From NCBI GenBank assembly GCA_025454405.1, contig JALOON010000029.1, positions 62,001 to 126,000 on the forward strand: DNA of 64,000 nucleotides, written 5' to 3'. Below the pieces are notes generated by a model. It was not told the origin of the DNA and searched no databases. It saw only the letters and a program-made list of their open reading frames with translations. Of the stretch, positions 1 to 64,000 are shown piece by piece (position 1 is the first letter of the stretch; every line of letters begins with the position of its first letter). This DNA is from Oscillatoriaceae cyanobacterium Prado104 (GTDB lineage: Bacteria; Cyanobacteriota; Cyanobacteriia; Cyanobacteriales; Microcoleaceae). Made by a program: the position numbers and the translations under genes.

Positions 1-130
1 GTCAGGTTGAGGGCTCGAGCGCTAATTTCTCCCCCTCCCCCATCTCCCGATCGATGTTGGTTTTTTGTTAAAGATTTGTAAACTGGTTAAGGAGTGCTTT
101 ACGCATCTAAATATTTTTTCGAGGAGTCCT

Positions 131-1075
131 ATGAAGCAGCTTGTAATTGCTGAGCGTGCCTGCCTGATTGCCCATATTGCGTCAATGGCTTTTGGATTGG
201 CAGGCTTACTGGTAGTCATACCCCATCCCGAGCTAGTGATGAGCTTGCCTCCTTTTGGGCAAACCTTGTTCCAGTGGGGGATGGCTGGGGGTGGAGTAGT
301 TTATATCATCTTCGGTGCAGCAGCGGTTGCTCTCTATGCCTATCGGACCTTGGGTTTAGGTGCTACTCTGACATTTTTGCTGCCTGCAGCGTGTTTATCC
401 TTGAGTAGCGAATTATTGGGAACCAGTACGGGTTTTCCCTTCGGTCACTATCACTATTTGAGCGGTTTGGGCTACAAAATTGCAGGGCTGGTGCCGTTTA
501 CAATTCCGCTGTCGTGGTTTTACCTGGGACTGGTTTGTTATGTAATTGCTCGGGCTGGATTGGGCGCGGGTCAAAGCGAATCCAACTGGGCGCGCCAAAT
601 CGGGGCGATCGCGCTGGGGGCCTTGTTGCTGACAGCTTGGGATTTCGTACTAGATCCGGCGATGAGCCAAACTTCTGTCCCATTTTGGGAGTTTGAGGAA
701 GTTGGGGCTTTCTTTGGGATGCCTTATCGCAATTTGGCAGGCTGGATGGGTACGGGGGCGCTGTTTATGTCCGTAGCAGCTTTCTGCTGGAGAAAAACTG
801 CGCTGCAATTCGATCGAGCTCAATTGAGTTTGCCCTTAATGGTTTATGTGGTAAATTTTGCTTTCGGAGCAATTATTACTGTAACTTCTTTAGATTCTCG
901 GTTCTGGTTCCCGACAGCCCTCGCTGTATTTCTGGGAGTCGTGCCGGCTTTAGCTTTGTGCTGGATGGCTAAACCAGCAGCAAGTGAGGTAACAGTCGCA
1001 ATTCCGTCTCTGGATTTACCTGCCGCGATCGAGGCTGAAATTCCCGTTCCGTCGGTTGGCGCTTTGCGCAAGTAA
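131..1075 (+). CDS. cruF: Carotenoid 1'-hydroxylase CruF (DUF422 family)
   Basis: The 314-residue product is an integral membrane protein with about seven to eight hydrophobic segments and the family motif around GTSTGFPFGHYHY, followed by a conserved WDFVLDPAM stretch. This matches the CruF/DUF422 carotenoid hydratases, which in cyanobacteria hydrate the 1',2' bond of gamma-carotene on the way to myxol glycosides; the function is assigned from the family. The frame is open upstream to 65, but GAGGAG at 121-126 lies just before the ATG at 131, so that start is preferred. The glycosyltransferase CruG often sits nearby but is not seen here. The stop runs directly into a repeat at 1076. Confidence 0.85.
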   Translation: MKQLVIAERACLIAHIASMAFGLAGLLVVIPHPELVMSLPPFGQTLFQWGMAGGGVVYIIFGAAAVALYAYRTLGLGATLTFLLPAACLSLSSELLGTSTGFPFGHYHYLSGLGYKIAGLVPFTIPLSWFYLGLVCYVIARAGLGAGQSESNWARQIGAIALGALLLTAWDFVLDPAMSQTSVPFWEFEEVGAFFGMPYRNLAGWMGTGALFMSVAAFCWRKTALQFDRAQLSLPLMVYVVNFAFGAIITVTSLDSRFWFPTALAVFLGVVPALALCWMAKPAASEVTVAIPSLDLPAAIEAEIPVPSVGALRK

Positions 1076-1139
1076 TATAGCAGTCCTCAATCATTCGTAA
1101 AAGTTGAGAAACCAGGTTTCTTAAAGAAACCTGGTTTCT
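1076..1139. repeat. Composite repeat: CTATAG-element end plus GAAACC hairpin
   Basis: Positions 1076-1101 match one terminus of the CTATAG-type element found complete near 50.6 kb and 62.2 kb. Positions 1107-1139 form an inverted repeat with 16-base arms around the single base at 1123 (arms AGAAACCAGGTTTCTT and its complement). It lies between the convergent genes cruF and cpcS, so it could also act as a bidirectional terminator. The hairpin core belongs to the GAAACC(C)GGTTTC family also present at 12.65-12.78 kb and 27.3 kb. Confidence 0.7.
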
Positions 1140-1157
1140 GACTGCACTCCTACTAAA

Positions 1158-1757
1158 TCACCAGCCCAAAGCTGAATAAAAATTGCTGGCTGCAGCCTTA
1201 TCCCCCGCCGCTTCACCTGCTGCATCCCCTTCAGACACAATCCGAACTTCCGTACAGAAAGTCGCCGTACTCGGGCCTCCAAAGCGCTTTACCGTACTCG
1301 TCCGCATCCGCACGTTCGGATTGGCAAACCAAAAACGCTCGATCGAACTCATCGTCTCGTATTCGGTAATCAGCAGCAATGCGTCCTCATCATCCATCTC
1401 AAAACGCCCCGCTACCGGTGCCGTTTCCGCATAGCCGCGTTCCCGCAACATCAAACCCTGTCGCGGATTCTCAGGATCGGGGACGATCGCAAATACCGTA
1501 GAACCTTTGTGATTTTCATCCTCCTTATCCCAAGACATCGAGCCGTTCCAAGTTACAAAAGCTCCGCCGGCAGCGCGACTCGGATCTACTGAGTGCAGCT
1601 TGCAAATCTCGGCCACTCGCTCGTCATCTGCAGCCAGCGCCGTGACTTGAATGTTTGAATCCCCGATCTCCGCTTGGCGAAAAGCCAGGTGGTGAGTGCT
1701 GCGCTGCGATCGCCACTCCCCAGCACTGCTTTGAAAAAACTCCATTGCATCCATCAT
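1158..1757 (-). CDS. cpcS: Phycobiliprotein lyase, CpcS/CpeS family
   Basis: The 199-residue protein begins MMDAMEFFQSSAGEWRSQR and has the lipocalin-like sequence typical of CpcS bilin lyases, including a central SMSWD segment, IERFWFANPNVRMR and a C-terminal NFYSALGW-like end. These lyases attach phycocyanobilin to the conserved Cys-84-type site of phycobiliprotein beta and allophycocyanin subunits. Codon 2 is also ATG, so translation may start at 1754. It is divergent from nblA, with about 250 bases between, so an assembly factor and a degradation factor for the same complex share one intergenic region. The C-terminal GDAAGEAAGDKAAA segment looks like a low-complexity insertion. Confidence 0.85.
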   Translation of the reverse strand: MMDAMEFFQSSAGEWRSQRSTHHLAFRQAEIGDSNIQVTALAADDERVAEICKLHSVDPSRAAGGAFVTWNGSMSWDKEDENHKGSTVFAIVPDPENPRQGLMLRERGYAETAPVAGRFEMDDEDALLLITEYETMSSIERFWFANPNVRMRTSTVKRFGGPSTATFCTEVRIVSEGDAAGEAAGDKAAASNFYSALGW

Positions 1758-1827
1758 AAATAGCTCCTTTGGCTGAGGCTTCCCGATTTTTTTTCTTTTT
1801 CATCATAGAACTACCCCCCCACTTAGG

Positions 1828-1842
1828 TGTAGTTTTGCTACA
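1828..1842. promoter_or_regulatory. Palindrome between cpcS and nblA, possible operator
   Basis: The sequence reads TGTAG, five bases, CTACA, a perfect 5+5 palindrome in the shared upstream region of cpcS and nblA. It resembles an NtcA site (GTA-N8-TAC) but the spacing between GTA and TAC is seven, not eight, so an NtcA call is not supported. Downstream, TTGGAC at 1867-1872 and TATGAT at 1891-1896 (18 bases apart) could be a sigma-70-type promoter for nblA. Confidence 0.3.
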
Positions 1843-2010
1843 AAGATGAGTCCGAAAATGTACACCTTGGACAGATTGTCAAGCTAATGTTATGATAGTT
1901 TACAATATAGGGAACAGAACAAATCCCGCCAAACGTCATTCCGATCTATCTGGTAAGTCTATCTCGCAAGGATCGATCGACCTCACGTAGCAAACTGGAG
2001 GAGCAATTAT

Positions 2011-2178
2011 ATGGATATGCCTACAAGTCTCAGCATGGAGCAGCAGTTCAAATTGCAAGTGCTGCGCGAACAAGTAAAAAGCTTGACCCTAGACCAAGCT
2101 CAGGAATACCTGATCGAAGTCATGCGCCAAAACATGGTTAAAGAGAACATTCTCAAGCATTGGATGAAAACAAGTTGA
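2011..2178 (+). CDS. nblA: Phycobilisome degradation protein NblA
   Basis: This 55-residue ORF reads MDMPTSLSMEQQFKLQVLRE and continues with SLTLDQAQEYLIEVMRQ and a C-terminal ILKHWMKTS. That is the NblA family: a small helical adaptor that binds phycobiliproteins and delivers them to the Clp protease during nutrient starvation. A strong ribosome binding site (GGAGGAG at 1997-2003) precedes the ATG. Length and both conserved helices are normal. A decayed partial copy follows about 40 bases downstream. Confidence 0.92.
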   Translation: MDMPTSLSMEQQFKLQVLREQVKSLTLDQAQEYLIEVMRQNMVKENILKHWMKTS

Positions 2179-2218
2179 TATGCTCCCCAGTGTAAAACGC
2201 ACGGGGATTCTCAGAATC

Positions 2219-2318
2219 GCTTCTGAACCCCAGACCAAGCTCAGAAATACCCGATCGAAGTGATGCGCCCAAAAATATTAAATAGAACATTCTCAAGTAT
2301 GGGATGAAGAAAATGTAA
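2219..2318 (+). pseudogene. Decayed 3' fragment of an nblA duplicate
   Basis: This stretch aligns with the 3' half of nblA (2081-2178). It shares GACCAAGCTCAG, ATCGAAGT, ATGCGCC and AGAACATTCTCAAG, with scattered substitutions. Read in the nblA frame it gives DQAQKYPIEVMRP and then shifts frame by a one-base loss near the block equivalent to GTTAAAGAG. No start codon or 5' half is present. The rest of the gap to 2674 shows nothing convincing. Confidence 0.75.
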
Positions 2319-2674
2319 TGGCTGCGATCGGCCGCGATACTCGGTTTGGAAAACTCAAACTAAATATTGGAAAATTTATCCCCGCGCCTAATTCATGAGT
2401 AGGAGTGGGGATATTAATTTGCGGTTTGTAGTTTTGATTTTGAATCAGTCGAATCCCAATATTTCCTAGGGACACGGCTCTGCCGTTTTTTGACAATTTT
2501 AGGCAACAGTATGTTAAACCGCCGTATATCTTAAAGCATAGAAATTACTGCTGTCAGATGTATCTGGCGACCGAGGTTAAGGCCGATCGCATATCGGACA
2601 ATAAATGCTGAAGACAAAAGCAGATTAAAGCCTGCCTCATGTCTTAACCAGAGAAATAAATTGAGGTACTAGCC

Positions 2675-3358
2675 GTGCTTTTTCACAAAAAAGAATTAAT
2701 GTCTGCGGTAAAAGTAGACGAAGCAAACCCCCGATTTGCTCAATTGCTGCTCGAACAATTTGGCGGAGCAACAGGAGAACTGACAGCAGCTTTGCAATAC
2801 TGGGTGCAGTCCTTTCACTGTGAAAATCCGGGCATGAAAGATATGCTGCAAGATATTGCGATCGAGGAATTCAGCCACTTAGAAATGGTGGGCAGACTGA
2901 TAGAAATGCACACCAAAAACACTGACCAAACAGACGCTTACAAAAGCACTTTGTTTGCCGTGCGCGGTGTGGGTCCGCACTTGCTAGACAGCCAAGGTCA
3001 AGCTTGGACTGGCGCTTACGTTAACGAAGGCGGCGATATCGTTCGCGATTTGCGCGCTAATATCGGTGCTGAAGCTGGAGCTCGCCAAACCTACGAAGAA
3101 TTGATTAAACTGGCACCGGATACGGGAACTAAAGAGACGCTGCATTTTCTGCTAACTCGCGAGATTTCCCACACTCAAATGTTCATGAAAGCTCTCGAAT
3201 CTTTAGGCAAACTTACCGATCCGCTGTTCGGGAACATTCCGCCAGATTCGACCGTGGATCTTTACTTTAACTTGTCAGCAAACGGCAAGGACGAACGGGG
3301 ACCGTGGAATTCTGAACCTACTTTCAAATACATCGCCGATCCGTCTCCGAAAGGTTAA
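2675..3358 (+). CDS. Manganese (non-heme) catalase
   Basis: The 227-residue protein is a full-length dimanganese catalase that disproportionates hydrogen peroxide. The metal ligands are visible: E35 in GGATGEL, E65 and H68 in IEEFSHLEM, E133 in GAEAGARQ and H166 in REISHTQMF. The 33-residue spacing of the last pair matches the known enzymes. Translation starts at GTG 2675, which keeps the family N-terminus (MLFHKKEL) and follows TTGAGGT at 2660-2666. The ATG at 2699 would delete the conserved start. It is probably a single transcription unit. Confidence 0.93.
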   Translation: MLFHKKELMSAVKVDEANPRFAQLLLEQFGGATGELTAALQYWVQSFHCENPGMKDMLQDIAIEEFSHLEMVGRLIEMHTKNTDQTDAYKSTLFAVRGVGPHLLDSQGQAWTGAYVNEGGDIVRDLRANIGAEAGARQTYEELIKLAPDTGTKETLHFLLTREISHTQMFMKALESLGKLTDPLFGNIPPDSTVDLYFNLSANGKDERGPWNSEPTFKYIADPSPKG

Positions 3359-3574
3359 TCTAATAGTCGATCGATTGACAGTTGACAGTTGACAGTCGAT
3401 CGATTGACCACTTTTGACAGGGGAGAATCAAGCCAATCGCAGGTCAATGGAAAACTTTCAGGGCTGAAGTGCGAGTACCGCTATCCAGACCTCGCTGTCA
3501 ACTTTCCGCTGTTTCAGCTCGCAACAGTGTTATAATTATTTAAAATTCCGATCGACCGTTAACATTACATCTTA

Positions 3575-4339
3575 TTGAAATTGCGATCGACCTACTTATT
3601 AGTCTCGCACGGCAGTCGCGACCCCCGACCTCAAATAGCCCTGGAACACCTAGCCAAGTTGCTCGCTCAAAATTTGGCTGATTCGAGCTGTGGGGTTATT
3701 CCCTCTTTCCCCAAAGTGGGAACTGCTACCTTAGAATTGGGTCCGGCACCCCTGCACGAACAAATTTGCAGTTTTGGCGAACATACTCTCTCCCTCGGAC
3801 TGACAGAAATTCAAATTCTGCCAGTATTTTTATTAGCTGGCGTTCACGTTACAGCAGACATCCCCGCACAGGTAGAAATTGCGAAACAAGCCTTTTCTTC
3901 TCATCTAAACATTACCCTGCGATCGCATTTGGGTTCCCAAAAAACAGGCTTAACCAATTTGGTAAAAACTCAGATGCAAGAGATTGCTTTTTTGCCAAAT
4001 TTGCGACCGCCAGCATGGATTTTGCTATCTCACGGCAGCCGCCAACCCGGAGGTAATTTGACAGTTGAAGAAATAGCTAGCAAAATTGGCGCACAGACAG
4101 CATACTGGTCAATAAAGCAAAGTTTGGCAGAAAAAATTGAGAGTTTAGTTCGCGGCGGACAGCAACAAATAGGAATTGTGCCATACTTCTTATTTAATGG
4201 AGGAATTACAGATGCGATCGCCCGCGGTGTCGAACAATTACAACAGCAATTTCCCCAAACGGAAATTCATCTGGCAAATCCTCTAGGTGCCAGCTTACAA
4301 TTAGCAGAATTAATCGGTGAGTTAATCGCTTCTCGATAA
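3575..4339 (+). CDS. sirB: Sirohydrochlorin chelatase (CbiX/SirB type)
   Basis: The 254-residue protein has two CbiX-type half domains, each opening with a SHGSR motif: LLVSHGSRDPRP near residue 12 and ILLSHGSRQPGG near residue 152. These carry the histidines expected to bind the metal. The chelatase inserts iron into sirohydrochlorin to make siroheme (or cobalt in the cobalamin branch); here the adjacent cobA favours siroheme. The start is TTG at 3575; no ATG lies between it and the conserved motif. The gene is followed by a repeat and then cobA in the same direction. Confidence 0.85.
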   Translation: MKLRSTYLLVSHGSRDPRPQIALEHLAKLLAQNLADSSCGVIPSFPKVGTATLELGPAPLHEQICSFGEHTLSLGLTEIQILPVFLLAGVHVTADIPAQVEIAKQAFSSHLNITLRSHLGSQKTGLTNLVKTQMQEIAFLPNLRPPAWILLSHGSRQPGGNLTVEEIASKIGAQTAYWSIKQSLAEKIESLVRGGQQQIGIVPYFLFNGGITDAIARGVEQLQQQFPQTEIHLANPLGASLQLAELIGELIASR

Positions 4340-4342
4340 TGG

Positions 4343-4406
4343 TTCGTAGTGCGGACTTAAGTCCGCAACAGGGGAGTGGACTTAAGTCCGCACTACAAAC
4401 TAATCT
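4343..4406. repeat. GGACTTAAGTCC palindrome pair (dispersed family)
   Basis: Two copies of the palindrome GTGCGGACTTAAGTCCGC occur in opposite orientation, ending in CACTACAAAC, in the sirB-cobA gap. The same family recurs near 17.3, 27.2, 27.7, 39.25, 44.94, 55.5 and 55.9 kb. Confidence 0.8.
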
Positions 4407-4483
4407 TATCGGTCTTGAGACCGAACACAAGAGCGATCGAAATCGACCGAAAAGATCCAGAGAACACTAAGGAAGCAAGCTAA

Positions 4484-5242
4484 ATGTCTTTAGGCAAGGT
4501 ATATTTAGTAGGTGCAGGTCCCGGAGATCCGGGTTTGATGACACTGAAAGGAAAAAGTCTTTTAGAGTGTGCGGATGTCGTGATTTATGATGCTTTAGTC
4601 AGCCCGCAAATTTTAGCGACAATCAACCCGCAAGCAGAGCGAATTGATGCGGGGAAACGCAAAGGCCGCCACTCGCTAATCCAAGATGAAACAACTCAGT
4701 TATTGATAGATAAAGCGCAAGAAAATGCGATAGTTGTCCGCCTCAAGGGAGGAGATCCGTTTATCTTCGGCCGCGGGGGCGAAGAAATGGAAGATTTAGT
4801 CAAAGCTGGCGTGTCAGTAGAAGTAGTGCCGGGTGTCACTTCTGGAATCGCAGCACCTGCTTATGCGGGAATTCCTTTAACCCATCGATCGTACAGTTCA
4901 TCTGTCACTTTTGTTACCGGCCACGAATCAGCAGGAAAATACCGACCCGAGGTAAATTGGCAGGCGATCGCTCGCGGCTCGGAAACTATTGTAATATACA
5001 TGGGAATTCACAATTTGCCTTACATTGTCGGTCAGTTAATCGCTGCGGGATTGAGTGGAGAAACGCCAATAGCTTTAGTGCGTTGGGGAACTCGTGCAGA
5101 ACAGGAAGAATTAATCGGAAACTTGTCAGGAATTGTCGAACAAGTTGAAGCAACAGGATTTGCCGCTCCCGCGATCGCAGTTATCGGTAATGTGGTAAAT
5201 TTGCACTCAATATTATCTGGCTGCCGTCCCGTTATTGTGTAA
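4484..5242 (+). CDS. cobA: Uroporphyrinogen-III C-methyltransferase
   Basis: The 252-residue protein is a single-domain SUMT. It has the N-terminal [15 protein letters not shown] loop, the [16 protein letters not shown] motif, VVPGVTSG and PLTHR, all hallmarks of the family. It methylates uroporphyrinogen III at C2 and C7 using SAM to give precorrin-2, the branch point to siroheme and cobalamin. GGAAG upstream of ATG 4484 supports the start. It lies behind sirB on the same strand, consistent with a small siroheme unit. No CysG-type dehydrogenase domain is fused. Confidence 0.94.
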
Positions 5243-5263
5243 GTGCGCCACCATCAATAATAG

Positions 5264-5340
5264 CAGTAAGGTGCGCGCTGCGCACCCTACATCTCAGCAT
5301 AGATCCGAGTAGTAAGGTGCGCACTGCGCACACTACATCT
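5264..5340. repeat. GGTGCGCNCTGCGCACC palindromes
   Basis: Two copies of AAGGTGCGCRCTGCGCAC lie in tandem, each followed by a CTACATCT-like tail. Members of the same family are seen near 14.38, 21.37, 25.75-25.91, 44.24, 50.42 and 51.87 kb. Confidence 0.75.
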
Positions 5341-5390
5341 ATTGAAAAACAACTAATAACTAATGACTAATAACTAATGACTGCTAACTG

Positions 5391-6872
5391 ATGACAAAAA
5401 GATTTAAAACAGGAGTTAAATGGCTGATTTGGTCAGCAATTATAACTCTAACCGGTGCAGGTGGCATCTTCGCCTACGGCTGGTATCAAAACCGACCGCC
5501 CGAACCTATATCGGTGCGCATCATGCAAGTGAAAACAGGCACGATCGAAGATACAATTAATGAAAGTGGCACAGTAGAACTCGGAGACCAACAAACTCTC
5601 AAATCTCCATCGGAAAGTGCCGTAGATAAAATATTAGTAGCACCGGGCGATCGCATCGAATTAGGTCAACCATTAATTATTTTGCGCAATTTTCAGCGAG
5701 AAACCATCCTCGCCAAACAAAAACTAGAAATTCAAAAACAAAAACTGACGATCGAAACCAACGTTCAAAAAATAGCAGAAGCTTCCGAAAAACTCAAAAT
5801 AGCCCAACAAAACCTCAACGAATTTATCAGCAAACAAAACCCGCAATTGCTGGAGATCGAGAAACTAGAAATAAATTTAGCAAACAACCGCAAAAAATCT
5901 GTTGAAGAAGCAGAAAAACTCGCTGCAGAAGAACGCAAATTAACAGAACTGCAAGCCTTGCTGCAGAGGGGATTTATAGCAGGAAATGAAGTGCGATCGC
6001 AAGAAGACTCGGTACGCAACGCTCGATCGATTTTGCGGGAAGCACAATTTACAGTCAGCACTAATATAGTCGAAATCCAAAGCCTGCAACTTCAGAGACA
6101 ACAGAAAAAACAAGAATTAGAAGAACAGCTAGCCCCTGCTGCATCCGAACTCCGCCAAGCCGAATTAGAACTCAGCAGAAACGAACGCGAACTTCAGCGC
6201 TTAGAAGTTGAATATAAAGAGAAACAACAAGAAATAAAAAATGATATTGTTGCCGCACCGATAACTGGAAAGATTCTCGACATTAGTGTCAAAAATGGTG
6301 ACGGAGTGAAGCTGGGAGACAACTTGCTAACAGCAGGAAATCCAGAAGAAGAATTGGTGAAACTCCAACTTTCTACCTTGAATGCAGGGCGAGTCAAACC
6401 CAACCAACTAGCTAGAATCAGCGTTATCGGCCCAAATCCCAAACAGTTTTTAGGAAGGGTAGAAAAATTGTCCCTGCAAGCAGTTCCCTCCGAAAATCAA
6501 GGAAACAACCGAGGACAATCAGGATCGGCAGCAGTGCCCGCAACTGTAAAACTTAACAATCCCAGCAGCACATTAATTCCCGGAAGTCAAGTTAATATCG
6601 AAATAGTTTTAAAGCAGCGGGAAAATGTGGTTGTTTTGGATACGGAAGCTGTCGTGCGATCGGAATCAAAGCCGTTTGTTTGGGTGCGAGACAGTCAGGG
6701 AAAGGCTCAAAAAAGGTTAGTTACTATAGGTTTGGAGGGACTTACTCAAGTTGAAATTATATCGGGTTTGCGATCGGGGGATAAAGTAGTAATTGCTCCT
6801 CCCGAACCTCCTTTAAAACCTGGAATGCCCGTTGAAGAAGAGGCAAAAGACAAGCCGAAAGAGGAAAGCTAA
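5391..6872 (+). CDS. HlyD-family periplasmic adaptor (membrane fusion protein)
   Basis: The 493-residue protein has one N-terminal transmembrane segment (about 12-32), a lipoyl-like half (GDRIELGQPLIIL), a very long coiled coil (about 100-285, rich in Glu, Gln, Lys and Leu) and a second lipoyl and beta-barrel part (APITGKILDISVKNGDGV). This is the HlyD/MacA/DevB architecture, which links an inner membrane ABC or RND pump to an outer membrane duct. No ABC permease, ATPase or TolC gene is adjacent, so its partner and substrate are unknown. The C-terminal 15 residues are charged and low in complexity. Confidence 0.82.
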   Translation: MTKRFKTGVKWLIWSAIITLTGAGGIFAYGWYQNRPPEPISVRIMQVKTGTIEDTINESGTVELGDQQTLKSPSESAVDKILVAPGDRIELGQPLIILRNFQRETILAKQKLEIQKQKLTIETNVQKIAEASEKLKIAQQNLNEFISKQNPQLLEIEKLEINLANNRKKSVEEAEKLAAEERKLTELQALLQRGFIAGNEVRSQEDSVRNARSILREAQFTVSTNIVEIQSLQLQRQQKKQELEEQLAPAASELRQAELELSRNERELQRLEVEYKEKQQEIKNDIVAAPITGKILDISVKNGDGVKLGDNLLTAGNPEEELVKLQLSTLNAGRVKPNQLARISVIGPNPKQFLGRVEKLSLQAVPSENQGNNRGQSGSAAVPATVKLNNPSSTLIPGSQVNIEIVLKQRENVVVLDTEAVVRSESKPFVWVRDSQGKAQKRLVTIGLEGLTQVEIISGLRSGDKVVIAPPEPPLKPGMPVEEEAKDKPKEES

Positions 6873-6919
6873 AGACAAGCCAAGCGAGTAAGCGAGTACC
6901 ACTGGTTATTCACTGGTAT

Positions 6920-7060
6920 TACTGGTTTTTTACTGGTTCCCAGGCTGTGCCTGGGAACCCATGTCTAGAGGCTCTGCCTCGCGTGCGTGCCTGTTGAAAA
7001 CGCGAGGCAGAGCCTCGGGATCTGCGTTACCAGGCACAGCCTGGTAACGAGTACGCGAGT
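6920..7060. repeat. GTTACCAGGC / GCCTGGTAAC repeat cluster
   Basis: Inverted repeats include CCCAGGCTGTGCCTGGG near 6940, GAGGCTCTGCCTCGCG paired with CGCGAGGCAGAGCCTC near 6968-7018, and GTTACCAGGCACAGCCTGGTAAC near 7026. Related hairpins occur at about 29.62 kb and 37.22-37.26 kb. The cluster lies between convergent genes and may act as a terminator. Confidence 0.7.
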
Positions 7061-7146
7061 ACAAACAAGTACAAAATCTCAAATCGCCAATCTCAAATCC
7101 TAAATCTCCCCAATCTAAAATCTCAAATCTAAAACCTCAAATCCCC

Positions 7147-9399
7147 TCACCTGGCTACTTCCCGCATATAATCCCCCCACAATTGAGCCGCATTCGCACT
7201 CCCTCCGCCAGTCGCAGAATTATCGTCATTTCCCAACCACACTCCTGTTGCCAGTTGCTGGCTCGGAATGTAACCGACAAACCACAAATCTTTATTATCA
7301 TTAGTCGTGCCGGTTTTTCCCGCTTCTCCCAATCCCAAAGCAGCGCGGCTGCCCGTACCTCCCCGCACCACGCCTTGCAGCATATCAGTCATCGTATCCG
7401 CTACGTTTTCAGAAACTAGCTGGCGGTTGGCAATGGGATCTTTTTGGTAGTCGTAAATCACCCGACAACTTTTAAAATCATTGCGATTTTTGCAATCGCT
7501 GCTATCAATAATTCGCCGGATGGCGTGGGCGCGATTCCCCAAACCCCGATTTGCCAAAACTCCGAACGCGCCTGTTAGTTCCAGCACGTTAACTTCACTT
7601 TCACCCAATACTAAACCGGGAGTCGATCGCAACGGTGAAGTAATCCCCAAACGCTTTGCCATTGCCACTACTCGATCTAAACCGACATCCTGCGCCACTC
7701 GCAAAGCAACTGAATTTTCCGACTGCGCTAAACCCCGATACAGATCGATATTGCCGCTGCTTCTTTCGCAGCCGCTGTAACTTTGTCCGCCCCAATTAAG
7801 TGGCGCGCAAGAATAAGTTTTATCTGGCGGTATTCCCTGTTCTAAAGCTGCCGCATAAGCAAAAACTTTAAAAGTCGATCCCGGCTGTCTCAAAGCTTGC
7901 GTTGCCCGATTGAACTGACTTTGCAAATAATCTACACCGCCGACTAAAGCTAAAACTTCTCCGGTTTGTGTATTGATAGTTACCAGGGCTCCTTGAGAAA
8001 ATCCGGCACTTGCCCCCGCATTTTCCACCGCCGTCCTCAAGGAATTTTCCGCAACTCTTTGCAGGCCGGGATTCAAACCAGTTTCTACGATAAAGTTGCC
8101 TTCTCTCGCTAATTGTTCGCCGAGTAAAAACTCCAATTCATCAAATACATAACTGTAGAAATAAGGCGCGATCGTACTTTGCAAAAATTCCCGCGCCTTC
8201 GGATTGATTTCAATGCGCGATCGCCTCGCCCGATCGGCCTCCTCCTGAGAAACGCTTCCCATAGCGCGCATCCGTTCGATGACGCGATCGCGGTACTCTA
8301 CCGCTAGCTGATAGTTTTGAATCGGATTGAAGCTATTCGGAGCGGGCAAAATTCCCACCAAAGTTGCAGCCTCGGATAAATTCAAATTCTTCGCCGACTT
8401 GCCAAAATAAAACCGCGCCGCATCTTCAAAACCGTAAAGGTTAATCCCCAAAAACACCCGATTTAAATAAGTTAAAAGCAGCTCATTTTTGCTATAATAA
8501 TTCTCCAGTTTCAAAGCAACAACTGCTTCGCGCAACTTGCGTCCGGCGGAATCTTGAGTTCCTACATAATCTCGGAACAAACTCCGCGCCAACTGTTGGG
8601 TAATCGTGCTGCCGCCTTCGCGAATTCCGCCACCGCGAACGTTAGTTAACAGCGCGCGCAAAACCCCGATCGGATCTACTCCCAAATGCCAATTGTAACG
8701 GCTGTCTTCCGAAGCAATAACCGCCTTCGCCAAATAAGGAGAAAAATCGCTCAATGCCTTGAGTTCTACATGAGCGTTATTCTGAGGCGGACGCAGCGGA
8801 GTTTGGCCGTCGCGGGCGTAAACAATCACCGGCCCGTTAATACTTCTCGGCAGGGGACGCACTTGAAATTTTGTCGATTCAATCCCTACTAACAGCGCGA
8901 TCGCAGCAGTAATTCCGCTAGCGCCGTAAAAACCGTAGCGCAAAAATTTCAAGTAGAAAGGCGGCGGATCTACGTACTGAATTCTCACAGCGGCGGCGAG
9001 TTCTGGCGGTCCCAAAGTAAAGATATCGCCGTGACGCAGGGAAATACTTTTAATGCGTCTTTTGCCGCGATAAATGCCATTAGTAGAGTCTTCATCTCTG
9101 AGTAAAAAAGGAGTGCCGCGGCGGGCATCTCGCGACAGAGATAAATGTACGTGGCTGACAACCGGATTGCGAACTACAATATCAGAAGCTTTGGACGATC
9201 GACCCAACAAATACCGTTCGCCCAACAGCGGATAAACCTCAGCTTTGTCAGCACCGGCATCCTGCACCCACAGTTCGGGTACTTTCGCATTGGGCTTCAG
9301 CACTAGCTGGTTAAAATTAACCTTGGCAATAGTCTGGACTGCTTGGGAAATTGCACCCAAGACGGTTTGAGGTTTGCGTGGCGGCTGGGGTGAAGTCAT
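7147..9399 (-). CDS. Class A penicillin-binding protein with N-terminal FHA domain
   Basis: The protein has 750 residues when started at ATG 9399. The longer frame to 9450 only adds residues from a repeat. Residues 45-140 form an FHA domain with GRSS and SHVHL phosphothreonine-binding signatures. A transmembrane segment follows at about 155-173. The GT51 glycosyltransferase has SEDSRY (E231) and [14 protein letters not shown] (261-274). The transpeptidase has STFK (508-511), SEN (560-562) and KTGT (695-698). It polymerises and crosslinks peptidoglycan; the FHA domain suggests control by a Ser/Thr kinase. All catalytic motifs are intact. Confidence 0.93.
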
Positions 9400-9578
9400 C
9401 CGATTTGAGATTTGAGATTTGAGATTTGCCTTGCACCATTCTACTCGCAACTTCTCTAGGACTCGCGCAAAAAACGCTGTTTCTGGGAAAAATCGTCGAT
9501 TGATGCCTGAGATATTGATGCAAAAACCAGGTTTTTTACTCTAAAAGTGTAAGTTCTATTATAGCGATCGACAATTCC

Positions 9579-10094
9579 TTAAACTTCTTCCGAAATAGAA
9601 TCGCGATCGTCCTGGCTTTTCGACCCTGGCGGGCTCCAAAAAGTTGCTACCAGCAAACAAATAATTCCGGCATTAATAAACACATCAGCCAGATTAAACA
9701 CCGGGAACCGAATCAACCGAAAATCCAAAAAATCCACAACATGACCGGAAACAAATCTATCTATCCCGTTTCCCAGCGCGCCACCCAAAATCAAACCGTA
9801 ACCAACTTGTTCCCAGCGGTTAATTCGCGGTCCGAACCAAGCTAACACCATCAATCCCGCGCTGACCCCCAAAGACAACCACCGCAGCCAAATAGCCCCT
9901 CCATTGCTGAACAGGCTAAAAGCCGCACCGGTATTAACAACATAAGTGAAGTGAAACACTCCCGGCCACAGCGGCTGAGTCTCTGGAGGCACAGTCAATT
10001 CAAAAGTTTGCACCACCCAAAATTTAGTCAAGTGGTCTAAAAATAAACTGAGAACAGCAGCCACCCAGAACCAGGGATTTCTTTTAAAACGCAT
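9579..10094 (-). CDS. lspA: Lipoprotein signal peptidase
   Basis: The 171-residue protein has four hydrophobic segments and the signal peptidase II motifs VVNTGAAFS, GNGIDR and VVDF, then FNLADVFIN. The two catalytic aspartates lie in GNGIDR and FNLAD. It cleaves prolipoprotein signal peptides at the lipobox Cys in the cytoplasmic membrane. It lies upstream of the PBP on the same strand with about 180 bases between. Its product would process lipoproteins such as PstS encoded in this window. Confidence 0.95.
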   Translation of the reverse strand: MRFKRNPWFWVAAVLSLFLDHLTKFWVVQTFELTVPPETQPLWPGVFHFTYVVNTGAAFSLFSNGGAIWLRWLSLGVSAGLMVLAWFGPRINRWEQVGYGLILGGALGNGIDRFVSGHVVDFLDFRLIRFPVFNLADVFINAGIICLLVATFWSPPGSKSQDDRDSISEEV

Positions 10095-10299
10095 GAATTA
10101 GGTAAGAGAAGATGGGCATCGGACAGGGGAAATTTACGCAATGTTTAGCAAGTGCGATGTCGCGCAGCACAGCGGCTCGATCTCAACTTACGCGAGGGAG
10201 CACTACTGCTGTGCAATATTATAGTATAACTCGAACTTGCACTCTGAATTAAACTGTATCGATTTTAGATTTTAGATTGAGGGATTTTGGGATTTTCGA

Positions 10300-10383
10300 T
10301 TGGAAGATGGGAGAATCTTTCTCTCTTCCTTCTTCCTTCTTCCTTCTTCCCTCTTCCTTCTTCCTTCTTCTCTCTTCCTTCAA
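10300..10383. repeat. CTTCCTTCTTCC tract (GAAGGAAG repeat)
   Basis: A tract of CTTCCTTCTTCCTTC heptamer-like repeats precedes the bioY stop. The same repeat, on either strand, is at 14.16, 24.35, 50.2 and 59.94 kb. At 24.35 kb it is translated as the end of queG. Confidence 0.75.
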
Positions 10384-10387
10384 CTAA

Positions 10388-10969
10388 CTAATAAAACATC
10401 AACTTGCGCATCACAAACGCCAGCACCGCGATCGCGCAAACTACAGCCAATTGTCCCGGCAAAGGATAAACCGAATATTTAAGAATATCCTTGAATAACG
10501 GAGATGTTTTGACTGGCAGCAACAAGCGAGTAACTATTAGATAAATCAGCCCGATTGCGTGAATAGTAAACAAACCGCACAAACAGCTAAAAGCGATCGA
10601 TTCCAGTCGCGACGCCACCTTAAACGCCACCCAACCGCACACCCAAGCACCCGGAATAAAACCCAGCAAATACCCAAAACTCGCTTCTTTCAGATACCCG
10701 AGACCTCCCCCCTGAGAAAACACGGGCCACAAAGTTAATCCTAAAGCTAAATAGGCAATTTGTGAAAGAGCAGCAGCATTTCTTCCTCCCATGCAGCCTA
10801 CCAACAATCCGGCTCCAATTTGATAGGTAACGCCTAAAGAATGCGGCTGAAGCCCTCCAGCATCCCAAAACCAAATAGGGCTGGTTACAGATGCAGGCAA
10901 AAATGTTCCTCCTATCGTTAGGAGCAAACCAATAAAAGCCCAGATTAATTCAATGGGAGCAAAAGTCAT
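10388..10969 (-). CDS. bioY: Biotin transporter substrate-binding subunit BioY
   Basis: The 193-residue protein has about six hydrophobic segments. Its GVTYQIGAGLLVGCMGG and LGLTLWPVFSQGGGLGY segments match the BioY S-component family of ECF transporters, which captures biotin at the membrane. It lies downstream of bioB on the same strand across a 470-base repeat-filled gap, which links the two genes by pathway. No dedicated BioM/BioN is adjacent, so it may act alone or share an ECF module. Confidence 0.88.
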   Translation of the reverse strand: MTFAPIELIWAFIGLLLTIGGTFLPASVTSPIWFWDAGGLQPHSLGVTYQIGAGLLVGCMGGRNAAALSQIAYLALGLTLWPVFSQGGGLGYLKEASFGYLLGFIPGAWVCGWVAFKVASRLESIAFSCLCGLFTIHAIGLIYLIVTRLLLPVKTSPLFKDILKYSVYPLPGQLAVVCAIAVLAFVMRKLMFY

Positions 10970-11170
10970 TCGATTTTAGATTTTAGATTTTTGGATTGTA
11001 GATTTTTGGATTGTGAGATTGTGGATTGTTGGATTGTAAAATTGTTGGATTGCAGGTTGTGAGATTGTGGATTGGGAGATTTTGAAATTGGTGGATTTTG
11101 AGATTGTTTTATTCTAGATTTTTGGACAGTGGATTGGTAGATTGTCGATTGTCGATCGTAGCTTTGAAAC
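10970..11170. repeat. GATTTTAGATTTTTGGATTG low-complexity tract
   Basis: A T/G/A-rich tract of imperfect GATTG(T/G)(A/G)GATT units runs for about 200 bases between bioY and bioB. Short frames through it are compositional artefacts. Confidence 0.6.
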
Positions 11171-11222
11171 ATTAGATGTCAACTTAAGACTAAAACCTTT
11201 GATAAATCTCGTTTTTTCCGAG

Positions 11223-11350
11223 TCTAGATCCCCCTAAATCCCCCTTAAAAAGGGGGACTTTGAATGCTGCCAGTCAATGCTTTCAAAAGGGAGAACTTCG
11301 ATCGCGCTTCCGGTCCCCCCCTTCTTAAGGGGGGTTAGGGGGGATCTAGA
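11223..11350. mobile_element. MITE-like element with 35-bp inverted ends
   Basis: The 128-base segment begins TCTAGATCCCCCTAA and ends TTAGGGGGGATCTAGA. Each terminus continues as CCCCCTTAAnAAGGGGG, so the ends form imperfect inverted repeats of about 35 bases. It has no coding capacity, which fits a non-autonomous miniature element. Related CCCCCTAA/GGGGGATCTA material occurs at 29.58 kb, 45.0 kb, 46.16-46.34 kb and within queG. Confidence 0.65.
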
Positions 11351-11438
11351 TAGCTTGTTTCATTGTAAAATATCTCAGAATCGATCGATTGTTTTCAGTT
11401 AAATTTACCAGCTATAAATTTAACTCAAAACTCAAAAT

Positions 11439-12530
11439 TCACCGCTCGAAACTTCCCGGAATAGGTGCTTCTCCGCCTTCCAATCCCAAAGAATCGAGCA
11501 TAGCTTTGTCTTGTTCTGGAGGTTGACCTAAAGTAGTGAGATAATGACCGACTAACATCGCATTAATTCCAGCTTTTAGACCGAGATGTTGCAACTCTCC
11601 CATCACAGCTTCTCTCCCTCCAGCATAGCGGATGATTTGTTCGGGAAGAATCAAGCGAAAAATCGCGATCGCCTTTAATGCTTCGTAAGGATCGAGTTGC
11701 GGGATTTCACCCAATGGCGTCCCTTTTCTAGCAGCTAATAAATTCACCGGCACCGATTCGACTTCCAAGTCTCGCAAAGCCAAAGCTAAATCGATTCGAT
11801 CTTCCCAGCTTTCGCCCATGCCGATAATTCCGCCGCTGCAAGCTTGAATTCCCGCTGCTTTTAAATTCTTAACTGTAGCAGTTCGATCGCTCCATTTGTG
11901 AGTTGTCACAATCTTGGGAAAGAAATTTTCCGACGCTTCTAAATTGTGGTTGTAGCGCGTTACTCCAGCTTCCCGCAATTCTTGAGCTTGTTCCGCTGTG
12001 ACTTCTCCCAAAGCACAACAAGGCTTGATATTTGTTTCCTCAATAATCCGGCGCACTGTCGCCAAAATTTCGGCAAACTCAGAGGATTTCGGACTGTTGT
12101 ATTTAATTCCTTTGCCTTGAGAAACCAAGCAAAATCTTTTAGCGCCCGCCGCTTCTGCTGCTTTGGCTTGCGCTAGAATTTCCTCTGAGGTTTTTAAACC
12201 GTAAACAGGCGTATTTTCGCCCGGATGGTGGGCAGACTGAGCGCAAAAACCGCAATTTTCCGAACAGTTACCCGACTTAACATTGATGATGCTGCACAAA
12301 TCTACTGTATTGCCGCAGCAAACTTGTCGCACTCGATCGGCAGCCGCACACAGCAGTAAAATATTCTCTTTACCTGCTATTTGTGTCAGGGCCAGCGCTT
12401 CATCTCGACTGATGCGGTATCCTTTAATTATTTGTTCTGCTAAGCTTTCAAGCCTTTCTTGCAGCAGTATTTCCTCTGTTGAAAGGTCGATCGAGCTATT
12501 AGAAAATGTTGGCAGTGGCGCTTGCACCAT
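11439..12530 (-). CDS. bioB: Biotin synthase
   Basis: The 363-residue radical SAM enzyme has the CSENCGFCAQS cluster motif (CX3CX2C) and BioB signatures CALGEVT, YNHNLEAS and the KAGINAMLVGHYLTT end. It inserts sulfur into dethiobiotin to form biotin. The start is set at ATG 12530: GAGGTG lies about nine bases upstream, whereas the longer frame to 12560 lacks a ribosome binding site. It lies upstream of bioY on the same strand. Confidence 0.96.
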   Translation of the reverse strand: MVQAPLPTFSNSSIDLSTEEILLQERLESLAEQIIKGYRISRDEALALTQIAGKENILLLCAAADRVRQVCCGNTVDLCSIINVKSGNCSENCGFCAQSAHHPGENTPVYGLKTSEEILAQAKAAEAAGAKRFCLVSQGKGIKYNSPKSSEFAEILATVRRIIEETNIKPCCALGEVTAEQAQELREAGVTRYNHNLEASENFFPKIVTTHKWSDRTATVKNLKAAGIQACSGGIIGMGESWEDRIDLALALRDLEVESVPVNLLAARKGTPLGEIPQLDPYEALKAIAIFRLILPEQIIRYAGGREAVMGELQHLGLKAGINAMLVGHYLTTLGQPPEQDKAMLDSLGLEGGEAPIPGSFER

Positions 12531-12639
12531 AATTTGGCACCTCGTGAAAACAAACCTCATTGTATGGTTTTCTGGAACCCGAACCGAGATTTTTTACAAT
12601 TAAATATGAATATGGGGACGGGCGATCGAACTGCGCGCC

Positions 12640-12785
12640 TTCGTTGAGAAACCCGGTTTCTCTAAGAAACCGGGTTTCTGTGGTGCTCGCTCGCGCCCTC
12701 ATTGAGAAACCCAATTTCTTAGAGAAACCGGGTTTCTGTGGTGCTCGCTCGCGCCCTCATTGAGAAACCCGGTTTCTGTGGTTGT
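12640..12785. repeat. Tandem 58-base repeats with GAAACCCGGTTTC hairpins
   Basis: Two near-identical units of about 58 bases, each starting TTGAGAAACCC and ending GTGCTCGCTCGCGCCCTCA, are followed by a partial third unit. Each holds a GAAACCCGGTTTC-type inverted repeat. They fill much of the bioB-pstS divergent gap (12531-12949). Confidence 0.8.
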
Positions 12786-12862
12786 CGCTCTTAAAACTTG
12801 CCTTTGCAATTGTCAAGCTCGTTTTAAACAAAAATATAAATTTATTGTAAAATGTAAAGATT

Positions 12863-12892
12863 CTTAACCTAAGCTTTACTTTTCAACGCTAT
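12863..12892 (+). promoter_or_regulatory. Pho box upstream of pstS
   Basis: CTTAACCT (12863-12870), three bases, CTTTACTT (12874-12881), three bases, then a weak third unit AACGCTAT. The known cyanobacterial PhoB/SphR box is PyTTAAPyPyT repeated with three-base spacers. The first unit is perfect and the second has one mismatch. It ends about 60 bases before pstS, so phosphate-starvation control of the pst operon is likely. Confidence 0.7.
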
Positions 12893-12949
12893 GCTATTCG
12901 CGGACACCCTGTATAGCGATGCTGTATAGCGATCGACAACCTGGCACCC

Positions 12950-14152
12950 ATGATTTTCCGTATCAACCCGATTAACCAACACAGGCTGGCTGCAACCATC
13001 TCCGCAGCAGCGATCGCCCTTAGCTTAGCAGCTTGCGGCGGCGGCGGCACAACAGCAGGTAGCAGCCCGAGTCCTGGCGACACCGCAGCTTCCCCCGGCG
13101 CAACTGGTGGCGCTTCACCAGTTGCAACCGCTGGCACCCCAGCAAACGACAAACTCGCCCTCGCCTCAGACGTAGCCCTGACGGCAGCGGGCGCAACATT
13201 TCCAGCACCCTTGTACCAGCGCTGGTTTCAAGACTTAAACACAATCAATCCCAAAGTACAAATTAACTATCAATCAGTAGGCAGCGGTGCCGGAGTCGAA
13301 CAGTTTACTAAAGGCACAGTAGACTTTGGGGCCAGCGACACGGGCATGAAAGACGAGGAAATCGCCCAAGTCCCAGCAGACAGAGGCGTGATTTTATTGC
13401 CCATGGCAGCCGGCAGCATCGTCGTCGGCTACAACTTGCCAGACGTACCCGAACTCAAACTGCCCAGAGATGTTTACTCAGAAATCTTCTTGGGTAAAAT
13501 TACGAAGTGGAACGACCCCAAAATTGCAGCAGCGAATCCGGGCGTTAACCTGCCAGACCAAAATATCACCGTCATCCACCGTTCCGACGGTAGCGGTACA
13601 ACGGGAGTCTTTACCAAACACCTGAGTGCCATCAGCCCGGACTGGAAAAGTGCGATCGGCGACGGTAAAACAGTAGAGTGGCCCAAAACAGGTACGTTTG
13701 TTGGTGCCAAAGGCAATGAAGGCGTCACGGCTCAAATCTTGCAAACCGCCGGCAGCCTCGGCTACATAGAATACGGCTACGCCAAAAACAACAACGTCAA
13801 ATTTGCCTCTTTGCAAAACAAAGCAGGCACTTTTGTCACACCTACCGACGAATCAGCTTCTCAAGCTTTAGCAACAGTACCGCTGCCGGAAAACCTGCGA
13901 GTATCTATTGAAGATCCCGAAGGCGCTCAATCCTATCCAATTGTTACCTACACTTGGATGCTTGTTCCGAAAACAGTAGCCGATGCTAACAAAGCTAAAG
14001 CGATCGAAGCAATGGTTGAATACGGCTTGAATGAAGGTCAAAAAGTTAGTTCTGAATTGGGCTACGTTCCTCTGCCTCAAAATGTTAGAGAAAAGGTAGC
14101 TGCGGCTGCTGACGGTATCAGCCCTGACTACAAGATTGAGGTTGCTAAATAG
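12950..14152 (+). CDS. pstS: Phosphate ABC transporter substrate-binding lipoprotein
   Basis: The 400-residue protein has a lipoprotein signal peptide ending in LSLAAC (Cys about residue 29), a Gly/Ser/Pro/Thr-rich linker and a PstS domain with the phosphate-binding signatures ATFPAPLY, YQSVGSGAGVEQF, FGASD and HRSDGSGTT. It captures phosphate at the periplasmic face for PstCAB. It is the first gene of pstSCAB and sits behind a Pho box. No strong ribosome binding site precedes ATG 12950, but this start gives the complete signal peptide. Confidence 0.94.
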   Translation: MIFRINPINQHRLAATISAAAIALSLAACGGGGTTAGSSPSPGDTAASPGATGGASPVATAGTPANDKLALASDVALTAAGATFPAPLYQRWFQDLNTINPKVQINYQSVGSGAGVEQFTKGTVDFGASDTGMKDEEIAQVPADRGVILLPMAAGSIVVGYNLPDVPELKLPRDVYSEIFLGKITKWNDPKIAAANPGVNLPDQNITVIHRSDGSGTTGVFTKHLSAISPDWKSAIGDGKTVEWPKTGTFVGAKGNEGVTAQILQTAGSLGYIEYGYAKNNNVKFASLQNKAGTFVTPTDESASQALATVPLPENLRVSIEDPEGAQSYPIVTYTWMLVPKTVADANKAKAIEAMVEYGLNEGQKVSSELGYVPLPQNVREKVAAAADGISPDYKIEVAK

Positions 14153-14441
14153 CAATTGAAGGAAGAAGGAAGAAGGAAGAAGGAAGAAGGAAGATAGATA
14201 TTTTTGTAGGGGCGGGTTTTACCGGAAGTATTGGTTAATAAAAGTTCGGTAATTAATAGACGCGCCCTTATTTTTATAAGCATCAGTGCATGGCGTGAAA
14301 ACTTTCTCTTCTATGTTTTTCTTACTTTTGAAACACGCATCGCACCGATGCAGTTAACTTTTTTCCGATCGGGTTTGGGTAAGGTGCGCAGTGCGCACCC
14401 TACAAAGACGCTCGCCCTACTATTTTTTGGTATTTTTGTCT
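14153..14441. repeat. Repeat-filled pstS-pstC gap
   Basis: The gap holds a GAAGGAAG tract (14160-14195), a TTGTAGGGGCGGGTTTTACC element (about 14205-14235) and a GGTGCGCAGTGCGCACC palindrome (14381-14400). A frame entering pstC through the palindrome's GTG is an artefact. Confidence 0.6.
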
Positions 14442-15398
14442 ATGATTTCAGATAATCGCACCGATCGGTCAGAAAGTCGATCGCGATCTGAAGCAGAAAA
14501 GTCTTTAGACAGAGGCTTTATCTGGCTTACTCGGATTTTGGGCATCGGAATCGGCGTAATTTTGCTAATCATCGCCCTCACAGTGGCTGTCAGAGCATTA
14601 CCAGCCGTTCAACAATACGGTTTGGGATTTCTATTTTCTAGCGCTTGGAATCCGGTTAGAGATGAGTATGGCGCGCTGCCGATGATTTACGGGACGATCG
14701 TCAGCTCGGCGATCGCCCTGCTAATTGCGGTACCATTAGGAGTAGGAACTGCTATTTTCTTGAGCGAGGACTTTCTGCCGCTGCCAGTACGCACAGCATT
14801 AGTTTTTTTGGTCGAACTTTTAGCCGCCATTCCCAGCGTAGTCTACGGTTTGTGGGGAATTGCTGTATTGATTCCCATTCTTACCAACATCGGTAAGTTT
14901 CTGAACAGCACTTTCGGATGGCTGCCGATTTTTAGCACTCCCCCAGTTGGGCCGGGAATGTTACCCGCCGGAGTAATTTTGGGAATTATGACTTTGCCCA
15001 TTATTACTGCTATTTCCCGCGACTCTTTGGCAAGTCTCCCTCCAGATTTGCGACAAGCATCTTTAGGTTTGGGAGCAACTCGCTGGACGACTATTTTTCG
15101 GGTTCTCGTACCGGCTGCTTTTTCCGGTATTGTTGGCGGAATCATGCTCGGACTCGGCCGCGCAATGGGAGAAACAATGGCGGCAACTCTGTTAATTGGC
15201 AATTCCAATAAGTTAAGTCTTTCCGTACTAGCTCCAGCAAATACTATTGCTTCCTTGATGGCAAATCAATTTGCTGAAGCTTCGGGCTTGCAAGTTGCTG
15301 CTCTGATGTATGCGGGGCTAATTCTGTTTGTTTTGACGCTGATTGTGAATATTTTGGCCGAGTGGATTGTTTCTCAAGTTAGAGCGAAGTACAACTAG
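14442..15398 (+). CDS. pstC: Phosphate ABC transporter permease PstC
   Basis: The 318-residue membrane protein has six transmembrane segments and the permease EAA-type loop around LRQASLGLGATRWTTIFRVLVP, followed by GLGRAMGETMAATLLIGNS. With PstA it forms the channel. The start at ATG 14442 (MISDNRTDRS) is preferred over an upstream GTG that falls in a repeat palindrome. The pstS-pstC gap of 289 bases is unusually long for this operon. Confidence 0.94.
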   Translation: MISDNRTDRSESRSRSEAEKSLDRGFIWLTRILGIGIGVILLIIALTVAVRALPAVQQYGLGFLFSSAWNPVRDEYGALPMIYGTIVSSAIALLIAVPLGVGTAIFLSEDFLPLPVRTALVFLVELLAAIPSVVYGLWGIAVLIPILTNIGKFLNSTFGWLPIFSTPPVGPGMLPAGVILGIMTLPIITAISRDSLASLPPDLRQASLGLGATRWTTIFRVLVPAAFSGIVGGIMLGLGRAMGETMAATLLIGNSNKLSLSVLAPANTIASLMANQFAEASGLQVAALMYAGLILFVLTLIVNILAEWIVSQVRAKYN

Positions 15399-15432
15399 AA
15401 AATGGCAGTAACTTTTCCTACAGCGTTGATTT

Positions 15433-16329
15433 ATGTCAATTAACTCATCGGAAGATCGAAATTATTTTGCCTCCAAAACGGGCAGTTTGAAAAAGGTTCA
15501 AGGCAGCGCGCGATCGATATTTAATATTGCGATGACTGCCATCGCGGGAGCCTGTTTGGCAATTACTATTTTGCCTTTATTTGCAGTGCTTTCCTATGTG
15601 GCAGCTCAAGGTTTCAACCGCCTGAATTTAGACTTATTTACCAAGCTTCCGCCCCCGCCCGGACTGTCTGGAGGCGGGATTGCCAACGCAATTATCGGCA
15701 CTTTTATGACTGTGGGAATAGCTTCTTTAATAGCCGTTCCTTTTGGCGTGTTGGCAGCCGTTTATTTATCGGAGTTTAGCAGGGGTGAAATCGCTCGCTG
15801 GGTGCGTTTTGCTACTAATGTCCTCAGCGGCGTTCCTTCGATTATTGCAGGGGTATTTGCTTACGGTTTGATAGTAGTGACGATGGGTGGTTTTTCGGCA
15901 GTTGCAGGGGGCGTAGCCCTCGCTGTGCTGATGTTACCGACGATCGTCCGCACTACTGACGAAGCTTTGCAAATCGTCCCTCAAGATATCAGGTGGGCGT
16001 CTGTTGGTGTGGGTGCTTCTAATTATCAAACAGTGTTGCAGGTGGTTTTACCTGCTGCGATTCCGGCTATTTTAACTGGCGTGACGCTGGCAGTTGCCCG
16101 TGCTGCTGGAGAAACAGCACCTTTGATTTTTACGGCGCTGAATTCGCCGTTTTGGCCTAAGGGTATTTTGGAACCTACGCCCTCACTTTCGGTTTTGGTT
16201 TATAACTTTGCAACGGTTCCTTTTAAAGCACAAAAAGAGCTGGCTTGGGCTGCTTCTTTGATTTTGGTGTTCTTGGTTTTGCTGACAAGTATTCTTTCTC
16301 GCTGGGCAACTCGGCAAAAAGTCTATTAG
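15433..16329 (+). CDS. pstA: Phosphate ABC transporter permease PstA
   Basis: The 298-residue protein has six transmembrane segments, the PstA signatures LSGVPSIIAGVFAYG and IRWASVGVGASNYQTVLQVVLP, and ARAAGETAPLIFTA. It pairs with PstC to form the inner membrane phosphate channel. It starts 35 bases after the pstC stop, consistent with co-transcription. Confidence 0.95.
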   Translation: MSINSSEDRNYFASKTGSLKKVQGSARSIFNIAMTAIAGACLAITILPLFAVLSYVAAQGFNRLNLDLFTKLPPPPGLSGGGIANAIIGTFMTVGIASLIAVPFGVLAAVYLSEFSRGEIARWVRFATNVLSGVPSIIAGVFAYGLIVVTMGGFSAVAGGVALAVLMLPTIVRTTDEALQIVPQDIRWASVGVGASNYQTVLQVVLPAAIPAILTGVTLAVARAAGETAPLIFTALNSPFWPKGILEPTPSLSVLVYNFATVPFKAQKELAWAASLILVFLVLLTSILSRWATRQKVY

Positions 16330-16440
16330 AAGGAGTTTTGAGTTTTGAATTTTGAGTTTTGAGTTAAAGAAAGTTTTGAATTTTGAGTTTTGAGTTAAAG
16401 ACAGTTTTGAAGTTAAAAACTTAAAACTTAAAACTCAGAA
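16330..16440. repeat. TTTTGAGTTTTGAATTTTGAG tract
   Basis: A low-complexity repeat of TTTTGAGTT units with an inverted AACTTAAAACTCA end separates pstA and pstB. Similar tracts occur at 43.85-43.94 kb and 61.36-61.6 kb. Confidence 0.65.
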
Positions 16441-16490
16441 ATTCCCATTTCCCCCTCTAATCTATACAATTCGATCGGAGTCTTAACTGT

Positions 16491-17291
16491 ATGATTCAAT
16501 TTGTGGAAGAAAAACCTGAGATAGTTTTGCAGGTAGACAATATCAATATTTTTTACAGTGCTTTTCACGCTGTAAAAAATGTTTCGCTGGAAATTCCCAA
16601 AAATCGCATTACTGCTTTTATCGGCCCTTCAGGCTGCGGAAAAAGTACAATTTTGCGATGTTTTAACCGGCTCAACGATTTAGTTAACGGTTTTCGATTA
16701 AACGGTCAAATTTATTATCACGGTCAAAATCTTTACGATCCTGATGTCGATGCTGTGGAAGTGCGCCGTCGCATTGGCATGGTGTTTCAAAAGCCGAATC
16801 CTTTTCCGAAATCGATTTATGACAATATTGCTTACGGTGCGAGGGTGAACAATTACAAAGGAGATATGGATGAGTTGGTGGAAAAGTCGCTCCGCCAAGC
16901 TTATTTGTGGGATGAAGTTAAGGATAAGCTGAAACAAAGCGGTTTTTCGCTTTCGGGCGGCCAGCAGCAGCGTTTGTGCATTGCTAGGGCGATCGCGATT
17001 AATCCTGATGTAGTATTGATGGATGAACCTTGCGCTTCTCTCGATCCGATTTCTACGATTAAAATTGAGGAGTTGATGCGGGAACTAAAAGAACAGTATA
17101 CGATCGTGATTGTTACTCACAACATGCAGCAAGCTTCTCGGGTTTCGGATTTGACTGCTTTTTTCAATGCTAAGCTTTCTGATGATGGCAAGCGCTTCGG
17201 TTATTTGGTGGAATGCGACAAGACTGAGGTGATTTTCCAAACTCCGAAGGAAGAGTCTACTTTGGAGTATGTCAGCGGTCGTTTTGGTTGA
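16491..17291 (+). CDS. pstB: Phosphate ABC transporter ATP-binding protein PstB
   Basis: The 266-residue ATPase has Walker [10 protein letters not shown], the PstB motif [21 protein letters not shown], signature LSGGQQQRL, Walker B VVLMDEP and a switch His in IVTHNMQQA. It powers phosphate import through PstCA. It is the last gene of pstSCAB; no phoU follows. The 160-base gap from pstA is filled by the repeat tract. Confidence 0.96.
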
Positions 17292-17465
17292 TATTTGTTT
17301 GTACTAAGGACAGAAGTCCTGGCGCATCGATATTTGAGCAAAATAAGGACTAAAGTCCTCACTACAAACCTTTGATATTTGTTCGTAGTAAGGACTTCAG
17401 TCCTCGATCGATATTTGAGCAAAATAAGGACTAAAGTCCTCACTACAAACCTTTGATATTTGTTC
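17288..17465. repeat. Tandem 81-84 base repeat with AGGACTNNAGTCCT palindromes
   Basis: Two successive units starting TTGATATTTGTT at about 17288 and 17372, with a third partial start at 17453, each carry two AGGACTNNAGTCCT palindromes and end CACTACAAACC. They lie between convergent pstB and the kinase. Confidence 0.8.
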
Positions 17466-17485
17466 GCAAACTGATTCAAAAAATA

Positions 17486-19015
17486 TTAACCGCAATTATT
17501 GTTGCACTCCGTTAATTTTGCGGACATCGCATCAAGATGTCGCAACCACTGAACGCCGCCTACCCAACTGCGAGAGGGCAAATGTCCGGCAGGTGATGTG
17601 TAGTTGAATTTAAATTGCCCGGAAGCAGTATTAGAGTTATATGTCTGCCACTTTACTCGATCGCAAAATTTGATATAATCTCCTCCAACGCTTGCATAAA
17701 TTTGCTTTTGAACGCTGAAACCAAACCGACCTTGACTGTAATATTCCCACAGGCGATCGACCGTTTGCAAATCCGCACAAGGTAACTGGTAAATTCGATA
17801 GATTTCTAGTTTTGTTTCCGGCGACAGCCCAAGGCATTGACACAGCACCGTCCAGGTTTCTCGATCGGCTTTTTTCCACTGTTTGTTTAACAAAAAATCG
17901 CGCAATCTGATATAATCTACATTGGTTGCTGAAATTAATGTTGGTGCGATATTAGCAGTAAAAGATCGAGTAAAACTTTCCTCTGAATTGACCTCTGACT
18001 TGGCGGGTAGAGCTGTTTGTGAAATTTCCGGCTCCGGGTTTTTTGCTAATTCGATATTAGCAGCTATATTGAGAGAATTTATCTGAGAAACAATCGGAAA
18101 TTGTGGCGAAATATAGTTGCGATCGCCCGCATTTAATGCCAAACTAATATCCTCCAAAACTTCCGCGGCAAAACTGTAGCGCTGTGACAAATGAGGTTGC
18201 AGTAATTTATCTAAGATTTTTCCCAATTCAAGGCTAATGCTCGTACCTTTTGGCAGGTAATTGCGCCACCACCACTGTTCGCGATTGAAGTCGTACATAT
18301 CCAAGGGCGGAACTTGCGTCAGCAGCCGCACGCAGGTGACACCCAAACTGTAAAGGTCGCTAGCAGGAAATACTTTCCCCCGCATTAGTTCGGGAGCTAA
18401 ATAATCTTGACTGCCGATTAAAGTGGCCGGACGGAGTATCGCTGAATCTGTTAGCAATTTGGCAATTCCAAAATCGATCAATACAGGTTTATTGTCAGAT
18501 TGGCGGCGAACAATATTTTCCGGTTTGATATCGCGGTGAATGACCCGGCGATCGTGGATAAATTGCAAAACGGACAACAAATCTTGCAGCAGTTGCCAAA
18601 TCCGATCTTCATTGTAGGTACTGCACTCTAATTCTTGTTTGAGAGTTAGTCCGTCAATAAATTCTTGAACTAAATAAATCCGATCTTCTTGTTCAAAACA
18701 GCCTAATAAATTGGGGATTTGCGGGTGTTTGCCGAGCTCGTCCAAACGGACGGCTTCTTGCCGAAATAGATCGAGTGCTTTGCTGCACAGTTCGGGGTCG
18801 CGATCGTGAAAGGTAAATTGTTTGACGGCACAGCGCGGATGGGATGGAATGTCTTCATCAATTGCTAGGAAAGTTTTGCCAAATCCGCCTTTTCCTATAA
18901 GTTCGATCGGGCGATACCGCTGTCTGAGCAAAAGATTAGAACCGCAGTTCAAACAAAATTGAGCGGTGCTGGAGTTGTGAGGATTTTGACATTCGGGATT
19001 GAGACAATAAGACAT
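17486..19015 (-). CDS. Ser/Thr protein kinase with N-terminal zinc ribbon and C-terminal GUN4 domain
   Basis: The protein has 509 residues from ATG 19015 (MSYCLNPECQ). Four cysteines at 4, 9, 21 and 24 form a zinc-ribbon-like head. A complete Hanks-type kinase follows: GKGGFGKTF, K65, HRDIKPENI (160-168) and DFG (181-183). A variable linker leads to a GUN4 domain at about 375-509 (YIRLRDFLLNKQWKKADRET, FGFSVQKQIY). GUN4 binds porphyrins and stimulates Mg-chelatase, so the fusion may tie signalling to tetrapyrrole sensing; that is inference. The frame is open to 19129 but the upstream part is not conserved in style. Confidence 0.93.
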   Translation of the reverse strand: MSYCLNPECQNPHNSSTAQFCLNCGSNLLLRQRYRPIELIGKGGFGKTFLAIDEDIPSHPRCAVKQFTFHDRDPELCSKALDLFRQEAVRLDELGKHPQIPNLLGCFEQEDRIYLVQEFIDGLTLKQELECSTYNEDRIWQLLQDLLSVLQFIHDRRVIHRDIKPENIVRRQSDNKPVLIDFGIAKLLTDSAILRPATLIGSQDYLAPELMRGKVFPASDLYSLGVTCVRLLTQVPPLDMYDFNREQWWWRNYLPKGTSISLELGKILDKLLQPHLSQRYSFAAEVLEDISLALNAGDRNYISPQFPIVSQINSLNIAANIELAKNPEPEISQTALPAKSEVNSEESFTRSFTANIAPTLISATNVDYIRLRDFLLNKQWKKADRETWTVLCQCLGLSPETKLEIYRIYQLPCADLQTVDRLWEYYSQGRFGFSVQKQIYASVGGDYIKFCDRVKWQTYNSNTASGQFKFNYTSPAGHLPSRSWVGGVQWLRHLDAMSAKLTECNNNCG

Positions 19016-19165
19016 TTTGCTAATAATATTTAATATCATGTCCGCTAACATCGGTTTTGTATGGCAACCTTGGACCTTGATGATAGACAAAGTTGGTGGT
19101 AAGGATGCGAGGACGATGTAACCGGACATGATGAGAAGATGCGGTGCAAATCTGACACAACTAAT

Positions 19166-19798
19166 TTATATTTCCTTATCCAAATTCATGTGTCCCCGAT
19201 AGCCCGTGACAATCCGGCTGCCATCTTTAAGAATATGAATCTCCATGAGATCGCTCGCCCAAGTAAGTTGATTCTGAAAAGCAGGATTGAAGATATGCAC
19301 CCGTTGGTTGCTCGAAGAAACTAGAGAATCGGGTGAATTAATCGCTAAGGACTGCACGTAAGCACCATCAACTAAAATATCGAGTTCTGCTAGCAAGTCC
19401 TGTGCCCCAAGAGGTGCCTGTTCCGATCGCAGTTGCTCCAGCGTAAATCCCGTAAACGACATAACATTTAATCCGGCAGCCTTGAGGCGACGCGCCAAAT
19501 CTGCTAGGACAGGCGCTTGCCAAAAAGGCTCTCCGCCAGAAAAGGTGACGCCCTGGTTGCGAGGGTTGCTGAGAATCCGCCCGACAAGGGTATCAACAGC
19601 AATCTTTTCCTTGAGTTCAAAGGACCAAGACTGAGGGTTAAAGCAGCCCGGACACTCCCGCAGGCAACCCTGCAACCAAATCACAGCCCGACAGCCGGGC
19701 CCGTTCACCTCTGATTCGTCCACATATCCCATGATGTTGAGATAGCCGGGGGGAAGTGCTAAAAGCTGATAATATGGGTGCGTTTTCTGAGCTGTCAT
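19166..19798 (-). CDS. Radical SAM 4Fe-4S protein, NrdG-like activating enzyme
   Basis: The 210-residue protein has CLRECPGC (CX3CX2C) for the radical SAM cluster, the GVTFSGGEPFWQ motif and a FTGFTLEQL segment, as in anaerobic ribonucleotide reductase activases (NrdG). No nrdD or other glycyl radical enzyme is adjacent, so the partner is unknown and it may act on something else. AAGGAGAG just upstream of ATG 19798 fixes the start. Confidence 0.8.
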   Translation of the reverse strand: MTAQKTHPYYQLLALPPGYLNIMGYVDESEVNGPGCRAVIWLQGCLRECPGCFNPQSWSFELKEKIAVDTLVGRILSNPRNQGVTFSGGEPFWQAPVLADLARRLKAAGLNVMSFTGFTLEQLRSEQAPLGAQDLLAELDILVDGAYVQSLAINSPDSLVSSSNQRVHIFNPAFQNQLTWASDLMEIHILKDGSRIVTGYRGHMNLDKEI

Positions 19799-20013
19799 GG
19801 ATGCTCTCCTTGTTGTTTTAGCAAAGGGATCGGATCGGCGATGGAAAAAAAATTTTTAACTTGTGGTGGGGGTTTGGGGGAGGCTATAAGTCCCGCGCAC
19901 TTATCCGTAGGATTAGCATCGGGATACAGGGACATCCCCCAAGTCAATTTTATCCGGTCAACCCCGGTAAAATTTGCTAGCTTGCCGGAAAAATTATAAT
20001 TAGGAGCAAAATT

Positions 20014-20832
20014 GTGAGCGGGCAACAAACAGGAACTCCCAGAAATACGATGGCCGGTAGCTTGCTGCTGGCAAAGAATTTAGGTTTTGAACCAAAAACT
20101 GCGATCGATGTTGGGGCGGCATTGGGAACTTTTAACCTTTACGAAACTTTCCCAAATTCTCGGCATTTGTTAATTGAGCCGATCGCCGAAAACGAACCAT
20201 ATCTTGCTAAAATTTGCCGCAAGCTAAAAAGTGCAGAATACATTATTGCTGCTGCCACAAAAGCATCGGGAGTTTTCGCGCTCAACGTCAGTCCCGATAT
20301 GGTGCATTCCTCGATTTCTGAAAATCGCGGTAGTGACAATAGCAATCCGTATGTGAGAACCATACCGGCAATTACGCTGGATGGAATATGCAAGGAAAGA
20401 AATTTGCCTGGTCCGTATTTAATTAAAGTTGATGTAGACGGACAGGAATTAGATGTTTTGCAGGGGGCTACGGAAATTTTGCAGCAGACTGAATATGTAA
20501 TTGTAGAAGTTACTTTGTTCGGTCAGATCTACGATGTAATTCATTTTATGAAGTCTCAAGGATTCGCTCCTTACGATATTGTCGATTTGGGATATCGCCC
20601 TAGTGATGCGGCTTTGTGGCAAGTGGATATGGCTTTTGTGAAAGAATCGGGTTTATTTAGAAGAGAGAACAATTATGTTGCATCACAGCAGGATGTGGAG
20701 GCGATAAATTCACATCTCAAAGCTTATCGCGAAAATTTAATTGCATACATTGATGCTTATTACAGCGACCCCCTGCCGCCGGAACCGCAGTTTGATAATA
20801 CTGCTTCGGGAGGTGATTATGTAATTATTTAG
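20014..20832 (+). CDS. FkbM-family methyltransferase
   Basis: The 272-residue protein has a SAM-binding core (TAIDVGAALGTFNLYE, HLLIEPIAENEPYL) and the FkbM signature LIKVDVDGQELDVLQGATEIL. FkbM proteins O-methylate sugars or secondary metabolites. The start is GTG 20014, behind TAGGAG at 20001-20006; ATG 20050 is an alternative. The gene stands alone, so the substrate cannot be inferred. Confidence 0.85.
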   Translation: MSGQQTGTPRNTMAGSLLLAKNLGFEPKTAIDVGAALGTFNLYETFPNSRHLLIEPIAENEPYLAKICRKLKSAEYIIAAATKASGVFALNVSPDMVHSSISENRGSDNSNPYVRTIPAITLDGICKERNLPGPYLIKVDVDGQELDVLQGATEILQQTEYVIVEVTLFGQIYDVIHFMKSQGFAPYDIVDLGYRPSDAALWQVDMAFVKESGLFRRENNYVASQQDVEAINSHLKAYRENLIAYIDAYYSDPLPPEPQFDNTASGGDYVII

Positions 20833-20874
20833 TGGGAGCAGTCAATCTCAAATAAAACAATTCTCCACCAACCA

Positions 20875-21252
20875 TCAAAAATCATCAAAAATCTCAACTC
20901 GATCGGCTGCTTTTTCTACTGCTTTCCGTGCCGGGGTTACTGTTTCCTCCGGGTGCTTATTTGCTGATTCTATAAGTTTTTCGGTACTGGGAGCAACAGA
21001 CCGATCGCGATTGAGTTTTTCTCGAATGCTGTCAGCAACATCGCTGTCATTTTTGCTAGCATCGGTTGTCGGAGAGCCATCAGGCTTGGCAGTTTCGTAA
21101 AACTCAGCTTCGGGGGTCAATGGTTTCGCGATCGCCTGCATTGTGTTGCCCCACAATTCCAATTCCGAACTAAACAATAGCGCTGTTGCTAGGGCAAATA
21201 TCAGGCAGAATCGCAGGCAAATTTTTACTAAGCCTGAGGTTAAGTTTTTCAT
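20875..21252 (-). CDS. Hypothetical exported protein
   Basis: The 125-residue protein has a hydrophobic N-terminal signal (about 8-30, RFCLIFALATALLFSSELEL) followed by a polar, disordered-looking region rich in Asp, Glu, Lys and Thr. No recognised domain is seen. Codon usage is like its neighbours. It is probably a small periplasmic or membrane-anchored cyanobacterial protein. Confidence 0.65.
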   Translation of the reverse strand: MKNLTSGLVKICLRFCLIFALATALLFSSELELWGNTMQAIAKPLTPEAEFYETAKPDGSPTTDASKNDSDVADSIREKLNRDRSVAPSTEKLIESANKHPEETVTPARKAVEKAADRVEIFDDF

Positions 21253-21436
21253 TATGAGACTCTATTATTTTGCAAGTTTTACACATAATAATTTTTGTGG
21301 TTTTTGAGCGGATCTATCTTGAGACAGGAATGATACACTCCTGCGGTATTGCCTGCTAATCATGCTGGTAAGGTGCGCGCTGCGCACCCTACGGCTACAG
21401 GTATTATGTCAAGCTACTTTTTGCGCAAGTCATGAA

Positions 21437-21874
21437 TTAGAGGCGGAGCGATCGCAAGTTTAGCAATTCTTGGGGAGAAGCTAAAAGTTTGACGGTGACA
21501 GCCAGGATTTTTAGTTGGGAATTCAGCACGAACAGCCATCCCACATTAACTTTAAATACAGAAGTTTTCACTTGACCGCTGACTTGAATTTCTAGTTGGA
21601 TATCTTCTAAAGTTCGGCGGTTGGACTGCTGGGGTTCTAGTTGCATTCCTCGGGCTTCTGCTTTGAGGTAAGCTTCGATCGCGCTTTTGCCAATAATTGG
21701 GTCTTCAAACGGGGCGTTGAGAACTCCCGCAGTGTCAAACAAATCGGCTACTGCTTCAAAATCGCCCGTGTTGAAAGTTTCAAAGTAACGACGGATAACT
21801 GGCTCTTGAATTGCTGATGCAGCAATACCGTCGGTTATACTGTCAGTTAAAATAGGTTGGGTTTTTGCGGTCAT
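21437..21874 (-). CDS. C-terminal domain homologue of the orange carotenoid protein (CTDH)
   Basis: The 145-residue NTF2-like protein aligns with the OCP C-terminal half: FNTGDFEAVADLF, LNAPFEDPIIGKSAIEAYLKAEARGM, QVSGQVKTSVFKVNVGW and the shared ending LLASPQELLNL. Known CTDHs carry and deliver carotenoid to helical carotenoid proteins. The sequence contains no cysteine, so it cannot form the disulfide-linked dimers described for some homologues. It lies downstream of OCP on the same strand, separated by a terminator. Confidence 0.85.
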   Translation of the reverse strand: MTAKTQPILTDSITDGIAASAIQEPVIRRYFETFNTGDFEAVADLFDTAGVLNAPFEDPIIGKSAIEAYLKAEARGMQLEPQQSNRRTLEDIQLEIQVSGQVKTSVFKVNVGWLFVLNSQLKILAVTVKLLASPQELLNLRSLRL

Positions 21875-21983
21875 AAAATTGCGAGTTTCAGACTATGAAA
21901 TTGCAGAACATCTATTAAAAATGTAGTAATTTATATAAACCGCAAACTCTACCCAAGGATATAACAATCGTATTTTTTTAGTG

Positions 21984-22029
21984 AAAAAAACTAGAATTGC
22001 GCACAAACTATACTTATAGTGCGCAATTC
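21984..22029 (-). terminator. Rho-independent terminator after OCP
   Basis: On the minus strand GAATTGCGCAC, a 14-base loop and GTGCGCAATTC form an 11-bp perfect stem, followed by TAGTTTTTTT. It sits about 80 bases after the OCP stop and before the CTDH gene, so CTDH may need its own promoter or read-through. Confidence 0.75.
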
Positions 22030-22106
22030 CGGTCACAAAGTATTCAGGCTGATTAGCCTACCAACAGTCAACAGTCAACAGTCAATTGTCGAAAAAGTAT
22101 GGCGCT

Positions 22107-23069
22107 CTATTTGCGGATCAGGTTGAGCAGTTCTTTAGGAGATGCTAGCAGGTCGATCGCGACGAAGAAAATTTTACCTTGCGGGTCGAGCAAGAACCGC
22201 CAAGCAATATTCATGCCTACATTCGAGCCGAACCAAGGAGTTTCGACTTTACCGGTGACTTTAACCTGCCTGTAGCCATCTTCGGCGGGTTCGGATACGC
22301 CTTGTTGGGGCATCATTTTAAGTCCGACGCATTCTTCCCGCATGTAGTTGAGGATAGCTTCGCGACCGACGATCGGCTTTTGGAATGGAGGTTGCAGGGC
22401 ACCTTCTTCGGCAAACAAACCGACGGCTGGGGTAAAGTCGAAGGCATTCATGCAGTCAATATAGCTGAGTACCGTTTGCTCGCTGATACCTTCAATCGTG
22501 GTTTTTACCCGTTCTTCGATCGCCTTGGGAGTGCTGCGGGGGGCGGAGCGTTTGGCATAATCTACGCTGAAGTCCGGGTCGTAGCCCATGTTGACTACGG
22601 TGTTGCGGAGTACGGTAATTTGCTGGCCCGGATCGAGGCGCTTAATGGTTTCGAGGACTGCAACAGCTTCGGGAGACATTTGGTAGCCTGCCGGAATGGG
22701 AGCGACAAGGCCTTGTTTCATCAACTGGCCCAATTCGTACCAGAAGCCGAGTTTGGTGTTGACGCGCAAGGATGTGTAGATCCGTCCGATGGAAGTGTCA
22801 GCGTTGCTGGCGAGGTCGTACATGGCTTTGCTTTGGGCCTCCGGCGTCATCTGTTTGATTTCGCTGAGGATGCCTTCAACAAGTGCCATGCTGGCTACTC
22901 CGGGGGCTGCTGCAGTAATGGTATTGCCCATTTCGGTGTAGGCAAACCACAGCAGCGCTAGCTGGTCTTCGACGGTGAGTTTGTAAAATGATTCTGTCGT
23001 GGCTGGAACAACGCTGGCAATCTCTGTGCTGGAGAAAATCGATTGGGCTGATTGAATGCTAACTGCCAT
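22107..23069 (-). CDS. ocp: Orange carotenoid protein
   Basis: The protein has 320 residues from ATG 23069 (MAVSIQSAQS). The N-terminal helical carotenoid domain has DQLALLWFAYTEMG, GFWYELGQLM, APIPAGYQM and GQQITVLRNTVVNMGY, which holds the conserved Arg of the domain interface. A linker (about 165-195) leads to the NTF2-like C-terminal domain (ALQPPFQKPIVGREA, VTGKVETPWFGSNVGMNIAWRFLL). OCP senses blue-green light and quenches phycobilisome energy. The linker differs from that of Synechocystis OCP1, so OCP1, OCP2 or OCPX is not decided. No FRP gene is adjacent. The longer frame to 23228 has no family match. Confidence 0.95.
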   Translation of the reverse strand: MAVSIQSAQSIFSSTEIASVVPATTESFYKLTVEDQLALLWFAYTEMGNTITAAAPGVASMALVEGILSEIKQMTPEAQSKAMYDLASNADTSIGRIYTSLRVNTKLGFWYELGQLMKQGLVAPIPAGYQMSPEAVAVLETIKRLDPGQQITVLRNTVVNMGYDPDFSVDYAKRSAPRSTPKAIEERVKTTIEGISEQTVLSYIDCMNAFDFTPAVGLFAEEGALQPPFQKPIVGREAILNYMREECVGLKMMPQQGVSEPAEDGYRQVKVTGKVETPWFGSNVGMNIAWRFLLDPQGKIFFVAIDLLASPKELLNLIRK

Positions 23070-23339
23070 GTGATTATTTTGAGATTCGCGGTGTTGTTTT
23101 GGTACTTGAGCGAGCGAACCTTTATCTCCCTTAATTAAATTATGTAACGTTTCTGAGTTTTTGGACTTTACATTTTTAAATGTAAAGATTTTAAAACTAT
23201 TATGAATTTTGAGGGATAATTGCGTCATTTTTCTTGAAAAATTGCGCGATTTATGCTATTTTACTAAGCTCTATGAAAACACTAAGTTGTAAAATATTGC
23301 TAGACTAAAAGCACGATTTATGCTATTGTTCTGCACCTG

Positions 23340-24395
23340 ATGAAAGCATCAATTATAAGTAGCGATCGAATCAAGCAAAAAGCCCGAGAATTGGGATTTC
23401 ACAAGGTCGGGATAGCATCGGTCGGTGAAAAAGTAGATACAGATGCGCAAAGATTGCAAGGGTGGCTGGACAAGGGCTATCAAGCAGATATGGCATGGAT
23501 GGCCAACCCGAAACGACAGGATATTAAATTAGTGATGCCGGAGGTGCAGTCTGTAATATGTGTTGTTCTCAATTACTACAGCCCCCGTCCTCACCCCCCC
23601 AACCCCCCCTTAGCAAGGGGGGGCGACGCTTCTAGTTCCTCGGCTGCGGCGGGGAATTCGACCCTCCCCAACCCCCTCTTAGCAATGGGGGGCGACGCTT
23701 GTGCAAAGATTTCGCGTTACGGGTGGGGGCGGGATTATCACAAAGTGATGCACAAAAAGCTGAAAGAGTTGGCAAATTGGGTGCGATCGCAAGGTGAAGG
23801 CATTGAAGCGCGGTATTATGCGGATACCGGGCCGATTCAAGATAAAGTTTGGGCCGAACGTGCGGGGATTGGTTGGATTGCGAAAAATGGGAATGTAATT
23901 TCGCGAGAATACGGTTCCTGGGTGTTTTTGGGGGAAATTTTAACGAATTTGGAGTTAGTGGCGGATGCGCCTCACGCGCAACATTGCGGTACTTGTACTC
24001 GGTGCATTGAAGCTTGTCCGACGGGGGCGATTGTTGAGCCTTTTGTTGTTAAGGCCGATCGCTGCATAGCTTATCACACGATCGAAAATCGATCGGAAAC
24101 ATTGCCGGAAGAAATCGCATCTAATTTACAAGGTTGGGTAGCCGGTTGCGATATTTGTCAGGATGTTTGCCCTTGGAACCAGCGTTTTGCCAAACCAACA
24201 GATGTTGCAGAATTCGAGCCTTATCCTGAAAATATAGCGCCGACACTTGCAGAATTAGCAGAGATTTCCGATGAGGAATGGAATCGCAGATTTACAGCTT
24301 CGGCACTGCGGCGAATTAAGCCAGAAATGCTGCGGCGGAATGCAAGGGCAAATGAAGGAAGAAGGAAAAAGGAAGAAGGAAGAAGGAAGAGTTGA
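23340..24395 (+). CDS. queG: Epoxyqueuosine reductase with repeat-derived insertions
   Basis: The 351-residue protein has the QueG features: a reductive-dehalogenase-like B12 domain, YYADTGPIQDK with the catalytic Asp, and two 4Fe-4S motifs, CGTCTRCIEACP and CDICQDVCPWN. It reduces epoxyqueuosine to queuosine in tRNA using cobalamin. Between VVLNYYS and ISRYGWGRDYH the protein carries about 39 extra residues (83-121, DNA 23586-23702) encoded by two copies of a C-rich repeat, in frame. The last 13 residues are encoded by a GAAGGAAG tract. Core motifs are intact, so it may still work. Confidence 0.92.
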   Translation: MKASIISSDRIKQKARELGFHKVGIASVGEKVDTDAQRLQGWLDKGYQADMAWMANPKRQDIKLVMPEVQSVICVVLNYYSPRPHPPNPPLARGGDASSSSAAAGNSTLPNPLLAMGGDACAKISRYGWGRDYHKVMHKKLKELANWVRSQGEGIEARYYADTGPIQDKVWAERAGIGWIAKNGNVISREYGSWVFLGEILTNLELVADAPHAQHCGTCTRCIEACPTGAIVEPFVVKADRCIAYHTIENRSETLPEEIASNLQGWVAGCDICQDVCPWNQRFAKPTDVAEFEPYPENIAPTLAELAEISDEEWNRRFTASALRRIKPEMLRRNARANEGRRKKEEGRRKS

Positions 24396-24610
24396 TAGTT
24401 GTCATCAGTCATCAGTCATTAGTCATTAGTGCGAGCTTAAGCGCTTGCGAACCTCATTAGTTATGAGATAATTGTAGGGGCGGGTTCTCCAGCAATAATT
24501 GCCTAAAAGCGACAATCTATAAAACCCGCCCCCACCCCATTTTTATCTCCAGTAAACCTGACCAGGCAAAAGTCATCAGTCATTCATTAAGCACTAACAG
24601 CCTTAATTTG
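24396..24610. repeat. Repeat-rich gap after queG
   Basis: The gap holds short CATCAGTCAT repeats, a GCGAGCTTAAGCGCTTGCG-like inverted repeat near 24430 and a TTGTAGGGGCGGGTT element with its inverted partner AACCCGCCCCCACCC (about 24473-24540). The last belongs to a family at 14.2, 29.76, 46.39 and 46.62 kb. Confidence 0.6.
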
Positions 24611-25735
24611 ATGTCAGCAAATGAACCCAGAGAATACGATGCTGTTTTAGGCGGTAAAAATCCGCCTCCAATTCATGCTGCTGTTTTGGGTGGGATAGCA
24701 GGAGTCAAACAGCGCTTGGCAAGTCCGTCAGTTGAGGCAAGGCGGGCTGCAATTTCAGATGCTATTAACTACGGAGAAGCTGGTTTAGAAGCGGCAATTG
24801 CAGTTTTTGATGATGCTGACGAGTGGGTGCGAGCTACTGCTGCTGGGATGTTTTACGGGGAAGAACTCATCGGTTTGCTGCAAAAAGGTACAGCTATCTG
24901 GAATAAATGGAGAGTGCAAAATCTACTTTTTTTGGGCGGTTTTGTAGACTTGAGTTGGGCAGATTTGAGCGAATTTAATTTGAGCGGTGCTAACTTGAGG
25001 GAGTCCAATTTAGCAGGAGCAAATTTTGCAAACAGCAATTTGCAAACAGCTAAAATTTTTCAGAGCAATCTGGAAGTAAGTAATCTGATAAATGCAGATT
25101 TGAGTGGCGCTAACTTGAGTAAATCAAATCTCAATAGTGCCGATTTGAGCGGAGCTAATCTCAGTCGCGCCAACCTCCGTTTAGTTAATTTGCGGGAAGC
25201 TAATTTATGTCAAAGTATCCTGAGAGGTGCTAAACTTGGAGGAGCTGATTTGAGCGGGGCGGATTTGAGTGGTGCCGATTTGAGTGGTGCCGATTTGAGT
25301 TTGGCAAATCTGGATGGAGCCAATTTAACTGGAGCCAATTTGACAGGAATTAAAGTAATTCGATCGAACTGCAACCGCTGGAATTTTAACGGGTTGGTTT
25401 TGGCAGGAGCTAATTTGCGGTGGAGTACATTCGCAAAAGCTTGTTTTGCAGGAGCTAATTTGCGCGGAGCTAATTTAGAAAGAGCAACTCTGACAAAAGC
25501 TGATTTTTCTCAAGCCGATTTTACTGAAGCTAACCTCTGCGATGCAGATTTTAATAAGGCTAACTTAGCTGGTGCAAATCTGAGCGGTGCTGCTCTAAAG
25601 AGAGTCAATTTTCAGAAAGCAAATCTCAGCGATGCTAATTTCACTAAGGCTAATCTGAGCGGTGCTATCCTGAAAGAAGCTAAGCTCGATCGAGCAATTT
25701 TTACTCGTGCTAAGAGAGCGAATACTGTTTACTAA
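24611..25735 (+). CDS. Pentapeptide-repeat protein with HEAT-like N-terminus
   Basis: The 374-residue protein starts at ATG 24611. Residues 1-110 are alpha-helical and HEAT-like (EARRAAISDAINYGEAGLEA). From about 115 it is almost pure A(D/N)LXX pentapeptides forming a right-handed quadrilateral beta-helix, with one break (GIKVIRSNCNRWNFNG) near 250. Function is unknown; such proteins are common in filamentous cyanobacteria. The DNA is internally repetitive. Confidence 0.88.
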   Translation: MSANEPREYDAVLGGKNPPPIHAAVLGGIAGVKQRLASPSVEARRAAISDAINYGEAGLEAAIAVFDDADEWVRATAAGMFYGEELIGLLQKGTAIWNKWRVQNLLFLGGFVDLSWADLSEFNLSGANLRESNLAGANFANSNLQTAKIFQSNLEVSNLINADLSGANLSKSNLNSADLSGANLSRANLRLVNLREANLCQSILRGAKLGGADLSGADLSGADLSGADLSLANLDGANLTGANLTGIKVIRSNCNRWNFNGLVLAGANLRWSTFAKACFAGANLRGANLERATLTKADFSQADFTEANLCDADFNKANLAGANLSGAALKRVNFQKANLSDANFTKANLSGAILKEAKLDRAIFTRAKRANTVY

Positions 25736-25745
25736 ATCTTTTCTG

Positions 25746-25912
25746 AATGTAGGGTGCGCACTGCGCACCTTACTGATACGATCTACCTCAATACGTAGGG
25801 TGCGCACTCGCACTTTACTGATACAATCTACCTCGATACGTAGAGTGCACACTGCGCACATTACTGATATGATTTAGGCAGAGACGTAGGGTGCGCAGTG
25901 CGCACCTTACCG
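25746..25912. repeat. Four tandem GTGCGCACTGCGCACC repeats
   Basis: Four units of about 50-55 bases share GTAGGGTGCGCACTGCGCACCTTACTGATA and CGATCTACCTC-like spacers; the second and third are slightly degraded. They lie just downstream of the pentapeptide gene. Confidence 0.8.
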
Positions 25913-25976
25913 CGATCGATAGCTTGTCGTACTACTTTTTATATAAGTCTTGTTCGAGTAAATTTTGTAATTTAAT

Positions 25977-27149
25977 ATGAGTAAACAGCCTCGTTGTTTT
26001 GCTTGCAAGGAATGTTTTCAAGAAGGACATTTTTTTTATCAAGGTTTGTGTTTGCGATGCGGCGACTTGAATTGGGAAAAACGCAACGAAACAGCGAATT
26101 TGCAGGGATTATTTGCTTTAGTGACGGGAGCGAGAGTCAAAATTGGGTATGCTGTAACTTTGAGGTTATTGAGGGCTGGTGCTGCGGTAATTGCTACTAC
26201 TAGATTTGCGCGGGATGCCGCTAAGAAATATGCGGGAGAATCGGATTTTGACAAATGGCGCGATCGACTGCATATTTACGAGTTAGATTTGCGGTATATT
26301 GCCAAAATCGAGCGCTTTGCCGAACACGTAACTTGTTGCTATCCCCGACTCGATATTATTGTCAACAATGCCGCTCAAACGGTTCGCCGCCCTCCCGCAT
26401 TTTACCAGCATTTGATGGATTTTGAAACTGTACCTTTCGAGCTTTTGCCCGCAGAAATTCAGCCGCTGCTGGCTCGATCGCACTCGTTCGATCGAACTCT
26501 TGCTGGGGATGATTTAAGGTCGATCGCGCCTGGAGATTCCGACAGCAAAACTGCTAGTGCTTTGACTTTCAACATGGATGAAAACAACTCTATTTTAGCA
26601 GAAGATGAATCCAGTTATTTTCCGCTAGGGATGTACGATCGCGACGGACAGCAAATCGATTTGCGCCCTTTCAACAGTTGGTTGATGAAAGATGATGAGG
26701 TGAGCATTTTGGAACTGTTGGAAGTTCACATTATTAATGCGATCGCTCCTTTCGCAATTAACAGCAGGCTCAAACCGCTGATGAAAAAGCATCCTGAAAA
26801 CAGCAAATATATTATCAATATTTCCTCAAAAGAAGGGCAATTTAATGGCGACAAATCTTGGCGTCACCCGCATACAAATATGGCAAAAGCCGCGCTGAAC
26901 ATGATGACTCGCACCTGCGCGAAAGAATACGCCAAACACAAAATTTATATGAATGCGGTCGATCCGGGATGGATTAGTTTTCAACACCCTCACCCTCAAG
27001 TTTTAACAATGCAACAAAAAGGCGTTCAACCTCCTTTTGACGTTATAGATGCAGCGGCGCGAATTTGCGATCCGATTTATATGGGAGTAAATGAGGGACG
27101 CAATGTTTACGGCAAATTATTTAAAGATTATGCTGATACGCAGTGGTGA
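25977..27149 (+). CDS. SDR-family oxidoreductase with zinc-ribbon head and atypical active site
   Basis: The 390-residue protein has cysteines at 7, 10, 13, 25 and 28 in a zinc-ribbon-like head, then a Rossmann fold with VTGARVKIG (49-57), NNAAQ (130-134) and NISS (281-284). In the usual YXXXK motif the Lys is K304 but residue 300 is Thr (HTNMAK), so the catalytic Tyr is absent. A long insert (about 150-245) precedes the active site. Its substrate is unknown and it may not be a classical dehydrogenase. Confidence 0.82.
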   Translation: MSKQPRCFACKECFQEGHFFYQGLCLRCGDLNWEKRNETANLQGLFALVTGARVKIGYAVTLRLLRAGAAVIATTRFARDAAKKYAGESDFDKWRDRLHIYELDLRYIAKIERFAEHVTCCYPRLDIIVNNAAQTVRRPPAFYQHLMDFETVPFELLPAEIQPLLARSHSFDRTLAGDDLRSIAPGDSDSKTASALTFNMDENNSILAEDESSYFPLGMYDRDGQQIDLRPFNSWLMKDDEVSILELLEVHIINAIAPFAINSRLKPLMKKHPENSKYIINISSKEGQFNGDKSWRHPHTNMAKAALNMMTRTCAKEYAKHKIYMNAVDPGWISFQHPHPQVLTMQQKGVQPPFDVIDAAARICDPIYMGVNEGRNVYGKLFKDYADTQW

Positions 27150-27204
27150 TAGTTATTTAAAAAAAGTTAGATCATGTCCGGTCGATTACCACAATAACAA
27201 CGGT

Positions 27205-27380
27205 TTGTAGTGTGGACTTCAGTCCGCAGTATTTTGCGGACTAAAGTCCACACTACGAACTTTACTTATTACTCTCAATCGACCGGACACGGTATTACGC
27301 GCGGCGATCGAAGAAACCGGGTTTTTTACAAAAATACTAACTGGAAACAGTTAACACTCGTGAAAAACCCGGTTTCTGGA
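27205..27380. repeat. Palindromic repeats in the gap before the tRNA-like genes
   Basis: A GGACTTCAGTCC / GGACTAAAGTCC pair (about 27208-27262) and a GAAACCGGGTTTTT / AAAAACCCGGTTTC pair (about 27303-27378) fill the gap 27150-27556. A flanking GTCCGGTCGATT/AATCGACCGGAC pair encloses the first unit. No gene is supported here. Confidence 0.7.
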
Positions 27381-27556
27381 CTCTCGCTGATAAGTCCTGC
27401 GATTGTCAAATTTTTGCATAATATTGATAGACAGGAAACACAGACAATCCCTCTCAATCATTTATCTGCGTTTATCTGTGTTTATCTGCTTAACATCTGC
27501 GGTTGCACGATCGAGCGTAAATTATTGTCGCATTTAAATAATGTATAATAAAATGC

Positions 27557-27629
27557 GGCAGTGTAGCTTAGTGGTAAAGCGATCGCCTCTTCAAGGCGAG
27601 AGACAACCGTTTGATTCGGTTCGCTGCCA
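27557..27629 (+). tRNA. tRNA-like gene, anticodon loop TCTTCAA (nominal Glu-UUC)
   Basis: The cloverleaf reads: acceptor GGCAGTG with CGCTGCC (one G-U), TA, D arm GCTT/AAGC with loop AGTGGTA, two linker bases GA, anticodon stem TCGCC/GGCGA with loop TCTTCAA, variable GAGAC, T arm AACCG/CGGTT with loop TTTGATT, discriminator A. Oddities: position 33 is C instead of U, position 26 has an extra base, and a HIP1 octamer GCGATCGC spans the D/anticodon junction (27579-27586). No CCA is encoded. It may be a divergent tRNA or a relic. Confidence 0.55.
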
Positions 27630-27631
27630 CC

Positions 27632-27704
27632 GGCAACGTAGTTTAAAATGATAGAATTCCCTGGAGCATACCGGGAGATGCGGGTGCAATTCCCGCCGTT
27701 GCTA
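27632..27704 (+). tRNA. Second tRNA-like sequence with a short anticodon loop
   Basis: Two bases after the first, acceptor GGCAACG pairs with CGTTGCT (697-703), and the T arm GCGGG/CCCGC with loop TGCAATT is perfect. The D arm is weak (GTTT/GAAT) and its loop lacks GG. The anticodon stem CCTGG/CCGGG closes a six-base loop AGCATA instead of seven. It looks like a degenerate or non-standard tRNA. Confidence 0.4.
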
Positions 27705-27715
27705 TTATGTTAGAG

Positions 27716-27772
27716 GTTTGTAGTGAGGACTTCAGTCCGCTGAATCAACAGACTAAAGTCTGCACTACGAAC
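27716..27772. repeat. AGGACTTCAGTCC palindrome pair
   Basis: The unit GTTTGTAGTGAGGACTTCAGTCC and its inverted partner GACTAAAGTCTGCACTACGAAC flank the M67 peptidase start. It is another copy of the dispersed family. Confidence 0.75.
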
Positions 27773-27807
27773 TAATTTTGATATTACATCATACATTTAC
27801 AAATAAA

Positions 27808-28275
27808 ATGCAATCCATCGCGCTTTCTAACTCTCATATTTCATCCATCCGCACTCACGCCGAAAGTACTTATCCTTGTGAATGTTGCGGCTTGTTGCTC
27901 GGTCGAGTTGCTGGGGATGTTAAAACTTTAGTAGAAGTTTTGCCGGTACAAAATGCGTGGGTTTCCGAAGCTGAGGAATGTTGGCCGGAACAAAAACAGT
28001 TGACAGAAACACGCAGGTATGCTATATCTCCCACAGATATGCTGAAGGCGATGAAGTACGGGCGCGATCGCTCTTGGGAAATTATCGGCATTTACCATTC
28101 TCACAATGATTGTCCCGCCGTTCCCTCAGAGTTCGATCGAGCCGGCGCGTGGCCGCAATATTCCTACATAATTGTCTCAGTTATCCAAGGCAGTTCAACA
28201 GACCTCTACAGTTGGATTCTTGACGGCGAGGGCAACTTTCGATCGGAGGAAATTCTCACAGTTGCACAGACTTAG
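27808..28275 (+). CDS. M67 (JAMM/MPN+) metallopeptidase
   Basis: The 155-residue protein carries the JAMM zinc motif HSHNDCPAVPSEFD (H-X-H-X10-D) with an upstream Glu in the PCECCG region. Bacterial members remove C-terminal residues from ubiquitin-like sulfur carriers such as ThiS/MoaD/CysO. The adjacent moeZ encodes the E1-like enzyme for these carriers, which supports that role. ATG 27808 is used because the residues before it come from the gap. Confidence 0.85.
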   Translation: MQSIALSNSHISSIRTHAESTYPCECCGLLLGRVAGDVKTLVEVLPVQNAWVSEAEECWPEQKQLTETRRYAISPTDMLKAMKYGRDRSWEIIGIYHSHNDCPAVPSEFDRAGAWPQYSYIIVSVIQGSSTDLYSWILDGEGNFRSEEILTVAQT

Positions 28276-28376
28276 ATTAAGAAATAATTAGTTTAGTTTA
28301 GGAAAGATGGCGATCGCGCAAAAATCAGAAAAGTTCGGATAAAATAGCAATCTAAATCGGCGCGAAAAAAGATATC

Positions 28377-29537
28377 ATGCTAAATCCTAATCTGGAGGAA
28401 ATCCAGCTCGACAAACAAGAATACCAACGCTACTCCCGCCACCTAATTTTGCCGGAAGTCGGCTTAGAAGGGCAAAAACGCCTGAAAGCTGCTAGCGTGC
28501 TCTGCATCGGTACGGGAGGACTCGGTTCGCCACTGCTGCTGTATTTAGCCGCCGCAGGTGTCGGCCGCATTGGGATTGTAGACTCTGATGTTGTAGACCA
28601 TTCCAACTTGCAGCGACAGGTAATTCACGGCACATCTTGGGTGGGAAAACCGAAGATTGAATCTGCTAAAAATCGCATTTTAGAAATCAATCCTTTCTGC
28701 CAAGTTGACTTGTATGAAACTTGGATAACTTCCGAAAACGCGCTCAAAATTGCTGAACCTTACGATATCGTCATCGACGGTACGGATAACTTCCCGACGC
28801 GCTATTTGATGAACGATGTTTGCGTGATGCAAAACAAGCCAAACATCTACGGTTCTATCTTCCGATTTGAAGGACAAGCAACTGTTTTTAACTACGAAGG
28901 CGGCCCGAATTATCGCGATTTGTATCCGGAACCCCCGCCACCGGGAATGGTTCCTTCTTGCGCTGAAGGCGGCGTTTTAGGCGTTTTGCCGGGAGTAATC
29001 GGCTGCATTCAAGCTACGGAAGCGATCAAAATTATTTTGGGTCAAGGCACTACTTTGAGCGGCCGATTGTTGCTATACAATGCCTTGGATATGACTTTCC
29101 GGCAGTTGAAATTGCGGCCGAATCCAGTACGTCCGGTAATTGAAAAGTTGATCGATTACGACCAATTCTGCGGAATTGTGCCAGCAAAAGCAGAGGAAAC
29201 TAAAGTTCCCGAGATGACTGTGACAGAACTCAAGCAGTTAATCGACAGCGGTGCGAAGGATTTTGTATTGTTAGATGTTCGCAATCCTAACGAGTATCAA
29301 ATTGCGAAGATTCCGGGTTCGGTATTGGTTCCCCTTCCGGATATCGAAGCTGGTAAAGGCGTGCAACAAGTTAAGGAATTGTTGAACGGGCACAAGTTAA
29401 TTGCGCACTGCAAGATGGGCGGTCGTTCTGCTAAGGCTTTGGGCATTTTGAAGGAAGCTGGTATTGAGGGAATTAATGTTAAGGGCGGGATTACTGCTTG
29501 GAGTCAAGAAGTAGATCCGTCGGTGCCTCAATATTAG
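28377..29537 (+). CDS. moeZ: Adenylyltransferase/sulfurtransferase MoeZ (ThiF-rhodanese fusion)
   Basis: The 386-residue protein has an E1-like ThiF/MoeB domain (CIGTGGLGSP at 43-52, QRQVIHG, IDGTDNF) and a C-terminal rhodanese domain with active-site HCKMGGRSA. It adenylates the C-terminal Gly-Gly of ubiquitin-like carriers and transfers sulfur to them for molybdopterin, thiamine or tRNA thiolation. The paired CXXC zinc motifs of some MoeB proteins are absent. It follows the JAMM peptidase by about 100 bases. Confidence 0.92.
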   Translation: MLNPNLEEIQLDKQEYQRYSRHLILPEVGLEGQKRLKAASVLCIGTGGLGSPLLLYLAAAGVGRIGIVDSDVVDHSNLQRQVIHGTSWVGKPKIESAKNRILEINPFCQVDLYETWITSENALKIAEPYDIVIDGTDNFPTRYLMNDVCVMQNKPNIYGSIFRFEGQATVFNYEGGPNYRDLYPEPPPPGMVPSCAEGGVLGVLPGVIGCIQATEAIKIILGQGTTLSGRLLLYNALDMTFRQLKLRPNPVRPVIEKLIDYDQFCGIVPAKAEETKVPEMTVTELKQLIDSGAKDFVLLDVRNPNEYQIAKIPGSVLVPLPDIEAGKGVQQVKELLNGHKLIAHCKMGGRSAKALGILKEAGIEGINVKGGITAWSQEVDPSVPQY

Positions 29538-29835
29538 GTTGTTAGCGGGGTTTTTGAAACTACTTTATGAGATTCAGATCCCCCTAAATCCCCCTTAAGA
29601 AGGGGGACTTTGAAGACTTTACCGGGCTTTGCCCGGTAATGCAGATATAGAGGCTATGTCTCGTCTCAATTTGTGAGTCGATCGACGAGAAATTTATACT
29701 GTATTATGACCGATCGAATCGCGGGCGATCGAAATGTACCTGGGGATTATCTGTTGGGTGGGGGCGGGTTTTTGAGATTGCGAATTATTGGCCGGTATGG
29801 TTGGTGAACCCGCCCCTACAGGAATCGCGATCTAT
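29538..29835. repeat. Repeat-filled gap between moeZ and the TPR-ATPase
   Basis: The gap contains GATCCCCCTAAATCCCCCTTAAG with an AGGGGGACTTT arm (29578-29612), TTACCGGGCTTTGCCCGGTAA (about 29617-29638) and a GGGGGCGGGTTTTTGAG / GAACCCGCCCCTACAGG pair (about 29759-29822). No gene is seen. Confidence 0.6.
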
Positions 29836-32800
29836 TTATTCTGGTTTTCCTGAAACCAAAGGTTCTAATAAAGTACGTTCTTCAATGGGAAGTTCTAGCA
29901 AAACTCGTCTGTCGCCTTTGGTTTCCTTATAGCGGACAGCGGCATTCAGCAGGCGGATGGGAATTTGGAATTCTTTGTAGTTGCTGGTTAGTTCTTGCCA
30001 CAATTCTAACCAAGTGCGGGCGGCTTTGTCGCTGACCATTTCTGACATTAGTGCGGGGATGTTTATTCCTATTCCCTGTCCTAATACTGAGAGATAATTG
30101 TGTTTTTCATAAACTGCAGTTAGGCTGGCAATGCGAGTTTTAGTTATCGTTGGATTGTCTGCATTTACGAACAGGTTGCTAATAATTAACTTGGCATCTT
30201 CGATACTAGCTTCGTCGTCTGATTCAATGCGTTGGAATGCGTCGTCTAAGGCGGCGATTCCTTCATCCCAACGATTCAATCCGAGAATGGCAATTGCGCG
30301 ATCGAAGAAGACAGATGAATATTGTTCGCCAAGACCAAGTTCGAGCGCCCGATCGAAGTATTCTAAGGCTTCATCAAAACGTCCTTGGCTTCGGAGTTTA
30401 ATGCCTCGAAGAATCTCAGCTAACTCATCATTGTCGTCAACTACGCTCGCCCGATCGAAAGATGCTAAGGCTTCATCAAGGCGTTCAAGGTTCAAGAGTA
30501 CATAACCTCGCTTACCCCAAACTAACTTACCTAACATATTATTGGGGTCAAGTTCGAGCGCCCGATCGTAAGATTCTAAAGCTTCATCATAGCGTTCGAG
30601 GTTGTTAAATAAATTGCCTCGATTAGCCCAAGCATGCTGATAATTAGCATCAATTTCAAGAGCCAGATCGTAAGATTCTAATGCTTCATTATAGCGTTTT
30701 AGGTTGTTTAGTAAATCACCTCGATCGACCCAAGCCCGCTTATCATTGGCATCAAGTTCAAGTCCCCGATCGTAAGATATTAAGGCTTCATCATAACATT
30801 TGAGATTTTTGAGTAAATCGCCTAGAGAAAACCAAGCTGGCTGATAGTTGGCATCAAGGTCGAGCGCCAGGAAAAAGGATTCTAATGCTTCATCATAGCG
30901 TTTGAGTAAGTCGAATAAATTGCCTCGTAAAACCAAAGCCGACAGATCGTTGGGATCGAGCTCGAGCGCCCTATTAAAGGATGCTAAAGCTTCATCATAA
31001 CGTTTGAGGTTATTGAGTACATTGCCTCGCTTAACCCAAACCCACGGATAATTGGCATCAAGTTCGAGCGCCCGATTGTAAGAGTCTAAGGCTTCATCAT
31101 AACGTTTGAGGTTGTTGAGTGCATGTCCTCGTAAAGCCCAAGACAACGGATAATTGGCATCAAATTCGAGTGGTCGATCGTAAGATTCTAAGGCTTCATC
31201 ATAACGTTCGAGGTTGTTGAGTACATTGCCTCGTAAAACCCAAGCTAACCGATCGTTGGCATCAAATTCTAGCGCTTTATCTAATGATACTAAAGCTTCA
31301 TCATAGCGTTTTAGCTTATCGAAAACATAGCCTCGATTAGCCCAAATCCACTGATAATTGGCATTAAATTCGAGCGCCCGATCGTAAGACTCTAAAGCTT
31401 CATCATAGCATTCAAGGTTGTTGAGTACATTGCCTCGTAAAGCCCAAGCAAACTCATAATTGGCATCAAGTTCGAGTGCCTTATCTAAAGATATTAAAGC
31501 TTCATCATAGCGTTCAAGGTTTTTGAGTACAATACCTCGTCCAACCCAAGCATCTATACAATTTAGATCGATTTCAATAGCTTTTTCTAAACATTCCAAA
31601 GCTTCCTCATCTCTTTCCAGCCTATTTAAACAGAATCCCTTTGCCAACCAATCCTTTGCCTCGCCACGACTTATTACCAATTTCTCCGCATATTCTAAAG
31701 CCGAAACATCATCTTCCTGTTCGTGACAATATTCCATTTCATCAAAATAAGCCTTCAGACGCGGATCTTCCTCATTTCTCTCTTTCTCCTCCAGCGCCCG
31801 CTTATAATATTCTCGTTCCATCACAGCATCAGGTGGAATCGGTTTCAACTCTTCCCAATACTCAAAACGACTTTCCTTGTCTGCAAAATCAACATCTTTT
31901 GCTATCAATCCCAATCGCCGCTGCAACTCTTCCTTCGTATACCAAACCCGCAAAAAATCCACAAACAATCTAATCGGTTCGTTCCGCTGCTTCTTAACTT
32001 CCAAACAAAAACGCATCAGCGGTTCCCGCAATTCGTACCAATAATCGCTCCCGATTTCTTCACTTTTCACATAACCCTTTTGTCGCAAATCTTTCAATTG
32101 ACTCGATGCAGTTTGGTGAGTGATAAAACAGCGTTTGGCAATTTCTTTTACCGGGACAGCGCAGCGCAAATCAGCCAAAAAATCCACAATCTTGCGCTGC
32201 TGGTTTGAGATATATTTCATCCGATCCTGGTAATAGGGCGTTAAATCGTCCAGCATCGCCATAAATGCTTCCACCAGTCCATTGAGAGATTCGCGATTCA
32301 CCAGAAAATCCGAGAAAACCATATAGATTCGCGGACTGCCGCCAGAAAGAAAATGCACGACTTTAATGCGATTTCGCCCCGTGGAATTTTGAATAAAATC
32401 TGCTAATTCAGTCTTGCCTTCCAAGCTAGCAATCTGATTCAATAAATTTACAGCATCATCGAGTGATAATTCATTGAGATTGTGATGATAAAAAAAACCG
32501 TAAAAAGGCTTATCGCGGCTTTCAATGCCATCAAACAAACTTTGCGAAGTTGCTAAAATTGTGAAAAATCCATTATTTTGTATGTAAGCCCTCAACTGCT
32601 TTTGTCCGATATCGCCCAAGCCGCTAAATACATCATCCAAATTTTCCACAATTAATAACAAAACCCGGCCGTCAATAAAATCTTTCAACAATTGTGCGGC
32701 TTGCGATTCCGCATCCTCCGGCGACAATTCATAAAGCGCTTCGACAGCATCGTGTAGCTGGGTGCGATATTCTGCCGGATATTCTTTACCAATAGCGCGC

Positions 32801-33108
32801 AATATTGCGATCGATAAATCCAAGAAAGATGCAATCCCATATTCTTCTTCTCGCAGCCAAGCAATTAGCAATTTTTCATGCAAATCCTTCATCTTCGCAA
32901 TGCGGTGATAAATCAGTGAAACCAAGTGGGTTTTGCCAATGCCGCGCGGGCCGATTAGGAGTTGATAATGTTTGTTAGATGTGAGCGCGCTTTCCCGGAT
33001 GTTTTCTACTAAATAGTTTGCTAGGTTGTGACGCTGTACCAGGATGGCTTCGAGGGTTTCTGGTGCCATCAAGCTAGGAGTAAATCGCGAGATTATTGTG
33101 TTTTTCAT
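29836..33108 (-). CDS. P-loop ATPase - winged helix - TPR array protein
   Basis: The 1090-residue protein has an N-terminal ATPase with Walker A GPRGIGKT (53-60) and Walker B LLIVENLDDVF (151-161). A winged-helix segment follows at about 303-380 (IAKRCFITHQTASSQLKDLR), then about 13-14 TPR units of 34 residues between 450 and 930, and a helical C-terminus. The order NTPase, winged helix, superstructure repeat matches STAND-type signal ATPases. Target and effector are unknown. The TPR-coding DNA is a 102-base near-identical repeat, suggesting recent expansion. Confidence 0.85.
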   Translation of the reverse strand: MKNTIISRFTPSLMAPETLEAILVQRHNLANYLVENIRESALTSNKHYQLLIGPRGIGKTHLVSLIYHRIAKMKDLHEKLLIAWLREEEYGIASFLDLSIAILRAIGKEYPAEYRTQLHDAVEALYELSPEDAESQAAQLLKDFIDGRVLLLIVENLDDVFSGLGDIGQKQLRAYIQNNGFFTILATSQSLFDGIESRDKPFYGFFYHHNLNELSLDDAVNLLNQIASLEGKTELADFIQNSTGRNRIKVVHFLSGGSPRIYMVFSDFLVNRESLNGLVEAFMAMLDDLTPYYQDRMKYISNQQRKIVDFLADLRCAVPVKEIAKRCFITHQTASSQLKDLRQKGYVKSEEIGSDYWYELREPLMRFCLEVKKQRNEPIRLFVDFLRVWYTKEELQRRLGLIAKDVDFADKESRFEYWEELKPIPPDAVMEREYYKRALEEKERNEEDPRLKAYFDEMEYCHEQEDDVSALEYAEKLVISRGEAKDWLAKGFCLNRLERDEEALECLEKAIEIDLNCIDAWVGRGIVLKNLERYDEALISLDKALELDANYEFAWALRGNVLNNLECYDEALESYDRALEFNANYQWIWANRGYVFDKLKRYDEALVSLDKALEFDANDRLAWVLRGNVLNNLERYDEALESYDRPLEFDANYPLSWALRGHALNNLKRYDEALDSYNRALELDANYPWVWVKRGNVLNNLKRYDEALASFNRALELDPNDLSALVLRGNLFDLLKRYDEALESFFLALDLDANYQPAWFSLGDLLKNLKCYDEALISYDRGLELDANDKRAWVDRGDLLNNLKRYNEALESYDLALEIDANYQHAWANRGNLFNNLERYDEALESYDRALELDPNNMLGKLVWGKRGYVLLNLERLDEALASFDRASVVDDNDELAEILRGIKLRSQGRFDEALEYFDRALELGLGEQYSSVFFDRAIAILGLNRWDEGIAALDDAFQRIESDDEASIEDAKLIISNLFVNADNPTITKTRIASLTAVYEKHNYLSVLGQGIGINIPALMSEMVSDKAARTWLELWQELTSNYKEFQIPIRLLNAAVRYKETKGDRRVLLELPIEERTLLEPLVSGKPE

Positions 33109-33114
33109 GGCTCG

Positions 33115-33355
33115 ATATGTAGGTTGGGTTGAGGAACGAAACCCAACTCTTGATTGAAAACATTCTGTTGGGTTTATGTAGGTTGGGTTGAGGAACGAAA
33201 CCCAACTCTTGATTCGGAGTGAAACGGAGGGTTCGCTATCGCTCTACCCAACCTACTTTTTATGATTGTAAGGTGTTGGGTTTCGCTGTCGCTCTACCCA
33301 ACCTACTTTTTAGATCTTTGTTGGGTTTCGCTGTCGCTCTACCCAACCTACTGAA
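33115..33355. repeat. GTAGGTTGGGTT inverted repeat cluster between two ATPase genes
   Basis: Two direct copies of GTAGGTTGGGTTGAGGAACG (about 33119 and 33178) face three inverted copies of TCGCTCTACCCAACCTAC (about 33237, 33287 and 33335). The cluster fills the whole gap and could fold into a large hairpin. Confidence 0.8.
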
Positions 33356-33360
33356 TACTA

Positions 33361-34506
33361 TCAACATCTCAAGGATTTCCAGTATTTTTGAATCAGCGGA
33401 TAGCGAAATTGATATTTGCTATCCTGCTTGTAAATATAGTAATCCTGCTCCAACAGCCTGACAACTTTCCTCGCCATTTCTTTATCTTGAGTTTCCGATT
33501 CCTGCTTGATGCCGTTAAACAACTCATCAAATGACAAAGCCCCGCCCGCAGCAGCCAAAATATCCAGCAAATTCAGCGCGTAAGGACGCTGTTTTTCGTC
33601 GTAGTAACTATCAACTCGCTCCCGATAATATTCCATCTTCCAGGGATTCAGCGGGTCATCCAAACAAGTAGCAATAACTGCCTTAATGGCTGCTACATCC
33701 ACCAAACCACCGCGCAATCTTAGTTTGACAATTAAGTGATGGATGTAGAAAGGAATGTTGCTTAATTCATCGGCGATAAAAACCGCTGTTCCTTGAATAT
33801 CCGGTGTTTTGATATTCTCACCTTCCAACAATTTGCGAGCTAAATTAGTTGCATCTTTCGCAGATAGCGGCGGTACATCTTGGACGTACATATCATTAGT
33901 TGGATCGTTGGTATAGCCAGCTTTTCTGAGCACTCCAAGGACGTGATGCAAGCCGATCGAACCTGTATAAACCATTCTCACAGCCGGGTACATCTGCCGG
34001 ATCGATCGCAATGTATCGAGCAATTCCATCGCCGCTGCATCGCCGATATTGTCCAGCATATACGGTACTTCATCCCACAACAAGATGACTCTGCGATCTT
34101 GATTTTCCACTAAATCGGCGATGGTTTGAGTCAGCAAGTTTTTCCAGTGCGGGGCGGCAATTTCCGGCAGTTTGAAACCGCTAAATTCTATACCTCCCAA
34201 TTGACTGAGAAATGCGCGAGTTTTCCTGGCCGTGCGATCGACTTTACTTAAATATTCTTCAACATCTTTAAATATTGTCTCGACAAATTCTAAGGGCGAT
34301 CGCACGTTTTCTAAGTCGCGATAAATCGGTAATTTATCGGCAGCAGCTTCCGATCGCATCTTTTTAATTACTGAGGTTTTGCCCATCCGCCTCTCGGCAC
34401 TCAATATAACACTTTGCTGCTCTAAAATACCCCACAAATCGCCAATCAGTCTGTCCCTGCCCATGACTTCTGCTGGGGCAATTTCTCCGCCTGGATTTGC
34501 TTTCAT
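33361..34506 (-). CDS. AAA-type P-loop ATPase of unknown function
   Basis: The 381-residue protein has Walker A SAERRMGKTS (36-45), Walker B VILLWDEVPYML and a C-terminal winged-helix-like region (DKEMARKVVRLLEQDYYIY). It resembles the archaeal-type ATPases found scattered in bacteria. It lies between cbiO (28 bases upstream) and the TPR-ATPase on the same strand. No function is assigned. AAATGAAAG is the start context; no strong ribosome binding site is seen. Confidence 0.75.
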   Translation of the reverse strand: MKANPGGEIAPAEVMGRDRLIGDLWGILEQQSVILSAERRMGKTSVIKKMRSEAAADKLPIYRDLENVRSPLEFVETIFKDVEEYLSKVDRTARKTRAFLSQLGGIEFSGFKLPEIAAPHWKNLLTQTIADLVENQDRRVILLWDEVPYMLDNIGDAAAMELLDTLRSIRQMYPAVRMVYTGSIGLHHVLGVLRKAGYTNDPTNDMYVQDVPPLSAKDATNLARKLLEGENIKTPDIQGTAVFIADELSNIPFYIHHLIVKLRLRGGLVDVAAIKAVIATCLDDPLNPWKMEYYRERVDSYYDEKQRPYALNLLDILAAAGGALSFDELFNGIKQESETQDKEMARKVVRLLEQDYYIYKQDSKYQFRYPLIQKYWKSLRC

Positions 34507-34534
34507 TTTGGATGCTTAATTACTTTGTCATTAA

Positions 34535-35383
34535 TTATAACAGCTTCCGCGCTCGCAGAATCTGTTGTTGCAATTTCTCAAAACTATGTATATTTGAACG
34601 ATCGTCTTTCTCAAAAAACGCCCTCATTTTCTCCATCAATTCGATCGCCAGCGGTACGCCAAGTTGCAATTGTTCCAACACTTCCCGCTGGGCAAAAACT
34701 GCTTCCGGTTCTCCTTCTAAAATCAGTTGTCCCCGATCCATGACAAACACCCAATCAGCCCAACGGTAAATGAAATCGAGGTCGTGACTTGCTAATAAAA
34801 TAGTAGTTCCATTTGCATGAATTTGTTGCAGTCGATCGATCAGTTCTCTGGTATGCTGCGGGTCTAAATAAGCTGTAGGTTCATCTAACAGTAACAATTC
34901 CGGTTCTAGTACCATAACATCCGCGATCGACACTCGCTTTTTCTGCCCCAAACTGAGATTGTGAATCGGTCGATCTGCCAATTCAGTTAGATCGAATTGC
35001 TCGATCGCCAACTGCACCCGCTGCGCTATTTCCGATTCTGCCAATCCTAAATTGTACAATCCGTAGGAGATATCTTCTTCTACCGCAGACGCTACTAATT
35101 GATGTTCGGGATTTTGAAAGACAAGTCCGATTTGTTGGCGCAATTTCGTTATGGATTTGCGATCGTACTGAAAGGGCTTGCCTTGCCAGTATAGCTTTCC
35201 CTGTTGGGGTTGATACAGCCCATTTGCTAGCAGGAATAAGGTTGTTTTACCGCAGCCATTTTGACCGATCAGCCCGCATCTTTTGCCTGCGGGAACTTTC
35301 AGATTGAGATTTTGAATTGCCGATCGCGCGTTGCAGGGATAGGAGTAAGAAATGCGATCGAATTCGAGAATCGGTTGCGACAT
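34535..35383 (-). CDS. cbiO: Energy-coupling factor ATPase CbiO
   Basis: The 282-residue ABC ATPase has Walker A GLIGQNGCGKTT (37-48), Q-loop LVFQNPEHQLVA typical of CbiO/EcfA, signature LSLGQKKR and Walker B LLLLDEP. With CbiMNQ it powers cobalt uptake. The start is ATG 35383 (MSQPILEFDR); the longer frame to 35446 reads a repeat. It is separated from cbiMNQ by a riboswitch, an unknown gene and a methyltransferase. Confidence 0.9.
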   Translation of the reverse strand: MSQPILEFDRISYSYPCNARSAIQNLNLKVPAGKRCGLIGQNGCGKTTLFLLANGLYQPQQGKLYWQGKPFQYDRKSITKLRQQIGLVFQNPEHQLVASAVEEDISYGLYNLGLAESEIAQRVQLAIEQFDLTELADRPIHNLSLGQKKRVSIADVMVLEPELLLLDEPTAYLDPQHTRELIDRLQQIHANGTTILLASHDLDFIYRWADWVFVMDRGQLILEGEPEAVFAQREVLEQLQLGVPLAIELMEKMRAFFEKDDRSNIHSFEKLQQQILRARKLL

Positions 35384-35498
35384 ATATTGGGATTTGAGAT
35401 TCGAGGATTGGGAATGGGTAACAGAGAATTGGGAATTGGAATTCAAATTTAAACATCGAGCTTAAACAAATCGAAAACCGATTTTCGATTGTGTTTTT

Positions 35499-36365
35499 TC
35501 AGCTTTTATCTACTTTTGACAACTGCCAAAGTTCAATTTCATAACAGAGATGTTTTTCAAAAAGTTGGCTGGCTGCCAATCCTTCTACAACTAACTTTTT
35601 GAACCAGCGCCGAAATATCCAGCGCAACAATTTGTAAACGGGCAAAACCGCGATCGCAATTAAATCTCCAACATAAATCATGGTGTTCAATCCAAACCTG
35701 CGGAAAGAATCGACATACAGGTCGATCGTCGGTACAATGTGAGCGGAAATATCCTCTGTTTTTACTAAAGTGAATCCAGCTTGCGACAATGCAGCGCGAA
35801 GTTCTGCAACAACATGACAATTAGAGAACATTCCCTCTGTATAGTTAGCATCCGATCGCATCATATCTGCAATTAGCAAGTAGCCACCAGGATTGAGAAT
35901 ACCAGCAGCACAAGAAGCAATATCAACAGCGGCCATATATTGACTGCTTTCGCTCAACAAAATTAGATCGTAAGAATGGGTTGCTTTGAAGTTTTCAAAC
36001 TTCGTGAGGTGGAAAATTGCCCGATCGCCCGTATACTTGAGAAACCGCTCTTTTTGAAACGGATCGGGTGCTAGTCCTTCTACTGTAAAACCCCGATCGA
36101 GCAAATAAGCTGCATTTCCGCCAATCCCGCACCCAACATCCAACACGGTTTTGATATTTTGGGGAATAAAATCTAACAGTTTGGCTGTATAAGCTTCCTG
36201 GGCGACACGCAATTGTCCGATGGTTAATTCGACAGCGGGAACAGGTAGAGACTCCCAATAACCGTAGTGCAGGTAGGGCGATTCTGTCAGCCCTAAATAG
36301 TAATTCAGCGCTGCATTTTGGTAGCGAGTTACTTTGGAAACAGAAATTGATTTTGAATTCGACAT
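35499..36365 (-). CDS. SAM-dependent methyltransferase in a B12-riboswitch transcript
   Basis: The 288-residue protein, started at ATG 36365 (MSNSKSISVS), has class I motifs VLDVGCGIGGNA and NPGGYLLIADMM and a hydrophobic, Arg/Lys-rich segment near the C-terminus (VLPVYKLLRWIFRR) that may bind a membrane. The substrate is unknown. It starts 19 bases after the preceding unknown gene, which follows a cobalamin riboswitch, and precedes cbiO. A role in corrin-related metabolism is inference from position only. Confidence 0.8.
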   Translation of the reverse strand: MSNSKSISVSKVTRYQNAALNYYLGLTESPYLHYGYWESLPVPAVELTIGQLRVAQEAYTAKLLDFIPQNIKTVLDVGCGIGGNAAYLLDRGFTVEGLAPDPFQKERFLKYTGDRAIFHLTKFENFKATHSYDLILLSESSQYMAAVDIASCAAGILNPGGYLLIADMMRSDANYTEGMFSNCHVVAELRAALSQAGFTLVKTEDISAHIVPTIDLYVDSFRRFGLNTMIYVGDLIAIAVLPVYKLLRWIFRRWFKKLVVEGLAASQLFEKHLCYEIELWQLSKVDKS

Positions 36366-36384
36366 GGAGAGAATTAGGTAAGTT

Positions 36385-36825
36385 TTAGGATTGTGGGGAG
36401 GTTTGAAATTCTTCCCAGCGCTTGCATACTTGTTCGTAACACATAACAGGAGAAATTGCCAAATTTTGCAACAAATTGATATCAATCTGACCGTTGCCGA
36501 TCGACAAAAACACAATTGCTCGATCGGGTTCGTAGGTAGCAAGGATCTGGAGCAAATTTGAAACAGTTGTTTTCTCTATTTCTAATTTTTGTAAATAAGC
36601 ATTTGCTTCTAATTGGGCAATAAATTCTAGATCGTACCTTACATTATCGATGCTCCAATTAATATAGCAGTCGATAGAAGTCTTTATTTTGCAAACAACA
36701 ATGCCTCTGCCTAAATTCAAAAAACCATTCCAAGCAGTATGTCCGATCGACAAAATATTCTGCTGAATAAACAAGTTTTGCCAGTAGCCAAAACTACCCT
36801 GCCAAACACTATCTTCGATTCGCAT
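36385..36825 (-). CDS. Unknown protein downstream of a cobalamin riboswitch
   Basis: The 146-residue protein (MRIEDSVWQGSFGYWQ) has no signal peptide, no obvious membrane segment and no known motif. Four cysteines are scattered. GGAAAG precedes ATG 36825. It is the first full-size gene after the riboswitch at 36955-37075 and appears to be in one unit with the methyltransferase. Confidence 0.6.
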   Translation of the reverse strand: MRIEDSVWQGSFGYWQNLFIQQNILSIGHTAWNGFLNLGRGIVVCKIKTSIDCYINWSIDNVRYDLEFIAQLEANAYLQKLEIEKTTVSNLLQILATYEPDRAIVFLSIGNGQIDINLLQNLAISPVMCYEQVCKRWEEFQTSPQS

Positions 36826-36855
36826 TTCTTTGACTTTCCGTTGCCTAAAATTACG

Positions 36856-36921
36856 TTATTGTCTAGCCGGAAAAGGAGGGCAACAGCAGATTAATTGTAA
36901 AAATATCGAACTAACCATCAT
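36856..36921 (-). CDS. 21-codon cysteine-rich mini-ORF after the riboswitch
   Basis: MMVSSIFLQLICCCPPFPAR then Q and stop. GCGAGGTATGG directly before ATG matches, nearly base for base, the block before cbiM (GCGAGGTACGG), so the ribosome binding site and its riboswitch context are conserved. Three adjacent Cys codons and a hydrophobic core stand out. It may be a real small protein, a leader peptide, or a relic left after duplication of the cbiM leader. Confidence 0.45.
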   Translation of the reverse strand: MMVSSIFLQLICCCPPFPARQ

Positions 36922-36954
36922 CCATACCTCGCAGATGAAAAACAACAGGCAAAC

Positions 36955-37075
36955 AAATCGGCGGGCATCCTGACTCAGAGATTTCAGTATCTCATTACAG
37001 TTGCGGGACAGCGCCGGATTTGCACCGAACTTTCCCCCTTACGTCTGATGGCTGTTTCCCATCAGAGCCGATCGA
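36955..37075 (-). promoter_or_regulatory. Cobalamin riboswitch (second copy)
   Basis: On the minus strand the conserved core GGTGCAAATCCGGCGCTGTC, followed by CCGCAACTGT, and the GATGCCCGCCGAT B12 box are all present, with a GATGGGAAACAGCCATC hairpin upstream. It controls the mini-ORF, the unknown gene and the methyltransferase, and possibly cbiO. Confidence 0.9.
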
Positions 37076-37286
37076 TATACGGGGATAGTAACACTATTTT
37101 GGATATTTGACAAAAAACTCAATATGTTACCGAGAACTCCATAATTATGCAATTAATAAAAATTGCCACAGCTTCAGTTGCATCAAAACTGGTTGCTGTT
37201 CGCCAATTTACTACCCCTCCCCGCCGAGGATCGGCGTTACCAGGCAAAGCCTGGTAACGAATAGAACGAGTAGATTTTTAATGAAT

Positions 37287-38087
37287 TTAGCGTTGAAACA
37301 CCGCACTTAACAATGTTAAAACCGTGCAGCCGATCGCAGCTTCTAATGTATATCTTCGCGAAGGTTTGTAAAGATAAGAATTCCAAACTCGCAATTCTCC
37401 CTGAAAGCCGCGCGATGCCAAACTTAGCGAAACTTGACGGTAATTTTCCAAAGTTCGCTGCAGCAGTTGTCCGATTAAAATGCTTAAACTGCGCATTCCC
37501 AATTTCCAAGTACGGTAGCCGCTGCGCGAGTTTTGCGCTATCCAAAGTTCGTCTGCAATTGCCAATAAACTAAAAATAAACCGATACATCAACAACAAAA
37601 GTTCTACAATTAATACCGGACACCGCCACTGTCTCAAAACCTGCAAGATTTCGGTAAACGGTACTGTTAGCAGGATGAAATACATGCAGCTTGTCGAGGC
37701 TAAAGTTCGGGGAAACAACAGGCTAGCTTGGTAGATGCCAGCGCGACTCGCGTAAATATATAAATTGCCGAAACTCATGCCCCAATTTTGCCAAACATCC
37801 CACTGAATTTGATGGATGCGATCGCCCCCAATTCCCGCTACAATCAAAGCAGGCAAACTTGTTAGCAAAAATAACATTGGCAGCGATAGCAACCGCAGGT
37901 AAAGTTTCGCGGGAATGCCTGCATAAATTACAGTCCAAACTGCCAGCCAAATAGCTATTAAAAGTTGGACGATCGCCTGAGAAACTAGAGAGAGAATTAA
38001 CAGGGCGATCGCAAACAATAACTTGTGAGTTGGCGGCAACTTGCGCAAGCGATTTGTGTAAGCCAAACTGTCAATCTGATGGTTCAT
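37287..38087 (-). CDS. cbiQ: Cobalt ECF transporter membrane subunit CbiQ
   Basis: The 266-residue protein has about five to six transmembrane segments and the T-component coupling motifs around LYIYASRAGIY and SLSLASRGF (Ala-Arg-Gly). It couples ATP hydrolysis by CbiO to cobalt passage through CbiM. Its start overlaps the cbiN stop by four bases (ATGA), showing translational coupling. It is the last gene of the cbiMNQ unit; cbiO is 1.9 kb further on. Confidence 0.88.
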   Translation of the reverse strand: MNHQIDSLAYTNRLRKLPPTHKLLFAIALLILSLVSQAIVQLLIAIWLAVWTVIYAGIPAKLYLRLLSLPMLFLLTSLPALIVAGIGGDRIHQIQWDVWQNWGMSFGNLYIYASRAGIYQASLLFPRTLASTSCMYFILLTVPFTEILQVLRQWRCPVLIVELLLLMYRFIFSLLAIADELWIAQNSRSGYRTWKLGMRSLSILIGQLLQRTLENYRQVSLSLASRGFQGELRVWNSYLYKPSRRYTLEAAIGCTVLTLLSAVFQR

Positions 38088-38416
38088 TTTGGCATTGATT
38101 CACCATCGGATTTTTGTCGCTGCGATCGACCTTTGTACAGCCCGATGACATACCCAATTATGCCTGCACCCAATGCTGCTTGAGATGCAAACAACAAACT
38201 TTCTATTTCGCCGCTAGCAGGCTCAAAAAAGTGACTGAACCAAGGTTGATAATCGGGTTTAATTTCAGTAATTGCCTGTTCTGCTTGACCGTCCGATCCG
38301 CCGTATTCACCGCGCACAAAAACTAGAGGAATTACAGCTAGGAAAATCACAGCAATTATTAACATCCAATTTTGTTGGGAAGTAGCTTGCTGGGGTTTGG
38401 CAGGTTTGCGATCCAC
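38084..38416 (-). CDS. cbiN: Cobalt transport protein CbiN
   Basis: The 110-residue protein starts at GTG 38416. It has two transmembrane segments (about 17-36 and 75-95) flanking a periplasmic loop (GSDGQAEQAITEIKPDYQPW), the CbiN pattern. It assists CbiM in cobalt loading. It lies three bases after the cbiM stop and overlaps cbiQ. Confidence 0.85.
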   Translation of the reverse strand: MDRKPAKPQQATSQQNWMLIIAVIFLAVIPLVFVRGEYGGSDGQAEQAITEIKPDYQPWFSHFFEPASGEIESLLFASQAALGAGIIGYVIGLYKGRSQRQKSDGESMPK

Positions 38417-38419
38417 GGT

Positions 38420-39178
38420 TTATGACTCCTGTTTCAATAATTTCAAAGTTTCTAACTCTTGCCTGCCGTAAGAATGCAGCCAATTCCAGATCAATACAGT
38501 CAGCAATCCTTCGCTGATAGCAAGGGGTACTTGAGTAATGGCAAAAATGCTGGCAAACTTGATAAACGAAGCCAGAAAACCGCCGCTGGCTGCGGGAAAA
38601 GCTAGGGCTAATTGAATCGAAGTCGTTAGATAAGTCAGCAAATCCGCGATCGCGGCAGCACAAAAAATAGCTACTCGCTGCTTGCCGGTTCGCAGCAGCA
38701 ATCGATAGATAAAATAGGCAGCAAACGGACCGACAATTGCCATAGAAAACATATTAGCGCCCAGCGTAGTCAGCCCGCCGTGCGCTAGCAAAATTGCTTG
38801 AAAAAGCAGTACCAAAGCGCCGAGTACCGCCATCACAGAAGGGCCGAATAAAATCGCGCCCAAACCCGTACCCGTCGGGTGAGAACAACTTCCAGTTACC
38901 GAGGGAATTTTTAAAGCAGAAAGCACAAAAGCAAACGCACCGGCTAAAGCTAACAATAATTTAAGTTCCGGGTGTTCTTTAGTAATCCGCGCGATCGAAC
39001 GCAATCCCAACACAAAAAAAGGTAGCGCCACCATCCACCAAAATGCCGCCCATTGCACCGGCAAAAAACCTTCCGAAATGTGCATGGCTGCCGCTGGAGT
39101 TGCCGAAGCTAAAACAAGATAACAACTCAAGCCAGCGATCGATCCCAGGCTGACAAATTTTCGATTTCGCGCCTTCAT
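38420..39178 (-). CDS. cbiM: Cobalt ECF transporter S-component CbiM
   Basis: The protein has 252 residues from ATG 39178 ([10 protein letters not shown]). After a signal-like segment the mature N-terminus reads MHISEGFLP, the conserved metal site of CbiM, and [13 protein letters not shown] follows. About seven hydrophobic segments are present. GCGAGGTA lies upstream. The longer frame to 39226 runs into the B12 box of the riboswitch and is rejected. Confidence 0.93.
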
Positions 39179-39213
39179 TCCGTACCTCGCAGATGAGACT
39201 TTTTTAACTAACG

Positions 39214-39362
<149 letters not shown>

Positions 39363-39471
39363 TCGTTAATCTTGCATTATAGTCGATCGAGCAAATCTCG
39401 ATCGATATTTTCCCAAAAGGTCGATCGGAAAAACATCTGCGTTTATCCCCGTTAATCTGCCCGATCTGCGG

Positions 39472-40971
39472 TTACAAAAACCGCGCCGTTTCCGCCGGAC
39501 TGACCAAAGTATTAGCGCACAAAATTCCCGAAGCAGCAACCGCAGGAACGCCAATTCCCGGCATCGTGCTATCCCCCACTCGATACAAACCCGCGATCGG
39601 CGTTTGCGGCCCCGGAAACGTACCTTTTCCCGCCGCGATCGCAGGTCCGTAAGTCCCCCGATCGCGCCTCAAAAATCGCGCGTGAGTTAGCGGAGTTCCG
39701 ATCGATTCTAACACAATTCTCTCTCGCAAATCCGGGATAATTTTTTCTAAAGCTTCAAACAAAGATTGCGCTTTTTCGCGCTTTTTATTCTGATAAAATT
39801 CATCCCGCACCCAGCCTGCATGGGGTTCCAAAGTATAAGCATGAATCGCGTGATGTCCCGGCGGCGCGAGGCTGTTATCCCACACTGTCGGAATCGAAAT
39901 CATGCAGGTATTTCCCGGTACTGTAATATCAGTATTGCTGGATCGAACTACGACATGATGGCCGGTTAAATTTTCCAGTCCGCCAGCTTTAATTCCCAAA
40001 TGCAGGTGCATGAAACTGTCAACGGCAGGCGTTGCTAAAGCTTGTTGGCGGTAGCTGGCAGGCAAATCTTCAGGTTGCAGTAATTTTGTATAGGTATCCC
40101 AGATGGTTGCGTTGGAAATCACGATTGGTGCGTTAATAATTTCGCCATTGCGCAACCGAATTCCCGCAACTTTGCCAGCAGAAACTAATATTCGATCGAC
40201 GTGAGTTCCCAACCGCAATTCCCCTCCCCAACGCTGCAAACCTCGAACTAAAGCACTGACGATCGCCCCGCTGCCGCCGACAGGATATTCTACCTTAGAG
40301 TGCGATCGTTCGCCTATCATAAATGCGATTTCCGGCGCAACAGTTTCCCCGGCTTTCAAACCCGACAGCAAAAACGATTCCAGATCGATTAAACGGCGCA
40401 CCCAAACATCGCGCACTTCGCGATCCATCAAATCGCCTGCAGAACCCGCGATCGCCCCTGCCAGCGGCAACATTTTCAACAAAGACGGCCAGTATCTCGT
40501 TAACAATACGGGTAGCAATTGCCAGTCCGATCGCAGCGCTACAACCGGAATTCCACGCAAAGCTTCATACAAACCTAATAATTTTTGTTGGAATGCCTGC
40601 AATTCTTGCGCGCCTTGCGGTGAAAATTCAGCTACAGCATCTAAGTATTTTTTCGCATCAGCATATACCGGCAAAGTTCCCTCGGGAAAATGGTAATGCC
40701 CCAAGGGATCGTAGGCAATTGCAGCGATCGGTTCTTCTAAAATATCCAATACTTGCCGCAGGGGATTGAGCGATCGCGAGTCAGTCAGCCCGCAATAAAA
40801 AGACGGACCAGAATCAAAATGAAATCCCCGCAGTGAAAAGCTGTGCGCTGCGCCGCCCGGTATCGTGTGGCTTTCGCAAACGAGTACCCGCTTGCCGTAG
40901 CGCGCTAGCATTGCGCCGGCGACTAAACCGCCGATCCCGCTGCCAATTACAATTGCATCAAAGTCTGGCAT
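39472..40971 (-). CDS. CrtISO-like FAD-dependent oxidoreductase
   Basis: The 499-residue protein has an N-terminal dinucleotide fold IVIGSGIGGLVAGAML, the GGAAHSFSLRGFHFDSGPS segment and a C-terminal FAD motif GLYRVGDSTMPGIGVPAVAASG. This is the phytoene desaturase/carotene isomerase (CrtI/CrtH/CrtISO) superfamily. The exact substrate cannot be told. It is divergent from the gene at 41044. Confidence 0.8.
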   Translation of the reverse strand: MPDFDAIVIGSGIGGLVAGAMLARYGKRVLVCESHTIPGGAAHSFSLRGFHFDSGPSFYCGLTDSRSLNPLRQVLDILEEPIAAIAYDPLGHYHFPEGTLPVYADAKKYLDAVAEFSPQGAQELQAFQQKLLGLYEALRGIPVVALRSDWQLLPVLLTRYWPSLLKMLPLAGAIAGSAGDLMDREVRDVWVRRLIDLESFLLSGLKAGETVAPEIAFMIGERSHSKVEYPVGGSGAIVSALVRGLQRWGGELRLGTHVDRILVSAGKVAGIRLRNGEIINAPIVISNATIWDTYTKLLQPEDLPASYRQQALATPAVDSFMHLHLGIKAGGLENLTGHHVVVRSSNTDITVPGNTCMISIPTVWDNSLAPPGHHAIHAYTLEPHAGWVRDEFYQNKKREKAQSLFEALEKIIPDLRERIVLESIGTPLTHARFLRRDRGTYGPAIAAGKGTFPGPQTPIAGLYRVGDSTMPGIGVPAVAASGILCANTLVSPAETARFL

Positions 40972-41043
40972 CGATCGAATGTGATATAATTTTGTTACTT
41001 GTTGTTACCCACCGTTTGCAGGGTATTTTTCTGGGGGGAAGCT

Positions 41044-42741
41044 ATGAAATCTTTATCTATTTTAGATGAAGTTGTCCGTACATTAGAAGAAGATGTCAAT
41101 ATCGCTCGCATTAAAAGAATAATATTTTTTGCGTGTAAAGAGTATTGGGAGAACGATGCAGAGCAGCTCGCCAACGTCGATTTAGGTAATTCGATCGAAG
41201 AGCTTTGTAGAAAATACAGTAGGTTGGAAGATATTGAAAACGTTTTAAATAGCATTGTTTCTAAGGTTAATAAAAAAGTTGAATACACTTTAGTCGCAGA
41301 TCAAATTATCTGCCAGCTTAGCAGGCTTTACGAATACCAAGACTTTACCAAATTAGAAACCAACATATCTAACTTTGGCGGTCAGGAATCACCGGCATTT
41401 CAAGACGAATTCCAAGCGGAAATGCCAGTCGTTCCAGAAATTACGAGAGACCCTGGAAATCTATTTGATGTCCGACAAAAAATTCTGCAGCAGACAAATC
41501 CGCTCAGGGCAAAAATACTAATATTTTCACTTCTTTATCACGAGTTTACATTTAGCGATCGCGACTGGCTGCTGCTGAAAACCCAAGAACTTGACAGCCT
41601 GCTGCGGCAACTATTTAATGTCTGTCTCACTCTGGCAGAATTGGAAACTCAATTGTACAGAACAGCAGGCAATTTAGATAATAAAGATGAGAGCGATCGA
41701 GCAGCTAGCGCAATTATCCAAGCGATGGCTCCTTGTTACGCGAAACCCCAACTTGAACCGGGCGATCGAGTTAGCGTACCCGTTAAAGAAGATTACGACC
41801 AGACGCATTTAAGTAACAATGTTTATGAAGATCGGGTAACTGACATACCTAAAGATTATTTTGAAGCCGGGGATATTACTCGCATGACTCAAGCCGCTCC
41901 AATTCAGTATCATTATGACCCCCGCGAGAATAATTTAGTAGCGGACGCATTCGCTGTTTCGCTGCCGAACGAACGCGCGATCGGAAACAGCAACAGTTCG
42001 ACTCTTGACTTCAAACACGAACTCGCAGAAACATTGTTGGTTGTAGAAATGCCGCCAGCAACTGCGAGTTACGAGCCCGAAGTTCCCCCAATCCACCTAA
42101 ATATCAGCAATTCGATCGAACAAAAATTGAGTTTAGAAGAAGAAATTAAAGAATTGGTGAATCAAAGTGCGAACTCCGCTAGCGAGCAAATAAAAAAGAT
42201 ATTAACAGACTTAGAAGCAAATTTGAACGAACAATTTTCTACTGAAAGTGAAGAGCAACGTTTGTACTGGAAATATAAAGCGCTCAGAAATTATGTAGGA
42301 AAAATTCAGGGATTTACAGGAAAATTAACAAAAATTCTGGGGGAATTGGAGTCAAAAGAAAGCGGGCGATCGACGACAAAACAGCAAGCTAATGTTTCTG
42401 GAAATGCCGCGCAAACACAGCAGAGAAACGAGAGAGATCGATCGCGCCAGCAGAAGCTTGTAGAAATGGCAAAACAAGGCAATCCAAAGGCGATCTCCCT
42501 TTTGATCGATCGGGTATTGTACCCCAAAGGAATCAGCGCTACAGCAGGATTTAAAGACGGCTGGCTGCACGTTATTTTGGAATCCGATCGCCCGCCAAAC
42601 CAACAAGATACAGCCACATACATTTACAAAAAACTTTGTACTTTAAAAGCTCAATTTGTGAATAAAGTTAAAATTCACGGGCGACAGTCCGGCCACAAAA
42701 CCTTAGCTTGGACTCAAGAATTCGTCAAGCAAAATAATTAA
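41044..42741 (+). CDS. Cyanobacterial protein with a conserved C-terminal domain
   Basis: The 565-residue protein starts at ATG 41044 behind GGGGGGAA. The N-terminal 200 residues are helical; the middle is disordered and acidic; a coiled-coil-like part (about 370-440) follows. The C-terminal 85 residues (MAKQGNPKAISLLIDRVLYP, GRQSGHKTLAWTQEF) match a domain repeated in many cyanobacterial proteins of unknown function. No enzymatic motif is seen. Confidence 0.7.
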   Translation: MKSLSILDEVVRTLEEDVNIARIKRIIFFACKEYWENDAEQLANVDLGNSIEELCRKYSRLEDIENVLNSIVSKVNKKVEYTLVADQIICQLSRLYEYQDFTKLETNISNFGGQESPAFQDEFQAEMPVVPEITRDPGNLFDVRQKILQQTNPLRAKILIFSLLYHEFTFSDRDWLLLKTQELDSLLRQLFNVCLTLAELETQLYRTAGNLDNKDESDRAASAIIQAMAPCYAKPQLEPGDRVSVPVKEDYDQTHLSNNVYEDRVTDIPKDYFEAGDITRMTQAAPIQYHYDPRENNLVADAFAVSLPNERAIGNSNSSTLDFKHELAETLLVVEMPPATASYEPEVPPIHLNISNSIEQKLSLEEEIKELVNQSANSASEQIKKILTDLEANLNEQFSTESEEQRLYWKYKALRNYVGKIQGFTGKLTKILGELESKESGRSTTKQQANVSGNAAQTQQRNERDRSRQQKLVEMAKQGNPKAISLLIDRVLYPKGISATAGFKDGWLHVILESDRPPNQQDTATYIYKKLCTLKAQFVNKVKIHGRQSGHKTLAWTQEFVKQNN

Positions 42742-42830
42742 ATTTTTAGATGGATTTTGATACGGATTTTTAAGTACAAATTACAATTGATACTTAAAAA
42801 AAATAACAATCGATCGATCGATAATAAATT

Positions 42831-43826
42831 ATGAATGCGAGCGAACTTTTAAGGCGGTATACATCAGGGGAACTAGATTTTAAAGGTATGAACCTGCGGG
42901 GCGCTTACCTCAGCGGAGCCGATCTAATTGGCGTCAACTTAAGCAATGCCGACTTATTTAGCGCCAACTTAACGATGTCGTACTTGAGCAGAATCAACCT
43001 TCAACGTGCCAACTTGGGTCATGCAAAAATGTCTGGCGCTAACTTAAATCAAGCTAGTTTAAGCGGAGCAAATTTGTCCGATGCCGACTTGCACGGCGCT
43101 ACATTACAGGGCGCAGATCTGCGAGGTTGCAATATATCTTTAGCAATTTTAATCGATGCAAATTTGACCGATTCAGATATGCGCGGCGTCAATTTGCAAG
43201 GGGCAGATTTGCGTGGCGCGTGCTTGCGGGGTGCAAATTTGCGCAAGGAACAGCGAATTTTTGAAGCTGCAAATTTGCGGGGTGCAAATTTGCAGGGTGC
43301 TGACTTGCGCGGTGTCAATTTAAATTATGCAGATTTGACTAAAGCCAATCTCAGTCGAGCAAATTTGACCGAAGCATCTCTGCGGGAAGCAAATCTGAGT
43401 CAGGCAAATTTTAGCGAAGCGATTATGCATAGTGTATTTTTGACAGAAGCTAATTTAGTTGAGGCTAATTTTTCCTGGGCTGTAATGACTAATGCTAAGT
43501 TGGAAAGAGCAGTATCGATCGATGCGGATTTAGCGGGTGCTAACTTGCGAGGCGCGTTTCTTCCTGATGTTAAATTGAGCAATGCTAATTTAATTATGGC
43601 AGACTTGACTGGGGCTAATTTGGTGAGGTCAGATTTGAGCCGAGCTAATTTCCATCAGGCTAATTTGAGCGATGCGGATCTGACTGATGCTTACATGGCT
43701 AAAACGGATTTGCGAGAGGCTATTTTACACCGCACAAACTTGATTAGAACCGATTTGAGTACGACCAATTTAGTGGGAGCTCAGTTGCGCGCTACCATTA
43801 TGCCAAGCGGTGAAATTCAAGGGTAA
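42831..43826 (+). CDS. Pentapeptide-repeat protein
   Basis: The 331-residue protein has a short leader (MNASELLRRYTSGELDFKG) and then almost uninterrupted A(D/N)LXX pentapeptides, with one six-residue break (RKEQRIF) near residue 140. It should fold as a beta-helix. The leader resembles those of other cyanobacterial pentapeptide proteins. Function is unknown. Confidence 0.88.
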   Translation: MNASELLRRYTSGELDFKGMNLRGAYLSGADLIGVNLSNADLFSANLTMSYLSRINLQRANLGHAKMSGANLNQASLSGANLSDADLHGATLQGADLRGCNISLAILIDANLTDSDMRGVNLQGADLRGACLRGANLRKEQRIFEAANLRGANLQGADLRGVNLNYADLTKANLSRANLTEASLREANLSQANFSEAIMHSVFLTEANLVEANFSWAVMTNAKLERAVSIDADLAGANLRGAFLPDVKLSNANLIMADLTGANLVRSDLSRANFHQANLSDADLTDAYMAKTDLREAILHRTNLIRTDLSTTNLVGAQLRATIMPSGEIQG

Positions 43827-43849
43827 ATAGTTGAGAGTTGAGAGTTTGG

Positions 43850-43935
43850 CAAGGAGTTTTGAGTTTTGAATTTTGAGTTTTGAGTTAAAGACAGTTCTTT
43901 ATTCAAAACTCAAAACTTAAAACTCAGAATTTCTC
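43850..43935. repeat. TTTTGAGTTTTGAATTTTGAG tract
   Basis: A second copy of the tract seen after pstA, with an inverted AAAACTCAAAACTTAAAACT end. Confidence 0.65.
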
Positions 43936-43994
43936 CTCTCTCTCAGTCTTGCGAATGTCAAATTCAAGACTTTAGCAAACAAGTAGGATGGAAC

Positions 43995-44192
43995 ATGAGT
44001 TCTCAAGTAAGTCCGATACCGGGGGATTTTCTTGCCCAGTATCCAACAATTGCTGCATTAAGTTGGCAAAGTTATGTTGACAGCGATAAAAGCATCACCA
44101 GGTACAGTCTTTTTGCTGGCGGGCAGACGTGGCAAGCCTGGAGAGTTACGGAATTTAACCTGTTTTCTACTTTCGCTAATTGCAGAAATTAG
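43995..44192 (+). CDS. Small hypothetical protein
   Basis: The 65-residue ORF (MSSQVSPIPGDFLAQYP) follows TAGGATGGAAC, a fair ribosome binding site. It has no motif. Codon use is plausible up to about residue 55. It may be a fragment of a longer gene, since it ends in a repeat-like region. Confidence 0.35.
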   Translation: MSSQVSPIPGDFLAQYPTIAALSWQSYVDSDKSITRYSLFAGGQTWQAWRVTEFNLFSTFANCRN

Positions 44193-44290
44193 CATTGCAT
44201 AGCGGGGTTTTCCAAGCAAATTTGCTATCATGTAGGGTGCGCGGCGCACACCTTACTGTTCTTGGTGATTGAAAATCCCCATGTTAAATT

Positions 44291-44923
44291 ATGGCAAATT
44301 ACAAAACTGTGTTGTTGTTTAACAGTCTAACTTTACTGTTAATCGGGCTAGTAACTGCCTGCTTGAGTTCGATCGGTTCCTCGGTAAAAGGATTGTTCTT
44401 GCCGCCTTGTCTCGCTACGTATCCGGGTGCGGGCTTCTTTTTTTTGACATTTCAAATGTTATTTTATTTAGCGGTAATGGTCTGTATTTTTACTTGGGGC
44501 TTGCTGAAGATCGTGCAGCCCGATCGCCCGGAAAATCGATTTATTTTATATTCTGCACTGTTTGTAGGTTGCTTTTTGTTTAATGAAGTTTTTCGCACTC
44601 ACGTTCACCTGGGACGCGCGGGTTTTCCGAAGGTGACGATCGTCATATTTTACGCCGCGCTGGCTATTGCCTACGGCTTAAGTTTTCGGAGGCAAATTAA
44701 ATTGAGTCCTTACCCTTTACTGCTGGGCGGTGTTGGGTTGTTATTTTTGGCCTTTTTTGCAGAAGCGCTGCCCGTACAAAATGAGATTGTTGCAAGTTTG
44801 TTAGAGGGAGTTCCGAAGTTATTGAGCGGCGTGAATATTGCACTGTATTTTTGGTTTTTGTGTCAGGGTTTGGTAGTGCGATCGCTCAATTTTTCCAAGT
44901 ACGATCGAACCACCTGTTTGTAG
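44291..44923 (+). CDS. Hypothetical multipass membrane protein
   Basis: The 210-residue protein has about six hydrophobic segments (for example SLTLLLIGLVTACLSSIG, FLTFQMLFYLAVMVCIF and LLLGGVGLLFLAFFAEALP). No family is recognised. A HVHLGRAGF loop is the only polar feature of note. Confidence 0.7.
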   Translation: MANYKTVLLFNSLTLLLIGLVTACLSSIGSSVKGLFLPPCLATYPGAGFFFLTFQMLFYLAVMVCIFTWGLLKIVQPDRPENRFILYSALFVGCFLFNEVFRTHVHLGRAGFPKVTIVIFYAALAIAYGLSFRRQIKLSPYPLLLGGVGLLFLAFFAEALPVQNEIVASLLEGVPKLLSGVNIALYFWFLCQGLVVRSLNFSKYDRTTCL

Positions 44924-44933
44924 TAATATCAAT

Positions 44934-45022
44934 AGTTTGTAGTAAGGACTAAAGTCCTGTTTGCCTCAAAATCTCCCAGGAATAGTCTTGCTCCCCCCTT
45001 AGTAAGGGGGGCTGGGGGGGAT
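44934..45022. repeat. AGGACTAAAGTCCT and GGGGG-rich elements
   Basis: One AGTAAGGACTAAAGTCCTG copy is followed by CTCCCCCCTTAGTAAGGGGGG and CTGGGGGGGATCG. The latter matches the MITE-like family at 11.2 kb and the insertion in queG. Confidence 0.65.
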
Positions 45023-45156
45023 CGAAGAGGCAAAAAAATACGCCTTAGCCCGATCGTTTGCAATCGCTCGCATCTTAGATTATTCTGGATTGCGAGACTT
45101 TAAACAAAAGTGCGACACTGTAAAAAAAGCAATTCATTAACTATTCGAGGTATTCC

Positions 45157-46149
45157 GTGAAACAAACTCTTATTAAACTGTTGAAAACAGGCTTCAATGC
45201 AAATAATTCTACCCAGAATTATCAATTAAGTTTATCAGAGACTCTAGAGCGGATTGACAAACTATTTGGTTGCGATCGCATTCTGAAAGAATTCGACAAA
45301 AACATTACAGTCCCTTACTACAATCAAAGCGAATGGGGCTATCGTTTCTATCATTCCGATCGAGGCTCCATCCACCTAGCTTTAAATTTTGATGGTGTAT
45401 TTAAGCCAGAGGGTTACTACGTCCAACCTCTAACAGTAGGCGAACAAATCGATCGGCTTGGTGCTAAAGACGTATTAGAAATTGGTTCGGGGAAAGCATT
45501 TAACAGCCTATTTTTAGCAGAAAAATACCCCAACGTTAAATTTACAGGAGTAGATTTGACACCATTGCATCTGAAACTCGCCCAGAAAAAAGCCAGTCAG
45601 GTTAATAATTTATCCTTTAAATTTGGGGATTTTAACCAAAAACTCGATTTTCCCGATCGCTCTTTTGATATTGTGTTTGCGGTCGAGTGCTTGTGCTATT
45701 CTACCAAACAACCCGAAGTAGCTCTTGCAGAAATTTTCCGCATCTTGCGTCCGGGCGGTCAACTAATTGTTTTTGATGGTTATCGCAAAGCCAAAATCGA
45801 AACATTCGATAAAGATTTGCAACTGGCTACCTGTTTGACAGAAACTAGCATGGCAGTGCAGCAAGGTTTTCTGGAGATTGAAAACTGGTTGAATGTCGCC
45901 AGTTCCATAGGTTTTGATGTCGAAACAAAGGAAGATTTATCTTTTGCTACTTTGCCCAATCTTGCGAGGTTGAAAAAACTATCTCTCAAATTTATCCAGT
46001 CCTCTTGGCGAGCTAATGTTATCGCTTTTTTGTTACCCAAATATTTAGTTAGAAATGCGATCGCCGGTTTGTTGATGGAGTTTATTTTCGCTCCGAAAAC
46101 AGGTTCTTGCAGTTATTGCAAAGTGATTTTAGAACGTCCGAAAGTTTAG
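45157..46149 (+). CDS. SAM-dependent methyltransferase
   Basis: The 330-residue protein has motif I VLEIGSGKAFNSLFLAEKYP, the acidic loop TGVDLTP, and the post-I segment SFDIVFAVECLCYSTKQPE with RILRPGGQLIVFDGYRK. This is a class I methyltransferase related to small-molecule C/N-methyltransferases. The start is GTG 45157 with CGAGG upstream. Substrate unknown; the gene stands alone. Confidence 0.82.
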   Translation: MKQTLIKLLKTGFNANNSTQNYQLSLSETLERIDKLFGCDRILKEFDKNITVPYYNQSEWGYRFYHSDRGSIHLALNFDGVFKPEGYYVQPLTVGEQIDRLGAKDVLEIGSGKAFNSLFLAEKYPNVKFTGVDLTPLHLKLAQKKASQVNNLSFKFGDFNQKLDFPDRSFDIVFAVECLCYSTKQPEVALAEIFRILRPGGQLIVFDGYRKAKIETFDKDLQLATCLTETSMAVQQGFLEIENWLNVASSIGFDVETKEDLSFATLPNLARLKKLSLKFIQSSWRANVIAFLLPKYLVRNAIAGLLMEFIFAPKTGSCSYCKVILERPKV

Positions 46150-46725
46150 GGCGTGGTTTCAGGCAGATCCCCCCCAGCCCCCCTTAAAAAGGGGGGAGCA
46201 AGAGTGTCAAAAAGTTTGGGGCGAGGTTTCAGGCAGATCCCCCCCAGCCCCCCTTTTTAAGGGGGGAGCAAGAGTGTTAAAGTTGGTATTGTTAAAAAAT
46301 AGCTTCAAAGTCCCCCTTTTTAAGGGGGATTTAGGGGGATCTAAATCTTTTAGTTCGATTGGTGTTCTAGAACGAAAAAACGAAAATTTGTAGGGGCGGG
46401 TTCGCCAACAATCTCCGGTAAAAATGCATAATCTTGTAAACCCGCCCTCACCCAACGAAAAATACAAATGTACCGCAATTACAGCAGTTTTCAGGTATGT
46501 GAGGGACGAAAGAAACCCGGTTTCGTAAGGGCGGTGCCCCCGTGCCCGCCCTCGGTTTGGAGGGGTGTACTTCATAAACTTGCAATCTGCTGTAATTGGT
46601 AAAACGTTCGTGTAAATAACGGCGGGGATGGGCGGGTTTATCAGACTGTTTGTCTATTTCCTAGATGGTTGGTGAACTCGCCCCTACAGGATTATGGAAT
46701 GTTTTTGATGAAGCTACATCACCAA
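46150..46725. repeat. Dense repeat block before ureC
   Basis: Two near-identical units starting CAGATCCCCCCCAGCCCCCC (about 46163 and 46223), a GTCCCCCTTTTTAAGGGGGA hairpin (about 46309-46332) ending TTTAGGGGGATCTAAA, GAAACCCGGTTTC near 46513, and two GGGGCGGGTTCGCC-type elements (46393 and about 46625) fill this 576-base gap. No gene is supported. Confidence 0.7.
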
Positions 46726-48450
46726 TTAAAACAGAAAATATCGCTGCGCCATCGGCAAAACAGTTGCCGGTTCGCAAATCAACAATTGCCCGTCCGCCCT
46801 CACTTCATAAGTTTCCGGATCTACCTCCATTTCCGGTAAATAATCGTTGAGTTTCATGTCTCGTTTGCTAATTTGCCGCGTCCCAGAAACCGCCACAGTT
46901 TGCTTTTGCAAACCTAGCTGTTTGGCAATATCTCGATCGCCCGCAGCCTGCGAAATAAATGTCAAAGAAGTTGCACCAATTGCGCCTCCAAAACTGCCAA
47001 ACATCGGCCGCATGTGCACTGGCTGAGGCGTTGGAATGCTGGCGTTAGCATCTCCCATTTGCGCGAAAGCGATCGCCCCTCCTTTAATTACCAATTCCGG
47101 TTTTACCCCAAAAAATGCCGGCCGCCACAAACACAAATCTGCCAATTTTCCCTCTTCCACCGAACCGACATACTGACTGATTCCGTGAGTAATTGCGGGA
47201 TTAATCGTGTATTTCGCAACGTACCGCTTCGCCCGAAAATTATCTGGTTCGCTGTTAGTAGAACCCGCATTCTCCCCGTTCAAAATTCCTCTTTGCACCT
47301 TCATTTTATGTGCCGTTTGCCAAGTCCGAATAATCACTTCCCCAACCCTTCCCATCGCCTGCGAGTCGGAAGAAATCATGCTAAACGCGCCCAAATCGTG
47401 CAAAATATCTTCAGCAGCAATAGTCTCTCTTCTAATTCTCGATTCCGCAAAAGCCACATCTTCAGGAATCCCCCGATCTAAATGGTGGCACACCATCAAC
47501 ATATCTAAATGTTCTTCTAAAGTGTTGACAGTGTAAGGGCGAGTCGGGTTAGTAGACGAAGGCAAAACATTAGCTTGCCCGCAAACTTTAATAATATCCG
47601 GTGCGTGTCCGCCACCCGCACCTTCTGTGTGGTAAGTGTGGATGGCGCGATTTTTAAATGCAGCAATTGTAGCTTCCACAAATCCCGCTTCGTTGAGAGT
47701 ATCCGTGTGAATTGCCACTTGCACGTCGTATTCGTCAGCTACACTCAAACAAGTGTCGATCGTTGCTGGTGTAGTTCCCCAATCTTCGTGCAGTTTCAAA
47801 CCCATTGCACCGGCCAATATTTGTTCGACTAATCCTTGGGGTTGGCTGCTATTTCCTTTACCTAAAAACCCGAGATTTACCGGAAAAGCATCGGCGGCTT
47901 GCAGCATTCGATATATGTGCCAAGGGCCGGGAGTGCAAGTTGTGGCGTTTGTACCCGTCGCCGGGCCTGTTCCTCCTCCGATCATTGTGGTGATTCCAGA
48001 GGCGATCGCGACTTCGATTTGTTGCGGGCAAATAAAGTGAATGTGAGTGTCAATTCCGCCTGCTGTAAGAATCATTCCTTCGCCGGCAATGACTTCTGTA
48101 CCGGGTCCGATAATAATATCTACTCTATCTTGAATGTAAGGATTTCCGGCTTTGCCAATTTTTAAAATTTTGCCGTCTTTAATGCCGATATCTGCTTTGA
48201 CAATTCCCCACCAATCCAAGATTAAAGCATTAGTAATTACCGTGTCAACTGCGCCATCATTATTAGAAATCGGCGACTGTCCCATGCCGTCGCGAATTAC
48301 CTTACCGCCGCCGAATTTGACTTCATCGCCGTAGGTTGTCAAGTCTCGTTCGACTTCTATTAACAATTCTGTATCGGCCAAACGCACGCGATCGCCCGTT
48401 GTCGGTCCGAAGGTTTCCGCGTAAGCGCGGCGGCTCATTCTATAAGTCAT
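46726..48450 (-). CDS. ureC: Urease alpha (catalytic) subunit
   Basis: The 574-residue protein is a full-length UreC. Nickel ligands are visible in [10 protein letters not shown] and in [10 protein letters not shown]; the carbamylated Lys is in [12 protein letters not shown], and the mobile flap Cys-His is in [10 protein letters not shown]. It hydrolyses urea to ammonia and carbamate. The first ATG ([12 protein letters not shown]) is used; ATG 48438 is also possible. It is separated from ureDAB by two GT61 genes, about 3.6 kb. Confidence 0.97.
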
Positions 48451-48503
48451 ATTACTTAGTCACTCCTCAGATTTTATCGATGTTACGCAATTACTAAGCT
48501 GCT

Positions 48504-48749
48504 TTATTTTACACTAATTATTTGCCAACAGTTCTTGCCTGCTGCATCCCTTCGGTAAACTAAACAAATGGTTTGAAACATTTCTGATAGCGCTTCTACT
48601 ATAGATAATGACCGTTCTGGCAGAAGCTGCAACTCATGATTGCGGTGCAGTTTGTCAATTTCTTCTGTCCGCAACTCATCTATCGTAGCTGTTAAAATCT
48701 TGGAATTCTCATGTTTAATAAACTTGGAGTCTCAATTATCATTGCGCAT
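48504..48749 (-). pseudogene. Possible small gene with an in-frame TGA
   Basis: From ATG 48749 the frame reads MRNDN, TGA (48732-48734), then 75 codons of protein-like sequence (DSKFIKHENSKILTATIDEL ... IVEALSEMFQTICLVYRRDA ... WQIISVK) to TAA 48504. No family is recognised. It may be a decayed gene, or one with an unseen start. It lies in the gap 48451-48921, whose other part (48835-48915) is a CAACTCTCAACTC repeat. Confidence 0.35.
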
Positions 48750-48921
48750 CACTGCAATTTGAAAAATATCAAATATGGTTAAAAAATCAGAATAATGAAC
48801 GGCGTTATTCGGGGTTGCAGTGTCATCGATCGACTATCAACTCTCAACTCTCAATTGTCAACTCTCAATTGTCCACTGTCAACTTTCAACTCTCTATTCT
48901 CTACTCTCTACTCTCAAATGT

Positions 48922-50040
48922 TTAATCAAGCATTTTCTTAATTTCCCTTTGCAAAACCTCAGTATCTACTGTCATGTCATAGGCTTGCAAACTCCAATGT
49001 TCTGGATCGTTACTGGGTTCAACCATATAGGAGTAGTCGAGCCCCAGTATTTGAGAAATGTAATAGAAATAAGGCGGAGTATAGCCTCCATTAAAAAATT
49101 CTAACACTTTAGTACCTGGTTTGCACCACAGCAGATTTGTGAAACCAGCACCGTGAGGGCCGACAATTATTGCTGCTTCTTGAAACAGCCGAATTTGTTC
49201 GTCAACGGGGCGAGATATATCTTCCAAAATTTCAAAACCAAATTTCTGCAATACTTCTCTAACCTCTGCTTCATTTTTCACCCGACGCTTGACAGATCTT
49301 GAGATGTAAATTTTCCTGGTTGCTTCGCTGGTTTCCGGCGGGCAGAATCTGTTGCGCAAGTCGAGAATATCCGGTATGGCATTCGACATATTGTTTCCCA
49401 AGATTGCGGATTCAGTCTGAATTTCTTCTTGCCAATTTCTAGTATCTATCAGCGCACTTTTGGGAATCCCCAATTTTTGTAAGTATTCTGTCTCGTAATT
49501 GGTATTGCGCAGGGGATAGCAGATTTTCACTTCTTCCCAAATGCCTTGACCGAAAACCTTTTCGATCCGACACAGCTTGCTTAATGTCCCCATGATAAAA
49601 TCGTAATACCCGCCCCAAAAGTGCGACCAAGGAGCGATAACTGTGGGGAATTTTACCTGCTTGAGTTTGTAGGGCAAGTCCAGCAGACCGGAAGCATTGC
49701 CGTAATCTAAGTCTAACATCGATTTCCCGTTAATTAAAACTGTTCCCGATCGGCAAATACTTAACGATTTTATGCGATCGCCTACTCCAATCTGCCAAAT
49801 ATAATATTTGTCAAAGTTTACAGTAAAATCCTTGACTAACCATTGAGAATCCACGCCATTTAAAGATTTTAAGGCAGGTAAAACAACTGGTTTGTAATCT
49901 TTTTGGTAAAGAATCGCATCTTCTAGCATCTTGATGCTGGCATCCCGATCGAGCGGGTTTCTCCAAACTTTACTTGCTGCCACCAGCAAGCTAAATTTAA
50001 ACTTTTGCTTTAAATCATCTACGGATCTTGTGACTTTCAT
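48922..50040 (-). CDS. GT61-family glycosyltransferase
   Basis: The 372-residue protein has the DUF563/GT61 signature VDEQIRLFQEAAIIVGPHGA, followed by GFTNLLWCKPGTKVLEFF, plus a central VIAPWSHFWGGYYDF. These enzymes transfer sugars in capsular or extracellular polysaccharide synthesis. It is a paralogue of the gene at 50675-51802. Both sit between ureB and ureC on the same strand, out of functional context. Confidence 0.85.
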   Translation of the reverse strand: MKVTRSVDDLKQKFKFSLLVAASKVWRNPLDRDASIKMLEDAILYQKDYKPVVLPALKSLNGVDSQWLVKDFTVNFDKYYIWQIGVGDRIKSLSICRSGTVLINGKSMLDLDYGNASGLLDLPYKLKQVKFPTVIAPWSHFWGGYYDFIMGTLSKLCRIEKVFGQGIWEEVKICYPLRNTNYETEYLQKLGIPKSALIDTRNWQEEIQTESAILGNNMSNAIPDILDLRNRFCPPETSEATRKIYISRSVKRRVKNEAEVREVLQKFGFEILEDISRPVDEQIRLFQEAAIIVGPHGAGFTNLLWCKPGTKVLEFFNGGYTPPYFYYISQILGLDYSYMVEPSNDPEHWSLQAYDMTVDTEVLQREIKKMLD

Positions 50041-50674
50041 AAACGATTTATTTTTTGTGTAAAATCATTAAAAAAGATTAATATATAATATAAAAGCAGT
50101 CGGGATGAGAATGCTTAACTATTAATTAACAGTTATGACCCGTCAATGTCCTAACTGCTTTGGCTATTCCTTTACCCGGTGGCAGGTATAGCAGAAGGAA
50201 GAAGGAAGAAGGAAGAAGGAAGAAGGAAGAAGGAAGAAGGAAGAGGTAATAATGGCAAGGGTTTGGGCGCTCAATAATGTCCTAACTGTCTTGGCGGTTG
50301 CTATAAAAACCCCCATTTAACGAAAGGGATAGAGAAAAATTAGCGATCGACCTTCAAGGGGATACCAAACCTGGATTTGAGATCGCACTCCTAGAGACAC
50401 GCACTCTCTATGCAGGGATATGTAGGGTGCGCGGTGCGCACCTTACCGCCATCATTCCTGCATCAAACTAATTTTTGCGTCGGGATTGTATGAGTAATTT
50501 CTACTCGATCGAAAAAATCTTTACATTAATTCGCAATCGGACTCTGGGTTATTATAGCAGTCCCAAATCATTTGTAAAGTTTTTACCCCACCCCAACCCG
50601 ACCCTTACTAAGGGCGAGGGAGTAAGAAATTTACAAATCATTTGCGATCGCTATAGTTATCGATCTAACAAAAT
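50041..50674. repeat. Gap between the GT61 genes: GAAGGAAG tract, palindrome and a CTATAG element
   Basis: A GAAGGAAG tract lies at 50195-50246, a GTGCGCGGTGCGCACC palindrome at about 50423-50440, and a complete CTATAG-type element at 50553-50656. Two short zinc-knuckle-like codon runs with CPNC (at 50135-50191 and 50278-50343) look like relics. No real gene is seen. Confidence 0.65.
50553..50656. mobile_element. CTATAG-type MITE (complete copy)
   Basis: This 104-base element begins TATAGCAGTCCCAAATCATT and ends AAATCATTTGCGATCGCTATAG in inverted orientation, with a CCCCACCCCAACCCGACCCTT arm inside. Two fused copies lie at 62161-62363 and one truncated end at 1076-1101. Confidence 0.7.
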
Positions 50675-51802
50675 TTATCCCAGGATTTTGGTGAGTTCCC
50701 TTCTCAAAACCTCTGCATCTACCGTCATATCCATGCCAATTAAACTCCAATCTTCTGAAGCATCGCTGTCATCAACGGTACAGGAATATTCTAACCCCAA
50801 AATCTGACAAATGTAATAATAGAAGGGCGGAGTATACCCTGCATAAAAGAATTCCATCACTTTAGTACCGGGCTGACACCACAGCAAATTTGTAAAAGCA
50901 GCACCGTGAGGACCGACAATAACAGCAGCTTCTGCAAACAAGCGAATTTGTTCGTCAACGCTGCGATCGGCATCTTCTACAATTTCAAAGTCAAATTCTT
51001 GCAAAACCTCCCGCACTTGCGCCTCATTTATCACTTGGCGCCTGCTTTTTCTAGATAGATAAAGTTTGCGGTAAGGCTTGATGTTTTCCTGAGGGCAAAA
51101 TTTACTGCGCAACAGATTTAGATCGTAAGGGCTGGGAAAATACCAGTCTTGATTGTTGCCTACCACGGCGCATTCTGCATGGTAGGTAGTGTCGCGATCG
51201 CGAGAGTCGATTAGCGAACTTTCGGGAATACCCAATTTTGCCAGGAATTCCCGCTCAAATCTTGTATGGCGGAGGGGATAACAAATTTTTGCTTCTTGCC
51301 AAATTTCTTTGCCAAAAGCTTCCTCGATCCGGCACAGTTTCGCCAGGACAAAAATGACATAATCGTAATAACTGCACCACAAATGCGACCAAGGAGCAAC
51401 TACCAACGGATAGGTAATTTGATGAGGTTTGTAAGGCCATTCGAGAATACCCGCACCGCTGATCCGAAAATCCAAATCTAAAAGCAGCTTGTTGTTGAGC
51501 AGCGTGTTTCCAGAGGAACAAAGAGTTATCGAATCTATTTGTTCCGTAGCGCAGATTTTCCAAACATAATCGGGGTCAAAAGACACTACTCTTTCTGTGG
51601 GAAAATAAAGAGAAGGCACGTGATTTACCGAGAGTAATTGTGGTATTTTAATGGCATCGTGCTGCTTTTTGTAAACGATGCTGTTGTCTAGCAATTTGAT
51701 GCTGGTGCGTCGGTCTAAAGGGGTTCTCCAGACGCGCCTAGAAGTAGCCAGCAAGCTCTGTTTTAACAGCAGTTTTAGCTGGTCGATTAATTTTGGATTC
51801 AT
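50675..51802 (-). CDS. GT61-family glycosyltransferase (paralogue)
   Basis: The protein has 375 residues from ATG 51802 (MNPKLIDQLKLL). It shares with its neighbour VDEQIRLFAEAAVIVGPHGA, then AFTNLLWCQPGTKVMEFF, the VVAPWSHLWCSYYDY block and the ending TVDAEVLRRELTKILG. The similarity runs over the full length, so the pair arose by tandem duplication. Role in polysaccharide synthesis is inferred from the family. Confidence 0.85.
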   Translation of the reverse strand: MNPKLIDQLKLLLKQSLLATSRRVWRTPLDRRTSIKLLDNSIVYKKQHDAIKIPQLLSVNHVPSLYFPTERVVSFDPDYVWKICATEQIDSITLCSSGNTLLNNKLLLDLDFRISGAGILEWPYKPHQITYPLVVAPWSHLWCSYYDYVIFVLAKLCRIEEAFGKEIWQEAKICYPLRHTRFEREFLAKLGIPESSLIDSRDRDTTYHAECAVVGNNQDWYFPSPYDLNLLRSKFCPQENIKPYRKLYLSRKSRRQVINEAQVREVLQEFDFEIVEDADRSVDEQIRLFAEAAVIVGPHGAAFTNLLWCQPGTKVMEFFYAGYTPPFYYYICQILGLEYSCTVDDSDASEDWSLIGMDMTVDAEVLRRELTKILG

Positions 51803-52106
51803 GGTAAGCTTGGAATTTGTAAGTTCGCGACTCCAACAATTACAGTGCTTGAGGCATTTACTAGGTGATGTAGGACGCGCACTGCGCACCTTGCCGCTAT
51901 TAGTAGCGTGTCAAACTACTTGTTGCTTAAGCTCTGAATTAGTATCGATCGCAAACAGCCGGTTTTAACTCGGTCAAAAGTCAGAAAACTAACACCCTTT
52001 CTCCAAAAAAATGCAATTGCAGGCAAGCTTTAAAGTCTGACTGCCCTCAGCCATACCTCCGCTTCGCAGCGCCCCATTATTCAGCACAAATCTCAAATGT
52101 CAAATG
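51803..52106. other. Gap between ureB and the GT61 genes
   Basis: It holds one GCGCACTGCGCACC palindrome (about 51872-51886). No gene, RNA or other structured element was seen. Confidence 0.5.
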
Positions 52107-52412
52107 TTATAGTGTACCGTCTACTTTCCCATTAAATCCGTAAACTTGACGGCTGCCGGCAAAAGGCACCAACTGAATTTCTCTTTCATCTCCCGGCTCA
52201 AATCTCACTGCCGTACCTGCAGGAATATCTAACCGCATTCCTTTTGCTCGCTCTCGATCGAATTCTAAAGCTTCGTTTGCTTCAAAAAAGTGATAGTGGG
52301 AACCGACTTGAATCGGTCGATCGCCCGTATTTGCTACTAACAAGCGCACCGTCGGGCGATCGGCATTTAATTCTATTTCGCCTTCTGAAACGATCGTTTC
52401 TCCCGGAATCAT
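52107..52412 (-). CDS. ureB: Urease beta subunit
   Basis: The 101-residue protein ([16 protein letters not shown]) has the UreB motifs [19 protein letters not shown] and [16 protein letters not shown] lies directly upstream of ATG 52412. It lies 59 bases after ureA and forms the trimer-of-trimers urease core with UreA and UreC. Confidence 0.96.
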
Positions 52413-52471
52413 ATCAACCTCCTGCTAGTTTTTGGGACTCAATCTCTGCGGTTCAATTTTTAACGCATCTG

Positions 52472-52774
52472 TTAACGGATCGGATCGTGTACTGTTACCA
52501 ACTTAGTTCCATCGGGAAAAGTCGCCTCAACCTGGACTTCGTGCACCATTTCCGGTATCCCTTCCATCACGTCTTCCCGCGTTAGGAGAGTCGTCCCGTA
52601 ACTCATTAAATCTGCGACGGTTAGTCCATCTCTTGCCCCTTCTAAAATCGCTGCTGAAATGTAGGCTATCGCTTCTGGATAGTTTAATTTTAAACCTCTT
52701 TGTTTCCGGCGCTCTGCTAACAGGGCGGCGGTGAAAATCAGCAGCTTGTCTTTTTCTTGGGGCGTGAGTTGCAT
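52472..52774 (-). CDS. ureA: Urease gamma subunit
   Basis: The 100-residue protein ([20 protein letters not shown]) has the UreA motifs [20 protein letters not shown] and [13 protein letters not shown]. It is complete and follows ureD on the same strand with a 166-base gap. Confidence 0.96.
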
Positions 52775-52940
52775 TGTTATTCTTGTGAGGGCGATCGAAC
52801 TGCTTGTTTGAGTTCAACTATACACTTGACAAAGATAGTGTTAACATCCACTGCGTGTCAAGGGGCTGCGCGGTGCTTTTTATGTGTTACATTTATTTGT
52901 AACAGTTGAAAGAGCAACTATTCGCAACTCAAATACTATC

Positions 52941-53855
52941 CTATAGTATCCAAAGTCGGGGCAAACAGCAAGGGCGATCGGCAAAAGACAAGCGCAACAA
53001 TTGCCAAATGCGGACAAACCAGTCTCTAGCGGCAGCGGTAGAATCGCCCCGATACCGACACAGCAAACCGTTGGGAATGCGAGTGACGCCGGCGTTTGAA
53101 GTGGTGGAATTAATTGTTGTTTTGCACTGCAGGGCGCGCACTTTTTCCACGATTTCTGCTGTCACCGGTTCGCCTACCCAAGCGAGGGTAGCTGTAACGG
53201 GTTTTCCAGCCAAACCGTGGGGACTTTCGAGCATTTTTTCCCCGCCTTTGAGCCATTGTCTGTCAATCCAAATCGGGCGGTTTTGCTGCCAGATTTCCGA
53301 GTGCGATCGCCATTCTCCCGAGCAGAATTTTTCACCCCTGGCGCTGCGTCCGAACCGCGTAATTTCCCACAGCAAAATTCTCGCTTGCGGCGCTAATTCT
53401 ACGCGCAAATCTTGCCTGTAAATTGCGCCCTCAAAAACTATTGTTTCTTGAGGCAGCCATTCCAAAACAGCACCGGAATCGATGTTCAGCTCGATATTTT
53501 GTTGTGCTTGCTGTCCGTTGCTGCGATAAATTTTACCAGCGGCGGCCGTGGTAATTAAAGCTTTGGCATTGGCTTCTAGTTGGAAGTTGAGAGACAGCCG
53601 ATCGCCCCCAACAACTCCCCCCGCCGTGTGCAAAATTGCCGTGTGGCAAACTTCTTTTCCCTCAGGATAAAAGGGACGCTGCACTTTGAGCGGGGCTTGC
53701 ATTTCATTGCGAATAATTTGAGTTTTGCCGCTGCGGTTAGCATAGGCTAAATTGAGGCGACCGTGCCAATTGTTTTGAACTGTATTTGTAGGTAGTTCGA
53801 TCGAAGTTTCTCTCACAAGTTTTTGCCGTAGCCTAATACACGATCTATCATACAT
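52941..53855 (-). CDS. ureD: Urease accessory protein UreD
   Basis: The 304-residue protein has the UreD motifs HTAGGVVGGDRLSLNF, LEWLPQETIVFEGA and ITRFGRSARGE. It binds apo-urease during nickel activation with UreF and UreG, which are not in this window. It is the first gene of the split ureDAB-C unit and divergent from fmdA. Confidence 0.92.
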   Translation of the reverse strand: MYDRSCIRLRQKLVRETSIELPTNTVQNNWHGRLNLAYANRSGKTQIIRNEMQAPLKVQRPFYPEGKEVCHTAILHTAGGVVGGDRLSLNFQLEANAKALITTAAAGKIYRSNGQQAQQNIELNIDSGAVLEWLPQETIVFEGAIYRQDLRVELAPQARILLWEITRFGRSARGEKFCSGEWRSHSEIWQQNRPIWIDRQWLKGGEKMLESPHGLAGKPVTATLAWVGEPVTAEIVEKVRALQCKTTINSTTSNAGVTRIPNGLLCRYRGDSTAAARDWFVRIWQLLRLSFADRPCCLPRLWIL

Positions 53856-54027
53856 CCTACATCCTACAGAATTCTGACTCCTGACTCGCGAATTCTGACA
53901 AAATACAGCTCGACCTTAGAGAATCCAATTCACAATTCTTGCTCTGATCTCCCGAATTCTCTGCGTATTAAAAACATTTACTCTCCAAAATATACCGCGA
54001 ATGGCGTGCGGGCGAACAACTTTTTTA

Positions 54028-54046
54028 AATAATGATAATCGTTATC
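54028..54046. promoter_or_regulatory. Fur/Zur-like box between ureD and fmdA
   Basis: AATAATGATAATCGTTATC matches the classical 19-base Fur consensus at 17 of 19 positions and the cyanobacterial Zur pattern TGATAATNATTATCA at most positions. It lies about 170 bases from ureD and 240 bases from fmdA. The metal sensed cannot be told from sequence. Confidence 0.6.
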
Positions 54047-54136
54047 TATTCTTTGTGCGATCGCCACTGAATTACTATTAAATTAGTATAAAGATTTACA
54101 TTTATTGACGATCGAATCAGCGAAGATGTGCCTTAC

Positions 54137-54250
54137 ATAAAACACGCCCGCGATCGTAACATAAAACACCGCCGCGAGCGTGATAAAACACGCCCGCGAG
54201 CGTGATAAAACACGCCCGCGAGCGTACATAAAACACGCCCGCAAGCGAAG
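54137..54250 (+). repeat. Five tandem 22-24 base repeats before fmdA
   Basis: Five units of ATAAAACACGCCCGCGAGCG type, at 54137, 54161, 54183, 54205 and 54228, end 36 bases before fmdA. They are not CRISPR repeats, since no variable spacers occur. They may affect mRNA or translation of fmdA. Confidence 0.85.
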
Positions 54251-54285
54251 GCGCTGGCACTATTTTTCGCAGGGGAATACAGACT

Positions 54286-55461
54286 ATGCCTCAAGTTCTC
54301 TTCAAAGTCGATCTAACCAAACCGATGTCCGAACAGGAATTAGTCGGTCACAACCGCTGGCATCCAGATATTCCAGCAGTAGTTTCCGTCAATCCAGGCG
54401 AGGTATTTCGCATCGAGTGCAAAGACTGGACAGACGGACAAATTAAAAATGACGACAACCCCGACGACATTCGCGATGTAGACTTAACAGTCGTTCACGT
54501 TTTGAGCGGACCAATTTATGTTAACGGCGCGCAGCCGGGGGATATTTTAGTAGTCGATATCCTCGATATCGGGGCTTTGCAAGGGGATGAATGGGGCTTT
54601 ACCGGAATTTTTGCTAAAGAAAATGGTGGCGGTTTCTTGACCGAACATTTTCCGACGGCGGCGAAAGCAATTTGGGATTTTCAGGGAATTTATACCGCTT
54701 CCAGACACATTCCGAAAGTACGGTTTGCTGGAATTACCCATCCGGGTTTAATCGGCTGCGCTCCCTCTCAGGAATTGCTGAATAAATGGAACAAACGGGA
54801 AGCAGAATTAGTCGCTACAAATCCCGATCGAATTCCACCTTTAGCAGCCTTGCCGAATCCCAACAATGCAGTTTTGGGTTCCCTCAAAGGAGCAGAGTTC
54901 GATCGAGTTGCTGCGGAAGCGGCGCGCACTGTTCCTCCCCGCGAACACGGCGGCAATTGCGATATTAAAAACCTGTCGCGGGGTTCGCGAGTTTACTTCC
55001 CGGTTTATGTCGAAGGCGCGAAACTTTCGATGGGAGACATTCACTTTTCTCAAGGCGATGGAGAGATTTCATTCTGCGGGGCAATTGAAATGTCCGGATA
55101 TATCGACCTCCACGTCGATATTATCAAAGGCGGCATGGATAAATACGGGATGGTCAACCCAATTTTTAAACCCGGACCGGTGGAACCTCGCTATTCTGAG
55201 TACCTAGTTTTTGAAGGGATTTCGGTTGATGAATTTACCGGGCAACAGTATTATATGGATGCTCACGTTGCTTATCGCCGAGCTTGTTTGAATGCGATCG
55301 AATACTTGAAAAAGTTTGGTTTTACTGGAGAACAAGCATATTTGCTGTTAAGTTGCGCTCCGGTGGAAGGTCGCATCAGCGGCATTGTGGATATTCCAAA
55401 TGCTTGCTGCACGCTTGCCATACCGACGGAAATTTTTGAGATGGATATTTTGCCATCTTAA
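54286..55461 (+). CDS. fmdA: Formamidase/acetamidase FmdA
   Basis: The 391-residue protein belongs to the FmdA/AmdA family: VGHNRWHPDIPAVVSVNPGE, VLSGPIYVNGAQPGD, FAGITHPGLIGCAPS, EHGGNCDIKNLSRGSRVYFP and FSQGDGEISFCGAIE. It hydrolyses formamide to formate and ammonia. The linked fmdB and divergent urease genes form a nitrogen-release region. Confidence 0.93.
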   Translation: MPQVLFKVDLTKPMSEQELVGHNRWHPDIPAVVSVNPGEVFRIECKDWTDGQIKNDDNPDDIRDVDLTVVHVLSGPIYVNGAQPGDILVVDILDIGALQGDEWGFTGIFAKENGGGFLTEHFPTAAKAIWDFQGIYTASRHIPKVRFAGITHPGLIGCAPSQELLNKWNKREAELVATNPDRIPPLAALPNPNNAVLGSLKGAEFDRVAAEAARTVPPREHGGNCDIKNLSRGSRVYFPVYVEGAKLSMGDIHFSQGDGEISFCGAIEMSGYIDLHVDIIKGGMDKYGMVNPIFKPGPVEPRYSEYLVFEGISVDEFTGQQYYMDAHVAYRRACLNAIEYLKKFGFTGEQAYLLLSCAPVEGRISGIVDIPNACCTLAIPTEIFEMDILPS

Positions 55462-55499
55462 TTATAGGACTTATATCCTGTCCGGTCGATCGACCGCGA

Positions 55500-55562
55500 G
55501 CAGATTAGTTCGTAGTGCAGACTGAAGTCCGCTCTATTTTTCGGACTTCAGTCCGCACGCTC
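55500..55562. repeat. GGACTTCAGTCC palindrome pair
   Basis: GTTCGTAGTGCAGACTGAAG and its inverted partner TTCGGACTTCAGTCCGCACG lie between fmdA and fmdB, followed by another copy at about 55908-55941. Confidence 0.7.
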
Positions 55563-55602
55563 GATCCGTTTTTGCATTCCTAATTTACGATCGAAAATTC
55601 CT

Positions 55603-55866
55603 ATGCCCCTATACGATTTTAAGTGTGAAACTTGCGGTAATTTTGAGAAGTGGCGCTCTCTTGCAGAAGTGGATGCTCCCGTGCTTTGTCCGACTTGTGA
55701 AACTGCTGCTAAACGCATCTTTTCGCCGCCCATGCTTTTAACGGGAAACCTGCGCTTGAAAGCTCGAGAAAATAAAGAACCGCAAGTGATTCAGCGTTCC
55801 GAAGAGCCCAAACCGCAGCGGAATCGAGAACACCGAGGGGGACGACCTTGGATGATCGGTCACTGA
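55603..55866 (+). CDS. fmdB: FmdB-type zinc-ribbon protein
   Basis: The 87-residue protein (MPLYDFKCETCG) has two CXXC pairs (CETC and CPTC), the FmdB regulatory zinc ribbon. The C-terminal 40 residues are basic and polar. It often accompanies amidase genes and may regulate them. It follows fmdA by 141 bases. Confidence 0.9.
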   Translation: MPLYDFKCETCGNFEKWRSLAEVDAPVLCPTCETAAKRIFSPPMLLTGNLRLKARENKEPQVIQRSEEPKPQRNREHRGGRPWMIGH

Positions 55867-56538
55867 TGCTGTGCGATCGCGCCTTCGATCGATTACCATT
55901 GCAACAACAGTTTGTAGTGCGGACTTGAGTCCGCACTCCGAATTGTCAAAATAAGTTTTTTTGCAGGAGGCGCAATTCAAATTTAACAACTTTCTATCAC
56001 ATCTCTTATGTTAAATCTCTACCGATCGCATCTCTCCTAAGTTCGATCCTAAGTTTAGATCCTCAATTCGATCGCTCGCTAAAGCAAGCTCGCAGATGGA
56101 TTGACAACTATTGTATTCGATCGTAATTTATCGATTTAAACCTAAAAACTAACGGAAAAAGCAAATCAGGTTGGGTCCAATAGGGTCTGACACTCCCAAC
56201 TCAGTAAAAATACTAAGTCGGTTATTATAAATTTATGTAAATCTGCGTGCGATCGCATAAACTGTTGACTGAGATCACAAACATCTGGCTCGGAAAACAT
56301 GGATACTTAAAGAACACAGGTTAAATTGTTCCGGCAGTCTGCCGCGATCGTACAGCTCGCCCTGCCAGTCTCAATACAGGGATCGTTCTTGACATTGCAC
56401 TACCCAACAATTGACCCAAAGTTAAAACCCTAGGTTTTAACTTTGGTTTAGCTGTTAGCAAAATACTTTTTGACACATTTTATTAAAGGATAAAAATGTG
56501 TAATTGTCAATTACTCCTGATAAATTTGGGGGAAAGCA
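55867..56538. other. 672-base gap before the histidine kinase
   Basis: Apart from a palindrome at 55908-55941, the clear feature is an inverted repeat with 14-base arms and a three-base loop at 56416-56446 (CCAAAGTTAAAACC, CTA, complement). It ends about 90 bases before the kinase ATG and could be a terminator or operator. No gene was found. Confidence 0.55.
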
Positions 56539-58314
56539 ATGTTATTATTTAGCCGCACTAAGCCCATAGATAGCCAAACCAAAACAGATAAATCTGTCCC
56601 AAAAAAACTCTGGCAGAATTTATCTATAGAGCCAAATTGGTTGCAGGGAAAATTCAGCCGCTTGCGGATCGGTTACAAGATCGGCTACGGCTACGCTTTA
56701 GCTATTGGGATAGCAATTTTCGGCACCGGTGCGGGGCTAAAATTAGGAGACTATTTTCGCAAGGAAGCTTTAACTCAGCTAAATGTTTCCCAACAGCAGC
56801 AGCAACTCCTGCAAAACTTGCAAAATAACGTATTTGAAGCCCGATCGCACGCTGCGAGGATGCCTGCAGTGTTGGGAGACAGGGTTTGGCTGGAATACGA
56901 AAACGATCGGTTTTTTCTGCAAATCAACGAGGCGAAAGCCCTGATCGAAGACAATCAATCTTTTGCAACGCGAAATCGCGATCGGCTAGCAGTAGAAGAA
57001 AAAAAATTACAGGATTTGTTGCAGAGATATGCAATCGTCATCGATTACTACGCCCAGATAACTAGACAGCAATTAAAAGAAGTCGAAGCCTGGAATTTGC
57101 CACCAAATCAAATAGAAGCCGCACAGCTACAAATCTTGAGAAATACTAGCGGCGAAGCAGCATTTGATTTAGATCGACTGGCCGATAATTTAAATGAAAT
57201 AATCCTCGCAGTAGATGTTCAAAAACTGCAAGCAGCAACAGCATTAGAGGAGGCTGAAGCTTTGCGGAACCGAATTATTTTAGGGAGTATGCTAATTTCA
57301 GCATTGATGGCTACCGCACTGGCATACAACACCAGCCGCGCGATCGCCCAACCCCTCGAAGCCGTCACCAACGTCGCCCAGCAAGTCGCTCGCGAATCCA
57401 ATTTCAACCTGCAAGTACCCGTCACCACACAAGATGAAATAGGAGTTTTTGCCGCATCCTTCAATAAATTAATTCAGCGAGTTAGCGACTATACAAAAGA
57501 ACTCAAAGAAACTCAAGCCCAACTAATTCAAACCGAAAAAATGTCATCTCTCGGTCAAATGGTTGCGGGTGTCGCCCACGAAATTAACAATCCCGTCAAC
57601 TTTATCCGAGGCAATGTCGATTATGCCAATAAATACATCCAAGATTTACTAGAACTGATCGACCTCTATCAAGAAACCTATCCAACAGCAACCGCAGAAA
57701 TTCAATACTTCACCGAAGATATCGAAGTAGAATTTATCAAAGAAGATTTGCCAAAAACGCTGGATTCAATGAAAATGGGAGCCGATCGCATCTGCGAAAT
57801 CGTCACATCCATGCGCAATTTTTCCCGATCGTCCGATCTCAGAAAACCGTCAGACATTCACGAAGGAATTGACAGCACTCTCGTAATTCTCAATCACAGG
57901 CTCAAACAAGGCATCGAAGTTATTAAAGAATACGGCAGTTTGCCCCTTGTAGAATGTTATGGAACCCAATTGAATCAAGTATTTATGAACGTCATCGGCA
58001 ACGCGATCGATGCGCTAGAAGAGTTAAAAGCTGCTGACAAAAACTATTCGCCGAAGATTTGGATCGCCACGGAAGTTACTGCTGAAAACACAGTCACCGT
58101 CAAGATTTGGGATAACGGGCCGGGGATTGACTCCGCAATAGCAAAACACATATTCGATCCATTTTTCACCACCAAGTCGATCGGCAAAGGCACCGGATTG
58201 GGGCTGGCTATTTCCCATCAAATAATTGCCAAACATCAAGGGAAAATAAATGTAAATTCCCAAATCGGAGAGGGAACAGAATTTATAATTACTTTGCCGA
58301 TCGTGTCAAATTAA
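56539..58314 (+). CDS. Membrane sensor histidine kinase
   Basis: The 591-residue protein has a TM segment at about 50-68, a periplasmic helical sensor region, a second TM at about 252-270 and a HAMP-like linker (SRAIAQPLEAVTNVAQQV). An H-box GVAHEINNPVNFI carries the phospho-His. The ATPase domain has NVIGNAIDAL, WDNGPGID, FDPFFTTK and GKGTGLGLAI. GGGGGAAAG precedes the ATG. No response regulator is adjacent. The signal is unknown. Confidence 0.93.
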   Translation: MLLFSRTKPIDSQTKTDKSVPKKLWQNLSIEPNWLQGKFSRLRIGYKIGYGYALAIGIAIFGTGAGLKLGDYFRKEALTQLNVSQQQQQLLQNLQNNVFEARSHAARMPAVLGDRVWLEYENDRFFLQINEAKALIEDNQSFATRNRDRLAVEEKKLQDLLQRYAIVIDYYAQITRQQLKEVEAWNLPPNQIEAAQLQILRNTSGEAAFDLDRLADNLNEIILAVDVQKLQAATALEEAEALRNRIILGSMLISALMATALAYNTSRAIAQPLEAVTNVAQQVARESNFNLQVPVTTQDEIGVFAASFNKLIQRVSDYTKELKETQAQLIQTEKMSSLGQMVAGVAHEINNPVNFIRGNVDYANKYIQDLLELIDLYQETYPTATAEIQYFTEDIEVEFIKEDLPKTLDSMKMGADRICEIVTSMRNFSRSSDLRKPSDIHEGIDSTLVILNHRLKQGIEVIKEYGSLPLVECYGTQLNQVFMNVIGNAIDALEELKAADKNYSPKIWIATEVTAENTVTVKIWDNGPGIDSAIAKHIFDPFFTTKSIGKGTGLGLAISHQIIAKHQGKINVNSQIGEGTEFIITLPIVSN

Positions 58315-58501
58315 GTAGAAGGTGGTAGGTGGTATCTGACCTCGCCTTCAGCATTGGTCAGAGGACTGCCGTCAACTCACGCGCAATTCATAAGGCAGCG
58401 CGTTGGGCGGGTTCCCCGACTTGTAGCGACTGCCGTCTCAACACCTCCCTTTCGGGTAGGTTTGAGGCTTCTTGCTGTTCAAGCTAAAACCTACGCCCAG
58501 A

Positions 58502-59113
58502 TCAAGAATCCTTCGATCGCACTTGTTCAAATTCTTCAGAATCATCGGAAAAATTAGAGTCTTCGCTACTCTTAGTTCGCCCCGATTCACCATTATTCGT
58601 AGCAGCGCCGTATCCCTGCAAATCCCCAGGCAAAGCCGCATCGTAACCCCGATAATAACCTTCATCCAAACTCGAATCTTCGATCGAAATCGCCCCTCTC
58701 TGACTCGGCGACAATCTATCGCCCCCTCTCCCCCTGCCAGAAATCGACGGTTTTCGAGTAAAACTTTTCCAAGCAGCCCTAATCCCAGTCATCACGCTGC
58801 GAGTCGTCACCTGCACGTTTTGCGCCTGTTGCTTCGCGCTACCAATACTTCGATCGACCTGTTTCACCACCTTGCCCGCACTTTGCACCCCCTCGCTGAC
58901 ATCATCCGTCAACTCGCTAATTTCCAGCCCCGTCAGCCGAATCGCCTCCAAAGTTGGCGGAAATTCCCGAGACAGCGTGTCGGCCAACTTTTCCACGCTG
59001 CGGGCCGCCCGCGCCATAGCTTGCACCGCAGGTATCAAAGTCACTAACACAGCAGTCAGGCTAACTGCTACTAGCAAAATCGAAAATCCTAGCCAAAATA
59101 GGGGGTCACTCAC
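58502..59113 (-). CDS. DUF948-like membrane protein
   Basis: The 203-residue protein starts at GTG 59113 (MSDPLFWLGFSILLVAVS), with one N-terminal TM segment, then a coiled-coil-like helical region (MARAARSVEKLADTLSREF) and a disordered polar tail. This is the DUF948 pattern of small membrane proteins. It follows a YtxH-like gene and an unknown gene on the same strand. Confidence 0.75.
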   Translation of the reverse strand: MSDPLFWLGFSILLVAVSLTAVLVTLIPAVQAMARAARSVEKLADTLSREFPPTLEAIRLTGLEISELTDDVSEGVQSAGKVVKQVDRSIGSAKQQAQNVQVTTRSVMTGIRAAWKSFTRKPSISGRGRGGDRLSPSQRGAISIEDSSLDEGYYRGYDAALPGDLQGYGAATNNGESGRTKSSEDSNFSDDSEEFEQVRSKDS

Positions 59114-59150
59114 AAGAATTTGGGATTTAAAGTGCGGAATTTCAGGCAGT

Positions 59151-59492
59151 TTAGCGGGCTGAAGGGCGCGGCGGGGGACTGACTTCAGGTTCAGTTTCCG
59201 ACAGTATTTGACGTTCCCGCTGAGTCGCTTCCAAGCCCGCCGCGATCGCCTCCTTCAGTCTAATCAAAGTTTCGTCCCAATTTCGCAGTGCCGATTCAGA
59301 AAGTCGATCGGCCTGCAACTGCACGCTAGTCGATAAATCCTCCGCCAACTCCGGCAATGCCTCGGCCGATTTTTTCAATATCTGTCGCGTTTCCTTGCCC
59401 GTTCGCGGTGCTAACAGCAAGCCTGTCACCGCCCCGATGGCAGAACCTACTAACAAACCGCCAATAAATAATCCAGAACGTTTATTTGACAT
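59151..59492 (-). CDS. YtxH-domain protein
   Basis: The 113-residue protein (MSNKRSGLFIGGLLVGSAIG) has the glycine-rich TM segment GLLVGSAIGAVTGLLLAPRTGKE, split by positions 12-36, typical of YtxH, followed by a helical amphipathic tail. Function is unclear; some are stress or envelope associated. Confidence 0.82.
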   Translation of the reverse strand: MSNKRSGLFIGGLLVGSAIGAVTGLLLAPRTGKETRQILKKSAEALPELAEDLSTSVQLQADRLSESALRNWDETLIRLKEAIAAGLEATQRERQILSETEPEVSPPPRPSAR

Positions 59493-59628
59493 TTTTATAA
59501 CTTATCTCCCTACACCAATTTTAGGCGTGTTTGGTGGATAGCAGCGACTTCAATAGGTAGGGTAGCCCCGATCCTTTGAGCTTTGCAATTAATTTTCAAT
59601 TATAAAATCTAAAATCTAAAATCTAAAA

Positions 59629-59928
59629 TTAAGGTCGATCGCGCCGCAGCCACAGTCGCCTTCCCCAACCCAGCAATCCCAAAAGTTGCTGAACTTGTTC
59701 CAATTGCTGTGCTAATTGTCGGTATTTCCCCCGCAATTGGCGCGCACCTTGCTGCCTTTGACCAAAAAAAGCGGGTGATTGACTCAGTACGTAACTGCAA
59801 CAGCGATCGAGCGCCGCAATCCTCTTTTCAAACAGTACGATCTCCCGCCTGAATTGCCGCATTTTCACAGCTATATAAAAACAAACCAGAGATATAAGTA
59901 AATTTATAATTATAACAGCAGTCAACAT
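59629..59928 (-). CDS. Small membrane-anchored coiled-coil protein
   Basis: The 99-residue protein has an N-terminal TM segment (VIIINLLISLVCFYIAVKM) and a Gln/Arg-rich helix. It heads a three-gene minus-strand cluster with YtxH and DUF948 proteins, with 130-140 base gaps. Function unknown. Confidence 0.65.
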   Translation of the reverse strand: MLTAVIIINLLISLVCFYIAVKMRQFRREIVLFEKRIAALDRCCSYVLSQSPAFFGQRQQGARQLRGKYRQLAQQLEQVQQLLGLLGWGRRLWLRRDRP

Positions 59929-59937
59929 TTTGTAATT

Positions 59938-60120
59938 TGAAGGAAGAAGGAAGAAGGAAGACGGAAGAAGGAAGAAGGAAGAGGGAAGCAGTAGGTATTG
60001 AATATAAATAAGGTGGAAAAGTGGTAGATGTTTGGTGGGGGGTAACAGGGACTTGTGCCTGAAACCTCACACCTAACATCTCACACCTAACACCTAACAC
60101 CTAATACCTAACACCCGATC
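59938..60120. repeat. GAAGGAAG tract and ACACCTAAC heptamer-like repeats
   Basis: GAAGGAAGAAGG units (59940-59990) are followed by a run of ACACCTAAC-type units (about 60063-60115). The latter is a short tandem repeat cluster between the small membrane gene and msrA. Confidence 0.7.
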
Positions 60121-60123
60121 GAA

Positions 60124-60777
60124 CTAAACCTGAGACATCGCAGGCAAACAAACTTTTGTACCGCCCAAACCGCAATAACCGTTCGGGTTTTTAGCGAGGT
60201 ACTGCTGGTGATAGCTTTCTGCGTAATAAAACTCAGGAGCATCCAGAATTTCCGTCGTAATCTTGCCATAACCTGCAGCCGTCAGAGCCTGCTGGTAAGC
60301 ATCGCGCGAAGTTTCAGCTAGCTGCTTTTGACTGTCTGAATAGGTGTAAATGCCCGATCGATACTGAGTTCCCGTATCATTTCCCTGGCGCATTCCTTGA
60401 GTGGGATTGTGACTTTCCCAAAAAACTTTTAGGAGAGTTTCATAACTAACTTTTGTCGGATCGAACACAACCAAAACTACTTCATTGTGTCCCGTCATCC
60501 CAGTGCAAACTTCTTTGTAAGTAGGATTTGGAGTAATCCCCGCAGCGTAGCCAACAGCCGTCGAAAAAACTCCCTCTTGCTGCCAGAATTTGCGTTCGGC
60601 TCCCCAAAAACAGCCCAAACCAAACATGGCAGTTTCCATGCCCTTCGGAAACGGAGGTTTGAGCGGATTGCCGTTAACAAAGTGATTTGCCGGTACCGGC
60701 ATGGACTCTGCCCGTCCCGGTAATGCCTCTTCGGGAGAGGGCAGGCTCGACTTTTTGCCAAATCCAAATAGCACCAT
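60124..60777 (-). CDS. msrA: Peptide methionine sulfoxide reductase A
   Basis: The 217-residue protein has the catalytic [19 protein letters not shown] motif, YSGI-type [11 protein letters not shown] and a C-terminal Cys pair region ([11 protein letters not shown]). It reduces methionine-S-sulfoxide. ATG 60777 gives the usual cyanobacterial N-terminus (MVLFGFGKK). An upstream ATG 60807 has a TTAGGTAAAG ribosome site and is an alternative start. Confidence 0.95.
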
Positions 60778-60807
60778 AGGTTTCTCGCGGCGATCTTTGA
60801 TAAACAT

Positions 60808-61184
60808 CTTTACCTAACTTAATAATAGCAGGTGGACAGTTACTATAGCGGCTCTTTTGCAGGTAGCAGGACTTACGTCACAAGTGGCTCGACACGCTAC
60901 CTATAGCCGTGATGCTTGCAGTGTGCGCTCATACTTCTTATAGAGTACGGGCATCTCAGATGGGTAGAAGGCAGAAGGTCGATCGCGTGACAGTTTTGCG
61001 ATCGGCGCGATCGCTCTTAATTTGGTGTCCGATCGCATTTTTTAGTGCGATGCGTCACCTAAAAGTATATTACAAATCACCTTTTATTAACCTCTAAATC
61101 ACGCGGATTTCCGAAAAATTATCCGATTCTTCAATATATAGGCTTGTAGTTTTTATTCAGAACCAGTAATTAGGAGGGTTAAAA
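60808..61184. other. Gap between msrA and the small gene
   Basis: No gene, terminator or RNA was recognised. HIP1-type GCGATCG sites are frequent. Confidence 0.5.
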
Positions 61185-61322
61185 ATGGCTAGCGGAGTTG
61201 ACAATAAAGCTTTAAAATCGAACCCGTTTGTGACTTACCGCGACCCGCTGACGGGCAAGTGGATTGTCGTGCATCAGTATTTGCAGCAATCTTTGCAAAG
61301 CGCTGGGCCGATCGCGGCTTGA
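61185..61322 (+). CDS. 45-residue small protein
   Basis: The ORF reads MASGVDNKALKSNPFVTYRD then PLTGKWIVVHQYLQQSLQSA and GPIAA. TAGGAGGG at 61171-61178 is a near-perfect ribosome binding site. Codon use is normal. It is a short conserved-looking cyanobacterial protein of unknown function. The next sequence is a long tandem repeat. Confidence 0.7.
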   Translation: MASGVDNKALKSNPFVTYRDPLTGKWIVVHQYLQQSLQSAGPIAA

Positions 61323-61356
61323 GTAACACCCAAAGGAGTAGTTGACAGTTGACAGT

Positions 61357-61600
61357 TAAGAAAAGTTTTGAGTTTTGAGTTTCTCGGGAGTTTTGAGTTT
61401 TGAGTTTCTCGGGAGTTTTGAGTTTTGAGTTTCTCGGGAGTTTTGAGTTTTGAGTTTCTCGGGAGTTTTGAGTTTTGAGTTTTGAGTTTTGAATTGAAGA
61501 AAAGTTGTGAGTTGTTCGGGAGTTGTGAATTTTGAGTTGTGAGTGGTGAGTTTTGAATTAATAAATGTCTTTAACTCAAAACTCCCGATAGATTATCAAT
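61357..61600. repeat. Tandem 25-base TTTTGAGTTTTGAGTTTCTCGGGA repeats
   Basis: Four complete units of GTTTTGAGTTTTGAG followed by TTTCTCGGGA, then degenerate copies with TTGTTCGGGAG, run to about 61600 and precede ureE. The gap 61323-61662 is filled by this. Confidence 0.8.
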
Positions 61601-61662
61601 TAGCAATTACGGATCTAAAATCTAGTTCAGTTATTCATGAAACATCTAAAATCTAAAATCTC

Positions 61663-62100
61663 TTAGTGGCTGTGTCCGTAAGCTCCCATTTCTGGATGAA
61701 ACGGTGCTGTTTCTTCTGTTACTGCCAATCCCATTTTTTCGAGCATCGCTTGCAAAACAGAGTCAGGAGCAAGCCTTAAATAACTATCGCTAACCTCTAA
61801 ATATACGTGGCGGTTTCCTAAATGGTAAGCCGCCCGCAACAGCAACAGGGGAGTTGCAGCCCGTACCGTCATCACCAGTTCGGGTTTTGCAGTTACCCGC
61901 ACCAAACAGCTACCGTCTTCTGACTGCAATAAATCCCGATCTCGCAGTACCGTACCTCTAGGCAAAAGCAACTGCAATGTTTCCCCGCTATCCGTCTCAA
62001 ATCGGTGGCGGCTGCGCGCGCGATCGGCCGCTGTCAAGGCTAAGGTAAAGCTCACAACTGCATCGGGATTTGCAGGCAACTGTTTTGTAAAAGTTAGCAT
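61663..62100 (-). CDS. ureE: Urease accessory protein UreE (nickel chaperone)
   Basis: The 145-residue protein has the UreE motifs DSGETLQLLLPRGTVLRDRD, AAYHLGNRHVYLEV and a C-terminal GAYGHSH, giving Ni-binding histidines. It delivers nickel to apo-urease. It is 9 kb from ureD, unlinked from the rest of the ure genes in the window. Confidence 0.88.
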   Translation of the reverse strand: MLTFTKQLPANPDAVVSFTLALTAADRARSRHRFETDSGETLQLLLPRGTVLRDRDLLQSEDGSCLVRVTAKPELVMTVRAATPLLLLRAAYHLGNRHVYLEVSDSYLRLAPDSVLQAMLEKMGLAVTEETAPFHPEMGAYGHSH

Positions 62101-62160
62101 TTCGATTTGGCATTCCTCACCGACAGGTCGAAAGAAAAAGGCATGAGGCAGAATTAAATA

Positions 62161-62363
62161 TATAGCGATCGCAAATGATTTGTAAATCTCTTACTCCCAG
62201 ACCTTAATAAGGGGAGGGCTGGGGTGGGGTCAAACAATTTACGAATGATTGGCGATCGCTATAGCAATCGCCAATCATTCGTAAATTTCTTACTCCCTCG
62301 CCCTTAGTAAGGGGAGAGTTGGGGTGGGATAAAAACTTTACAAATGATTTAGGACTGCTATAG
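62161..62363. mobile_element. Two fused CTATAG-type MITE copies
   Basis: Copy one (62161-62263) runs TATAGCGATCGCAAATG to GGCGATCGCTATA. Copy two (62260-62363) runs CTATAGCAATCGCCAATC to GGACTGCTATAG. They share the TATAG junction. No coding capacity; a homologue lies at 50553-50656. Confidence 0.75.
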
Positions 62364-62472
62364 ATGGAAAATTCAACTTGAAAATTCAACATCTAATTTC
62401 CGCAAAATTTTCCTGTTCCTTCTTCTCTCGCACCCCTTCCTTCGCTCCGAACATCTTTTTTCATTTTGACTG

Positions 62473-62924
62473 TTAATTACCCGCTTGTTGCTGGCGCAGT
62501 AACTCGGCTTGAATGCGCTGTTTGACAGCCGGATTAGCTTGTTGCAGCAACGTAAGTTGGTTGAAGCGAGCAACTGTCAAGCCATTGCTTTCTATAATTT
62601 TTTTAGCTTGCTGGCAATAATTTACTGCAATGCCGCGGACATTTCCCGAAAGCCTGTTAATTTCTCTAGTTTCGTTGCACACTACCCTCGGCACCGAGCC
62701 GCCAACTATGCCTTTAATTTCGTTATAAAGTTGGTAATTTCCTCGTTTGTAGGCTCTTGAGCTTGAGCTCGGGCGGCAGCACCAAATACGGGGACTGGAG
62801 AGTTGGCGTACCAACCGGGGGCCCACCCGCTAGCTAAAGCTGCCGTCGAAAGGATGCCGGCGAGCAAGGATTGTCGCAAGATGCGGTTGAAGCGCAATTG
62901 AGAGGTTTTGAGTACAGTGTTCAT
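62473..62924 (-). pseudogene. Frameshifted DUF4168-family exported protein
   Basis: From ATG 62924 (MNTVLKTSQLRFNRIL) the frame gives a signal peptide and AQEPTNEEITNF, then ITKLKA and stop at about 62706. The next frame continues YNEIKGIVGG, VCNETREINRL, GIAVNYCQQAKKIIESNGLT and LLRQQQAGN, the DUF4168 core. The segment normally joining them (about 15 residues) is missing, so a deletion with frameshift is likely. A sequencing error cannot be excluded. Confidence 0.72.
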
Positions 62925-63472
62925 GGTCGTCGGTGGTTGTTTGCGTGTAAATAAAAATTGCACGGTGCGCGAAGGCTCAATCTTTGAGAATAATTAAGTG
63001 GCGAGAAAGTTCCTGCCGGGGAGAAATGTTTAATTCAAGCAGGCAGATTTGGGAGTTGCGATCGAACTTAAATTTTCACAAAATGCGCAATTTCAACAGG
63101 TGATGAATCTGCCTGGATGCGGCGCATTTTTGGTAAGGGCGATCGGCCTGCTGCAGCGCGACTTTTCTCCTCTGCCGATCGATTGAGCGTCGGCTGCATC
63201 TGGCTCCCCACAATTGCCACAAGTGTCTTGACGTTAGGGAACAAGCATCTTGACCCTTGGCCCCTGTGACAAGTTATGGTCAATCGAGCAGTTATTAATT
63301 TTAATTCCAGTCTTTTGTCAATCTTAACATATTTTGAAAGTAAAGAAAACCCAAAATTTAAGCGCTGGTTTTCATTAGCGCCAATTCCCAAATTGCCCGT
63401 ACAATAAATTTTTCATGTCAAATATTAAATAAATCTAAACCCCCTTGACAGCAAGCCCGATCGTCCTTCCGA
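62925..63472. other. 548-base gap
   Basis: No convincing gene was seen. A 107-residue frame at 63068-63391 (minus) has no motif and atypical composition and is not called. Confidence 0.4.
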
Positions 63473-64000
63473 TTACTGTTCGCTTGCTTTTCCAACTTCC
63501 CCGGCAGCAGGGCTCGCAGTCGCAGAATTTATCTTAGCTTCATAAAATTGGCAAGCAGCATAACCGACAGCATAAAACATCGCAGCATTCGTACTCGCGC
63601 CGATCGCCATTCCCGCCAGGGGTACATTTCGCAACAAGCCAAAACCCACCTTTAAAACTTCCAAAGTTCCCGCAGACAAGCCAAAAACGGTCAAAACTTC
63701 CGATCGGCGGGCGGGCGCGCGCAAATCCATGCCGTAGGCAGCCGCCACCTGGTACACCATTTGAGCCTGCAATTGAGTCGTTGCCACCAAATCCACCGCC
63801 AGCAGCGCCAACGCCACCCCCGGTACAACGCTAGTTGCCAAACCGATTCCTCCCGCATAAATAGCTTTGTCTGCCACAATCCGGCGGGCGATTTCAGCCT
63901 GCGTTTCAGTTGGATACTCTTGCTGCAGCTTTTTCACAGCAGCTTCGGCGCTGGCGACATCCAGCTCACCGATTAATATCAACAGCCCTTCGGCGCGAAA
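63473..64000 (-). CDS. Partial conserved membrane-associated protein (5' end outside the window)
   Basis: The frame stays open to the window edge, so the N-terminus is missing. The visible 170-odd residues include hydrophobic segments (GGIGLATSVVPGVALALLAV, MAIGASTNAAMFYAVGYAAC). It looks like an EcsC- or DUF697-type helical membrane protein; the family is uncertain. Confidence 0.6.
   Translation of the reverse strand, partial: FRAEGLLILIGELDVASAEAAVKKLQQEYPTETQAEIARRIVADKAIYAGGIGLATSVVPGVALALLAVDLVATTQLQAQMVYQVAAAYGMDLRAPARRSEVLTVFGLSAGTLEVLKVGFGLLRNVPLAGMAIGASTNAAMFYAVGYAACQFYEAKINSATASPAAGEVGKASEQ

Follow-up and report, generated by a model that had tools for sequence, protein, structure and literature searches.

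A ribosome binding site held in P13 and its loop, L13, is a known translational design among cobalamin riboswitches. In M. tuberculosis, the riboswitch upstream of ppe2 occludes the start of an upstream open reading frame (uORF), uPPE2, that is partly conserved, and expression of ppe2 requires translation of this uORF, mainly through termination and re-initiation (Kipkorir et al. 2024, PMC11260477). In Anabaena sp. PCC 7120, the alr4027-btuB2 operon lies under a cobalamin riboswitch, is induced by cobalt starvation with strong transcript-level effects, and begins with a gene called a putative metal-binding protein (PMC10878165). The part of that report on which we draw makes no mention of a leader ORF, and the transporter is of the Btu type rather than CbiMNQO.

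The window analysed here, a stretch of 64,000 nucleotides from Oscillatoriaceae cyanobacterium Prado104, carries a locus that resembles both an ECF-type CbiMNQO importer under cobalamin control and the ppe2 arrangement. All four importer subunits are present, each scoring above its curated NCBIfam cut-off, and they are governed by two cobalamin riboswitches. In contrast to the usual CbiMNQO operon, the genes are split. The first riboswitch precedes cbiMNQ, and cbiO follows a short leader ORF, a gene that we call X, and a methyltransferase gene under the second. As in ppe2, the regulated operon is preceded by a short, poorly conserved uORF whose ribosome site lies in P13/L13 of the riboswitch, here the second one. 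The features, in their order along the minus strand, are as follows.

39201..39377, minus strand: cobalamin riboswitch 1, aptamer, before cbiM (RF00174, 51.1 bits)
38420..39178, minus strand: cbiM, starting at P13 of riboswitch 1 (TIGR00123, 303.3 bits, cut-off 184.15)
38084..38416, minus strand: cbiN (TIGR01165, 111.4 bits, cut-off 104.85)
37287..38087, minus strand: cbiQ (TIGR02454, 156.8 bits, cut-off 111.8)
37085..37113, minus strand: sigma-70-like promoter of the second unit, TTGTCA-17-TACTAT (consensus scan and same-genus comparison)
36943..37087, minus strand: cobalamin riboswitch 2, aptamer (RF00174, 61.5 bits)
36919..36937, minus strand: P13 hairpin, CAUCUG-CGAGGUA-UGGAUG (sequence; pairing register over about 130 loci)
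36856..36921, minus strand: 21-codon leader ORF, MMVSSIFLQLICCCPPFPARQ followed by a stop (sequence; same-genus comparison)
36385..36825, minus strand: X, 146 aa, CcmS-fold protein of the cobalamin/cobalt regulon
35499..36362, minus strand: class I SAM-dependent methyltransferase, 287 aa (PF13489, 37.5 bits, cut-off 27)
34535..35446, minus strand: cbiO, ATPase of the cobalt ECF importer (TIGR01166, 222.3 bits, cut-off 211.8; likely ATG start near 35383)

A split cobalt-uptake locus and its second riboswitch

The cbiO gene encodes the ATPase that completes the CbiMNQO importer whose cbiMNQ genes adjoin directly upstream under riboswitch 1. The second unit therefore belongs to cobalt uptake, and in the gene order X and the methyltransferase separate the membrane components of a single importer from its ATPase. 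A sequence-only reading of this DNA had given the riboswitch core, the 21-codon ORF, the 146-residue ORF and the methyltransferase correctly, all on the same strand. Its view that no downstream gene has a known role in B12 was incomplete, as the third of these genes is cbiO, which it missed, and cbiMNQ with riboswitch 1 lie directly upstream. In another locus (L114) the genes form a single run, riboswitch-cbiM-cbiN-cobW-DUF1636-X-MTase-cbiQ-cbiO. The genome to which the window belongs has metH, and a search of it for metE gave no match; together these point to a probable dependence on a cobamide for methionine synthesis.

Riboswitch 2 exceeds the RF00174 gathering score of 31.5 by a wide margin (61.5 bits, E 8.7e-13) and is one of three cobalamin riboswitches in this genome. 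In the third (L034:4307-6169, contig C77), a DUF1636 gene starts directly at P13 and is followed by cobW. The P13 hairpin of riboswitch 2 holds a GAGG ribosome site in its loop and the first ATG of the 21-codon ORF in its 3' arm, placing the start of this ORF inside the expression platform. In the register with a seven-nucleotide loop, each of the four inner pairs is of standard type in 88% of about 130 cyanobacterial riboswitch loci, with exchanges, and most of these loci have their start codon 10 or 13 nucleotides from the start of the loop. Riboswitch 2, with its CGAGGUA loop and stem pairs that are kept across these loci, thus has the features of a translational expression platform. We infer that L5 pairs with L13 in riboswitch 2; L5 (CCCGCA) is invariant, leaving no covariation with L13 to be observed. 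Minimum-energy folding of the leader in the window did no better than folding of shuffled sequences.

A promoter consensus scan alone returned no more sites than in shuffled sequence. The TTGTCA and TACTAT hexamers at the aptamer's 5' end, and their spacing of 17, are kept in same-genus relatives, so that the second unit probably has its own transcript.

We propose, with a probability of roughly 0.6, that B12 represses a cobalt-uptake locus split in two, of which this unit is the second half, and that the leader ORF serves as a landing pad for ribosomes. Transcription from the promoter just upstream would yield an mRNA carrying the cobalamin riboswitch, the leader ORF, X, the methyltransferase and cbiO. 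With B12 in short supply, the P13 loop with its GAGG Shine-Dalgarno sequence would be free and ribosomes would load, translate the leader ORF and be delivered to the start of X, 30 nucleotides past the leader stop; CbiO would be made and the CbiMNQO importer completed. When B12 is plentiful, the aptamer would dock on L13 and hide the ribosome site, and the unit would be off, an OFF control that we predict from the architecture of the riboswitch. The leader would act much as in M. tuberculosis ppe2 except for the part of Rho, and its peptide sequence would matter little. The ppe2 case rests on experiments; for the locus in the window, translation of the leader, re-initiation at X, and the roles of X and the methyltransferase are predictions from sequence. 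On this evidence the unit would belong to a known kind of cobalt locus, repressed by B12. Its less ordinary elements are X and the leader ORF, the latter part of a wide cyanobacterial pattern.

Leader ORFs across cyanobacteria and their proposed coupling to the gene

We examined 133 cyanobacterial cobalamin riboswitch loci, a sample partly chosen around X. A short ORF starts at P13 in 80 of them. Presumably about six of these are the real small gene cbtB, a family that we assign from the sequence. In 43 loci a long gene begins directly at P13 (cbiM or hupE-like genes in most cases, DUF1636 genes in some and X in two), and the remaining 10 have no clear start there. Leader ORFs occur before metE, cobW and intact DUF1636 genes (L041, L046, L241, L245) as well as before X. 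Among the open-access papers listed by literature searches, none described leader ORFs downstream of cobalamin riboswitches in cyanobacteria or a link between DUF1636 and cobalamin.

The short frames are open far more often than chance allows. After removal of similar sequences, only three of 59 non-redundant short ORFs have fewer than 12 codons compared with 42% in shuffled leaders (P=1.7e-10), in a test that does not model the tree and draws on a sample partly built around X loci. The same three are the only ones below 17 codons, against 56% in shuffled leaders (P=6e-17). Control ATGs taken from the same leaders have a share of short frames much like that of the shuffled leaders. The peptide sequence, on the other hand, is nearly free and its constraint weak. 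Pooled over 23 disjoint pairs, pN/pS is 0.61 versus 0.76 ± 0.09 for column-shuffled sets, 43 of 1000 of which reach the observed value (P about 0.04). A frame that is kept open while its sequence is little constrained fits a frame that needs to be translated and whose product is immaterial.

How translation of the leader might be passed on to the gene appears to differ among loci. In ppe2 the uORF overlaps the gene (AUGA), whereas in the window the leader stop lies 30 nucleotides before X, and in eight same-genus relatives only five. No AGGA, GGAG or GAGG precedes the start of X in the window. Leader and X share 17 nucleotides in three f49 loci; this overlap and the five-nucleotide gap are as expected for coupled translation. 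However, many leaders elsewhere are separated from the gene by 100-500 nucleotides, and in 26 of 38 loci the gene has its own Shine-Dalgarno sequence, so re-initiation cannot be the whole story at those loci. Within the genus of the window, too, the occurrence of 8-codon frames and of gaps of 5-210 nucleotides to X indicates that coupling is not strictly kept.

A different kind of coupling is suggested by the 18-codon leaders of metE (MMKTSxFCDWLFVGILRL* and relatives), whose reading frame ends in a sequence complementary to the ribosome site of metE, as at L088:2590-2860. In the metE leaders L088, L109, L188, L089, L115 and L120 this complementarity has z values of -2.3 to -5.1 and the partner is the best in the whole leader. 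Complementarity is also strong in L284, L305 and L307, the last two of which belong to another genus and show the same pairing with unrelated sequences (CUCAACUCAAC/GUUGAGUUGAG and CCUCAACUCUG/UAGAGUUGAGG). These pairings suggest that a ribosome finishing the metE leader would open the masking helix, forming a translation-relay attenuator in some lineages. After clustering, the helix passes the 5% level in three of 17 metE clusters (P=0.05) and in no X cluster. We therefore rejected it as a general rule and regard it, for metE leaders, as a lead.

Control through termination was also considered. Rho-dependent termination was rejected: Rho scored above the cut-off in none of 30 genomes, including that of the window, and in eight of 14 control genomes. 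This lack of a detectable Rho in the window genome and its relatives, along with the assignment of the regulated genes to cobalt uptake, sets the locus apart from ppe2. Intrinsic terminators between leader ORF and gene were found in none of 54 gaps with a strict finder that likewise returned none in shuffled gaps.

These results bear on the strongest alternative, in which the short ORF is a by-product of RNA structure. P13 needs GAUG to pair with CAUC, so that an AUG is always there, and control would operate through transcript stability or premature termination. Such a reading accounts for the AUG by pairing alone. It also agrees with a frame that varies from 8 to 37 codons within one genus, with the marginal peptide constraint, and with the strong transcript-level effects in the published Anabaena case (PMC10878165). 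It does not explain why frames throughout the class are far longer than in shuffled leaders or after control ATGs, nor why some metE leaders have an ORF end complementary to the metE ribosome site, and the terminators or Rho that premature termination could use were not found in the 54 gaps and the genomes searched. We consider it unlikely.

Extended to cyanobacteria as a group, the landing-pad reading becomes more tentative, and we put it forward with somewhat less than even confidence. Many cobalamin riboswitches in these organisms, which lack a detectable Rho in the genomes tested, would control a leader ORF and not the gene itself. Translation of the leader would relay the B12 signal by re-initiation where the gene is near or, in some metE leaders, by melting of a masking helix, and X would be a new common member of the B12/cobalt regulon. 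If so, control by B12 in two steps, as described for a mycobacterial operon, would be a common cyanobacterial design, and its leader frames would have been overlooked by annotation.

The leader ORF within the genus

The sequence-only reading had suggested a B12-controlled small protein or leader peptide. A leader ORF is likely, given its start in P13 and the open frames across the class; a functional Cys-rich protein, for example a cobalt-binding peptide, is improbable. All 19 same-genus leaders that we compared begin with MMV and diverge beyond it. The commonest arrangement, in eight genomes, is a 37-codon form whose stop lies five nucleotides before X. The 21-codon form of the window occurs in one other genome, and there are forms of 22 codons and of 28 codons, the latter reading into a dispersed repeat. 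In about four to five genomes a change in a T run ends the frame after eight codons. Leader-to-X distances outside the window and the eight relatives reach 210 nucleotides.

In favour of a functional protein, the MMVS(S/L) start is conserved and two or three Cys residues are present in part of the genus, and the 18-codon metE leaders contain Cys as well. However, neither the positions of the Cys residues, the length (8, 21, 22, 28 or 37 codons) nor the C-terminus is kept. The Cys cluster of the window appears in other same-genus leaders as CCC, YCC, GCC, GCY or CCW, or is absent, and the Cys-rich 21-codon form is confined to the window genome and a few relatives. Some frames, moreover, run into the dispersed repeat. 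Across one set of six genomes carrying the 37-codon form, the leader has a pN/pS of 0.56 and X one of 0.18. The sequence-only reading had itself held that a lack of codon conservation in related strains would speak against the peptide, and such conservation is absent. One same-genus genome (L052) has lost X but retains the riboswitch together with a leader ORF of 21 codons.

Two further explanations concern the origin of the unit. The sequence-only reading had offered, as a plain alternative, that riboswitch 2 is a duplicated cbiM leader that captured new genes, and it had correctly noted that the ribosome-site block CATCTGCGAGGTATGGATG (36937..36919) is nearly identical to the block before cbiM, CATCTGCGAGGTACGGAATG. 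However, this block is common to most cyanobacterial cobalamin riboswitches. Riboswitch 2 is only 65% identical to riboswitch 1 compared with 78-92% to the leader-ORF riboswitches of other loci and families, with which it also groups as a tree neighbour. It was therefore not copied from the cbiM leader, a scenario to which we give hardly any weight. It is just as improbable that the ORF is the stub of a DUF1636 gene deleted in Microcoleus from an order riboswitch-DUF1636-X-MTase like that of Gloeocapsopsis (L039/L239), as leader ORFs also precede intact DUF1636 genes, metE and cobW.

Protein X and its neighbours

Profile searches with X gave no family above cut-off, and a sequence search of the PDB gave no match. 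An AlphaFold model built from 35 sequences has a mean pLDDT of 85, and on this model X has a CcmS-like fold. It matches the CcmS structures 8zlh and 9iur with Foldseek E values of 2.5e-6 and 1.2e-5 and VIA Z scores of 9.4 and 9.1 over about 115 residues at 16-17% identity; the next structural match reaches only Z 4.5. X was rejected as CcmS itself (NF049993, 19.6 bits against a cut-off of 125), and a true CcmS is encoded on another contig of the window genome (197.2 bits). CcmS is an assembly chaperone of the beta-carboxysome (PMC11635287). X shares its fold but, unlike CcmS, lies in B12 regulons. By analogy of the modelled fold, X may act as a chaperone or adaptor.

We found X in 109 of the 339 cyanobacterial genomes searched. 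A same-strand cobalamin riboswitch lies upstream in 36 of 39 sampled loci, which bears out the link of this gene to B12 or cobalt that had been suspected from the window alone. A B12 box is found upstream in 70 of 79 named X loci, and five of the other nine lie behind metH. The neighbours of X include metE, DUF1636, cobW and cbiMNQO genes and, in several lineages, the same methyltransferase. From these associations and neighbours we assign X, as judged by genomic context, to the B12/cobalt regulon across cyanobacteria. If this is correct, the family gains its first functional setting, in cobalt/B12 supply and near methionine synthase, as well as a fold known until now from carboxysome assembly.

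In L044 (6659-10941), L276, L277, L279 and L280, an X-type gene sits directly downstream of metH and has no riboswitch, a further connection between X and methionine synthase. In L036 (6669-8951), L082 and L098, a fatty-acid desaturase and a second, unrelated methyltransferase stand beside X in cobalamin-riboswitch units.

All 30 of the same-genus genomes that we searched have the methyltransferase, and about 20 have an intact X. Against the corrinoid protein-associated methyltransferase model CpaM (NF043040) the methyltransferase scores 33.1 bits, below the cut-off of 180. In five same-genus loci (L047, L049, L050, L051, L053), X is reduced to a C-terminal scrap, the methyltransferase is intact and cbiO is mostly so. 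No riboswitch was detected in the first four of these, and that of L053 is decayed. The joint decay of X and the riboswitch while the methyltransferase persists, mostly with cbiO, suggests that riboswitch 2 serves X first.

Two other features of the window were recorded. Positions 48009-48299 on the plus strand match the 5'-ureB sRNA family of Rfam with 136 bits, a match that probably reflects the antisense strand of a urease gene and not a gene for an sRNA. At positions 27557-27704, also on the plus strand, two tRNA-like genes are separated by three bases; the second has an unusual D-arm and scores low, at 39.9 bits.
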